Both the position numbers and the translations under genes were made by a program. Source: a virus. From it: a stretch of 37,396 bases of DNA. The notes beneath the pieces were generated by a model. The model had not been told where the DNA came from. It searched no databases and saw only the letters and a list, made by a program, of their open reading frames with translations. Position 1 is the first letter of the stretch; every line of letters starts with the position of its first letter. This document shows, piece by piece, positions 1 through 37,396 of this stretch. The stretch spans positions 1 to 37,396 of the IMG/VR virus record IMGVR_UViG_3300047496_000026. One strand, 5' to 3'.

Positions 1-7
1 CCTCTCT
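1..7. repeat. 7-bp direct terminal repeat, left copy
   Basis: The first seven bases, CCTCTCT, are identical to the last seven (37390-37396). This could be a short cohesive-end or terminal repeat, an assembly overlap, or chance; seven bases is too short to decide from sequence alone. Confidence 0.4.
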
Positions 8-55
8 GTAGGGGTGCGGCGCGTGGGCCAAATGGGAACGCGCAGCCGAGATGTT

Positions 56-191
56 GCTATATAGGCAGTTCCGCTATCGGTCGTCTAAAGGGTATATGAC
101 ACCGTGCAACATTAGCTATATGAGGGAGGGAGGGAGCCTACGCTATAGGTCTATAGCTAGTGGTGTCAGCAGCTATAACGTTAGCGATAGC
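56..191. repeat. GCTATA motif cluster with a 16-bp inverted repeat
   Basis: GCTAT(A) occurs at 56, 73, 115, 142 and 172 on the + strand and as ATAGC at 153 and 187. The copies at 142-148 and 151-157 form a perfect inverted repeat, GCTATAG-GT-CTATAGC. Seven copies in about 135 bases of GC-rich noncoding DNA looks like an operator or initiator-protein array in front of the rightward operon. The binding protein is unknown; the HTH and RHH proteins near 17 kb are candidates by inference only. Confidence 0.5.
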
Positions 192-223
192 AGTGAGAAG
201 TAACGTTATATAGAAGCGACATC

Positions 224-270
224 GGCAGGCAGCATGGCAGGCAGCATGGCAGGCAGCATGGCAGGCAGCA
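224..270. repeat. 12-bp tandem repeat, 3.9 copies
   Basis: The unit GGCAGGCAGCAT repeats head to tail at 224-235, 236-247, 248-259 and 260-270, the last lacking one base. Degenerate GGCAGCA copies follow to about 300. Iteron-like arrays often mark replication origins or regulator sites. No iteron-binding replication protein was recognised, so the function is open. Confidence 0.75.
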
Positions 271-385
271 GTGGTGGTGGCAGCAACGGTGCCGGGTGCT
301 GCCGTGCCGTGAGCAACACTGCCGTTAGCGTTTGCAAGGCTTGACAAGGGTGTGTAGACTCACTCCGTTGGCAACGGTTGCCAGC

Positions 386-404
386 GGGTGAGTGAGATAG
401 GAAG
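386..404 (+). promoter_or_regulatory. GGGTGAGTGA element and ribosome-binding site of the first gene
   Basis: GGGTGAGTGA at 386-395 is the same ten bases that precede three downstream genes of this operon (2669-2678, 2913-2922, 3068-3077). Here it lies 13 bases before the ATG at 409, and a second purine-rich stretch, AGGAAG at 399-404, sits closer to that ATG. The shared element suggests a common translation or regulatory signal for the operon. It also favours the ATG at 409 over the in-frame GTG at 388, which lies inside the element. Confidence 0.5.
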
Positions 405-408
405 ACAG

Positions 409-1770
409 ATGACACTGATTAGGCACAACGAGAGAACGGGTAGCAAGACCCCGACAACGTTTGCCCACGATACGGAGCAGATCGACGTTAACGGGTGCTT
501 CGTACCGGGGCATACCGGACGGCAGTACACGTCGGCAGCTAACCCGTGCAAGGGATGCGGAGGCTACGGCAAGCTAGTTGCCATCCAGAAGGTGAGCCGG
601 AATGAGTACCCGAAGGGAAGTGTGATCCCTGAGCGGTACCGGATCGGCAGCAAGGTGAGCAGCACCGAACCGGTGCCTAGCGTGCCGGTTGCCAGCATCC
701 CTGAGCCGACACCGGTAACCAAGATCATGCAGGGTTCTGAGCCGCCGCACCGTGCGCCGCACGGTGCGGCGGTTGCCGTTGGCAGTCAGGGTGGAACCGA
801 CCCGGTACACGCTACTGATGGCAGCGTGCCGGTTGGCAGTGTGCCGACTGCACCCGTTGCGACTGACAAGGCAGCGGACGCGATCAGTCAGCTACTGGCA
901 ACTCTCGTCCCTGACATGGACAAGATCACTGCCGACATTGCGAACGCTACCGAGACTGTGCGGGCCGACATGCTGGCAGACGTTGAGCAGCGGATCGCGA
1001 ACCTGTTGGTTCCGCAGCGGGTAGAGGTAGTAAGTCAGGACAAGGTTGTTACGCAGGTTGCCGGTACTGTGAACCCTGCATTCAACAAAGTTCTGACGTG
1101 GCTGGGTTGCCGGATGCATGTCTACCTCGTCGGTCCTGCCGGGTGCGGTAAAACCACGCTGGCACGGCAGGCAGCAGAGGCACTAGGCGTGCCGTTCTAC
1201 ACGACTGGACAGGTACTGAGCAGTCACCAGGTAGAGGGGTTCGTCGATGCGGGTGGCACATACCATCCGACAGCGTTTAGGCAGGCGTATGAGCACGGTG
1301 GGTTGTGGCTGGCCGATGAGATTGACGCTTGGGACTCTGAGGCGTTGCTGACTGCGAACGCTGCGCTAGCGAATGGTCACGCTACGTTTCCTGACAGCCC
1401 GCATCCGGTGAAGGCTCATTCTGACTTCTATGTGATCGCAGCGGCTAACACGTTTGGCCACGGTGCCGACAGGGTGTATGTCGGTCGGGTTGAGCTTGAT
1501 GGTGCCACGCTTGATCGGTTCATTCCGGTTGAGGTCGGGTATGACAAGGCGCTAGAGGCTCAGATTGCCGAGGGCCAGTCGGAATGGCTTGACCTTGTTT
1601 GGCGGGTGCGGGCTAACGCTGCCAGCCAGCGGGTGCGGGTGGTCGTCAGCACCCGTGCCGTGACGGCGGGAGTGCGAGGGTTGCGGGCTGGCTTGCCGTT
1701 CAATGAGGTCGCCAACACGGTGCTGCGTAGGGACATGGACGACACGACATGGGAGAAGGTGAGCAAGTGA
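409..1770 (+). CDS. MoxR/CobS-type AAA+ ATPase
   Basis: A 453-residue ATPase that probably remodels a protein partner using ATP. The N-terminus has a possible zinc knuckle (C..NPCKGCGG, roughly residues 30-50). A Pro/Val/Ala-rich linker follows (about 85-165), then a helical stretch. The AAA+ core has Walker A GPAGCGKTT near residue 242, Walker B LWLADEIDAWD near 299, sensor AAANTFG near 341 and an arginine-finger-like LDRF near 365. This order matches the MoxR/CobS group, which usually works with a VWA or CobT-like partner and is common in phages. The next gene overlaps its stop by four bases and is the likely partner. Start choice: ATG 409 with AGGAAG upstream; GTG 388 is the alternative. 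Confidence 0.85.
   Translation: MTLIRHNERTGSKTPTTFAHDTEQIDVNGCFVPGHTGRQYTSAANPCKGCGGYGKLVAIQKVSRNEYPKGSVIPERYRIGSKVSSTEPVPSVPVASIPEPTPVTKIMQGSEPPHRAPHGAAVAVGSQGGTDPVHATDGSVPVGSVPTAPVATDKAADAISQLLATLVPDMDKITADIANATETVRADMLADVEQRIANLLVPQRVEVVSQDKVVTQVAGTVNPAFNKVLTWLGCRMHVYLVGPAGCGKTTLARQAAEALGVPFYTTGQVLSSHQVEGFVDAGGTYHPTAFRQAYEHGGLWLADEIDAWDSEALLTANAALANGHATFPDSPHPVKAHSDFYVIAAANTFGHGADRVYVGRVELDGATLDRFIPVEVGYDKALEAQIAEGQSEWLDLVWRVRANAASQRVRVVVSTRAVTAGVRGLRAGLPFNEVANTVLRRDMDDTTWEKVSK
742..772. repeat. perfect palindrome, 15-bp arms, 1-bp spacer
   Basis: Bases 742-756 and 758-772 are perfect reverse complements around a single C. The palindrome lies inside the ATPase gene, in the part encoding its low-complexity linker (PPHRAPHG). 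It would form a very stable RNA or single-stranded DNA hairpin, so it may slow translation or mark a replication or recombination site. Confidence 0.85.
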
Positions 1771-2594
1771 CCACCCTGTACTCAGACTTCTACAGTGTCG
1801 ATGATGTTCTGAGGGTTGTGGACAGTCCGCTGCCTGACGGTAGTGGCCAGTCATCCCGAGAGAATAGTGCTAGGGATGAATGGGATCTAGGGCTGGGTTG
1901 GGACGGTTCCTACGCTGCCTATGTCGGCGGGTGGGCCGAGGGTGCGAGGAAAGCACTAGACCTTGCCGACACTCTCACGCCCGCACCTAAGGCGCGTAGG
2001 ACCACGCTCAAGCGCTCCGTAACGGGTGGGTTTCCGAATGTCGGAGCTCACCTAGCGGGAGCGCCTAATGCCATGTACCGGGTGTCGAAGAAGACTGCAC
2101 ACGGTAGGCCGTATGTCCATCTGTTTGTGCCGATCAGCTACTCCGCAGGGGTAGAGGCAGAGACAGCGTTCAACAGAGGGTGTGCGATCGTGGCGGTAGT
2201 CGATGCGCTAGAGACTGCCGGGTGCCGGGTGAAGATCACTCTAACTAGGTCAAGCACCGTTGCGAAGTCTGACAACCTGATCATGCGTTTTATGGTGAAG
2301 GACTATCAGGATCGGTTGGATATCGACCAACTTATCTTCACTGCTGCTCACCCTGCGTTCTTCCGTAGGATCGTTTTCGCACTACAAGAGCGGAGCGAGC
2401 ATGCCACGGCACGGCAGGCTACTAGGAGCGGGTATGGCACTCCTATAGGTATCAGTGAGCCTGACTGTCCGGTAGAGGGTAACGAGACACGGGTAATGCT
2501 CCCGAGGCTTGAGAGTAACGGAGGCACGCCCGAGACATTCCTTAGGCAGATGGTGGCCAGTCTGCCTGAGGATATACAGACGGAGATTGCCTGA
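1767..2594 (+). CDS. conserved partner protein of the AAA+ ATPase
   Basis: A 275-residue protein that starts at a GTG overlapping the ATPase stop (GTGA), with GGAGAAGGTGAG upstream, so the two are translationally coupled. It carries GGWAEGARKA near residue 55 and an NVGAHLAGAPNAMYRV block near 90, followed by an alternating hydrophobic/polar region (VHLFVPISYS, AIVAVVDALE) that looks like a Rossmann or VWA-like fold without a clear MIDAS motif. Phage proteins of this kind commonly sit beside MoxR/CobS ATPases; it may belong to the family labelled DUF7192, but this is from memory and not checked. Probable substrate adaptor or effector of the ATPase. Confidence 0.7.
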   Translation: MTTLYSDFYSVDDVLRVVDSPLPDGSGQSSRENSARDEWDLGLGWDGSYAAYVGGWAEGARKALDLADTLTPAPKARRTTLKRSVTGGFPNVGAHLAGAPNAMYRVSKKTAHGRPYVHLFVPISYSAGVEAETAFNRGCAIVAVVDALETAGCRVKITLTRSSTVAKSDNLIMRFMVKDYQDRLDIDQLIFTAAHPAFFRRIVFALQERSEHATARQATRSGYGTPIGISEPDCPVEGNETRVMLPRLESNGGTPETFLRQMVASLPEDIQTEIA

Positions 2595-2679
2595 CGTAGC
2601 GGGCTACCACCTAGTGATGATATGCTAGGTGGTAGCACGATACGGCAGATAGTCGTATCACTTATGAAGGGTGAGTGAC
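2595..2679 (+). promoter_or_regulatory. structured leader 1: two hairpins and GGGTGAGTGA
   Basis: Hairpin A has a perfect 12-bp stem (2603-2614 with 2625-2636, 10-nt loop). Hairpin B is GATACG/CGTATC (2639-2644 with 2654-2659) with a 9-nt loop starting GCAGAT. AAGGGTGAGTGA (2667-2678) then serves as ribosome-binding site for the ATG at 2680. There is no U-run, so hairpin A is not a standard terminator. The same three-part design precedes the next gene, with base changes in hairpin B that keep pairing. Confidence 0.7.
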
Positions 2680-2841
2680 ATGGAAGCTCCCGAGGGTATG
2701 GAAGAAGTCGAAGTGATCGACATTGTGGAGATGCGGGTATCTCCTGACGGCACTATGGGACTGATGACAGTTCTGTTTGCCATCCCACAGGATCCCGAGA
2801 TGGTGGAAGATGAGCTTCAGTCCATCATTGCCGAAGGCTAG
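2680..2841 (+). CDS. 53-aa acidic protein of unknown function
   Basis: Encodes a 53-residue, strongly acidic peptide (starts MEAPEGMEEVEVID, ends QSIIAEG). It has no cysteine pairs and no membrane segment; a predicted beta-helix mix is likely. The ATG follows AAGGGTGAGTGA by one base and a structured leader precedes it. The reading frame is clean and its tight placement supports a real gene. I do not recognise the family. Its place in the early operon suggests a host-takeover or regulatory peptide, which is inference. Confidence 0.7.
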   Translation: MEAPEGMEEVEVIDIVEMRVSPDGTMGLMTVLFAIPQDPEMVEDELQSIIAEG

Positions 2842-2924
2842 TCAGGACATAGCGGGAGGTACCCTATCGGCGGGTAGGGTGCCTCACGATATGGCAGATG
2901 ACTATATCAGAAGGGTGAGTGAAA
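2842..2924 (+). promoter_or_regulatory. structured leader 2: two hairpins and GGGTGAGTGA
   Basis: Hairpin A' has a 13-bp stem with G-U pairs (2856-2868 with 2873-2885) closed by a GGCG tetraloop. Hairpin B' is GATATG/TATATC (2888-2893 with 2903-2908) with a 9-nt loop starting GCAGAT, as in leader 1. AAGGGTGAGTGA follows at 2911-2922. Against leader 1, the C-G pair 2643/2655 is replaced by T-A 2892/2904, and G-C 2644/2654 by G-U, so pairing is kept while sequence changes. Hairpin A' shares no obvious sequence with hairpin A. Confidence 0.7.
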
Positions 2925-3077
2925 ATGGACATCGCATACGATCCCGAAGGGGATAACGAAGACCTTGTGGAGTATCTCGCCGGTCGGTTGCTTGAGCGAC
3001 TGGCAGCGGGTGAGCGTGGTCAGGGTGTCGAAGGTATCTTCGGTGCCGGGTGCGTTACCGATGGAAAGGGTGAGTGA
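2925..3077 (+). CDS. 50-aa protein of unknown function
   Basis: A 50-residue peptide beginning MDIAYDPEGDNEDLVEYLAG, acidic at the front with one predicted helix (EYLAGRLLERLAAG). Its ATG follows AAGGGTGAGTGA by two bases. The gene's own stop codon (3075-3077) is part of another copy of AAGGGTGAGTGA, which serves as ribosome-binding site of the next gene, so the two are coupled. No family recognised. Confidence 0.65.
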   Translation: MDIAYDPEGDNEDLVEYLAGRLLERLAAGERGQGVEGIFGAGCVTDGKGE

Positions 3078-3079
3078 AA

Positions 3080-3265
3080 ATGGCTACTACGGAACAGGTA
3101 CGGCACTACCAGGCACTAGCCGAAGAGGCAGCGCACGGCAGCTTGGTGGATGCATGGCGACGGATTGAGTACATGGAGCGTCAACGGTTGGAAGAGTCAG
3201 CCAACCGTGGCTATGTCGTCAGTGACGGGCGGGTTGTGCGGGACGTGTGGGGTGATGCCCGATGA
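3080..3265 (+). CDS. 61-aa helical protein of unknown function
   Basis: A 61-residue, probably helical protein (MATTEQVRHYQALAEEAAHG...) with mixed charge and a short C-terminal strand-like part (GYVVSDGRVVRDVWG). The ATG at 3080 lies two bases after the third AAGGGTGAGTGA (3066-3077). A GTG at 3074 overlapping the previous stop would add two residues. The next gene starts inside its stop (ATGA). No family recognised. Confidence 0.65.
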   Translation: MATTEQVRHYQALAEEAAHGSLVDAWRRIEYMERQRLEESANRGYVVSDGRVVRDVWGDAR

Positions 3266-3486
3266 TGTTTCCCGGTGCCGGTGCCAACATCTACCGCAAC
3301 GAGGCAGGGGAGGTGCTCGGGTGGGACTACCCGAGCGAACCGGACCCATACGACTACGACGACGAACGTCCCGAGGTATGGGACGAAGACGACGACGACG
3401 AGCCGGAACCGGACGAGGAACCGGAACCGGAGCAGTTCATAGACCCGGCTACCGAAGACGACATTCGGGATGGTAGCCTGGAATAG
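3262..3486 (+). CDS. hyperacidic 74-aa protein
   Basis: By my count it has 29 Asp/Glu and only 3 Arg and no Lys in 74 residues, a net charge near -26. The first 24 residues (MMFPGAGANIYRNEAGEVLG) look folded; the rest is an acidic Pro-rich tail with runs such as DEDDDDEPEPDEEPEPE. It is the last gene of the rightward operon and starts by ATGA overlap with the gene before. Such charge is typical of DNA-mimic inhibitors of host DNA-binding proteins, but also of disordered acidic tails; no fold is assigned. Confidence 0.75.
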   Translation: MMFPGAGANIYRNEAGEVLGWDYPSEPDPYDYDDERPEVWDEDDDDEPEPDEEPEPEQFIDPATEDDIRDGSLE

Positions 3487-3489
3487 TTC

Positions 3490-3541
3490 TCACTCACCCG
3501 AGAGCAATCGACCCCGTGGATTCCGGTCCACGGGGTCTTTT
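3490..3541 (+). terminator. rho-independent terminator of the rightward operon
   Basis: A perfect 11-bp stem, GACCCCGTGGA at 3510-3520 with TCCACGGGGTC at 3527-3537, and a 6-base loop is followed by TTTT. It lies 24 bases after the last rightward stop. Just before it, at 3490-3499, is TCACTCACCC, the exact reverse complement of the operon's GGGTGAGTGA element, so the transcript 3' end could pair with its own ribosome-binding sites. Confidence 0.9.
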
Positions 3542-3636
3542 GCGTCCTGGGGGCATGGAGCGGATTCCCGGCACCCTAGTACCGGGGCACGGATTCCAGG
3601 GGCACACGGGGGATTCTAGAGGGCGGTTTTTCCGTC
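3542..3636. repeat. convergent intergenic region with GGATTC repeats
   Basis: This gap separates the rightward operon from the end of the leftward lysis genes. GGATTC occurs at 3518, 3562, 3591 and 3611. An 8-bp hairpin with one G-U pair lies at about 3568-3587 (CCCGGCAC/GTACCGGG). A second short stem at about 3619-3638 has a T5 loop. No clear leftward U-run terminator was found. Confidence 0.45.
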
Positions 3637-3978
3637 CTAGGCAGGATCGGGGTGGGGGGACGGGTCCACGGCGGGTAGTTTCCCGTTGGGCCGTCCCGCC
3701 TGCGCGCTCATCCATCCTTCGATGCGAGCGACCGACATAGAAGTGACGACGGCAGCTTGTCGGGCGGTTTCTGCATCGACGCCGAGCTTGTCTATTTTGC
3801 GGTCCTGTTCGTCTAGCCGGGCACCTAACGTTATCTTGACGAGCCAAGCGAAGAAGCCGACAATGACGGCAACTCCACCAAGTACTGCTAACCACAGTTC
3901 GACATTGACTCCCGAGGTGTGAACTGGGGGATTGTCGATAACGTTAGTCAGGACAAACAGGTGACTGAGGTCAATCAC
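3637..3978 (-). CDS. single-span membrane protein, probable lysis accessory or holin
   Basis: The 113-residue protein has one strong membrane segment at about residues 27-50 (LWLAVLGGVAVIVGFFAWLV), then a charged helix (LDEQDRKIDKLGVDAE) and a Pro-rich tail. Start: GTG overlapping the endolysin stop (GTGA at 3975-3978); the longer frame upstream only reads through the endolysin gene out of frame. Position after the endolysin and topology fit a lysis-cassette membrane protein such as a second holin, antiholin or spanin-like factor. It is the last gene of the leftward set. Confidence 0.7.
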   Translation of the reverse strand: MIDLSHLFVLTNVIDNPPVHTSGVNVELWLAVLGGVAVIVGFFAWLVKITLGARLDEQDRKIDKLGVDAETARQAAVVTSMSVARIEGWMSAQAGRPNGKLPAVDPSPHPDPA

Positions 3979-4775
3979 GGGAGAGCTTGGACTCCCCAAC
4001 CTCCTGCGTTTACTGATTGGGCAAAATAGTAGACGGTTTGGGTTGCGTCTTCGATGGTCACTACACACTGGCCGTTGATGACAGCGACTTGGGGGAGTTG
4101 ATCGGGGATGGTGAGCTTTGCGCCCGAGACTCCACCGGACAAGTTAGAGATTGGTTCGTTGTACCAGCGACCGGCAACGTTCCACTTGTGCCATAGTGTG
4201 CCGAACGAGACTTGCAGAACGTCTTGCTGTCCGGGCTTGAAAGCGAACGGTGCAGTCTGCATTACCGGTCCTTTGAACGGTGGAGGAATGGGGGCAGAGA
4301 TACTTTTACCGGGTTGCCAACCGTCCAAGAACACTGACTCATCGTAGGAGCCACGGTCGGCATATTGGTGACCGATGCTGCCGGGGTAGAGGACTGGCCC
4401 GTTACCGGGGTAGGCAGCGATCCACCAGTCGATGAGAGCTTGTGGCAGCCCGAGGTCGATAGTGGCCTGACGGTAGCTAGGCCAGTCGGAGTAGGAACAG
4501 TAGAGGCACGGCACCACAAGTTCCGCCAGCTTCGACTTTGCGAAGACTGCTGCTTGTGGGGGTGAGTAGTCTCCACGTTCTCCATCGGCAACAACGGCCT
4601 GCGTTGGGTCGGTGATAGGGAGGGCTGATATCGGGACGTGGATGGAGGATGGGTACTTCTCCACCATTGCAGAAAACGATGGCCAAGCTCCATCGACGTA
4701 GCCAAGAGCGTAGTCGGGTGGAGGAACAGTAGCCGGGATGCTGGCCGGATCGGTTGCGTCATAGCCAACCGCCAC
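3975..4775 (-). CDS. endolysin with glycoside-hydrolase-like (Rv2525c/GH25-like) domain
   Basis: A 266-residue peptidoglycan-degrading enzyme by pattern. Residues 1-155 resemble the glycoside-hydrolase-like domain of actinophage lysins: GYDATDPASIP at the start, YALGYVDGAWPS, VVADGERGD with an acidic pair suited to catalysis, LYCSYSDWPSY, and GPVLYPGSIGHQYADRG. A Pro-rich linker near 175 joins a C-terminal beta-rich domain (LWHKWNVAGRWYNE, VYYFAQSVNAGGWGV), probably cell-wall binding. It starts at GTG 4775, three bases after the previous stop, and sits between two membrane proteins as in a lysis cassette. Confidence 0.8.
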   Translation of the reverse strand: MAVGYDATDPASIPATVPPPDYALGYVDGAWPSFSAMVEKYPSSIHVPISALPITDPTQAVVADGERGDYSPPQAAVFAKSKLAELVVPCLYCSYSDWPSYRQATIDLGLPQALIDWWIAAYPGNGPVLYPGSIGHQYADRGSYDESVFLDGWQPGKSISAPIPPPFKGPVMQTAPFAFKPGQQDVLQVSFGTLWHKWNVAGRWYNEPISNLSGGVSGAKLTIPDQLPQVAVINGQCVVTIEDATQTVYYFAQSVNAGGWGVQALP

Positions 4776-4778
4776 TTG

Positions 4779-5459
4779 TCAGGTGATGTAACAGTAGAGA
4801 ATGTTGACGGTGGGCGTGATCGTGGTGAGGGCAGTGCCGAGGGCTGGCACGGTGGTCTGACCGGTGCTGCTTGTTCCACCAATGATCGGGGGCACGGTTG
4901 CCGTGGCAACGTTACCGGCGACGGCCCCGGCGAAGTTCGGCTGGGTTCCACCGTTGGCGACCATCACGCCGATGTAGTAGATGCCCGAGGTGGCAACGGT
5001 GTAGGCACTGGTCATGGCGAACGTGATGGCAGCGTTCGCACCGATAGCAGCAGAGGTACCGTCCACAGAGGCAGCGACGGGGACCGGTGCAGAGGCGGGA
5101 CCGGTGCAGAGCACGGCCCACTGGTGGGTGAGGGTGGCACCGGCCTGCGATCCGGTGAACACAACAATGTTGTTGATGACCTGACCCTTGGTGAGATAGA
5201 CAGCCGCCATGCCGATCGTGCCCGAGGCAAGAGCGATGGCCTGAGAGGATACGGCGGGGCGGGAAAGGGTGGCCGCTACTGCGTTGGCTGGAGACAGGTC
5301 GAATGAACCCTGAGCGCCCATAGAGGCAGCAGCGTCAGCCAGGAGAGCGTTGAGTTCGCCTTCCCCGAGAGAGGACGGCGTGACGCCGAGGTTGAGCAAC
5401 CACTGTCGGAGGATTTCACCCTTGCCCTGAGAGGTAACGTCAGCAAGTGAGGTCGGCAT
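4779..5459 (-). CDS. beta-rich virion-associated protein, probable tail fibre or appendage
   Basis: A 226-residue protein with a short helical N-terminus (EILRQWLLNLGVTPSSLG) and a Ser/Thr/Ala/Gly-rich beta-sandwich-like body (AVYLTKGQVINNIVVFTG, SGIYYIGVMVANGGTQPNF). Such proteins occur near fibres and lysis genes in actinophages and may bind the host surface. AAAGGACACAAC precedes the ATG, nearly identical to the ribosome-binding site of the gene at 7960. It lies between holin and endolysin. No enzyme motif is visible. Confidence 0.6.
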   Translation of the reverse strand: MPTSLADVTSQGKGEILRQWLLNLGVTPSSLGEGELNALLADAAASMGAQGSFDLSPANAVAATLSRPAVSSQAIALASGTIGMAAVYLTKGQVINNIVVFTGSQAGATLTHQWAVLCTGPASAPVPVAASVDGTSAAIGANAAITFAMTSAYTVATSGIYYIGVMVANGGTQPNFAGAVAGNVATATVPPIIGGTSSTGQTTVPALGTALTTITPTVNILYCYIT

Positions 5460-5469
5460 GTTGTGTCCT

Positions 5470-5748
5470 TTACGGTAGTGGTGTAGAGCCGGGGGTGGAA
5501 GTGGGTGTTGAGTTCAGTCCGATATCTTGGACTGCCGAACGGTAATCGAACCCCTGCATGATCCGCTCCGTGGCCACCAGGACGACGGAGGCGGTGCCCA
5601 TACCCGCTCGCCACGCCGGGGGCAGGACCGATGCGATCTGCGTTGCCGTGGTGGCCAGGATGCCGACGAGGCCGATCAGACCGGGCCAGGTGGGGATTTT
5701 CCATTGGAGGCGGTTGGCCGGGGCGGCTGGGGTCGATGGAGTTGTCAT
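5470..5748 (-). CDS. holin, two membrane segments
   Basis: A 92-residue protein with membrane segments at about 21-43 (WPGLIGLVGILATTATQIAS) and 47-66 (GMGTASVVLVATERIM), a short Pro turn between them and a Thr/Pro-rich hydrophilic tail. This size and topology fit a phage holin that opens the cytoplasmic membrane for the endolysin encoded two genes downstream. The start overlaps the previous stop (ATGA at 5745-5748), which settles the start against longer upstream frame extensions. Confidence 0.75.
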   Translation of the reverse strand: MTTPSTPAAPANRLQWKIPTWPGLIGLVGILATTATQIASVLPPAWRAGMGTASVVLVATERIMQGFDYRSAVQDIGLNSTPTSTPGSTPLP

Positions 5749-7181
5749 AGCGAGTTCGCCCAATCTTGGACGGCCAAGAATGAGGTTGTCAACGATAATG
5801 GGTCTGTGGAGGTTTTGGTCGGAATGAATAGTGTTTTTAGCTTTAGGGATGCCGCTGTTCCGGCAGGTACCACGACGTTGTTGGCCCAATCCTGAACGTG
5901 GAGAAACGCTGCCAGTATGTCGTTTTGCTGGGTAGAGGTTTTGTTGGGAATGTAGAGGTCTGTGACTGGTGGGGTTATTGCGTTGTTCGCCCAGAGTTCG
6001 ATGGCCAGCCAGTCGGCATAGAGGTCGGCATCGGTATAGGTGGTGGAGAAACCTTTGCGTGGAATGAACAGGGTGCCGAACGTTATTGTTGCCGGGGCTA
6101 TCTGAGTCGGCGTTGCTATGAGGGTGACTACATTGCTAGAGATTGTTGCCGTCCAGTTGAAGGCTCCTGTTGCCGTGTCGTACTGAGCGACGGTCTGAGG
6201 GGTGGTTGCGTTTTGCAGGACGTAGAGGTTGGAGCCGTCCGGTGAGACTGCCGCCTGAGGAGACTGGTCAAAGTTGAACACTGCCGTTATCGGAATCGAC
6301 GTGACTTGAGTTCCAGCAGTGTTATACCGCCATAGTACCGAGGCAGCACCATCAAGAATGAACGAGTCGGTGTAAGGGTTCGGGTAGGCGACGATGCGTG
6401 GTTCGTTGAGTGCGTCGGTATGGGCAACGGTGTTCGAGGCGGTGTCTACGACGATGAGGTTACCGGTGCCCGAGGTGGGGAACAGGGCATGGGATCGGTC
6501 ATTCGTAACGTAGAACAAGCCGCCGCCATCTACTGAGGCAGCCGGGATCATGGTACCAAATCCGGTACCACCTATCGGAATATGCCAGATGCCGGGTCCA
6601 CCACCGAGTGAAGATGTTTCGGCAACGTAGAGGGTTGAGTCGGTGGCCGTGCAGTTGCCAGCAGCGTTAGCGAGGCTGTTTATGAGGTTCGGGCCTATCA
6701 GAGTGTTGGTTGATGTTCGGACGTAGGCGTAGGTTGATATACCCGTAGTGTGATTGAAGCCCGACAGGCACAGATATTGGAAATCGGGAGTTAGGCATGA
6801 ACCTTGCGAGATGAAGTTCGGCATATGCAACGTAGTGACGAGTGTGTTCGTTGCAAGGTCGATGACCGAAACGTAGGTGTCCGTGGAAGCAGACTGATTG
6901 AGGGAAACAACGTAGGCATGGGTCGTAGTTGCGAAGACCGTTAGGTTGAACCGGATGCCTGGGTCAAGCGAGAGGGTTGTTATCGTGAGGGCGTTTACGT
7001 CGATGATGTAGAGGTTCTGCGTTGAGTCGGAACAGACGTAGCAGAAGTTGGAGGCCGGGTCCAAAGCCATCCAGATACCGTTGCCCGAAATGTTATAAAT
7101 GTGGACCGTGGAACCGGCGTTGTCTATCTGATAGATGTGACTGGTGTTATCCGATACGAAGACACCCTGGAACGTAGCCAA
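5745..7181 (-). CDS. beta-propeller tail-fibre-like protein, TTG start
   Basis: The 478-residue protein has repeated blade-like units (HIYQIDNAGSTVHIYN, NLYIIDVNALTITTLS, VSVIDLATNTLVTTLH, LIVVDTASNTVAHTD) to about residue 345, as in YncE/WD40-like propellers. The last 130 residues carry three related repeats of the form TLFIPRKGFSTTYTDADLYADW and DLYIPNKTST. It is probably a receptor-binding or appendage protein. The start is odd: no ATG or GTG is available, only TTG at 7179-7181 without a ribosome-binding site, in the same frame as the preceding gene and separated from it by only TAA-CCA. Re-initiation or stop readthrough is therefore plausible. Confidence 0.75.
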   Translation of the reverse strand: MATFQGVFVSDNTSHIYQIDNAGSTVHIYNISGNGIWMALDPASNFCYVCSDSTQNLYIIDVNALTITTLSLDPGIRFNLTVFATTTHAYVVSLNQSASTDTYVSVIDLATNTLVTTLHMPNFISQGSCLTPDFQYLCLSGFNHTTGISTYAYVRTSTNTLIGPNLINSLANAAGNCTATDSTLYVAETSSLGGGPGIWHIPIGGTGFGTMIPAASVDGGGLFYVTNDRSHALFPTSGTGNLIVVDTASNTVAHTDALNEPRIVAYPNPYTDSFILDGAASVLWRYNTAGTQVTSIPITAVFNFDQSPQAAVSPDGSNLYVLQNATTPQTVAQYDTATGAFNWTATISSNVVTLIATPTQIAPATITFGTLFIPRKGFSTTYTDADLYADWLAIELWANNAITPPVTDLYIPNKTSTQQNDILAAFLHVQDWANNVVVPAGTAASLKLKTLFIPTKTSTDPLSLTTSFLAVQDWANSL

Positions 7182-7184
7182 TGG

Positions 7185-7646
7185 TTACGTCGTCGGAATG
7201 AAGGTGAGCCGGGTGACCTGGTATTGGGAAGCGTTCTGCGGGAAGAACCGAGGGTGGTTGGCATCGCCGCAGAGAGCTTCCAACGAGTAGGTGGTTGCGC
7301 CGTCTGCTGTGATGAGGGCGTGGAGCGACCTTCCCGAAATCCAGATGGAAGACCCGTCGCCTGACTGCGCCATGATGGCATGAACGCCACCGCCACCGTC
7401 CACGATGGCGACATCGGTTTCGGTGGTTGAACCGTTGTTGAGGAAGCCGAACTGTGCGAGGACAATCCAGTTGCCAGCAGCTGGTGTGTATGGCCCGAGT
7501 ACCGTTTGGAATGAGGCCGAGGTGATATCGACTTCGCTTTGGAGGGTGTTGGAGAATGCAGCGTTACCGCCTCCACCTCCACCGCCTCCACCGCCGCCTG
7601 GAAGGACAAGCTGTTCGCCTATACCGGTACCACCGAGGCCCGGCAT
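7185..7646 (-). CDS. glycine-tract tail-fibre-like protein
   Basis: A 153-residue protein starting MPGLGGTGIGEQLVLP followed by a run of 11 glycines and a beta-rich C-terminal domain (NWIVLAQFGFLNNGST, HALITADGATTYSLEALCG) resembling C1q/TNF-like fibre tips. The start ATG overlaps the previous TAA (TAATG). The glycine run encoded by repeated GGN codons could be variable in length. Its TAA stop is followed in frame by the propeller gene. Confidence 0.65.
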   Translation of the reverse strand: MPGLGGTGIGEQLVLPGGGGGGGGGGGNAAFSNTLQSEVDITSASFQTVLGPYTPAAGNWIVLAQFGFLNNGSTTETDVAIVDGGGGVHAIMAQSGDGSSIWISGRSLHALITADGATTYSLEALCGDANHPRFFPQNASQYQVTRLTFIPTT

Positions 7647-7960
7647 TACTGCCGCCCACAGATAACGGTAGCATTAGGAGTTGCTGATGCGGAGACAGCG
7701 TAGGGGATATCCGAGACTGGTGAACCGATGAGTGAGAGTTGGAGGGATGAGCCTGCCGGAATCACGACTCCACCTTCGGAAGCAACGTTCGGCCCACCAA
7801 CGGTGATGGAGATGGAAGCGTTGTTGTTCTGGATGATGACCGGGAGCGGGTCGTTTACCGTTCCAGAGATGTTCGGGAACTGCCCGGAAGACGTGCCCTT
7901 GACCAGTAGTGGGGTGGCGGTGCTGGTGTTAAGAGCTATCGCCTGGGAGCGGAGGGCCAT
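7646..7960 (-). CDS. small beta-sandwich virion protein
   Basis: A 104-residue Ser/Thr/Val-rich protein (MALRSQAIALNTSTATPLLV..., PVIIQNNNASISITVGGPNV, IPAGSSLQLSL) with the look of a phage head-fibre or decoration-type beta domain. AAAGGACACTAG precedes its ATG. It is the first gene of the fibre group; the next gene starts inside its stop (TAATG). Confidence 0.6.
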   Translation of the reverse strand: MALRSQAIALNTSTATPLLVKGTSSGQFPNISGTVNDPLPVIIQNNNASISITVGGPNVASEGGVVIPAGSSLQLSLIGSPVSDIPYAVSASATPNATVICGRQ

Positions 7961-8147
7961 CTAGTGTCCTTTGGTTGAACGGTCGCTTGATCCGGCGAGA
8001 GCGTTTGGGGTCTGGAACAGACGGTCGAAACGTACTGGTGAGCAGACAGTAGATACAAGGGGAAGTGGTGTATCCGGTGCATGTGCAAACCAAACGTCGC
8101 TCGGGCGGTATCGGTGTGAGCTTGGCAGGGGCCGGGCGACGTGGCAA
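7929..8147 (-). other. cryptic in-frame extension after the ERCC4 nuclease, CxC...CxxC
   Basis: After the TAA of the nuclease gene (8151-8153) the same frame stays open for 72 codons from a TTG, through a zinc-binding-like LVCTCTGYTTSPCIYC. There is no ribosome-binding site before the TTG. It overlaps the start of the next gene by 32 bases in another frame. It may be a readthrough tail, a decayed zinc domain, or chance. Confidence 0.25.
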
Positions 8148-8150
8148 GGG

Positions 8151-8828
8151 TTATGGGTTAGGCGTGAGGGACTTGATGAGTGCTTCCGCCATCTTCTTGC
8201 CTATTCCTGGGACGGCCTGTAGCTCGGATGCTGTGACTGTCCACGCAATCGGGACGCCTCCGAAGTGCTTGTGGATGGCTGCTGCGTTCTTGGGTCCGAT
8301 GCCTGGGAAGGATTGGAGTAGCCAGAGCGCATAGGCGTCACTGTCAACGGTTCCCCAGGAGTTGAGAAGCTGCTTAGGTCGTCGCACAGAGTCGAAGCCA
8401 TCAGAGTTAACGTATCGACCAACGTTAAGGACAGTCTGCGCTGTGTCTGCGACGGAAGATGATGGAAGATACGAGACTCCACTAGCTGCAAACTTAACGA
8501 TAATGCTTCGTATTTGGTCAATGGTGAGGGTTCCGCCCAAAAGGGTACCTTCGGTGTTTCGGGCGAGGGTGTCTTCGATGATGAGATAGGCGTAGGAGAT
8601 ACCCCCCGAAGACTGTAACTGCGAAAGTTCGAGATAGAGTCGCCCGTCAAGTAGACTTGCTGACAAATCGGGCAGAGTCTTGCGCTGATATCCAACCAGT
8701 CCCCGCTTGGTGATACTAACAACATCGCAACCGTGTCGTTCTGGCAGACTGGACACACGGAAGGGAGTTCCTGTGGTTCGGAAGTAGTCATGTAGTTGGT
8801 GCTCCGTTGGCGCTAGTAGGTGGATCAT
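8151..8828 (-). CDS. ERCC4-type nuclease with helix-hairpin-helix domain
   Basis: A 225-residue structure-specific nuclease of the XPF/Mus81 type. The ERCC4 core is at about 25-110: CDVVSITKRGLVGYQRKTLPDL matches the D...ERKxxxD signature but has QRK in place of ERK. SASLLDGRLYLELSQL and YAYLIIED follow. The C-terminus has two HhH motifs, SFPGIGPKNAAAI and AVPGIGKKMAEAL. It probably cuts branched DNA in replication or recombination. The ATG overlaps the previous stop (ATGA at 8825-8828); a longer upstream frame exists but would cover the small gene before it. Confidence 0.85.
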   Translation of the reverse strand: MIHLLAPTEHQLHDYFRTTGTPFRVSSLPERHGCDVVSITKRGLVGYQRKTLPDLSASLLDGRLYLELSQLQSSGGISYAYLIIEDTLARNTEGTLLGGTLTIDQIRSIIVKFAASGVSYLPSSSVADTAQTVLNVGRYVNSDGFDSVRRPKQLLNSWGTVDSDAYALWLLQSFPGIGPKNAAAIHKHFGGVPIAWTVTASELQAVPGIGKKMAEALIKSLTPNP

Positions 8829-8971
8829 GGTTTCCAGTTGCGACGTTCGGGTAGTCGGCACTTCTTGCAGTAACGTTCTTGGACTCGAACACCCCAATAG
8901 TCGATGAACGGCTTAGACCAGCGTGACCAACGGTGTTTGTGTTTCGAGTGGGCGTGTATCCGTTTAGTCAT
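8825..8971 (-). CDS. 48-aa basic protein with CxxC
   Basis: A 48-residue, strongly basic, His- and Trp-rich protein (starts MTKRIHAHSKHKHRW) with a single YCKKCRLPERRNW near the C-terminus, a half zinc knuckle. Similar tiny proteins are common among actinophages. It starts inside the end of the previous gene (CATGACTAA) and ends inside the start of the nuclease gene (ATGA), which strongly supports it. Function unknown; nucleic-acid binding is likely by charge. Confidence 0.7.
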   Translation of the reverse strand: MTKRIHAHSKHKHRWSRWSKPFIDYWGVRVQERYCKKCRLPERRNWKP

Positions 8972-9122
8972 GCGCTACCGCTTTATGCAGAGAGAGGGCG
9001 TGTAGTGCTTCGTCGGGGTTTGGGAACGGTAGAACCTTTGTGTCCCACTGGCAGTCGGGGCAGAGGGCACGCCAGAACTTACCGTTGTGCCAAGGGACTA
9101 GTAGCGGTCGGTCGTCAGTCAC
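8964..9122 (-). CDS. 52-aa C2H2-type zinc-finger protein
   Basis: Starts at GTG overlapping the previous stop (GTGA at 9119-9122). It carries LCPDCQWDT followed by a helix ending HALSLHKAVAHD, a C-x2-C...H-x3-H-x4-H pattern. It resembles the neighbouring upstream gene (CNPCNWST...H...H), so the pair may be an old duplication. Probably DNA or protein binding; the target is unknown. Confidence 0.65.
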   Translation of the reverse strand: MTDDRPLLVPWHNGKFWRALCPDCQWDTKVLPFPNPDEALHALSLHKAVAHD

Positions 9123-9364
9123 TTCTTGACCCGGTGGATATGGGCACGGGACTTGAGGTGGTTGCGGAGTTTCGTGTCTGCACGGTCCCAACCGGCGAGG
9201 TCGTTACGCATCCCGACGCAGATGCCGGTAGACCAGTTGCACGGGTTGCAGTATCCGACGTAGCCGACAGGGAGTGCTTTCTTGGTTAGAGGGACTTCAC
9301 GGATGCCCCAATCGGACTTGTCGTAGGTGACAGTTCGGGTGTCTGAGGAGTTCATCTCAGCCAT
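9119..9364 (-). CDS. 81-aa C2H2-type zinc-finger protein
   Basis: The 81-residue protein has a zinc finger at about 40-78: YCNPCNWSTGICVG, then LRNHLKSRAHIHR (C-x2-C...H-x5-H). Two starts are possible: ATG 9364 with GGAAGG about ten bases upstream, or ATG 9355, which overlaps the previous stop as ATGA. It lies in the nucleic-acid module beside a similar finger protein. Confidence 0.65.
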   Translation of the reverse strand: MAEMNSSDTRTVTYDKSDWGIREVPLTKKALPVGYVGYCNPCNWSTGICVGMRNDLAGWDRADTKLRNHLKSRAHIHRVKK

Positions 9365-9534
9365 TCAGGTAGATCCTTCCCGTAGGTGACTTCGGCATGG
9401 GCAAACTCCGCTGCGTCCCGTGCATCTTCTGCGGCCCGTTCCTCATCGGACAGGGAAGCCCGCCAAGCCGTCCAACGTTTCAACAGTTCTTCGGTCCTCT
9501 CGTCCGTGGGAGTGTCTGAGGGGTTGGGATTCAT
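9352..9534 (-). CDS. 60-aa charged helical protein
   Basis: A 60-residue, highly charged, probably all-helical protein (KRWTAWRASLSDEERAAEDA) with an acidic central part. GGAGACAACGAA precedes the ATG. It lies between the Sak4-like ATPase and the zinc-finger pair. No family recognised. Confidence 0.6.
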   Translation of the reverse strand: MNPNPSDTPTDERTEELLKRWTAWRASLSDEERAAEDARDAAEFAHAEVTYGKDLPEWLR

Positions 9535-9582
9535 TTCGTTGTCTCCTCGGGTGTCGGTGAAGGGGTGGGGGGAGGGGAGGGG

Positions 9583-10365
9583 CTAGACAAGCTCCCAACC
9601 ACCTATGGCTTTGAGATAGTCCACCGTGAACGACGTAACAACTTGCCCACGGACTTCTGTTCTTTCACGGTCCTTGACAGAGCTAATGGTTCTTTCACCG
9701 GTGCTTGGATCACGACCGGTAAGGAGTACGGTGTGAAACTGGTAGAGAAGTTCCTTCTGTCCCTTCGGCTTAACTCCAAAGGGGAGTAGAGTTGCCCGAG
9801 TTTGTGCATCTTCTGTCGGTTTCTTGTCGCCGGAGAGTTGGTCGGCCTGGGCAGTTGCGTAGACATTGTAGCGACCCTTGAATAGTAGTGGTTGGACCCA
9901 TTGCTTGTAGAGTGGGTTGATGACGGACCAGTCCACCCAACCGTCTAGGGCGGCTAGGGATGAGGCTTTGCTGTCCAGGTTCTTGCGGGCTTGCAGGAAG
10001 TAGTTGCCCATGTCTTGATGGAAGACCTGTTCGACATAGTATGTCTGGACTACTGTCCAGGCAGAACCGATGAAGTCCACGATGACCCAATCGTCGGGGG
10101 TGGCTTGCTTGAGCACCAGCTTGAGGAAGTCCATGTAGTCCTTCCAGTCGTAGCCCGTGGTTAGGTGAACGTTAGGGACAATCTCGGGGTACGAATGGAT
10201 CATGCGGCCCACCGAGAAGTCAGTGTCTAGGACGTAAAACTTGGCGGGGCTGCCGGTCCTGGCTGACCACTTGGCTATGTCTAGCCAAGCAGTCGTTTTG
10301 CCAGAACCAGCAGAGCCGAACGAGAGGATACGTTCGGGTTCAGGGTAGGGGGGATGCAAGGGCAT
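9583..10365 (-). CDS. Sak4-like RecA-fold ATPase
   Basis: The 260-residue ATPase has Walker A FGSAGSGKTTAW at about residues 16-27 and Walker B WVIVDF at 93-98. A substrate-sensing part follows (VYATAQADQ near 165, QFHTVLLTGRDP near 210). The layout fits phage Sak4-type single-strand annealing ATPases that promote recombination. It sits in the same leftward run as a RecB/Cas4-like nuclease and an ERCC4 nuclease, which together would form the recombination set. The ATG lies one base after the previous stop. Confidence 0.75.
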   Translation of the reverse strand: MPLHPPYPEPERILSFGSAGSGKTTAWLDIAKWSARTGSPAKFYVLDTDFSVGRMIHSYPEIVPNVHLTTGYDWKDYMDFLKLVLKQATPDDWVIVDFIGSAWTVVQTYYVEQVFHQDMGNYFLQARKNLDSKASSLAALDGWVDWSVINPLYKQWVQPLLFKGRYNVYATAQADQLSGDKKPTEDAQTRATLLPFGVKPKGQKELLYQFHTVLLTGRDPSTGERTISSVKDRERTEVRGQVVTSFTVDYLKAIGGWELV

Positions 10366-10797
10366 TTAGAAACGGTACTCCCACTGTCCGGTGCAGAGTG
10401 CGTCGATGTAGCGGTTGCAGTCTTCGAGCGTGTTGCTACCATCGAAAAGGACAGAGGCTTGGTCGGAGGTGAGGCCGAGTAGTTCCTGTGCCTTGTGTTC
10501 GATGAGGTAGGTCTTCTCGCCATCCGTGCATTCGGGAGTGGCTATATCGCTGTCGCTGTCCCAAAGCATTGACTCGTAGACCTCATGGACAGAGACAACG
10601 GGATCAAACCCGTTCAACTCGCACGCCCACCCGGCGACACAGTACGCAGTACCGCAGTCGAACGGTACCGTTACCGTTGCGTCCGGGTTGACGACGATAT
10701 CGGCCACCGGGATTCGGCACCACTGGCTCTGCTTGTGGAGTTCGGGCGTTGCGTTGATCTGCTTCTGGACTAGGCGCAGTTGTTCGATGTTCGGCAT
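10366..10797 (-). CDS. conserved phage protein with CGTAYCVAGW motif
   Basis: A 143-residue protein with a helical N-terminus (LVQKQINATPELHKQSQWC) and the block PFDCGTAYCVAGWACELNG near residue 50. This cysteine-rich signature marks a widespread phage and bacterial family of unknown function. The start is ATG 10797 with AAGGAG seven bases upstream; the ORF could extend 14 codons further but without such a site. The start overlaps the previous gene's stop by one base. Confidence 0.7.
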   Translation of the reverse strand: MPNIEQLRLVQKQINATPELHKQSQWCRIPVADIVVNPDATVTVPFDCGTAYCVAGWACELNGFDPVVSVHEVYESMLWDSDSDIATPECTDGEKTYLIEHKAQELLGLTSDQASVLFDGSNTLEDCNRYIDALCTGQWEYRF

Positions 10798-10982
10798 CAG
10801 TTGTTCTCCTTGTTGTGTTGTTGTAGTAGTTGCTTCCACTGAATGACCTTCTCACAGGCAAACTTGTAGTTCTGCTCTGACAGTCGGTAGAGCTTTCGGG
10901 CACGCTGGTGTTGCCGGTAACCGGACAGCCAGAAGACTGAGCCGATGACATACATGCCGACGCCTGCCCAAAAGAAGCTCAC
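10797..10982 (-). CDS. 61-aa single-span membrane protein
   Basis: The N-terminus is a membrane segment (FFWAGVGMYVIGSVFWLSGY, residues 3-22) followed by a basic amphipathic helix ending in Lys/Asn. It starts at GTG overlapping the previous stop (GTGA at 10979-10982). Inner-membrane location is likely; role unknown. Confidence 0.6.
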   Translation of the reverse strand: MSFFWAGVGMYVIGSVFWLSGYRQHQRARKLYRLSEQNYKFACEKVIQWKQLLQQHNKENN

Positions 10983-11188
10983 TTGATGATATGGCAGTAG
11001 ACGAGGATGCAGTAGATGGCCATTGCCGACGAGCAGACTTCGATCGCAACGTGACGGTGGAAGGCCCGACGCTTGGCCGGGCCTTCCACCTGTTCACGCA
11101 ATGCTTCGGTAGCTCTGTGTTCGATGAGTTGTTCGTTACGCTTGTAGGCGTACCACTCTTCGACGTTGTTGGGGTCGGGGCGGTTCAT
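10979..11188 (-). CDS. 69-aa protein with C-terminal membrane segment
   Basis: A charged N-terminal half (MNRPDPNNVEEWYAYKRNEQ) leads to a basic stretch and then a hydrophobic C-terminal segment (VCSSAMAIYCILVYCHII, about 51-68), so it may be tail-anchored. It starts by ATGA overlap with the gene before and overlaps the membrane protein after it by four bases; the two may work together. No family recognised. Confidence 0.6.
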   Translation of the reverse strand: MNRPDPNNVEEWYAYKRNEQLIEHRATEALREQVEGPAKRRAFHRHVAIEVCSSAMAIYCILVYCHIIK

Positions 11189-11481
11189 GCGTTGCGCCGA
11201 ATGTACTCTTTGCGAGCATCCGCTGCCGTCTTCTTCGCCCCGGTGAGGTGGTACCCCTCCGGTGGGTAGTAGGAAACGAACAGGATTTCCCCGGTGAGCT
11301 TGTTGAGCGCACGCACCTTGAGCATGTTGCAGTTGCGACATGCATGGGCGAACCGGATGACCGTCTTCGAGTTCGGGTACTTCTGCCCCTTCGAGTCGTC
11401 GTCTTCGACACGGAACCATGAGTGCCGGTCGATGGAGCGACAGGCAACGTAGTTGTCGGGGAGTTGCGAGAGGGTAGTCAC
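11185..11481 (-). CDS. 98-aa actinophage-type small protein with CxxC
   Basis: The 98-residue protein shows DRHSWFRVEDDD, HACRNCNMLKVR, then TGEILFVSYYPPEGYHL and a basic C-terminus. The order His-Trp, CxxC, TGE, YPPGY-like matches a family of small DNA-associated proteins I recall from actinophages; function is unknown. It starts at GTG overlapping the zinc-finger gene stop (GTGA). Confidence 0.65.
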   Translation of the reverse strand: MTTLSQLPDNYVACRSIDRHSWFRVEDDDSKGQKYPNSKTVIRFAHACRNCNMLKVRALNKLTGEILFVSYYPPEGYHLTGAKKTAADARKEYIRRNA

Positions 11482-11777
11482 TTGGCCACCTTCCGACGAC
11501 GGACAGTGACCTTGCTGTGGCTCTTCTTGTGCATCCCCAACGCCTGTGCCCGAGTGAACGAGCGGGTGCAGCCGGGTTCATCACAGGCCCACAGTCCGAC
11601 GACCTTATCCTTGTCGGGAGTCATCTGCGAGTAGAGAGCGATGAGCTTGTTGATCTGCGTCTTCGCTGCCTTGGCTTGTGAGGCAGCGTTGATGATTTCG
11701 TCAAGCCTCTCTCGCTCTGCCATGAGGGTTTCGATGGACATGAGATTGTCCAACACTGACTTTGAGGGTGACATCAC
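11478..11777 (-). CDS. 99-aa protein with C-terminal C2H2 zinc finger
   Basis: The N-terminal helix pair (residues 5-50, AERERLDEIINAASQAKAAK) probably dimerises. A classical C2H2 finger (WACDEPGCTRSFTRAQALGMHKK, C-x4-C-x12-H-x4-H form) follows near 63-88 and a very basic tail ends the protein. This is likely a DNA-binding protein. AAGGAG lies five bases before GTG 11777 (GTGA overlap) or eight before ATG 11774 (TGATG). Confidence 0.7.
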   Translation of the reverse strand: MMSPSKSVLDNLMSIETLMAERERLDEIINAASQAKAAKTQINKLIALYSQMTPDKDKVVGLWACDEPGCTRSFTRAQALGMHKKSHSKVTVRRRKVAK

Positions 11778-12724
11778 TTCTTCTCCTTGATAGTGATATG
11801 AGTTCCCTCCCCCTGAATGTAGTAGTCATCCAGTGGGAGGTTTGCTTCCGTTAGTAGCTCCTTCACTTTCTGCGTATCCATACGCTTAGGGTTGTTGACA
11901 ATAGAAACTGTAGCAGTCTCGCCGACGAAGGTTGTGCCGCCGTCGTCAGGAAGGCCGTCCGCAATGAGGTCAGCGAGTACCTTCTTGGCTTTGGCGAAGG
12001 CTGCTGCCTTACGGGAGGCAAGTAGGTAGTTGTTAACCAAAGCGGTGAGGGCTTCGGGAAGTTGGTCGGGAGTTTTGACATCATGGAGATAGTCATACGG
12101 GCATCCCCAAGAGGCATCACACTGGACAGTCGTAATGTCGTAGTGTGCAGCGGCGAGTTCTTCGATTTCGTAGACACGGGCCTGAATGTCGTCGTAGCTG
12201 TAGGGGTGGGTTTCATAGACCTTGACGGTCAGTTGCTTGGTGTCTTTGTTGTAGAGCGGGAGGCAGAACTTGTTGACACCGAAACCTTCACAGTACGCTG
12301 ACTGCTGCCATGCGTAGTGGGGGAACGCCAGTATTCCATCCGCAAGGAACGAGTCCATCGTTGACTGTGCGAAAGCCTTAGCGTCAACTGGCATATAGTG
12401 AGTCCCGCCAGGGGGCGTCCCGAGGGCATCAACGTGGCCGACAACGTATAGTTCCCGCCCGTCAGGGCCGGAACCAAGGTGGAGTTCCATTGACGCTTGG
12501 TTGGAGCCACTTTCTAGAGTCCACCCGTAGTTAGTTTCGAGAAGGGCAAGGATGGTTGGTTCGAGTTCGTGGCCTCTCGCAAAAGCCTGTTGAAGTCTTG
12601 CTGGGGGAGGTTTGGGGTCGTAGCCCAATCGGGCAGCGAGAAGCCTGCGTTTACAGCCGCCGAGGGCAGAGGCCCGGTAAAGTACTTTGCCGTCACTAAC
12701 TGCGACTGTTGGGGCGTCTGACAT
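11774..12724 (-). CDS. RecB/Cas4-like PD-(D/E)xK nuclease
   Basis: A 316-residue exonuclease by motif: YRASALGGCKRRLL at 16-29 with a conserved Cys24, RGHELEPTILALL at 50-62, the catalytic GHVDALG (Asp99) and VDAK (Asp114, Lys116), and YAWQQSAYCEGFGV near 137-150. A later CDASWGCPYDY could supply further cysteines for an Fe-S cluster as in Cas4, but the spacing is not a clear match. AAGGAG lies eight bases before the ATG. The first 211 bases overlap the upstream zinc protein gene in another frame. Confidence 0.8.
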   Translation of the reverse strand: MSDAPTVAVSDGKVLYRASALGGCKRRLLAARLGYDPKPPPARLQQAFARGHELEPTILALLETNYGWTLESGSNQASMELHLGSGPDGRELYVVGHVDALGTPPGGTHYMPVDAKAFAQSTMDSFLADGILAFPHYAWQQSAYCEGFGVNKFCLPLYNKDTKQLTVKVYETHPYSYDDIQARVYEIEELAAAHYDITTVQCDASWGCPYDYLHDVKTPDQLPEALTALVNNYLLASRKAAAFAKAKKVLADLIADGLPDDGGTTFVGETATVSIVNNPKRMDTQKVKELLTEANLPLDDYYIQGEGTHITIKEKK

Positions 12725-12900
12725 GCGTTCAACTCCTTAAAGGCTGCATCAGCCTGGGCCATAGTGAGGATGGGGCGAGTGAATGAAACAGTGTGACCGG
12801 CCTCGTAACAGGCATAGCACAGGCCATGTTCTTCATGCATGTCCCTGTAGCAACCCAAGTCACCCGAGAATGCCACGTCGCAGTTGCACTTGAACTTCAC
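12514..12900 (-). CDS. 128-aa cysteine-cluster protein overlapping the nuclease gene
   Basis: The N-terminus has a zinc-type cluster KFKCNCDVAFSGDLGCY...HGLCYACYEAGH (six Cys plus His). GATAGGAGAGTC precedes GTG 12900. Without it, 12725-12980 would be empty in an otherwise packed genome. Its last 70 codons run through the start of the nuclease gene in a different frame, and that part (PLPSAAVNAGFSLPDWATTP) is low in recognisable structure. Function unknown. Confidence 0.6.
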   Translation of the reverse strand: MKFKCNCDVAFSGDLGCYRDMHEEHGLCYACYEAGHTVSFTRPILTMAQADAAFKELNACQTPQQSQLVTAKYFTGPLPSAAVNAGFSLPDWATTPNLPQQDFNRLLREATNSNQPSLPFSKLTTGGL

Positions 12901-12924
12901 GACTCTCCTATCGTGTGTGAGGGT

Positions 12925-12972
12925 AAAACTGTGGGGGAGGGTGTAAGGGCGGCGTTCCCGACCCTCCCCCAC
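12925..12972 (-). terminator. leftward terminator or attenuator
   Basis: A perfect 12-bp stem (12931-12942 with 12961-12972) with an 18-base loop is followed on the minus strand by CAGTTTTA. It lies just after the stop of the gene at 12981 and before the cysteine-cluster gene, so it may reduce transcription from the helicase segment into the nuclease segment. Confidence 0.75.
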
Positions 12973-12980
12973 AGACCTTG

Positions 12981-13484
12981 CTACTTGCCGGTGGGTGCAG
13001 CCGCCTTTCGAGCAGCAGCTACCTTCTCGGCAGGGGTGGCGACGCTGGCCTCTTCGCCAACGGCACCACTGGCAGCCTGAGCAGCCTCACGGGCAGCCTT
13101 GATCTTGGCTGAACGCTCAGCACGGTCCTTAGCGTTGGCCGCAACCTCGTCGGCAGTGTAGGTACCGTTGTACTGGACGTAGACGCCGAACACTTCGGGG
13201 CTGGAACCGGGGACAGCCCGGACGGCGAGCGTCCAGTTGTCTTCGGGGGTGGCCGAGAAGAGGCGATTTCGGATGGCGGCGACACGGGAAGTGGCAGCGG
13301 ACTTCTTCTCGTAGGTCCAAGTGACGAACGCCTGACCGGCCTTGGACTTGAGGGGAGCCAGCTTGTCTTCCCAGGCGATCGCCACCCGGCCTTCGACGTT
13401 GCGAGTGGCCTCGGGGATTCCTTCGACCGGAGTGAACGTCAGCTCGGAGGTGGATGGAACGGGTGCGGGTGCAGTGGTGGTCAT
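12981..13484 (-). CDS. 167-aa protein of unknown function, replication module
   Basis: A folded-looking N-terminal two thirds (ELTFTPVEGIPEATRN, EDKLAPLKSKAGQAFVTWTY, VFGVYVQYNGTYTADEVAAN) leads to an Ala/Lys-rich coiled tail from about 115. AGAAAGGGCAACC precedes the ATG. The neighbour upstream looks like a DNA-associated protein, and a strong terminator follows. The basic Ala-rich tail would suit DNA binding, but no family is recognised. Confidence 0.65.
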   Translation of the reverse strand: MTTTAPAPVPSTSELTFTPVEGIPEATRNVEGRVAIAWEDKLAPLKSKAGQAFVTWTYEKKSAATSRVAAIRNRLFSATPEDNWTLAVRAVPGSSPEVFGVYVQYNGTYTADEVAANAKDRAERSAKIKAAREAAQAASGAVGEEASVATPAEKVAAARKAAAPTGK

Positions 13485-13495
13485 GGTTGCCCTTT

Positions 13496-14278
13496 CTAGG
13501 CTTGTGCGAGGGGCCAGATGCCCGACGCCTCATCGGCTACTTGCACGGCCAGTTCCTCATCAGCGAGAACGTCAGCCCTAGCGAATGCTGCCGCCATGAA
13601 CTCCTGGTAGGAGGACGAGGCTTTCGCCAGTTGGATCATCTCTTGGAACAGAGGTGATCCGTTAGCTGCCGGTGCCGCTTGGGCCTTGGCCTGCTGCACC
13701 AACTCTAGTGGAGTGAGGGAAGGGGGAGCAACTGGTGCTGTGGGGGTCGGTGGGACCACGGGTGGCTGGAAGCCGGGAGCAGCTTGTGGAGAAGCTGTGG
13801 ACAATGGGGCACTCTCTGTGGACAACCCGAGATACTTAGTGGGGAGAAGTCGCTCCTGCGGGTCCACGTTCTTGCCGAAAGAAATGGTAACGAGGTCCAG
13901 GTGCATCTTTACCCCGACCCAAATGTCGGCGGTGAGCGGGTTGCCCCGGTCGAACATTACGTCCCGTAGCGTTTGCCCATCCACCACGTCTTCGAGTTCC
14001 ACGGCCCTAGCAATGAAGTGCCCGTAGATACTGTTCTTGTTGATGCGCTTCTTGGTGGGATGCACGATGGTCTTGCCGCCATCGGCAGAGGTCCAGTCGC
14101 CACCGACCGACATGCGAAGCTCTGCTGGCTCGCCATCCTCGTCGGAGCCGGTGAGGAAGAGAAGGTAGACCCGCCCGCCCTGGTAGTCCTGTGAGGTGCC
14201 GAAGTAGGCCAGGTGGATTTCGAGGTCCATTGTCTCTCGAAGGCCAGAGTCTAGCTTCCATTCGTCTGCGTATGTCAT
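13496..14278 (-). CDS. conserved phage protein, possible single-strand DNA-binding or recombination factor
   Basis: The 260-residue protein starts MTYADEWKLDSGLRETMDL, continues with a beta-rich domain (GGRVYLLFLTGSDEDGEP, LRMSVGGDWTSADGGK, KKRINKNSIYGHFIARA, IWVGVKMHLDLVTISF, PTKYLG) to about residue 155, then a Pro-rich linker and a helical C-terminus. Acidic and Pro-rich tails after a beta domain occur in single-strand DNA-binding proteins. I recall related proteins next to recombinases in actinophages, but their function is not known to me. Confidence 0.65.
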   Translation of the reverse strand: MTYADEWKLDSGLRETMDLEIHLAYFGTSQDYQGGRVYLLFLTGSDEDGEPAELRMSVGGDWTSADGGKTIVHPTKKRINKNSIYGHFIARAVELEDVVDGQTLRDVMFDRGNPLTADIWVGVKMHLDLVTISFGKNVDPQERLLPTKYLGLSTESAPLSTASPQAAPGFQPPVVPPTPTAPVAPPSLTPLELVQQAKAQAAPAANGSPLFQEMIQLAKASSSYQEFMAAAFARADVLADEELAVQVADEASGIWPLAQA

Positions 14279-14290
14279 GGTAATGCCTTT

Positions 14291-14914
14291 CTATAGTGGA
14301 GGTTGTCTGAGGTCTATTGCGTCCTTCCACCACTGAGGTAGAAGATTCTTGTGTCGCCGCCAAATCTGCGTCATAAATGAGGCGTCTAGTATGTAGCTCT
14401 CGCAGAAGTCGTCTTCGGAGCGCATACCCCGACCAGTCATCTGTACTAGTGACCGGACGGTTTTAACGGAGTACCAAAGTTGCCCCCCTTCGGAGTAGAG
14501 TTTGGCTGCGATCTGCTTATCGCCAAGAGAGGGGAAAGGGATTTTACAGACCACGATGACCCGGCAGTCATTGCCGGGAAGGTCGATTCCACGATCAAGT
14601 GACGGTGCCAGTAGTACCGACGAATCCTTGTAGACATAACGGTCAATGGCTCGTTGCTTCTCCTGGGTACTGTTGTAAGTGACCAACCGTGGCCCCGCAA
14701 GGTGACCCGCCAGGTAGCGGTTGAGATCATATGAAACTGTGTGGACAAGGATGCGGTCGTCGGGGTGTCTGGCAACCACCTTGTTAAGTGCCTCTGCAAC
14801 CAACGGGTAGGCAGCATCCTTGTTCTTCCTTGTCATCTCGGCGATTGAGTGGACGTAGATAGGGCGACGTTCGGGTGGGAACGATGAGGGTACGACTACT
14901 GTTGAGTAGTTCAT
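14291..14914 (-). CDS. DinG/XPD-type helicase, C-terminal RecA domain (separate cistron)
   Basis: A 207-residue second helicase domain: SSFPPERRPIYVH near residue 10, LVHTVSYD for motif IV, a motif V region VLLAPSLDRGIDLPG near 100, and motif VI LVQMTGRGMRSEDD near 155 with the Q..GR..R pattern. It lacks the nucleotide-binding half, which is two cistrons upstream. ATG 14914 overlaps the zinc-finger gene stop (ATGA). The same frame upstream of this ATG still reads VPDLYHWR, which looks like helicase text. It must pair with the N-terminal half to work. Confidence 0.85.
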   Translation of the reverse strand: MNYSTVVVPSSFPPERRPIYVHSIAEMTRKNKDAAYPLVAEALNKVVARHPDDRILVHTVSYDLNRYLAGHLAGPRLVTYNSTQEKQRAIDRYVYKDSSVLLAPSLDRGIDLPGNDCRVIVVCKIPFPSLGDKQIAAKLYSEGGQLWYSVKTVRSLVQMTGRGMRSEDDFCESYILDASFMTQIWRRHKNLLPQWWKDAIDLRQPPL

Positions 14915-15096
14915 ACGCCAGTGATAGAGGTCGGGTACATCTTCGGGTCGGGCATATGCGTGCCCTGGTAGTGGCGTGAGTAACGCTCGTAGGCATACTC
15001 GGGCTGATCGACGTGGAACTTGGGTGATATCCACGGGCAGTTCTTCTCGGGGCAGGAGTAGAGTGCGATCTTGTCGTCGGCAGGAAAATCGGTCAC
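14911..15096 (-). CDS. 61-aa C2H2-like zinc-finger protein between the helicase halves
   Basis: This small protein has CPEKNCPWISPKF followed by YERYSRHYQGTH, a C-x4-C...H-x4-H pattern. Its GTG start overlaps the stop of the helicase N-half (15093-15096), and its stop overlaps the start of the C-half (14911-14914), so all three are one coupled unit. It could be a bridging subunit or DNA-binding partner, or an inserted small gene that broke the helicase. Confidence 0.7.
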   Translation of the reverse strand: MTDFPADDKIALYSCPEKNCPWISPKFHVDQPEYAYERYSRHYQGTHMPDPKMYPTSITGV

Positions 15097-16070
15097 AGGT
15101 CGATGCCTAGCGTCTTCGCCATCACGTCGAAGGAAATAGTGGTGGCTGACATAAGGAGGAATCGGGGGGAGTGCTTCCAGATGTACTCTCCTGCGAGGTG
15201 GTTGACGTTGATGGGCTTAAAACTAATGTTACCGTGATCGTATCCGGTATAGACCCACCCTCCTGCTGCCAGTCCAGTTGTAGGGTCGTTGAGTCTTTTG
15301 ATGTTTCCACGGAGTCGGTTAAGAGTGTTGCGACTTCGTATAGCACTGACACTATCTCCTGCAACTCTGTGCTTTGATAGGCGGTTCTCCGCATCCAAGG
15401 CCCATTCGACCCAGGCAGATTCAACAGTCTTCCGAGTAGGGGGCTTGATTCCATATTCGTCTGCCTTCCGTTGGGTAACAGATACTTCGACAAAGGACAT
15501 GAGGGTATCTTCGAGAGTGTCGGCTTCGTCTATGATGATGAGCTTCCGGGCCAGAGGCAGATTACCGACGTAGTTTGCTTCATACAGGAAGTAGGAAGTG
15601 TTTGTGCATACCAAACTGGACCTAATAGCGTTTGCCTTTGCCATCTCATACGGACAGTCCTTAACAGGATGACACCACTTACAGTGCATCCCTTCGTCTT
15701 CGTCAGGGTTCGGATCACAGTCGAAACATGCGGGTAGTACGGTCCGTTCCTTGGCGCAGTCTCCTGCATTGAGTTCGGGGAACTTAGATGGCGAATCGAA
15801 CGTGGCATAGTTCGTGCGACCTTTCAGTAGGGCAGCAGTGGGGAAGTCACGGCAGAACTGGTCCTGTAGGGCGATACTGTTGCAGAGGTAGAGCGCACGG
15901 CAGTCCAGGTACTGTCGGACGAGTTCACCGATGAGGGTCTTGCCGGAACCGGTAGGTGCGTCTAGAAGTACGACCTTGGAACCGGAGTTGAATGCAGAGA
16001 GGGCTTGCTGGACGGCGACGATCTGATGAGGGCGTGGGGTGGTGGCCCACTCGGGCAGAGTGATGGTCAC
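15093..16070 (-). CDS. DinG/XPD-type Fe-S helicase, N-terminal RecA domain (separate cistron)
   Basis: A 325-residue ATP-binding half of a superfamily 2 helicase. Motif I DAPTGSGKTLIG lies near 38-49, followed by a cysteine-rich Fe-S-type insert (ACFDCDPNPDEDEGMHCKWC...DCPYE, about 115-150). Motif II IIIDEADTLED is near 185 and motif III LLMSATTIS near 305. The protein stops at TLGIDL, just where the second RecA domain should begin. A GTG start overlaps the previous stop (GTGA). A full helicase of this type would be about 530 residues, matching the two halves together. Confidence 0.85.
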   Translation of the reverse strand: MTITLPEWATTPRPHQIVAVQQALSAFNSGSKVVLLDAPTGSGKTLIGELVRQYLDCRALYLCNSIALQDQFCRDFPTAALLKGRTNYATFDSPSKFPELNAGDCAKERTVLPACFDCDPNPDEDEGMHCKWCHPVKDCPYEMAKANAIRSSLVCTNTSYFLYEANYVGNLPLARKLIIIDEADTLEDTLMSFVEVSVTQRKADEYGIKPPTRKTVESAWVEWALDAENRLSKHRVAGDSVSAIRSRNTLNRLRGNIKRLNDPTTGLAAGGWVYTGYDHGNISFKPINVNHLAGEYIWKHSPRFLLMSATTISFDVMAKTLGIDL

Positions 16071-16234
16071 TGGTCAGCCTTCACTACTTGGATCAGCCCG
16101 TCCAGTTCACCAGCTGCACGCCGCAGACCTTCGGCCACGCCTAACAGGTAGTCGCCTTCGCCGCTGTCCAGCTTCTCTGCTCCGTCCATCCACCGGGTCA
16201 CCAGCCGCTCGGCAATATCGAGGTCAATGTTCAC
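16067..16234 (-). CDS. 55-aa helical protein of unknown function
   Basis: The 55-residue protein (MNIDLDIAERLVTRWMDGAE..., ending VVKADQ) is probably two helices with acidic bias. GTG 16234 overlaps the previous stop and its own stop overlaps the helicase start (GTGA on both sides). These exact junctions support a real gene despite its small size. No family recognised. Confidence 0.65.
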   Translation of the reverse strand: MNIDLDIAERLVTRWMDGAEKLDSGEGDYLLGVAEGLRRAAGELDGLIQVVKADQ

Positions 16235-16740
16235 CACTCAATCTCCTTACTCAACAGTCCCTCTAACGCACCTATCCGTTCACTCAACTCTTGGACGTAA
16301 CGTATAGGTGCATGGTCCTTGAACTCTGTAAACTCATCCCGCAGTCGGTGCAGTGCCCGTTGTAGTCCATCGACATCTCGAAGCTCCTTACCCTTTGTAA
16401 TGTCCCGATCCATCTTGTCGATGAATGCCTTACGTTCCTCTCGGGCTTGGTCTTCCTTCTCCATCTGATACAAACGCAACGCCCTACCCGACAAACCATC
16501 AGAGTAGTTCTCGGCCCAATCATCTAGGAAGATCGACACTCCATCCCTCACGGCATCGGAGTATGTCTTGATCCTGTCGTCTAGCTGACTCTGTATGATT
16601 TCGTCTAGCATTCGTATCTGTGATTGCGACAACCTAACGTGGATACGTTCGGAAAGGTTCTCCTTCGATGTAGTGAACCTTGGGCGACTGCTCTCTTGTT
16701 CGAGACCCCACTCTGCTTCATACTTACCTGCCACTCTCAT
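16231..16740 (-). CDS. ribbon-helix-helix-like DNA-binding protein with coiled-coil tail
   Basis: The 169-residue protein has an RHH-type segment at about 32-72: RIHVRLSQSQIRMLDEI, then YSDAVRDGVSIFLDDW, followed by a long charged helical tail (about 90-165) suited to oligomerisation. It heads the helicase operon right after a noncoding gap, so it is likely a transcriptional regulator or partition-like DNA binder. ATG 16740 has AAAGG directly before it; GTG 16734 has better spacing and may be the true start. Confidence 0.65.
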   Translation of the reverse strand: MRVAGKYEAEWGLEQESSRPRFTTSKENLSERIHVRLSQSQIRMLDEIIQSQLDDRIKTYSDAVRDGVSIFLDDWAENYSDGLSGRALRLYQMEKEDQAREERKAFIDKMDRDITKGKELRDVDGLQRALHRLRDEFTEFKDHAPIRYVQELSERIGALEGLLSKEIEW

Positions 16741-16847
16741 CCTTTGCGCTGCGCCCCTCGCCCTATATAAAAGCTTTTGTTTTTTGTCCTCATGTCACAG
16801 TGATTTTTTAAGGGACGTGGGGACAAGTGTTCCAGGTGTAGTGTTTT
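16741..16847. promoter_or_regulatory. AT-rich intergenic region before the RHH/helicase operon
   Basis: The gap is far more AT-rich than its surroundings, with T6 and T7 tracts and AAAAGCTTTT. On the minus strand TATATAG lies at about 16762-16768, a reasonable -10, but no good -35 at 16-18 bases was found. It probably holds the promoter for the RHH-helicase operon. Confidence 0.45.
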
Positions 16848-16896
16848 TCATGTTGTTTGAGACTGTCCTCCTGTCCCCTTGTCACCACGTCCCCTT
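16809..16896. repeat. near-perfect inverted repeat of GGGGACAAG/GGACGTGG motifs
   Basis: About 20 bases at 16809-16828 are almost the reverse complement of 16876-16896. The right arm lies within the 3' end of the HTH gene, and GTCCCCTTGTC-like copies repeat there (about 16873-16899). T-runs lie on the wrong side for a terminator in either direction, so an operator array for the HTH or RHH protein is the likelier reading. Confidence 0.6.
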
Positions 16897-17189
16897 GTCG
16901 TCACGTCGGCCTGTCCCAAGACTTCGCCGTCCTTGAGGGTAAAAGAAACCCACCCGACGATATCTTCGGGTGGGACGTTGAGTGCTTCTACTAGACGTGC
17001 AAGATGCACTGTCTTGATGGGCTTCTTACCCTGAACGTACTCCGACAGTGTGTAAGGGTGAAGTCCTGCGGCTGCTGCTGTTATGTAGGCTGGCTTGTGA
17101 GTCTCGGCGATGAGTACTCGAAGTTTGGTGATGGTTACTGTAGTTGTGCCGTCAGGGTTGTTGACAGTGGGTTGTGGGGGTGAGTCCAT
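16848..17189 (-). CDS. XRE-type helix-turn-helix regulator
   Basis: The 113-residue protein has a Cro/CI-type HTH at about 19-80: TKLRVLIAETHKP, ITAAAAGLHPYTLSEYVQGKKPI, VHLARLVEALNVPPEDIVGW. A repetitive Gly/Thr-rich tail (TRGRGDKGTGGQ) encoded by DNA repeats follows. It stands alone between two noncoding regions and immediately upstream of the RHH-helicase operon, so it probably controls that operon and itself. No integrase or other lysogeny gene was found, so it is not clearly a lysogeny repressor. Confidence 0.75.
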   Translation of the reverse strand: MDSPPQPTVNNPDGTTTVTITKLRVLIAETHKPAYITAAAAGLHPYTLSEYVQGKKPIKTVHLARLVEALNVPPEDIVGWVSFTLKDGEVLGQADVTTRGRGDKGTGGQSQTT

Positions 17190-17577
17190 CGCCGGAATCC
17201 CTTTGGTCTAAAGGAGTGAGAGTAAGGTGGAGCCGGGGGAGTCTGGAAGGCACCCTCACGAACCATCCGCTCGGACCCCGGCTCCACCGCAATCCACAGC
17301 CTAGGGCACCGGACTCGAACCACCTAGGGACAACCTGTGGAAATGCCTATGGATTTCCTGTGCTCGGGGCTGTGGACAGGGGGGCGTGCCGCCCCCTCTA
17401 CCCCCTCCGACGAGAGCTTACGGTCGGCTAGGCGTGGATGGCAGGAGGCCCCCGTAATCTCGCTTCTGGCCGGTCGGACCCCCTCTCGGGTCGAACCGGC
17501 AAGGGGGCGAGCTAGGGCGGAACCTGGGCAATCCTGTGGGGCGGTTTTGCGGGGGCAAGCCCCCTGCACCCCCCGGC
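17190..17577. other. GC-rich noncoding gap between tail/ejection genes and the regulator module
   Basis: No gene with convincing composition lies in these 388 bases; frames here read as low-complexity Pro/Arg/Gly text. It contains a perfect 13-bp inverted repeat (17226-17238 with 17276-17288), a GGGGGC/GCCCCC hairpin near 17551-17564, and CCTAGG at about 17300, 17323 and 17578. It separates two leftward transcription units and could hold a promoter, an origin or an untranslated RNA. Confidence 0.5.
17226..17288. repeat. perfect 13-bp inverted repeat with 37-base loop
   Basis: GGTGGAGCCGGGG (17226-17238) and CCCCGGCTCCACC (17276-17288) are exact reverse complements. No U-run follows on either strand, so it is not a standard terminator. 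It lies about 35 bases upstream of the HTH gene start and would fold in that gene's leader RNA. Confidence 0.75.
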
Positions 17578-17766
17578 CTAGGCATGGGTGCGGTGGGCGT
17601 CCCACCGAGCAGCCGAGCGGAGCCAGAAGGTATCAATGAGGACCACGATGGCCGTGATGATGAAGAAGGCACCCATGAGCTTTGGACTGATGGTGAGCCA
17701 AGTGCCGAGTGACAGTCCGAAGATGATAAAGGTGATAGCACAGACGACAGCGGATAGTGGATTCAT
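17578..17766 (-). CDS. 62-aa membrane protein, two segments
   Basis: Two hydrophobic segments fill most of the protein (LSAVVCAITFIIFGLSLGTW and LMGAFFIITAIVVLIDTFWL), followed by a short basic tail. CTAAAGGAAACC precedes the ATG. It is the last gene of the structural unit, eight bases after the giant ejection protein. It may assist DNA ejection, act as a holin-like protein, or block superinfection; the sequence does not decide. Confidence 0.65.
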   Translation of the reverse strand: MNPLSAVVCAITFIIFGLSLGTWLTISPKLMGAFFIITAIVVLIDTFWLRSAARWDAHRTHA

Positions 17767-17774
17767 GGTTTCCT

Positions 17775-20700
17775 TTAGTATTTAGGTGATTTGAGGTCGG
17801 GGGTGACCGCTTGGACGGAGCCACCTCCCAATCCTCCGATTGATGCATTTGTAACGTTGTAAAGGTTGATGAGGTCTTGGGCCGAGATACTGTAGTCGGC
17901 ATTGCGAGGGTCGGGAACGTTAGCGTACCCGGCGAGTTGGGAAGGGTCGCCCGAGGTCCAGAAGTTAGACGCTGCCTTCTTCGCCTGGTTGTAGCGGTCA
18001 AGTTCGTTCGTGCCCGCTATCTGCTTGAGGTTGAGGTGCTGCGGCATCCACGGGAAGCCGAGGGACTCGAAGACCTTTTTGATGTAGGCGTTGCGATCGC
18101 CCTTTTGCAGATAGGCATACTGGCCGGACAGGTTCAGGGCAGAGTCCAGAGCCGAGACTTCGGGCACGATGCCTTCGAGGGTGCCGAGGGGAGTGCCCTG
18201 TGGGTTGGCCTCGTTGCTGCCGTAGATATCCGAGTAGGAGATGTTCGGGTACAGGACGTTCGTGCCGAAGGTGATGTTCGGGTCTACCGAGGCGAATGGG
18301 GCGGTGAGGACAGGGTTGAGGCCAGAGAGCCAGCCCGAGATGCCGAAGTAGGAGGCTGTGTCACGGAGTGGGTTGGCGGCTCGCATGTCGATGGCTGAAA
18401 CGTTACCGGACTGATCCGGGTTCCCCAAGAAGAACAGTAGCTGGCTTCTGAGGGGTAGACCCTCTGGCTGCTCTTGGGCAGAGATTCGAGACATCTGCGA
18501 CAGGAACATTGCACGGTACGGGTGGTCGCCTGGGTATTGAAGAACGTAGTGGAGGACGTGATTTGACCAGGCCCAGAACGGGAACGCCCTTGTGAGGTAG
18601 TTGAACTCTATCGGGGTCATGTTGCGGACATCGCCCATTACCCGCTCGGTGTGCTGCATGGCCTCATCCATCGCCTGCTGCGGGGTCATGTCGTGCTTGA
18701 CTCGAACTGTCTTGCCTAGTTCCTCATCGAAGGTGTCAACGTAGAACGAGTCCTTCTTGGCGGCGTGGTGCAGGCCGTCTAGGAAGGCGATAGACCGTTG
18801 GAGGTTGGTAGAGAACCGGGTGATGCGGTAGTTGAACTCGGGAACGACCTTGAGCCAGTGGGTGAGGAAGTCGGGATGCTTGAGGTCGGCGGCGTCCTTG
18901 CCGAACAGTTGTGCTATGCGGGCTTGGATGGCGAACTGTGCAGCACTGTGCCCCATAGCGTGTTGGAGGACGATATCGGCGTCGCCTTCCTGAGTTGAGT
19001 TGTGCGTGTAGAGCTTGTCGGTCGTGATGTCTTCTACGACGTGCTGACCGGCGATCTTGGTCAGGATATCTTCGGGGATAGTCTCGCCACGGGTGAACGC
19101 CTTGGTCATGCGCCACGCATCGCCGATGTGCAGGAGGGCGGCGGGAGATGACTTACCGGCGAGCATCATCGTACCGCCGAGAACGATGTGGGCAGTGAAC
19201 CGTGGCGAGTACCCGAGGATGCTGGTTCGGAAGACGCCTGTGGCCTTGTCGTAGCCCTTGATGAATGCGTTGTTGCTGCCGACCTTCTGGAAGGACTTGG
19301 TTAGCCCGTCCAGAATGTGCCCGTCGATTAGTGTTTCCCCCTTGCCTAGAACAGATGGGTTACCAGTGGAGAAGATCGACGTTGGATCGTAGGACTGCAA
19401 GTTCCACTCTGCGAGTTTGTCGTTGACGAACGAGATGTAGTCGGCAGTACGAGCGCCACTCTCGTCGGGGATAATGCCACGTTCCCGCATCTCGTCCACG
19501 AAGTTCATGCGGATAAGGTGTTCGAGGTCGGACCGGTTGTAGAGGAACTGGCCCATGTCCTTGTTCTGGAACTCTATTTCGTGGTCCCGCACTACGGCTT
19601 CGTGGACGGCCTTGTTCATGCCCGCCTGGAAGTTGTAGATCGTACCGTGGGCAGTGTCCATCGCCTTCTCGAAGGTGGACTGTTGGCGGCGAATGGAGGT
19701 CTTGCCGATAGTGATGTTGTAGAGTTCGGCACCGGTACCTTCGATGCGGTCGTGAGGGTGGAGGGTGGCCAGGTACAGTGGCTTCATGCCCTGCTGACGG
19801 AGAGAGAATATTTGTTCTTCGATGCCCTTGTTGATTTCGGCAGCTACTTCGGAGTCCACGTTGGGCAGGACATGGTTCTCGTAAGACATGATGGCCGACA
19901 GCCCGCCCATCTCAATGATGATCTGCGGGTTCTCTTGGAGGGTCTTCAAGTCTGTCTCGGACATGCCCTGTTGACGGAGATGGGATACAGCCTCTTGTAC
20001 AACTCGCTTACCCTCTTCGTGGGCGATGAGTTGCCGGTCGAACTCTATCTTCTTGTAGTTGTCCCACACGGCAGGTGGGTTGTGGACCGAGGCGTCAAGG
20101 AATGCCTTGTTGGCTTCTTCTACTTGTGCAGCTAGTTCGGCGAGAGAGTTCTTCTTGGCTACTAGGAACCGAGAGCCACGGGTAACAGTCTCCTTAGTAG
20201 TGAGTGTTCCCTTCTTGGTCTTCTTAGTTACTGTCTTCTCGCCGGTCCATAGTGAGTGGAGCTTCTGCGTAACGTTGGCCCGAGTCCTGGCGTACTTGTA
20301 TAGGCCATCGACCATAGCGTTGAGTTGGGCCAGTTGGGCAGAGCGAGTCGGGGAGTTGAGGGTCTTCGTGTTGAACTTGTCGTGGGCGACCTGGGTAATA
20401 GCCCGTAGCTTCTCCCAATCCTGGGCGTCGAATGCTTCGACAGCCTGGTCGATGATGCCTCCCTTGGAGACAAGATCGGAGATGACCTGTGCCGTCTGTG
20501 CGGAGACAGGGGCGTGGACCCGCACATCTCGAACGTCGTTGGTTATGCGGAGTCTCTTGATGGCGAGCTTGGTGACCTGTGCTTTGGTGGGATTGATTTC
20601 CGTGCCGGGGTTAGCCCGTCGCAACTCGTACTGTAGGGTCTTGTATGCCTCGTCATAGGCTGTCTTCTCAACAGTTGACCATTGGGTACGGTCACCGGAG

Positions 20701-22289
20701 TATGGCTCTGCTTCGTGGGTGCCGCCACGGTAGACCCTCTGTTCGGTGTGCTCGTCTAGCCCAAGGAACGTTTCGAGGTTCTTCTTGTTGGCCTGGGCTA
20801 CCTGTGTCTTCTTGCCACGGCCCAACACCCCTGGCTTCTTGTCACCGGGGAGAGCTTCGGTCAGCTTGTCGTATGCCGGGTTGCCCTGTGCGATGTCGGG
20901 GAGAGAGTCTGCAATAGCGTCGTGGACGAAGGCCCGAAACTTGGAGACTTGATCGAAGAACCGCATCATAATGGCATCGACCTCGGAGGTCTTGTCCATT
21001 AGCTCGTTGGCCTGGTGGGCGGCAGCCTCGAATCTCTGCTGTAGCCGTTCCATGTTGGCAGCAGCTACTTCGACATCTCTAGCTCTGGAACCGGGACCGA
21101 GAAGGTAGATTTCTGGACCTGCTTTCGTCATCACCGCCTTCAACTCGCCAGCAGCGAGCGACTGTTGCGTGATGAAGTGATCTAGTTGGATCGTCTGTTC
21201 GATGGCATCCTTCTGTTCGGGTGTGAACCGAGGATCGTCCAGAATAACGTTATCGGGGCGGAAGTCCGTGATGTGGTACTCAGTAGTGAGGTACTGGTTG
21301 GTGGCGAGAGTTTGCTCCTTCGAGAGCTTGCCCCACGCCTGGTTGAATGGCCGCAGTATGGCGATCTTCTGCCGCATACCCACCTGTTCGTGGACACGGA
21401 TGGCCTTGTTGATTTGGGCCTGCTCGGCACCAGCACCGAAGTGAGTTCGGAGGTCGGACACGAACTCGCCGATGGTCTGCTGTGCGTACTTAGGAGTGAT
21501 GACACCTTCTGCGGTGGGCACGTTAAGCCCGAGTCGCTTCTCTCCACCACCGAGTGCCTTGGGGAGCTTGGCGTTCTTGGTGATCTTCCAGGCGAGTTGC
21601 CCTGCCGACATGCCCTTTAGTTCTTCGGTAGTGACACCGGCACGGGCGGCTGTCTCGGCGGCGAAGTCCCCACCGACACGGGACACTAGGCCACCGGAGA
21701 GCTTACCAATGGGTAGCACGTCCAAGATGGTCGTGATCGGGCTAGTGGCCATGTGCTTGAGGCCAGCCTTGCCCTGTGTGAGATAGCTGGCGTCGATGAC
21801 ACCGGGGACGAAGGCTAGAGCGTTGTGGTTACCCTGCACGATGCTGGCGAAAGCGTTGGCATCCTGTGTCCGCTTGGCCGAGTTGAACAGATCAACAGTG
21901 TTCTCCTTGGCCACGTCGAAGAGGGGCTGGGCAATCTCCCCCATCGGGTGTTCGACGGTGTTGGTTACCGTGTCAAAGATGTTCTTGACGACCGAGATTG
22001 GGTTGAGTCCCGTGAACACCTGCCAGGCGTTGTGCTGCACGTTACCGATAACGTTAGTCGGCGAGGGGTTGTCCTGGGGAACCTGGGTCAGCCCCATCCC
22101 GGCAGCGGTGAGGACTTCCCGAGTCCTCGCACCCTGCGACATAGCGTTGCCGTGCTGTAGAAGGTTCGAGGCGTCCTTCTGATAGATGGGCAGGTAGCTA
22201 GACGGCTTGATACCCTGCGACTGCGCCCATGCGACAGTCTTCTGCCAGTCGGTTTGGAACGACTGATAGCGGGTGGACGAAGAGGCCAT
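17775..22289 (-). CDS. 1504-aa probable ejection (internal virion) protein
   Basis: The largest gene of the genome. It is Gln/Lys/Glu-rich with long helical stretches (for example about residues 410-470 and 780-880) and a hydrophobic, aromatic C-terminal third (NYLTRAFPFWAWSNHVLHYV near 1240, then LFFLGNPDQ). Such giant proteins, next to smaller Ala/Gln-rich proteins and after the head-tail adaptor, are typical internal or ejection proteins of podoviruses; a polyvalent-protein domain (LPD38-like) in the C-terminal part is possible. It has no tape-measure-like repeats. It starts at ATG sharing one base with the previous stop. Confidence 0.65.
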   Translation of the reverse strand: MASSSTRYQSFQTDWQKTVAWAQSQGIKPSSYLPIYQKDASNLLQHGNAMSQGARTREVLTAAGMGLTQVPQDNPSPTNVIGNVQHNAWQVFTGLNPISVVKNIFDTVTNTVEHPMGEIAQPLFDVAKENTVDLFNSAKRTQDANAFASIVQGNHNALAFVPGVIDASYLTQGKAGLKHMATSPITTILDVLPIGKLSGGLVSRVGGDFAAETAARAGVTTEELKGMSAGQLAWKITKNAKLPKALGGGEKRLGLNVPTAEGVITPKYAQQTIGEFVSDLRTHFGAGAEQAQINKAIRVHEQVGMRQKIAILRPFNQAWGKLSKEQTLATNQYLTTEYHITDFRPDNVILDDPRFTPEQKDAIEQTIQLDHFITQQSLAAGELKAVMTKAGPEIYLLGPGSRARDVEVAAANMERLQQRFEAAAHQANELMDKTSEVDAIMMRFFDQVSKFRAFVHDAIADSLPDIAQGNPAYDKLTEALPGDKKPGVLGRGKKTQVAQANKKNLETFLGLDEHTEQRVYRGGTHEAEPYSGDRTQWSTVEKTAYDEAYKTLQYELRRANPGTEINPTKAQVTKLAIKRLRITNDVRDVRVHAPVSAQTAQVISDLVSKGGIIDQAVEAFDAQDWEKLRAITQVAHDKFNTKTLNSPTRSAQLAQLNAMVDGLYKYARTRANVTQKLHSLWTGEKTVTKKTKKGTLTTKETVTRGSRFLVAKKNSLAELAAQVEEANKAFLDASVHNPPAVWDNYKKIEFDRQLIAHEEGKRVVQEAVSHLRQQGMSETDLKTLQENPQIIIEMGGLSAIMSYENHVLPNVDSEVAAEINKGIEEQIFSLRQQGMKPLYLATLHPHDRIEGTGAELYNITIGKTSIRRQQSTFEKAMDTAHGTIYNFQAGMNKAVHEAVVRDHEIEFQNKDMGQFLYNRSDLEHLIRMNFVDEMRERGIIPDESGARTADYISFVNDKLAEWNLQSYDPTSIFSTGNPSVLGKGETLIDGHILDGLTKSFQKVGSNNAFIKGYDKATGVFRTSILGYSPRFTAHIVLGGTMMLAGKSSPAALLHIGDAWRMTKAFTRGETIPEDILTKIAGQHVVEDITTDKLYTHNSTQEGDADIVLQHAMGHSAAQFAIQARIAQLFGKDAADLKHPDFLTHWLKVVPEFNYRITRFSTNLQRSIAFLDGLHHAAKKDSFYVDTFDEELGKTVRVKHDMTPQQAMDEAMQHTERVMGDVRNMTPIEFNYLTRAFPFWAWSNHVLHYVLQYPGDHPYRAMFLSQMSRISAQEQPEGLPLRSQLLFFLGNPDQSGNVSAIDMRAANPLRDTASYFGISGWLSGLNPVLTAPFASVDPNITFGTNVLYPNISYSDIYGSNEANPQGTPLGTLEGIVPEVSALDSALNLSGQYAYLQKGDRNAYIKKVFESLGFPWMPQHLNLKQIAGTNELDRYNQAKKAASNFWTSGDPSQLAGYANVPDPRNADYSISAQDLINLYNVTNASIGGLGGGSVQAVTPDLKSPKY

Positions 22290-23020
22290 TAGATGCTGGC
22301 TGCCGGGTTCGAGCTATCGGTTGGGATGGAGGTGCCGCTGCCGCCACCACCCTGTGCAGCAGTGGTAACGCCGGGAAGCTGGGCACCGGACAGACCCTGA
22401 ATGCCGGTGGAGGTGCCAGCGGGGGCCGCACCCTTGAGGTAGTTATAGACGTTCTGAATGGCGGTAGGCCAGTTGTCGGTGGCTGCGGTCGGGAGGATAG
22501 CCCCGGCACTAGTCCCATACAACAGTTCGTTCTTCTTCTGATTGAGGGTGGTGGCAAGAACGTCGGCATAGGGGAGGTCTTTTCCGACAGCCGCTACGTC
22601 TGGACCCATCTGTGCAAGTGACTTGGCGATGGCACCTTCTCCACCCTTGAGTGCGGCAGTTTCACTATCGACAGAAGCGTTGAGTGCAGCGTTCGGCCCC
22701 TGGTCGCCAGAGGGCAGAGCGTTGATCTGTGCGATAGCAGATGCGTACTCGTCAGGGAGAGCAGACGCCTGAGCCTGCTCGGGAGCGAGTTTCGAGGCGA
22801 TGTCCTCGGTGATGGAGGGTGCTGGCCTGGCCGAGTCGGCCTGCTTGCCCGACTTCTTGACGGGGGCGTTGAGGTCGGTACTGTTGAGCAGATTCTCGGC
22901 GTCTGCCTCCTGCTGGCTACCGGTGTCTCCACTGTGGGCATTGAGTCCGGTGTCCCCCGAGAACCCCCTAACGGGAGTGTTCGGGTCACCCTGCCATGTG
23001 ATTGCTCCGGGCTTGGTCAT
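22289..23020 (-). CDS. Ala/Ser-rich probable ejection protein
   Basis: The 243-residue protein is low-complexity: MTKPGAITWQGDPNTPV, then Asp/Ser-rich and Ala-rich helical parts (KLAPEQAQASALPDEYASAI), ending in a Gly/Ser/Thr tail. No enzyme or membrane motif is visible. Its place between the Gln-rich protein and the 1504-aa protein suggests one of three ejection proteins. Confidence 0.6.
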   Translation of the reverse strand: MTKPGAITWQGDPNTPVRGFSGDTGLNAHSGDTGSQQEADAENLLNSTDLNAPVKKSGKQADSARPAPSITEDIASKLAPEQAQASALPDEYASAIAQINALPSGDQGPNAALNASVDSETAALKGGEGAIAKSLAQMGPDVAAVGKDLPYADVLATTLNQKKNELLYGTSAGAILPTAATDNWPTAIQNVYNYLKGAAPAGTSTGIQGLSGAQLPGVTTAAQGGGGSGTSIPTDSSNPAASI

Positions 23021-23021
23021 G

Positions 23022-23870
23022 TCAGCCTCCTGCGATTGGATTTAGGCCGGATGCATAGGCAATGGGTGCCAGTGCAGTAGCGGTAGTGGAGACATCACCG
23101 GCAGCGAGGTTGCCCATCTGAGCGAGTAGCTGGTTGGTTGACGTGATGCCCGACTGCTGGTTCTGTGCGAGGCCGTACTGTAGCTGTTCGGCTACCTGCT
23201 GCTCAGATAGCCCGTTCTGCTGGGCCATGAGCGAGAGGTTCTGCTGGGCGATACCCGACTCTGCCTGTTGCGCCCCGTAGCCGATCTGCTCCGATTGTTG
23301 GCTGAGTTGGGAGAGTCCCTGTGCCCGTCCGATGTCCTGCTGCTGCCATGCATAGTTCTGTGCGAGTGCGTTCTGCTGCGTGCCGGATGAGCCACTGTTG
23401 AGTGTACCGTTGGCGGCGAGAGAGCCTTGTAGCTGCTTCGAGTTCTGCCCGTAGTTGAATGCCGCCTCTGCATACTGTTCGGGGTATTGCGTCTGCTGTA
23501 GGCCGTACTGCCGCTGTTCGATGCCCTGTTGCTGCTGGTTGGCCTGGTTCTGAATGCCGAGAGACTCGCCCTGTAGCCCGAGCTTCTGGCCTTCGATACC
23601 GAGGGATGCCTGCTGGAATCCCGCCATCGCCTGCTGGTAGGCGTCGGTCTGAGCAAGCTGACCGGGGAGTCCCTGTAGCTGGGAGGCGTACCCGGCATAG
23701 GCGGCGTTGTTGGCATCAAGAGCGGGCTGGACCTGAGACAGTAGCTCGTTGAGAGCCTGCTGCTGGGCGTCTAGTGTGCCAGAGCCAGGCGTCGGTGAAC
23801 CACTAACGTTCGTAGCGTTGGGGTAGCCGGGAACAGCAGCCTGTCCGGTCTGCGGGTTAACAATAGGCAT
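23022..23870 (-). CDS. Gln-rich probable ejection protein
   Basis: The 282-residue protein is extremely rich in Gln, Ala and Gly (NQANQQQQGIEQRQYGLQQ, AQQAESGIAQQNLSLMAQQ), mostly predicted helical, with a small hydrophobic C-terminus (ALAPIAYASGLNPIAGG). Gln/Ala-rich proteins at this position, after the adaptor gene, are typical of podovirus internal proteins that leave the capsid ahead of the DNA. One base separates it from the adaptor gene's stop. Confidence 0.6.
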   Translation of the reverse strand: MPIVNPQTGQAAVPGYPNATNVSGSPTPGSGTLDAQQQALNELLSQVQPALDANNAAYAGYASQLQGLPGQLAQTDAYQQAMAGFQQASLGIEGQKLGLQGESLGIQNQANQQQQGIEQRQYGLQQTQYPEQYAEAAFNYGQNSKQLQGSLAANGTLNSGSSGTQQNALAQNYAWQQQDIGRAQGLSQLSQQSEQIGYGAQQAESGIAQQNLSLMAQQNGLSEQQVAEQLQYGLAQNQQSGITSTNQLLAQMGNLAAGDVSTTATALAPIAYASGLNPIAGG

Positions 23871-24569
23871 TTACCAACCCTCCCCGGAAGTTAGCCAGTT
23901 GGGGAGTGCTTGCTGCCCCGTGGCGAATGTACCGGCCTGGTCCTGGTAAGTCCTAGACGAATCCACCAGGGACACCAGCTTCTCTTCGTATGTCGCTTTG
24001 GCCTCTTGCCAACGGGGGTCGGCGTCCTTTCGGAGTGCCCGGTACATGCAGTAGTCATAGGTCATGTCCTCGAATCCCTGAGCGATGTCCAACTTGTCCG
24101 TGTCGTTAACGGCAGTGTTGACTTCGGGGTAGTAGTAGACGAGAAGGTTGCCAGCTTGGGATGGAACGGGGTACGTCATAATCTGCATCGTCCCCGTACC
24201 CGGCTGACCCCACAACGTGTAGTAGAGCGGATAGCTGGCAGGCCACTGCTGGTTGATCCCCCATACTTGATCCATCTCCATGAAGCCACGGTATTCGAGG
24301 GTGTAGGTGTTCTGATTGTTGCCACCCTGTAGGGTCGGCTGGAACACAATCTTGTGGATACGGAGAACGTTGTCCGGTGCCGGGTACGATTGTGTTTCGG
24401 CAATGACAGGAAGAGTGGCTACTGTTTCCTTCCACTCGCCACGGCGCTGTGTGTCGGCACATGCTTCGTTGAGCCAGGTGTTGAGTTGAGCGTCAGTCCA
24501 GAACTGTGCTGTCGCCTCGTCAAGTAGCTGACGAGTGTTGGTGCGAGCCTGTAGCAGCGTGATCGACAT
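23871..24569 (-). CDS. head-tail adaptor (podovirus gp4/tail tubular A-like)
   Basis: The 232-residue protein opens with MSITLLQARTNTRQLLDEAT and DAQLNTWLNEACADTQRRG, the helical start common to head-completion adaptor proteins. Beta-rich parts follow (TYTLEYRGFMEMDQVW, PLYYTLWGQPGTGTMQIMTY, LLVYYYPEV), then a C-terminal helix pair (YDYCMYRALRKDADPRWQEA). It would bind the portal and join the tail nozzle. Gene order between nozzle-like and ejection proteins supports this. Confidence 0.75.
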   Translation of the reverse strand: MSITLLQARTNTRQLLDEATAQFWTDAQLNTWLNEACADTQRRGEWKETVATLPVIAETQSYPAPDNVLRIHKIVFQPTLQGGNNQNTYTLEYRGFMEMDQVWGINQQWPASYPLYYTLWGQPGTGTMQIMTYPVPSQAGNLLVYYYPEVNTAVNDTDKLDIAQGFEDMTYDYCMYRALRKDADPRWQEAKATYEEKLVSLVDSSRTYQDQAGTFATGQQALPNWLTSGEGW

Positions 24570-26252
24570 TTAGTTGGTAACTCCCTGGTGTGCCCGTGGT
24601 TTGTAGCGCACGTTGATGGAGTGGATCACCGGCATGTCGTCGGTGCTGCTGTTGTCCACGTTGATCTGCACCTGAGGCTCCGTCACCCCGAGGGCGGCGA
24701 CGTTGAACCGGATCATGTCAGGTCCAGCGGAGACAGTCCCTGTCTGCGTCACAGGCCCCCAAACCACGGCTCCCTTGTCCAGCACCCGAACGGTCACAGC
24801 GCCATGTGTACCAGCACAGGACGCCCGCACAACGATTTCTCGAATGTCGGCAACACGATCCTCCGCAGACAGACGGAGGGGGAGCGAGCGCCACTGGTAA
24901 TGCTGTGCTGGGGTGTTGAAGTCGAACCGAGAGAGGAAGTTGGTATCGGTTGATTGGAACGTTAGAGGGGACGCATAGAAACCGGTACCGTCAACGTCCT
25001 GAATCCAAAAGAAGGTCTTGCCACCTTGTGTGGCGTCAGGTGCGTACTTCCACCATGACTGGCTACGAGTGTCGTAGAGCCAGTTGTTTGAGAAGTACAC
25101 CTTGTCGCCAATGCACCGAACGTACCATGAAAGGTAGATGGCGGCGTCGGGAGTAGAGAAGAACGAGTCGTCTAGCTGCTGGCTAATCTTCTGAGAAGTG
25201 TTAGAGCCATTCCATATCCAAGCCCCGTTGTCGATGGAACAGTAGAAAAGTCCTTGGATGCCAGAGTCGGCGTTGCCATAGCCGCCGCCAGTCGGCTGTA
25301 CTCCCGGTAGGTATGTAATGCTCGTAGGCTCGTTAATGTCGCCAGTGATGATAACCCCGCCGCCACGTCGCTTGACAAGGAAGAGTTCACCGGCAGAGAT
25401 TGAGCCGCCCGCTCCGTATCCATAAGGTTCCTCCGCTACTGCGATTAGCTGTTGGCCAGTTGTGGACGAGGCAGGGTAGACATCGCCGTTGGGCGGGTCC
25501 GTGAAGTTGATTGTCTCGTTGACCACCCATACACCGGCACCGCCGAGTGGCCAGGACTGCCCAGTGTTGGCAAGGACGATCACTCTGTACTGGTGGACGA
25601 GGATCATGCCAGATTCTGATTGTGGAGAGCCGTCCGTGATGAGCTTCTTGGGGGTGTATGAGGTTGGCGTGGCCGGGTTGGGGTAGACGAATATCTGCCC
25701 GGCAGTGGCGTTCGGATAGGCGAACGAGGCGACAGGGAACACGCAGACCGGGGTGCCGACAGTAGTGGTCGGGTTGGTATCGGCCATGCGGGTCATCTGA
25801 GGGTAGGGCGACCCGAACGGAAACTCGTTGAGGCCACCCGAGGCGTTGGTCGTAGAGGTAATGTTCGTCTTCGTTACGGCATTGAGGTTGAACGAGTCGG
25901 CAAGGAAGTGGTGGTTCGAGCCGTCGTCCCATTCGCCCATGATGATTGCTTCGATGACGCCAATCTCGTCATGGACAAGGAGGCCAGTTACGAAGGTGGT
26001 AACACCTACTCCACCGGATGAGTCGGGCCATGCCCAAGTTTGCCCCACCCCTGCCAGTGCTCCCAATCCACCATTGGGGAGGCAGAGGCAGGAGTAGGTT
26101 CCCTTGGGGTCGTGGGCACCTGCGGGGGCTGATAGGAGGCGATCGAACGATGAGGATACTGTATTGTCGTGGCTATATGCGCCAGGAGAGAAGTCGACAA
26201 TATCAAGCCATTGGTCCTTGTGTATTCTGTCCTGTGGTTCATTCGGGGGCAT
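24570..26252 (-). CDS. beta-propeller tail nozzle/stabilisation protein
   Basis: The 560-residue protein starts QWLDIVDFSPGAYSHDN and continues with blade-like repeats (GQTWAWPDSSGGVGVTTFV, GLFYCSIDNGAWIWNGSN, KVYFSNNWLYDTRSQSWWKY) and a C-terminal beta domain (DIREIVVRASCAGTHGAVTV). This fits the tail tubular B/nozzle class of podoviruses, which caps the adaptor ring. Asn/Thr/Gly richness is typical. Its start overlaps the end of the small gene before it by 14 bases. Confidence 0.7.
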   Translation of the reverse strand: MPPNEPQDRIHKDQWLDIVDFSPGAYSHDNTVSSSFDRLLSAPAGAHDPKGTYSCLCLPNGGLGALAGVGQTWAWPDSSGGVGVTTFVTGLLVHDEIGVIEAIIMGEWDDGSNHHFLADSFNLNAVTKTNITSTTNASGGLNEFPFGSPYPQMTRMADTNPTTTVGTPVCVFPVASFAYPNATAGQIFVYPNPATPTSYTPKKLITDGSPQSESGMILVHQYRVIVLANTGQSWPLGGAGVWVVNETINFTDPPNGDVYPASSTTGQQLIAVAEEPYGYGAGGSISAGELFLVKRRGGGVIITGDINEPTSITYLPGVQPTGGGYGNADSGIQGLFYCSIDNGAWIWNGSNTSQKISQQLDDSFFSTPDAAIYLSWYVRCIGDKVYFSNNWLYDTRSQSWWKYAPDATQGGKTFFWIQDVDGTGFYASPLTFQSTDTNFLSRFDFNTPAQHYQWRSLPLRLSAEDRVADIREIVVRASCAGTHGAVTVRVLDKGAVVWGPVTQTGTVSAGPDMIRFNVAALGVTEPQVQINVDNSSTDDMPVIHSINVRYKPRAHQGVTN

Positions 26253-26541
26253 ATGGAATCACGAAGTAGAGTAGGTCTTTTAGGGAGGTCAAAACGTCAA
26301 TGTCGGCTCGGATGAGCGCCATATCGTTGAGCATCGCTAGACATGCGTACTCTGCTTCCTTCTCCTTACTTGCTACTGAGTTGCCGGGTGCCCGCCAGTA
26401 AGCGGGAAAGTAGTCATTGTTGTAGTCCTGCTGTAGTGCGCCTAGTTCCTTCATCTTTCCGTTGAGTGTGTTGATGACTTCTAGCAGTTCTTCGATGAGT
26501 TCGAGTCGGGTCAGGCGACCATAGGCGGTGGCCGGATGCAT
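26239..26541 (-). CDS. 100-aa helical protein, possible tail or head-joining factor
   Basis: A helical protein (TRLELIEELLEVINTLNGKM, AEYACLAMLNDMALIRADID) with a hydrophobic C-terminus. It starts by TAATG overlap with the gene before. Location between a small beta protein and the nozzle gene suggests a virion-assembly role; no family recognised. Confidence 0.6.
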   Translation of the reverse strand: MHPATAYGRLTRLELIEELLEVINTLNGKMKELGALQQDYNNDYFPAYWRAPGNSVASKEKEAEYACLAMLNDMALIRADIDVLTSLKDLLYFVIPYAPE

Positions 26542-26897
26542 TAGAAGAATGTGATCGTGGTGTCACCCGTGGTGAGGGAGGCTGCCGTGATGACGAAAGA
26601 GGAAGGGATGGTGGCAGTGGTGAATGACAGGAGGGTTGGCCCGGTTTCGCTGATCGGGATTCCGGTGTCACCCGTTACACCCTTTAGTGTGAGGGCAACA
26701 CCGTTACCGCTCGGCGGCTGAATCAGCACGCCGGAGGCCCAGGACGGTACTGCGATTGTGTTCGCCCCGGAGCCGAGAACAACGTTCAACACCGACATAA
26801 AGTTCGATGAGGACGGAGCGATGGTGAGTGGGCCGATAAGAGCAGTGCCCTGCGGCACATTGGTGATCTGGCCGCTGATTGCTACATAACCGGACAT
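26541..26897 (-). CDS. 118-aa beta-rich virion protein
   Basis: A Ser/Thr/Gly/Val-rich, all-beta protein (MSGYVAISGQITNVPQGTAL, VLGSGANTIAVPSWASGV, SSFVITAASLTTGDTTITFF) without cysteines. It resembles head-fibre or minor tail proteins. It is the first gene after the terminator at 26911-26950, so it may have its own promoter or depend on readthrough. Confidence 0.6.
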   Translation of the reverse strand: MSGYVAISGQITNVPQGTALIGPLTIAPSSSNFMSVLNVVLGSGANTIAVPSWASGVLIQPPSGNGVALTLKGVTGDTGIPISETGPTLLSFTTATIPSSFVITAASLTTGDTTITFF

Positions 26898-26910
26898 GCT
26901 GACTCCTAAC

Positions 26911-26950
26911 TAGAAAATGCCCACCCCTCGGAGATAAGGGGTGGGCATTT
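26911..26950 (-). terminator. terminator between the capsid and tail gene groups
   Basis: A perfect 13-bp stem (26915-26927 with 26938-26950, AAATGCCCACCCC/GGGGTGGGCATTT) with a 10-base loop is followed on the minus strand by TTTTCTAG. It lies after the last head gene and before the tail genes; partial readthrough would set head-to-tail protein ratios. Confidence 0.85.
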
Positions 26951-26994
26951 CCCTCAACGGAAGGGTTCGAGGGGCAAGGGAACCCAACCGAAGT

Positions 26995-27630
26995 CTATGG
27001 ACCCTCGGGATTGTCGATGGCGATACCGTCGTCGTCGTTGTCACCGTTGATGTCCATGACCGACTCCTTGCCTTCGAGAGCGGCAAGCCGACGCTCGTAG
27101 TTGGCGATGATCTGAGCGATGTCGTTGCTCTTTTCGTCGTCCAGCGAGAAGCCGTAGGTGATGGACCCATCGTGGTCAAACAGGGGGGTGATGATCCTGT
27201 TGCCTTCGAGGTCGGTGATGACAGCGTGGAAGTTGGTGGTGATGAGAGGCTTGTAGCTCTGGAAGCCCTGAGCGTCCAACTGTGCGAGCTTGGCGTTCTC
27301 AATCTCCACCGCCTCGGCGATGTTGTCCATGCCCTGCTCGTAGACCCCGTAGCGGATGGAGAGGCGACGGACCTCACCCATCCGCTCGGGCACAGTACCG
27401 TGACCACGGCTGTCCTTGTAGGGGACAGCACTGCCGACCCTCGAACGGGGATCACCGAAGTTGAGGCACACTACCTCGAACGGTACGATGCGCTTCTTGC
27501 CGGGGGCGATGTTGTAGTGGATTTTCGACCACACGAACTTGAGAGTTTCGGTGGGGTGGTGATTCTCAATCCAAAACGAATCGCCGCTGTCGATGTTGGG
27601 TACAGCACCCGTGGGCAGAGTGATGGCCAT
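26995..27630 (-). CDS. 211-aa structural protein of unknown role, head group
   Basis: Start at ATG 27630 (MAITLPTGAVPN), just after the previous stop; a longer frame overlaps the gene before. Residues 15-80 look folded (SFWIENHHPTETLKFVW, HYNIAPGKKRIVPFEVVCLNFGDPRS), the middle is helical, and the C-terminus is acidic (MDINGDNDDDGIAIDNPEGP). Position after capsid and decoration genes suggests a head-completion or minor capsid protein. Confidence 0.65.
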   Translation of the reverse strand: MAITLPTGAVPNIDSGDSFWIENHHPTETLKFVWSKIHYNIAPGKKRIVPFEVVCLNFGDPRSRVGSAVPYKDSRGHGTVPERMGEVRRLSIRYGVYEQGMDNIAEAVEIENAKLAQLDAQGFQSYKPLITTNFHAVITDLEGNRIITPLFDHDGSITYGFSLDDEKSNDIAQIIANYERRLAALEGKESVMDINGDNDDDGIAIDNPEGP

Positions 27631-27632
27631 TA

Positions 27633-28130
27633 TCAGATGCGATCGACGTAGCCGTAGACGAGGGCGGTACCGGAACCGATGGTCGCCGTCTGCAAGCACA
27701 CAGCGATCGTCTTACCGGCAGTGACGGAAGCCGAAGCGGTGGCCGCACCAGCAGTGGTCGAACCGGCGATGAGCAAGTTGCCGAAGGTGGTGTTGTTGGC
27801 GTCGCAGAGGACTTGAGCAACACCCTTCGTGCAGACCTGAACAATGGAGCCGGGAACGTAGCCACCGGTTGGAGCGTTGACGACGACTCCGATGTTGTTG
27901 AAGCCGGGGGTGGTGGTGGCCTTACGGATGACCGGGTAGGCAGCGGCAGCCAGAGAGGTCACCACACCGGTACCGGGGGTGTAACCGGACGAGATGATGA
28001 CAACCATACCGTTCGTCAGAACAGTAGCGGCAGACACCGAAGGGTCGTACTGGAACTCTTCGATGACCTGTGCGGTTGACCAGTTCTCACCCTCTTCCCC
28101 GGTGGGGGTAGTGAGTTGGGTATCGGGCAT
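27633..28130 (-). CDS. head decoration or stabilisation protein (DUF2190-like)
   Basis: The 165-residue, Ala/Gly/Thr/Val-rich beta protein (GMVVIISSGYTPGTGVVTSL, NIGVVVNAPTGGYVPGSIVQV, GTALVYGYVDRI) shows the alternating pattern of capsid decoration proteins; the last part (TIGSGTALVYGYVD) fits the DUF2190-type ending. It follows the major capsid gene, the usual place for such proteins. Two to three cysteines are present. Confidence 0.7.
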   Translation of the reverse strand: MPDTQLTTPTGEEGENWSTAQVIEEFQYDPSVSAATVLTNGMVVIISSGYTPGTGVVTSLAAAAYPVIRKATTTPGFNNIGVVVNAPTGGYVPGSIVQVCTKGVAQVLCDANNTTFGNLLIAGSTTAGAATASASVTAGKTIAVCLQTATIGSGTALVYGYVDRI

Positions 28131-28145
28131 TGTCTACCTTTCTGA

Positions 28146-29114
28146 CTAAGCGGCGATTGCCGTGAACTTGCCCTGACGCTGCACGTTGGTGCAGACGAGG
28201 TTGCCCGCCCACAGCAGCAGAGCCGTCATGGCGTCCTGGTTGGTCGGGGTCTGGAAGTCCTGCAAGTGGAAGTCGCCCCGAGTGGAAACGACAATCTCGA
28301 AGTAGTCCTCGTTGAGAAGGAAGATGTTGCCTTCGGTGCCGGTCGTCGGAATGTGCGAGTCCACCAGCCACGGAACCCCGTTGAACAGAAGGTTCTCGAA
28401 ACCGGCCTGGGCAAGCTGCATGTCCTTGCCACCGGGCTGAACCGGGAACTGCTGAGGCGAGAGGTTGAGGTTCCAGTACCGGTTGTAGTTGGCCTGGGTG
28501 GACAGGATGATGGTCGGCGCACGCCCGCCCTGCTGGCAGGAACCAAACAGGTTCTGGATGGCGGCGAGCGTCAGGGTGGTGGTGGAGGTATCCTCCTGAG
28601 CATTCCAAAAGGCGTTGGTCGAACGGGTGATGCCACCGTAGGTAGCGGCAACGGTACCGTTATCGACAGCCTCACGCAGACCGTCGATGTCGTTAGCGTT
28701 GGTGCCGTCCGACCACAGGCCGGTGCCCAACTGGTCGGAGAGGTCCATCTCGGCCTGCTTCAACTGAGTGGCGATGAAGTCGGCGATGGCGAGAGGCGAG
28801 TCCGCACGCAGAAGGGTGAGGCCGTCCACGGTCACCGGAGAGAAGTACTGCTTCCACGCCCAAGCAGCATTCTGGATGCTGTCGGTGGGGCTGACGTTGA
28901 GAAGCTGGTATCCCTGGTACGAGCCACCGGCAGCCATCGGCTTATACATGAGGGGAGCTTCGATCTGCGTCCCGCCCTGCTGGGCGAACTTGTTGGCGTG
29001 GTACCAACGGTAGAAAAGGACGTTGCTGTTGTAAACGTTGTCCGTGATCCGGGGGAGGATGAGTCGCCGGGAAAGTGCGGTGACTGTGTTCGTCCCGATA
29101 GGGGTGACGGCCAT
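28146..29114 (-). CDS. major capsid protein
   Basis: A 322-residue, probably HK97-fold, protein: N-terminal arm (MAVTPIGTNTVTALSRRLI), then YRWYHANKFAQQGGTQIEAP, an E-loop region with WKQYFSPVTVDGLTLLRADS, a spine helix IADFIATQLKQAEMDLSDQL, and an A-domain with APTIILSTQANYNRYW and YFEIVVSTRGDFHLQDF. The scaffold gene directly upstream and the decoration gene directly downstream fix the assignment. No N-terminal protease domain or delta-domain is visible, which fits a separate scaffold. Confidence 0.85.
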   Translation of the reverse strand: MAVTPIGTNTVTALSRRLILPRITDNVYNSNVLFYRWYHANKFAQQGGTQIEAPLMYKPMAAGGSYQGYQLLNVSPTDSIQNAAWAWKQYFSPVTVDGLTLLRADSPLAIADFIATQLKQAEMDLSDQLGTGLWSDGTNANDIDGLREAVDNGTVAATYGGITRSTNAFWNAQEDTSTTTLTLAAIQNLFGSCQQGGRAPTIILSTQANYNRYWNLNLSPQQFPVQPGGKDMQLAQAGFENLLFNGVPWLVDSHIPTTGTEGNIFLLNEDYFEIVVSTRGDFHLQDFQTPTNQDAMTALLLWAGNLVCTNVQRQGKFTAIAA

Positions 29115-29133
29115 TGGTTGCTACCTTTCGGTT

Positions 29134-30108
29134 CTAGTTGAGCCTGCCGTTGGTGCCGAATGCGCTTGCGAGTTCCTTCGCAAACTCTTCGGTTGCTGCA
29201 CGATCAGTCCGAGGGGCTGAACGAGGTACTGAGGTGCGGGGGGCAGACCCGGAACCGGAGGGATTGAGTGATCCTTGCTTAGACTTTCGCTCGGTGGATT
29301 TCTGCTGTCTAGTCTTTTGCTCTAGACCTAGTACCCGATTCCGAGTTGGCTCGAAGTCAATGGCAGCCATGCGGATAGCTTTGGCGATGCCTTCGATTGG
29401 CGAGGGTGAGGTAGCCACGAATGCAGCAACAGTAGGAGCAGCGAGTGAGGTGAGAAGGTTGACCTCTTCCTCAGTAACGTTAGGGTGCTGCTCTTTGAAC
29501 AGTGCGACGCCCGAGAGGATTTCCTGCTGGACCTTCGACTGCTGCTGTTGCTGGTTGAACTGTTCGACAGAGGCACGGGCAGCAGCGGCTTCGGCACGGG
29601 AGGCTTGGACTTCGGACCACATGCCCATCTGCACCGGGTCTTCGGTGTCTAGCCACTCGGGGGGAGTCTCGGCTACAGGAGCTACAGGGGCAGGTGGTAC
29701 CGGAGTCTGATCGACTTGCGGCGGTGCCTGTTCTCCGGTGGTGGGTGCCGGTGGGGCGGGCGGCTGGTACCCCTGGTCACGGAGAGTCCTCCCAAGTTCG
29801 TAGAGAAGGCGAGCTTCCTCTAGAGGGACTTCCTTGTCACCAAGCATGACCGTGGGAACGGGGGGTGCCTGGTCGGCAGTGGGGGGCGGGTCGGCAGGCG
29901 GGTCGGCAGGTGGCTCATCGGTGCTGCCTTCCGGGGTGATGGGTTCGATGGGCTCGTCGGCCTTGCCCGGATAGGCGAACCCGGCATCGGAGAGTGAGGT
30001 AAGGAACTGGTCGAAGTCGATGTCGTCTTCTGTCTCCCGTCCCGAAGGAACAGCGGGTGCAGAGGCGAACGGGTCGAACGGCTCATCAATGGGCAGTGGA
30101 TCGGGCAC
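29134..30108 (-). CDS. scaffolding protein
   Basis: The 324-residue protein has an acidic, Pro-rich N-terminal half (PADPPADPPPTADQAPP) and a helical C-terminal half with a Gln run (EQFNQQQQQSKVQQEI) and a basic tail (KSTERKSKQGSLNPSG). This acidic-to-basic helical layout directly upstream of the major capsid gene is characteristic of phage scaffolds. The start is GTG 30108. Confidence 0.8.
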   Translation of the reverse strand: MPDPLPIDEPFDPFASAPAVPSGRETEDDIDFDQFLTSLSDAGFAYPGKADEPIEPITPEGSTDEPPADPPADPPPTADQAPPVPTVMLGDKEVPLEEARLLYELGRTLRDQGYQPPAPPAPTTGEQAPPQVDQTPVPPAPVAPVAETPPEWLDTEDPVQMGMWSEVQASRAEAAAARASVEQFNQQQQQSKVQQEILSGVALFKEQHPNVTEEEVNLLTSLAAPTVAAFVATSPSPIEGIAKAIRMAAIDFEPTRNRVLGLEQKTRQQKSTERKSKQGSLNPSGSGSAPRTSVPRSAPRTDRAATEEFAKELASAFGTNGRLN

Positions 30109-30109
30109 G

Positions 30110-30517
30110 TTACTGTCCTGCTACTTCCTGCATCACACGACGCATCTCGTCAGGGTTCGGAGAGAGGCCGGGGGTAGGGCCGCTGCCCGGTTGGGCTGGT
30201 CCCGATGGCGGCTGCATGGACGGCATCTGTGGGTTCTGTGCCCCACCCCCGGCTGGCCCACCCGGCGTTGACATGCCTGGGGGCGTGCCGCCTGCACCGG
30301 GGGGAGTCTGCCCACCCCCGCCCGGTGCTGGCTGATGTCCACCTTGCCCTTGTGGAGCGTGCTTGCTCTGGATGAAGGTACCCATGAGCTTGATGACTTC
30401 GGACCCAAAGTGGAGGTCGGCGTCGGGTGCCGACATCGCAGAGGCGATGTCCTGCATGGCGGCATTGATGCCGTCAACGAACGAGGCAGGAGCCTTCGAG
30501 CTTTGGGAGGTGGCCAC
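30110..30517 (-). CDS. Gly/Pro-rich protein, head group
   Basis: The 135-residue protein has a helical N-terminus (INAAMQDIASAMSAPDADLHFG) and a Gly/Pro/Gln-rich disordered middle, then a short C-terminal helix (PDEMRRVMQEVAGQ). GTG 30517 is the start, without a clear ribosome-binding site. Next to the scaffold gene, it may be a small scaffold partner or capsid-inner protein; this is inference. Confidence 0.55.
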   Translation of the reverse strand: MATSQSSKAPASFVDGINAAMQDIASAMSAPDADLHFGSEVIKLMGTFIQSKHAPQGQGGHQPAPGGGGQTPPGAGGTPPGMSTPGGPAGGGAQNPQMPSMQPPSGPAQPGSGPTPGLSPNPDEMRRVMQEVAGQ

Positions 30518-30525
30518 TGGTTAGA

Positions 30526-30666
30526 TCAAGGCTTGAGGTCGGTGGGCGAACCCATGCGACGCTTCATGTCGGGGTTGGCTCCGTACTCGCCCTTGGTCTG
30601 ACCCTGCATCTGCACGTTGGTCTTACCGGACTTACCGGAGTAGTGGGAAGCTGCTCTGTCGGCCAT
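30526..30666 (-). CDS. 46-aa basic protein, head group
   Basis: A short hydrophilic peptide (MADRAASHYSGKSGKTNVQM, ending DMKRRMGSPTDLKP), basic overall. AAGGAGCCATC precedes the ATG, a good ribosome-binding site, and it fits exactly between two genes. No family recognised. Confidence 0.65.
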   Translation of the reverse strand: MADRAASHYSGKSGKTNVQMQGQTKGEYGANPDMKRRMGSPTDLKP

Positions 30667-30675
30667 GATGGCTCC

Positions 30676-31092
30676 TTACGCTGGTGGGTTGGGGTCGGGG
30701 ATGGGGTTGCCGTTGGCATCCTCGGTGGGGGCAGAAGGAACCGGGGCCGGGTCGATCGGCACCTCACCGGTGGGAGGGGTGGTGTCGGTGGGGGCGACAG
30801 GCTGACTCGGGATGGTCGGCGAGGTGCCAGCGGGAGTGGTGGTGCTGGGGGTAGCAGCAGCCAGAGCATCGGTGTTGGCGGCGATGGCAGCAGTCTGCAC
30901 CGCAAGCTCGGCACTGATGTCGGCTGGGACAGGAGCGCCACCCGTGGTGCCAGCATCGAATGCGGCGACAGCAGCATTCGTGGCGGTAGTGTTCGCCGTT
31001 ACTGCGGCGGTCAGGTCTGCGAGTGCAGAAAGGTTATCAGCCATGATATCGAATATCTCCCTAAGTAGTTGACGGTCTGAGTGTTCAAACAT
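30676..31092 (-). CDS. Ala/Thr-rich coiled-coil protein with Pro-rich tail
   Basis: The 138-residue protein starts MFEHSDRQLLREIFDIMADN, followed by an Ala/Thr heptad-like helix (LADLTAAVTANTTATNAAVA) and a Pro/Thr-rich C-terminal half. ATG 31092 has AAGGA upstream; the frame could extend 11 codons but through a hairpin region. Short proteins with this front end are frequent in phage structural groups; exact role unknown. Confidence 0.6.
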   Translation of the reverse strand: MFEHSDRQLLREIFDIMADNLSALADLTAAVTANTTATNAAVAAFDAGTTGGAPVPADISAELAVQTAAIAANTDALAAATPSTTTPAGTSPTIPSQPVAPTDTTPPTGEVPIDPAPVPSAPTEDANGNPIPDPNPPA

Positions 31093-31116
31093 TGGCAGAG
31101 TCCTTATTGAGCTAGT

Positions 31117-31149
31117 GGGATGCACCTAGCGGTCGGATAGATGCATCCC
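31117..31149 (-). other. 12-bp hairpin downstream of the tiny basic gene
   Basis: GGGATGCACCTA (31117-31128) pairs with TAGATGCATCCC (31138-31149) through 12 positions including one G-U, with a 9-base loop. No U-run follows in the direction of transcription. It may be an RNA processing or stabilising element between the micropeptide genes and the next coding gene. Confidence 0.6.
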
Positions 31150-31177
31150 CCTCGCTTAACGAGGTGGAGTGGTAGGG

Positions 31178-31225
31178 CTACTTGCGCTTGCCCCGGCCAC
31201 CGTGACGTCCCTTATGACGGGCCAT
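31178..31225 (-). CDS. 15-aa basic micropeptide
   Basis: MARHKGRHGGRGKRK is a complete 15-residue frame with the strongest ribosome-binding site in the region (AAAGGAGGTGGCACAT before the ATG). It has 7 Arg/Lys, 2 His and no acidic or hydrophobic core residues. Together with two neighbours it forms a set of tiny acid-free proteins in the head-gene group. DNA or RNA binding is inferred from charge. The chance of a non-coding coincidence remains because of its length. Confidence 0.55.
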   Translation of the reverse strand: MARHKGRHGGRGKRK

Positions 31226-31267
31226 ATGTGCCACCTCCTTTCGAGCTAGAACGAGTGAGAGAGAAGA

Positions 31268-31381
31268 TCAGTGGCCTCGGCTACCGTGGGTGCGGAGCTT
31301 GCGGGTGTGGCCGGTGCGCCCGATGCGCTTCTTCGAGCCGAAACCGGAACCCTTGGTGCGACCTACCGTGACACGCTTCAT
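31268..31381 (-). CDS. 37-aa basic micropeptide
   Basis: A 37-residue peptide, MKRVTVGRTKGSGFGSKKRI then a GRTGHTRKLRTHGSRGH tail, with 12 Lys/Arg, 3 His and no Asp or Glu. The start overlaps the previous stop (TAATG), with GGAGG just upstream. It looks like a nucleic-acid-binding tail rather than a folded domain. Possible role in neutralising packaged DNA or binding structural RNA; unproven. Confidence 0.65.
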   Translation of the reverse strand: MKRVTVGRTKGSGFGSKKRIGRTGHTRKLRTHGSRGH

Positions 31382-31464
31382 TACTTCCTCCGTGCTGACT
31401 TGCGGGTGGATGACTTGCGACCGGCACGCCCGCCAGTCTTGTAGACGAGGGACTTGAACGGCAT
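31381..31464 (-). CDS. 27-aa basic micropeptide
   Basis: A 27-residue peptide (MPFKSLVYKTGGRAGRKSST, then RKSARRK) with 10 Lys/Arg and no acidic residues. It starts by TGATG overlap with the gene before and ends by TAATG overlap with the gene after, so it lies in a coupled chain. No family recognised. Confidence 0.65.
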   Translation of the reverse strand: MPFKSLVYKTGGRAGRKSSTRKSARRK

Positions 31465-31655
31465 CAGCAGACCTCCGACTCAGGGGTGTCCTCGGTGTAG
31501 CGTGAGAGGTCACCGTCGATGAGGTGTTCGTGCGAGTGCCCGAACTTGCCCTCGTCGTCACCAGTGGCGAACCGGTCGGACACACGGTGGCCACCGGTAG
31601 CCGTGGAGGTGACCCACGCTTTGTTCGTGGTCGCTGGGCCTAGGTACTCTGCCAT
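31464..31655 (-). CDS. 63-aa protein of unknown function, head group
   Basis: A 63-residue hydrophilic protein (MAEYLGPATTNKAWVTSTAT...) with an acidic C-terminus and several His (GHSHEH). ATG 31655 is chosen over a TTG 12 codons upstream that overlaps the WhiB stop. It starts 20 bases after the WhiB-like gene and is coupled to the next micropeptide by TGATG. No family recognised. Confidence 0.55.
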   Translation of the reverse strand: MAEYLGPATTNKAWVTSTATGGHRVSDRFATGDDEGKFGHSHEHLIDGDLSRYTEDTPESEVC

Positions 31656-31674
31656 GCCCGAGAGTTTTCCGGGG

Positions 31675-31929
31675 TCAGGCGGTACGGGCAAGCATTATGC
31701 GTTCACGTCGTAGACGCTTGCGTTCTTGCTTAGTAAGGCCACCCCATATGCCATCGGAGATGTTGTGTTCGAGTGCGTATTCGAGACACTGCTCTTTGAC
31801 GTGGCAAGAGTCACACACTCGTTTAGCGGTGTAGGTGATGTCTTGATGGCGACCTATTACTTGAAAGAACAGTCGTTGGTCTATGCGTAGTATGCGACAG
31901 GCGCTCTCTACCATCCAGTCATCGTCCAC
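31675..31929 (-). CDS. WhiB-family iron-sulfur transcription regulator
   Basis: The 84-residue protein has the four WhiB cysteines (C11, C39, C42, C48; the last three as C-x2-C-x5-C), the GIWGG turn at 60-64 and a basic C-terminal ERKRLRRER helix. WhiB proteins bind a [4Fe-4S] cluster and partner the primary sigma factor in actinobacteria, so this marks the host group. The gene lies inside the head-gene run between portal and micropeptides, starting at GTG 31929 with GGGGGAGTTTAGACG upstream. It may switch host or late phage transcription. Confidence 0.9.
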   Translation of the reverse strand: MDDDWMVESACRILRIDQRLFFQVIGRHQDITYTAKRVCDSCHVKEQCLEYALEHNISDGIWGGLTKQERKRLRRERIMLARTA

Positions 31930-31944
31930 CGTCTAAACTCCCCC

Positions 31945-33810
31945 TTAGTGTGGATGGCCCGTACCAGGGCCGGTTGGCTGTGCGTTGCCGCCAGAACCCT
32001 TCTGAGCAGCGGCCTGTGCCATAGCAGCAGCTTGCGCCTGCTCCTTGGCCTCCATGCGCTGTTCGATGTCCTGCCAGTGAGGGAAGTTGTGTGTCTGTAG
32101 GACTGCCTGCCGGTCGATAGCGTGCATGGCAAGGAGTGCATCGGCCTCGGCAATGCGAGCCTGGCGTGAGGTTGGGTTGCCCGAACCTGCCATGACTTGC
32201 ATGGAGAACTTCATAGGTTCCGCACCGGAGGGCGAGGGTGTATAGAAATGTCTAGCCGCAAATCGGATGGCACTATTCGCTCCATCCTCTCCAACAATCG
32301 CCATAACTCGGGGAGTGTCGTAGTTCTGAATAGCAAGGTGAGCGAGTAGGTTGTACTGCTCGGTGAGTGTCCTTTCCAGGTTACGCAGCGACCCCCGGAT
32401 TCGGACAAAGCCAGCTTCTTGAGTTGACTGCACAGTTTGTTGCGCTTGTCTTCCGTTAGGTTGCTGACCCTTACTGACGCCTGACAATCCACTGATGTTC
32501 TCCATCGTTTGCTTCCAGTAGGACAGACCCTGCCAGACATCGGATGAGAGTTTGGGCGGCTCCATCCACATAGGCTTGGTGCCTTGCCCGTTGGCTGTTT
32601 GCGAGTTCATGGACAGTCGGAGGCCGGGACGGTTGACTATCTGAGTCCGTTCCAACCCACTGTTCTTAACGTCCATGAAGATTGGGTTGCCGACCAGTTC
32701 GATGTTTCCCTGGACGCTAGACAGGATTCGATTGATAGCGATTTGGGCGGGAGCGAGATGGCTGACAATGGGTGTCGGCCAGAACTCTCCCATCTCTTCA
32801 TCGACGTAGCGAGAGTAGGGATGACGATTGTTCTCCCATAGGTCAATGGCATACTCGTCGAACAGAACAACGTTGCCAGTAAATACGACAACTCGCCATG
32901 AATCGTAGACAACCCTCTCAGGTCCAGTGTCGCCAGCCGACCAGTCGGTTTGCTCTCGTTCTTCTTCCTGGTTCTCTTTGATCCAGCACTCGTAGACATC
33001 TACACCTTCCGTGAGGATATTGTCGCCTGCGTTTTGGGGAGCCTGTCCGGGTAGTCCCCAAACGGTAGATGTGGAACCAGGAAGGTTGCCGGGCTGTGCC
33101 ATCGGATAGGAGTTGCCGAGTGAGGACTGCGGACGAGTTGAGCCGTCAGCAGAACGATCCCCATACATGGCTGCTGCCATGATGGCTCCGTAGTCGGCAT
33201 TGGGCCACCGCCTCTCCATCTCGTCCATCGTCATCTTGCGGACCTCGAAGAAGTACTGTGCGTCGTCCGTGCCAGTAGCGTTCGGGTCGGGGTAGAAGCT
33301 CCAAGCGTCCACTCGCTTGAGTGCAATGTTGCCGAGTCCTTCGTCAAGGCCAGCATCCCAGCACGCCTTGAAGATGCCAGCACCGAACTGTGCTGCATCC
33401 CACAGGACCAGGAGGATTTCCTTGTCCCACCCTTCGAGGGTTGAGGTGGTGGTGATGATCGCTTCGAGGTCGCTAGCGAGCTTCTGCATGTGGTTGACAA
33501 ACTTGTCACCGGCAGTGGTAGCGGGTGCAGCGATGGGGGTGATGGATTGATCCGTCATCCACGCTATGCGGGACGACAGGATCGGGAAGATTTCCGAGTC
33601 GGTAACGTTAGGAGTCCACGGCTGCCGAGAGTCCATTGAAGACTGGCGGTTAGTGGTCAGAAGGTAGTTGCGCCGCCATGTGGCTTGCAGTTGCTTCTTG
33701 TGTTCCTTGGCCTGCGTGTAGAGTTGCGTGAGGCGTTGGGTCAGTTCCCAATCCTCGAAGTTCACCATCGGGTCGTAGTCGGTGTATGGCGATGTCTGGA
33801 CAAGAGACAT
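31945..33810 (-). CDS. portal protein
   Basis: A 621-residue portal of the podovirus (P22-like) size class. It contains an N-terminal helical region (ELTQRLTQLYTQAKEHKKQL), the body with QFGAGIFKACWDAG near 140, ALKRVDAWSFYPDPNATG near 165, YDSWRVVVFTGNVVLFDEY near 305, and the long C-terminal helices with Ala/Gln-rich ends (MEAKEQAQAAAMAQAAAQKG). It forms the dodecameric DNA entry channel. Neighbours terminase upstream and scaffold/capsid downstream are standard. Confidence 0.85.
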   Translation of the reverse strand: MSLVQTSPYTDYDPMVNFEDWELTQRLTQLYTQAKEHKKQLQATWRRNYLLTTNRQSSMDSRQPWTPNVTDSEIFPILSSRIAWMTDQSITPIAAPATTAGDKFVNHMQKLASDLEAIITTTSTLEGWDKEILLVLWDAAQFGAGIFKACWDAGLDEGLGNIALKRVDAWSFYPDPNATGTDDAQYFFEVRKMTMDEMERRWPNADYGAIMAAAMYGDRSADGSTRPQSSLGNSYPMAQPGNLPGSTSTVWGLPGQAPQNAGDNILTEGVDVYECWIKENQEEEREQTDWSAGDTGPERVVYDSWRVVVFTGNVVLFDEYAIDLWENNRHPYSRYVDEEMGEFWPTPIVSHLAPAQIAINRILSSVQGNIELVGNPIFMDVKNSGLERTQIVNRPGLRLSMNSQTANGQGTKPMWMEPPKLSSDVWQGLSYWKQTMENISGLSGVSKGQQPNGRQAQQTVQSTQEAGFVRIRGSLRNLERTLTEQYNLLAHLAIQNYDTPRVMAIVGEDGANSAIRFAARHFYTPSPSGAEPMKFSMQVMAGSGNPTSRQARIAEADALLAMHAIDRQAVLQTHNFPHWQDIEQRMEAKEQAQAAAMAQAAAQKGSGGNAQPTGPGTGHPH

Positions 33811-33818
33811 GGGCGTGG

Positions 33819-34172
33819 CTAATCCTTAATGAAGGTAGCCGCACGGGTGGCGTCTAGACCTTCTTCGGTAACCCCGTGGGCAGAGGCGTCACGCATGTCG
33901 GATGGGTCGATGGGCTGGAAGTCGTGGGTGACTCCCGTGCGGATGGAGGCGATTTCGGACTGGCGCTTGAGTCCGTCGTAGAACTCTCGTTTGGAGTTGA
34001 CGTACTCCCCTACAGAGTGGTTGAAGTGTTCGGGGAATGAGCGGCCAGTGTTGAACGACCAGTTGCGCTTTGGAGAACTGGCACCGCACGTTGGGCAGGG
34101 CGGGATATGTTCCCGTGAGGTTACTGTGAATGAGTTGCCACAGGCGATGCAACGGAATGAGTATTGTGGCAT
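33819..34172 (-). CDS. FmdB-like zinc-ribbon protein
   Basis: The 117-residue protein opens with MPQYSFRCIACGNSFTVTSR and IPPCPTCGASSPKRNW, a CxxC...CxxC zinc ribbon of the FmdB-regulator type at residues 1-40, and continues with a hydrophilic helical part (SKREFYDGLKRQSEIASIRT). Such proteins occur in phages between terminase and portal genes; their role is unknown. ATG 34172 is chosen because the ribbon begins there; the upstream extension is compositionally unlike it. Confidence 0.75.
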   Translation of the reverse strand: MPQYSFRCIACGNSFTVTSREHIPPCPTCGASSPKRNWSFNTGRSFPEHFNHSVGEYVNSKREFYDGLKRQSEIASIRTGVTHDFQPIDPSDMRDASAHGVTEEGLDATRAATFIKD

Positions 34173-34189
34173 AGCACGTTGCGGGGTTC

Positions 34190-34208
34190 TTAGGGGTGCA
34201 ACCCCTAA
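34190..34208. other. hairpin at the end of the terminase gene
   Basis: TTAGGGG (34190-34196) pairs perfectly with CCCCTAA (34202-34208) around a 5-base loop. On the minus strand it includes the stop of the large terminase gene. No U-run follows, so it is more likely a processing or translation signal than a terminator. Confidence 0.45.
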
Positions 34209-35794
34209 CCCATTGCCTCCCAAGGTGGCTTGTTGAATAGGTCGTTGGTGTTGTCGAACTCTTTTGCCAGTTCGTAGACGAGCGGCCCCTCGGTGACTGT
34301 GGTGACAATGGCGATTGCGTATGCCATCACGGCGTCATCGTACATCTTGTAGCTGGCCGGGCCAAGCTCCCCGTTCGGGAGGTTGACGTAGTTCTGCATT
34401 TGGTCATAGGTGCGTTCGTCATGGATTGTCAAGCCTTTTTGACCAAGTAGCCAGATGACTTGCGCCATAGCCCAATGCTTGCGTTGGTAGTTGGTTTGCC
34501 AGCCGAATGAGGTGGAGAGTTTGCCCGGTGCTTTGTCGGGCCAACGATGCTGCCAAACGTTAGGATACGAGTGGTCTTGGATGACGCCAATGGCGGCGTA
34601 ACCCGGTCCTTCTATCTCAACGTTTAGTAGTGCTTCGTTGAAGTAGAAGGCAAGCTCCATGAGCTTATGAGCGAAGATGACAGGATCAACATGCCCGTGC
34701 CACACTGCCACTTGCTCGTAGGTGTAGCGGTTGATGACTTGAATGCAAGCCCCATCTCCGTACACTGTGCGAGAAGGGTCGCCAGCGACAACGTACTTGG
34801 ACTTGAAGCTAGTGCCAGGGTAAGAGAAGAGAGTAAGGGGTCCGGTGGCATCCTTGATGAACTCTATCCTGCCGTTGTTGTTGACGAGAGTACCGGTGAC
34901 TCCACGTTCGGGAACGTAGCAGTCGTCTAGCTTCTCTAGAGGGAAGACGTTGGTACCGGTGGTGAGGAAGGCTTCCTCGGGCGAGCATGGGTACTCTTGC
35001 TTGAACTTGTTTTCGTCGCCGTTCTTGATCTTGTATCGACGCCACGCTATTTGGCCGGGGTTGAGCGAATAGCGTTTGGCTAGCTCACGCTCTACTGATG
35101 TATAGTCTCGGGTTGTTAGGGTTGTCTCGGGGAAGCAATACTCTTCGTGATTGAACCACGGAAAGAACAGTGGGACGTACTGTGACTCGCCATGTTTGGC
35201 TCTCATCCACTCTTCGTGAAACCATCCTCCCACTCCGTTAGCCGTCGATTCAATAACAACGATAGTACCGTGCTTGTCGGGGATGGACTCGTTGAGTCCC
35301 ACCATGAGAGTTTCGGGGTCTTCCCAGAAGGCGCACTCTGAACAGTGGACTGCATGGTAAGTGAAGGACCGACCTGAGCCAGTGTTTCGAGCAGTAGCAA
35401 CGGACATAGAGCTTCGGGTTTCCTGCCATGAGAGTGTCTTCTGCGTATTGTGCTTTTCATGGAAAAGGTCTTTCATCGGCCACTCTTCCCACATGAGCTT
35501 CGTCATGTCGAAGAGGTGTTGTGCCGCCTTGGTTTCGTGGGCGATGACGAGTGACTTCGTGCCGGGGTGGATGAAAGTCCAGTTGAAGAGGACGCCTTCG
35601 GAGGCAGTGGAGATACCCAACTGGCGACCCTTGAGCACGATGATGCGTACCGGGAGGCCGAGGTTGTACTGCCGCTCTATCTCATCAATGAGTTGTTTCT
35701 GCGCCCACGCAAAAGGTTCATTCAGGTCTAGGCGCTCCACCTGTAGATCCTTTTTCTGGATCGTCAGGCGGTGCATCAGCGGAGCCAGTTTCAT
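34205..35794 (-). CDS. terL: terminase large subunit
   Basis: A 529-residue packaging motor. The ATPase part has the deviant Walker A LKGRQLGIST at 54-63, SLVIAHETKAAQHLF near 81, and a Walker B region VHCSECAFWED near 149-159. A TANGVGGWFHEEW block (coupling region) is near 184. The RNase H-like nuclease part has VAGDPSRTVYGDG (Asp339), NVEIEGPGYAAI (Glu393/395) and a late acidic pair YDDAVMAYAIA. The first 77 bases overlap the small-subunit gene; ATG 35776 is an alternative start. No strong ribosome-binding site is seen. Confidence 0.92.
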   Translation of the reverse strand: MKLAPLMHRLTIQKKDLQVERLDLNEPFAWAQKQLIDEIERQYNLGLPVRIIVLKGRQLGISTASEGVLFNWTFIHPGTKSLVIAHETKAAQHLFDMTKLMWEEWPMKDLFHEKHNTQKTLSWQETRSSMSVATARNTGSGRSFTYHAVHCSECAFWEDPETLMVGLNESIPDKHGTIVVIESTANGVGGWFHEEWMRAKHGESQYVPLFFPWFNHEEYCFPETTLTTRDYTSVERELAKRYSLNPGQIAWRRYKIKNGDENKFKQEYPCSPEEAFLTTGTNVFPLEKLDDCYVPERGVTGTLVNNNGRIEFIKDATGPLTLFSYPGTSFKSKYVVAGDPSRTVYGDGACIQVINRYTYEQVAVWHGHVDPVIFAHKLMELAFYFNEALLNVEIEGPGYAAIGVIQDHSYPNVWQHRWPDKAPGKLSTSFGWQTNYQRKHWAMAQVIWLLGQKGLTIHDERTYDQMQNYVNLPNGELGPASYKMYDDAVMAYAIAIVTTVTEGPLVYELAKEFDNTNDLFNKPPWEAMG

Positions 35795-36209
35795 AAATAG
35801 AAGAGGTTGGTTCGGCGGCGTCGGTACGGCGAGTCTCGGCCATTATGCCATCAAGCTCGGACTGTAGCCGACCAATGGAGTCGGGTGCTTGATTACCTAC
35901 TAGGGACTGGGCTTTTGCCAACAGGGTCATGTTGAGTTGGAGTCGGCGGGCCGGTGGAGCTTGCGAGATGAGGACGAGGGTGTCCTCGTATGCCTTCCAC
36001 ATCAGAGCGTGCATAGCCTCTGCAAGTTCGGCGGTGCCGTAACGTTCTATGCGAAGGTCCATCTGTAGCTCTTTTACCGCTTCGACTTCAATGTAAAAGG
36101 CGTTGGCGACGGCAGTGGGTGGCACACCGACTTCGAGCAGACGGGTGATGATGGTCGGCAGCCAGTCGGGCGAGTCAGAGTCCAGGGTCCACAGGTCGGC
36201 GTAGGTCAT
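35718..36209 (-). CDS. probable terminase small subunit
   Basis: The 163-residue helical protein sits directly before terL. An HTH-like part (ITRLLEVGVPPTAVANAFYI, about 20-45) is followed by helices (ELAEAMHALMWKAYEDTLVL, LQLNMTLLAKAQSLVG) and an acidic disordered tail. DNA-binding N-terminus, helical oligomerisation core and tail match small terminases, which recognise the packaging site. ATG 36209 is used; it overlaps the previous gene's end by 35 bases. Confidence 0.7.
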   Translation of the reverse strand: MTYADLWTLDSDSPDWLPTIITRLLEVGVPPTAVANAFYIEVEAVKELQMDLRIERYGTAELAEAMHALMWKAYEDTLVLISQAPPARRLQLNMTLLAKAQSLVGNQAPDSIGRLQSELDGIMAETRRTDAAEPTSSIYETGSADAPPDDPEKGSTGGAPRPE

Positions 36210-36453
36210 CGGTAACGACGACCATTCGCAAGCGTGCATGTATCGCCGCTATTTCGGATGGGTGGCCCTGGAAATGATCCATGCACATCGCACACACCCA
36301 ACCGACCAAGGGTACCCACTCTTCGGCCATTGGAGTATTGCAGCAGAGGCAATCGAACACTTTGTTGTTGGCCACTAGGCGTAGTGTTCGGTCCGGGCAT
36401 GTGCAGTACTGTTCGAGGTTCCAGCATGTCCGACATCTAGGCGATGTACCCAT
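36175..36453 (-). CDS. 92-aa multi-cysteine zinc protein
   Basis: Three cysteine clusters are visible: CRTCWNLEQYCTC (7-19), CLCC (36-39) and VCAMCMDHFQGH (53-64), with several His, suggesting two zinc sites. The C-terminus is basic-hydrophobic (HARLRMVVVTDDLRR). It starts within the end of the preceding gene (17-base overlap) and precedes the terminase small subunit. Function unknown; a packaging or late regulatory factor is possible. Confidence 0.7.
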   Translation of the reverse strand: MGTSPRCRTCWNLEQYCTCPDRTLRLVANNKVFDCLCCNTPMAEEWVPLVGWVCAMCMDHFQGHPSEIAAIHARLRMVVVTDDLRRPVDPGL

Positions 36454-37216
36454 CTAGTTCCATCCTCGTCTTGAGGTTCATCCCGGCAGCACCGCTAAGG
36501 TCGGTAACTGTGGAACGATATCGGAACGGGACTTTTACTGTTACCAGCCAATCGCCGGATGAGTTCATCTTCACGGCGTAGATTTCACACTCGAAGTCCA
36601 CACCATCAAAGGTCGGCACTTCGTGAACGACTGTCTGTGTGAACTCCTTTGGTATGGCATTGTTTGCGCCCTTGCCAGCACCGATTGCCTTAACTACGTT
36701 CTCTACTCTTCTATCCAATCCGAGAGTACCTGTCTCGGGGTTATATGCCCGTTCCTCTCCGGTTGGGTGGATATTGGCCCTAAGTCTTGTTGCGGCATCT
36801 GCGATAGAGCCTGCAATCGGGCTGTCTCCGCTTCCTCCCGTTGGAGGGCTTCCCTCATGTTGTCCGGCAGCCCTTCTAACGTTTCGATTCCCGGTATCGG
36901 TTCTGGCTCTTTCTCTAAGTTCCTCTGCTGCTCGTCTATCTGCTGCTGACTCTCTCGGCGACCTAACACCATAGTCTCGGTCCAGTTGAGTTGGTCTGCC
37001 GACAATCTCGTTGTCGCCTCGGTCATAACTGATACTGCCGACTGTGCCACTTGGGATATCGCCTGCTGGCTTGCTCCATTCTGACGGCTCATCGAATCGC
37101 TCATCTTCAACATCATCTGTTGGGATGCTGAATGGGTCTTCATCAGTAGGTAGAGCAAACAGAGAACTATCACCGTCAACATCGCCGAAAGTACCAGTGT
37201 AAGGGTCATAAACCAC
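36437..37216 (-). CDS. 259-aa protein of unknown function, first leftward gene
   Basis: Starts at GTG 37216. The first 170 residues are acidic, Pro/Gly/Arg-rich and probably disordered, with related motifs YDPYTGTFG at 3 and YNPETGTLG near 158. The last 90 residues look folded (VENVVKAIGAGKGANNAIPK, VDFECEIYAVKMNSSGDWLVTV, PFRYRSTVTDLSGAAGMN). It contains a nested gene in another frame over its N-terminal part. If only the C-terminal part is translated, a TTG near 36713 after the nested gene could start it. Confidence 0.6.
   Translation of the reverse strand: MVYDPYTGTFGDVDGDSSLFALPTDEDPFSIPTDDVEDERFDEPSEWSKPAGDIPSGTVGSISYDRGDNEIVGRPTQLDRDYGVRSPRESAADRRAAEELRERARTDTGNRNVRRAAGQHEGSPPTGGSGDSPIAGSIADAATRLRANIHPTGEERAYNPETGTLGLDRRVENVVKAIGAGKGANNAIPKEFTQTVVHEVPTFDGVDFECEIYAVKMNSSGDWLVTVKVPFRYRSTVTDLSGAAGMNLKTRMELDGYIA
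36703..37209 (-). CDS. 168-aa membrane-anchored coiled-coil protein, nested in another frame
   Basis: Wholly inside the preceding entry in a different frame. The N-terminus is a textbook membrane anchor (LTLVLSAMLTVIVLCLLYLLM, about 3-23), then a Gln/Ser-rich coiled region (QQMMLKMSDSMSRQNGASQQ, QQQIDEQQRNLEKEPEPIPG) and an ordered-looking end (LPDNMREALQREEAETARLQ). ATG 37209 is its start; upstream purines (AGGCGTGG) are weak. It looks at least as protein-like as the longer frame in the same DNA, so both may be real. Confidence 0.5.
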   Translation of the reverse strand: MTLTLVLSAMLTVIVLCLLYLLMKTHSASQQMMLKMSDSMSRQNGASQQAISQVAQSAVSVMTEATTRLSADQLNWTETMVLGRRESQQQIDEQQRNLEKEPEPIPGIETLEGLPDNMREALQREEAETARLQALSQMPQQDLGPISTQPERNGHITPRQVLSDWIEE

Positions 37217-37396
37217 GCCTAACTCTCTCTCGTTCGAGCAAGTGTTTTGGGTAGGGTACCCCGATTTTTTGGTTAGGTCCAGGCATTTTTTAGGGGTAGT
37301 AAGGGCTAACTAGAGTCGATACAAGAGTGTTGGGATTGTACAGGAGGCAGTTTATAGGGGCTAACTAGTGCCGAGTTTCGAGGTCCGCTCCTCTCT
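37217..37396. promoter_or_regulatory. right-end noncoding control region
   Basis: No gene is seen. T-tracts at 37245-37248, 37265-37270 and 37286-37291 are spaced 20-21 bases (two helical turns), which predicts bent DNA. The motif GGGCTAACTAG occurs at 37304 and 37358, 54 bases apart; on the minus strand both copies (CTAGTTAGCCC) are followed by AT-rich hexamers TATAAA and TTACTA. It lies upstream of the leftward packaging and head genes, so it probably contains their promoter and perhaps the packaging site. Confidence 0.55.
37390..37396. repeat. 7-bp direct terminal repeat, right copy
   Basis: CCTCTCT, identical to bases 1-7. See the left copy for the possible meanings. Confidence 0.4.

Follow-up and report, generated by a model that had tools for sequence, protein, structure and literature searches.

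An XPD/DinG-family helicase encoded as two lobes in a lineage of uncultured tailed phages

A group of virus contigs encodes an XPD/DinG-type helicase as two separate genes, which are divided at the same position, lie in a syntenic operon, are both under constraint and form a single clade. We consider it probable (roughly 0.83) that a single event in the ancestor of this lineage divided the helicase at the linker joining its two RecA lobes, that the separate lobes reassociate, and that the small gene lying between them in the locus studied here was inserted later.

The helicase locus and its products

The analyzed DNA (the window), 37,396 bases long, is an entire linear virus record from IMG/VR and includes portal and terminase genes. 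No close cultured relative was found for the portal, and only distant cultured relatives for the terminase. The features of the helicase locus are as follows.

15093-16070 (-), N-half of the split XPD/DinG-type helicase, 325 aa, RecA lobe 1 with Fe-S and Arch insertions (ORF; phrog_2488, Pfam and PDB profile matches to XPD/DinG)
15933-15962 (-), motif I (Walker A), DAPTGSGKTL, residues 37-46, near-invariant in 11 relatives
15654-15758 (-), four-cysteine Fe-S cluster region (C105, C130, C133, C139), invariant in split and single-chain relatives
15519-15530 (-), motif II, DEAD, residues 181-184 of the N-half, conserved in 11 relatives
15141-15149 (-), motif III, SAT, residues 308-310 of the N-half (alignment of relatives)
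14911-15096 (-), 61-aa Cys/His-rich ORF at the junction (ORF, codon usage), without relatives found
14291-14914 (-), C-half of the split helicase, 207 aa, RecA lobe 2, ATG at 14914 (ORF, Helicase_C_2, phrog_2488)
14579-14599 (-), motif V, LDRGIDL, in the C-half (alignment of relatives)
14420-14443 (-), motif VI with its arginine residues, QMTGRGMR, in the C-half (alignment of relatives)
13496-14278 (-), conserved neighbor of 260 aa ("SSB-like" as a working label only), syntenic in split and single-chain relatives
11774-12724 (-), Cas4/RecE-like nuclease of the same operon, syntenic in split and single-chain relatives

The three ORFs at the junction, their coordinates and frames and both four-base overlaps are exactly as an earlier note on this DNA had described them. 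The N-half terminates with TLGIDL and a TGA stop, and its end shares GTGA (15096-15093) with the start of the 61-aa ORF, which in turn shares ATGA (14914-14911) with the start of the C-half. The N-terminal sequence of the C-half is MNYSTVVVPSSF. Such overlaps are ordinary within the helicase operon, and the N-half and its own upstream gene also have four bases in common (16067-16070).

The N-half matched the profile phrog_2488 (579 positions) from position 18 onward (2.6e-38), and the C-half matched its positions 377-576 (8.3e-42). In Pfam, the halves matched DEAD_2/ResIII and Helicase_C_2, the latter with 6e-21 for the C-half, and in a PDB profile search the N-half and the C-half matched complementary parts of XPD/DinG structures. 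The complementary phrog_2488 and Pfam matches and the retention of all motifs bear out the previous description of the locus as an XPD/DinG-type helicase in two cistrons. C115 and C118, in the same region of the N-half, vary among relatives; just four of the six cysteines are invariant, in agreement with one predicted Fe-S cluster. All motifs, the four invariant cysteines and the predicted fold are shared with the XPD/DinG (Rad3-related) Fe-S family (phrog_2488; PDB 9p55, 4a15, 6fwr), of which the split protein is, by sequence and predicted fold, a member.

The fold was predicted with AlphaFold2 on a read-through of the relative L002, in which the halves share a frame and the stop was read through, using an alignment with 21 single-chain relatives. 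The model reached a pLDDT of 89.1 and a pTM of 0.89, and the sole stretch below 50 was 331-336, at the junction, where the low confidence is partly due to gaps in the alignment. In a Foldseek search with this model, a proxy for the chains of the window, XPD and DinG ranked first (E about 1e-22). The joined L002 sequence is predicted to adopt the XPD/DinG fold, the break falling in a loop; because the model was built on a single-chain alignment, it speaks for compatibility of fold and not for association in trans.

Among the neighbors of the split helicase, the 260-aa protein, the Cas4/RecE-like nuclease and a Sak4-like protein suggest a role in recombination or replication. The nuclease gene is adjoined by a 99-aa ORF with a C2H2 zinc finger (11478-11777, (-); Pfam zf-C2H2_6, 1.6e-5). 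Elsewhere in the window, a 1504-aa ORF (17775-22289, (-)) had no PHROG match, and its seeming homolog, recognized by eye, lies upstream of the helicase in the relative L005 (66-2657). The other strand from that of the helicase operon encodes an ATPase matching phrog_249, which is annotated as porphyrin biosynthesis, followed by a phrog_1909 protein (388-2594, (+)).

Divided and undivided relatives

IMG/VR was scanned with both halves and their alignments, and the matching contigs were sorted by whether lobes 1 and 2 lie in one stop-to-stop frame. Ten contigs carry the split form (the window, L001, L002, L003, L004, L005, L011, L012, L117, and L119), and about 110 distinct contigs carry a single chain, including the syntenic orthologs L013, L014, and L015. 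The relatives are metagenome contigs throughout, with some samples shared (3300047160 by three, 3300021560 by two). A search for relatives with the same split, which the earlier note had proposed as a check, thus yielded nine further IMG/VR contigs divided in the same place: in every case the split falls right after LG(I/L/V) and ahead of the lobe 2 strand VxVPSTF. At this point the linker of the single-chain relatives comprises a few residues only.

A tree of 45 concatenated helicases groups the ten split rows in one clade (support 100/97; 99/96 in an earlier tree with fewer rows), which adjoins the single-chain L015/L040, and the split or single state changes once in 200 of 200 bootstrap trees. 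Since the split helicases form a single clade, the data need just one split event. One origin followed by long maintenance through deep divergence is the simplest reading of the sequences. The closest relative of the window is L003 (76% identity).

Matches in cultured phages were distant, mostly under 35% identity, and by coordinate arithmetic the N and C matches lie in one frame in Tunturi_5, Vibrio 207E48.1, Bacillus phage G, and vir080. The search of bacterial genomes returned no prophage relative, only short N-terminal matches (motif I region) to other helicases.

Some features are peculiar to certain single-chain relatives. Seven of them (L013:260-2263, L014:5671-7557, L028, L029, L035, L042, and L045) possess an N-terminal region with a SWIM-like motif CxC...CxH (e.g., CSCQGHQGGEYRKICSH), for which the Pfam SWIM match in L013 is below the cut-off (E 0.059); neither the N-halves of the split clade nor L015 have this region. 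Intein-sized inserts are present at motif VI in L040:4926-7403 (weak Pfam Intein_splicing match, 0.0013), at motif VI and near Walker A in L148:998-4249, and near Walker A in L141:1-2682.

Both halves of the split helicase are, as judged from substitution rates, under strong purifying selection. Between the window and L003, dN was 0.22 and dS 1.33 for the N-half, and dN was 0.18 with dS saturated for the C-half; over the pairs tested, dN ranged from 0.18 to 0.33 for both halves, while dS was above 1.3 or saturated.

The junction and the two-chain reading

The junctions of the ten split contigs are arranged as follows.

L001 and L011: ATGA overlap, no gene between the halves
L003: TTGA overlap, no gene between
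L002: TAA, 6 nt, ATG, with the halves in the same frame, no gene between
L117 (3881-4013): C frame overlapping the N-half end by about 79 nt, no gene between
Window: 61-aa ORF
L004: 46-aa Cys/His-rich ORF
L005: three ORFs, two of them Cys/His-rich
L012: 81-aa Cys-rich ORF, overlapping the C-half
L119: 92-aa ORF without zinc-type motifs

The 79-nt overlap in L117 might represent an early stage or a variant of the split, or else an error in the contig. The C-half starts with a codon other than ATG in some members, namely TTG in L003 and GTG in L005 and L119, and its expression in these is predicted.

The codon usage of the 61-aa ORF (+0.52 bits per codon) is within the in-frame range, which indicates a real gene. 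Its description as a C2H2 protein could not be upheld, as no Pfam or PHROG match was found and the spacing C-x4-C-x21-H-x4-H is not canonical for this class. Folded alone as a single sequence, the protein reached a pLDDT of 50, and no homologs were found in viral contigs, in phages (chance tail-fiber matches only) or in the fetched loci. The earlier note had moreover regarded VPDLYHWR, upstream of the C-half ATG, as helicase-like text left over from an ancestral gene. Frame-specific codon usage speaks against this, the upstream frame scoring -0.46, as out-of-frame DNA does; the stretch also lies beyond the bounds of the helicase profile and is at odds with the short linkers of the single-chain relatives. 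The letters arise when the small gene is read in the wrong frame.

Further candidates for the junction were considered and rejected. An intron is not indicated, as the window has no Rfam match and no tRNA, and the insert of about 180 nt is coding. A split intein is contradicted by the absence of extra sequence at the N-half end and the C-half start of the window, both ends being helicase sequence, and the inteins or intein-sized inserts of single-chain relatives sit at motif VI or near Walker A, away from the split. No homing endonuclease was recognizable, either in the junction ORF of the window, which lacks Pfam and PHROG matches, or in the ORFs of the other members, which were read by eye.

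The suggestion that the small gene had opened an ancestral single gene is not supported, since five of the ten genomes (L001, L002, L003, L011, and L117) have the same split with no gene at the junction, and the junction genes of the other members are mostly unrelated to the 61-aa ORF. The earlier note also considered a three-subunit helicase plausible; if such an enzyme were obligate, the 61-aa protein would serve as a structural subunit that bridges the lobes. That the gene is coding and overlaps both halves by four bases agrees with such a role, as do the Cys/His-rich small genes at the junctions of L004, L005, and L012. We nevertheless regard it as unlikely and prefer two subunits, because the split occurs without a junction gene, even in the closest relative of the window. 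In addition, the other junction genes are not homologous to that of the window, and the ORF of L119 and one of those in L005 are not Cys/His-rich. The zinc-type ORF of L004 has its homolog in L001 (57%, 1e-14) upstream of the N-half instead. With this homolog located elsewhere and the window ORF without homologs in the fetched loci, the junction genes look secondary and mobile. Similar small genes also occur elsewhere in the operon, such as the zf-C2H2_6 ORF described above, and the presence of zinc-type genes at the junction therefore calls for no explanation of its own. The 61-aa gene is best seen as having been inserted later, at a site that gains and loses small genes; its product may have an accessory role but would not be an obligate subunit.

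The ATP site of superfamily 2 helicases lies between the two lobes, lobe 1 contributing Walker A/B and lobe 2 the motif VI arginines. According to the two-chain reading, a single division of the Fe-S helicase in the phage ancestor would have separated RecA lobe 1, which carries the Fe-S and Arch insertions, from RecA lobe 2 at the linker. One operon would then supply the lobes as separate polypeptides, in many cases through termination-reinitiation where stop and start codons overlap, and the lobes would associate non-covalently to form a DNA channel and a composite ATP site with Walker A/B on one chain and the motif VI arginines on the other. In 10 of 10 contigs the two chains are encoded in constant order in one operon, and each retains its own set of ATP-site residues. 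The halves therefore probably reassemble physically, and they would then act as a helicase.

Recoding by frameshift, readthrough or ribosome bypass, which would join the halves into one chain, is very improbable. L002, with its halves in the same frame and separated by a single TAA and 6 nt, and L117, with its overlapping frames, would lend themselves to it. However, relative frames and spacing vary between the members, whole genes separate the halves in the window, L004, L005, L012, and L119, and the junctions that were read have no common slippery site. The junctions differ (ATGA, TTGA, a 6-nt gap after TAA, a 79-nt overlap, one to three genes), and no single recoding mechanism or sequencing error can account for them all.

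We likewise give little credence to separate functions of the two halves, as would be the case if, say, the N-half were a DNA-binding ATPase and the C-half did something else. The halves are indeed separate products, but motifs V and VI of the C-half are useful only against an apposed lobe 1 and are conserved like Walker A/B, and the constant order within one operon also argues against it. A pseudogene or a sequencing or assembly error, although a frequent source of split genes, is the least credible explanation given ten contigs of one clade with different junction DNA, dN far below dS in both halves and all motifs kept, and the previous view that the locus is not just a product of decay was supported.

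More speculatively, assembly of the ATP site could be regulated by the supply of the lobes or by junction-encoded small proteins, the junction being a site at which small genes of the zinc type settle.

Superfamily 2 helicases couple their two RecA lobes via a covalent linker. A lineage that has lost this linker yet retained the enzyme would offer a natural experiment on the linker's importance in coupling ATP hydrolysis to movement. A ready split-helicase tool would follow. The lineage further shows that a gene split can stay stable over deep divergence, and that the junction can then gather small genes.

Comparison with known split systems

In fractured genes with split inteins, the gene of an enzyme is broken in two and a further gene lies between the parts. 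The phage helicase locus shares the two pieces and the gene between, but has no intein fragments. From the known members of the XPD/DinG family, the phage helicase differs in being made of two polypeptides cut between the RecA lobes. We found no report in the open-access literature of an XPD/DinG helicase cut in this way, and the word "split" is absent from a 2025 review of bacterial DinG-like proteins (PMC11981726).

Reverse gyrase is naturally split in Nanoarchaeum and Methanopyrus (PMC6878951). Like the phage helicase, it is a helicase-containing enzyme made as separate chains, but it is archaeal and has a topoisomerase part. YprA-like helicases are split into several genes in some defense systems (PMC12458937); the distribution over several cistrons is alike, but that helicase family is a different one, and its context is defense.

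A parallel in layout is provided by phage genes-in-pieces such as Aeh1 nrdA, which is split by mobE, and the Aeromonas phage DNA polymerase 43A/43B (PMC2988022). In these an enzyme is encoded in two cistrons, between which a free gene or spacer may intervene, and the products reassemble, as the halves of the phage helicase probably do. The present case concerns a helicase, its junction genes are short and for the most part Cys/His-rich, and no homing endonuclease is recognizable, such an endonuclease being typical of, although not universal in, genes-in-pieces. Like these systems, the phage helicase has two cistrons where relatives have one, and it would be a new case of genes-in-pieces without a recognizable endonuclease.
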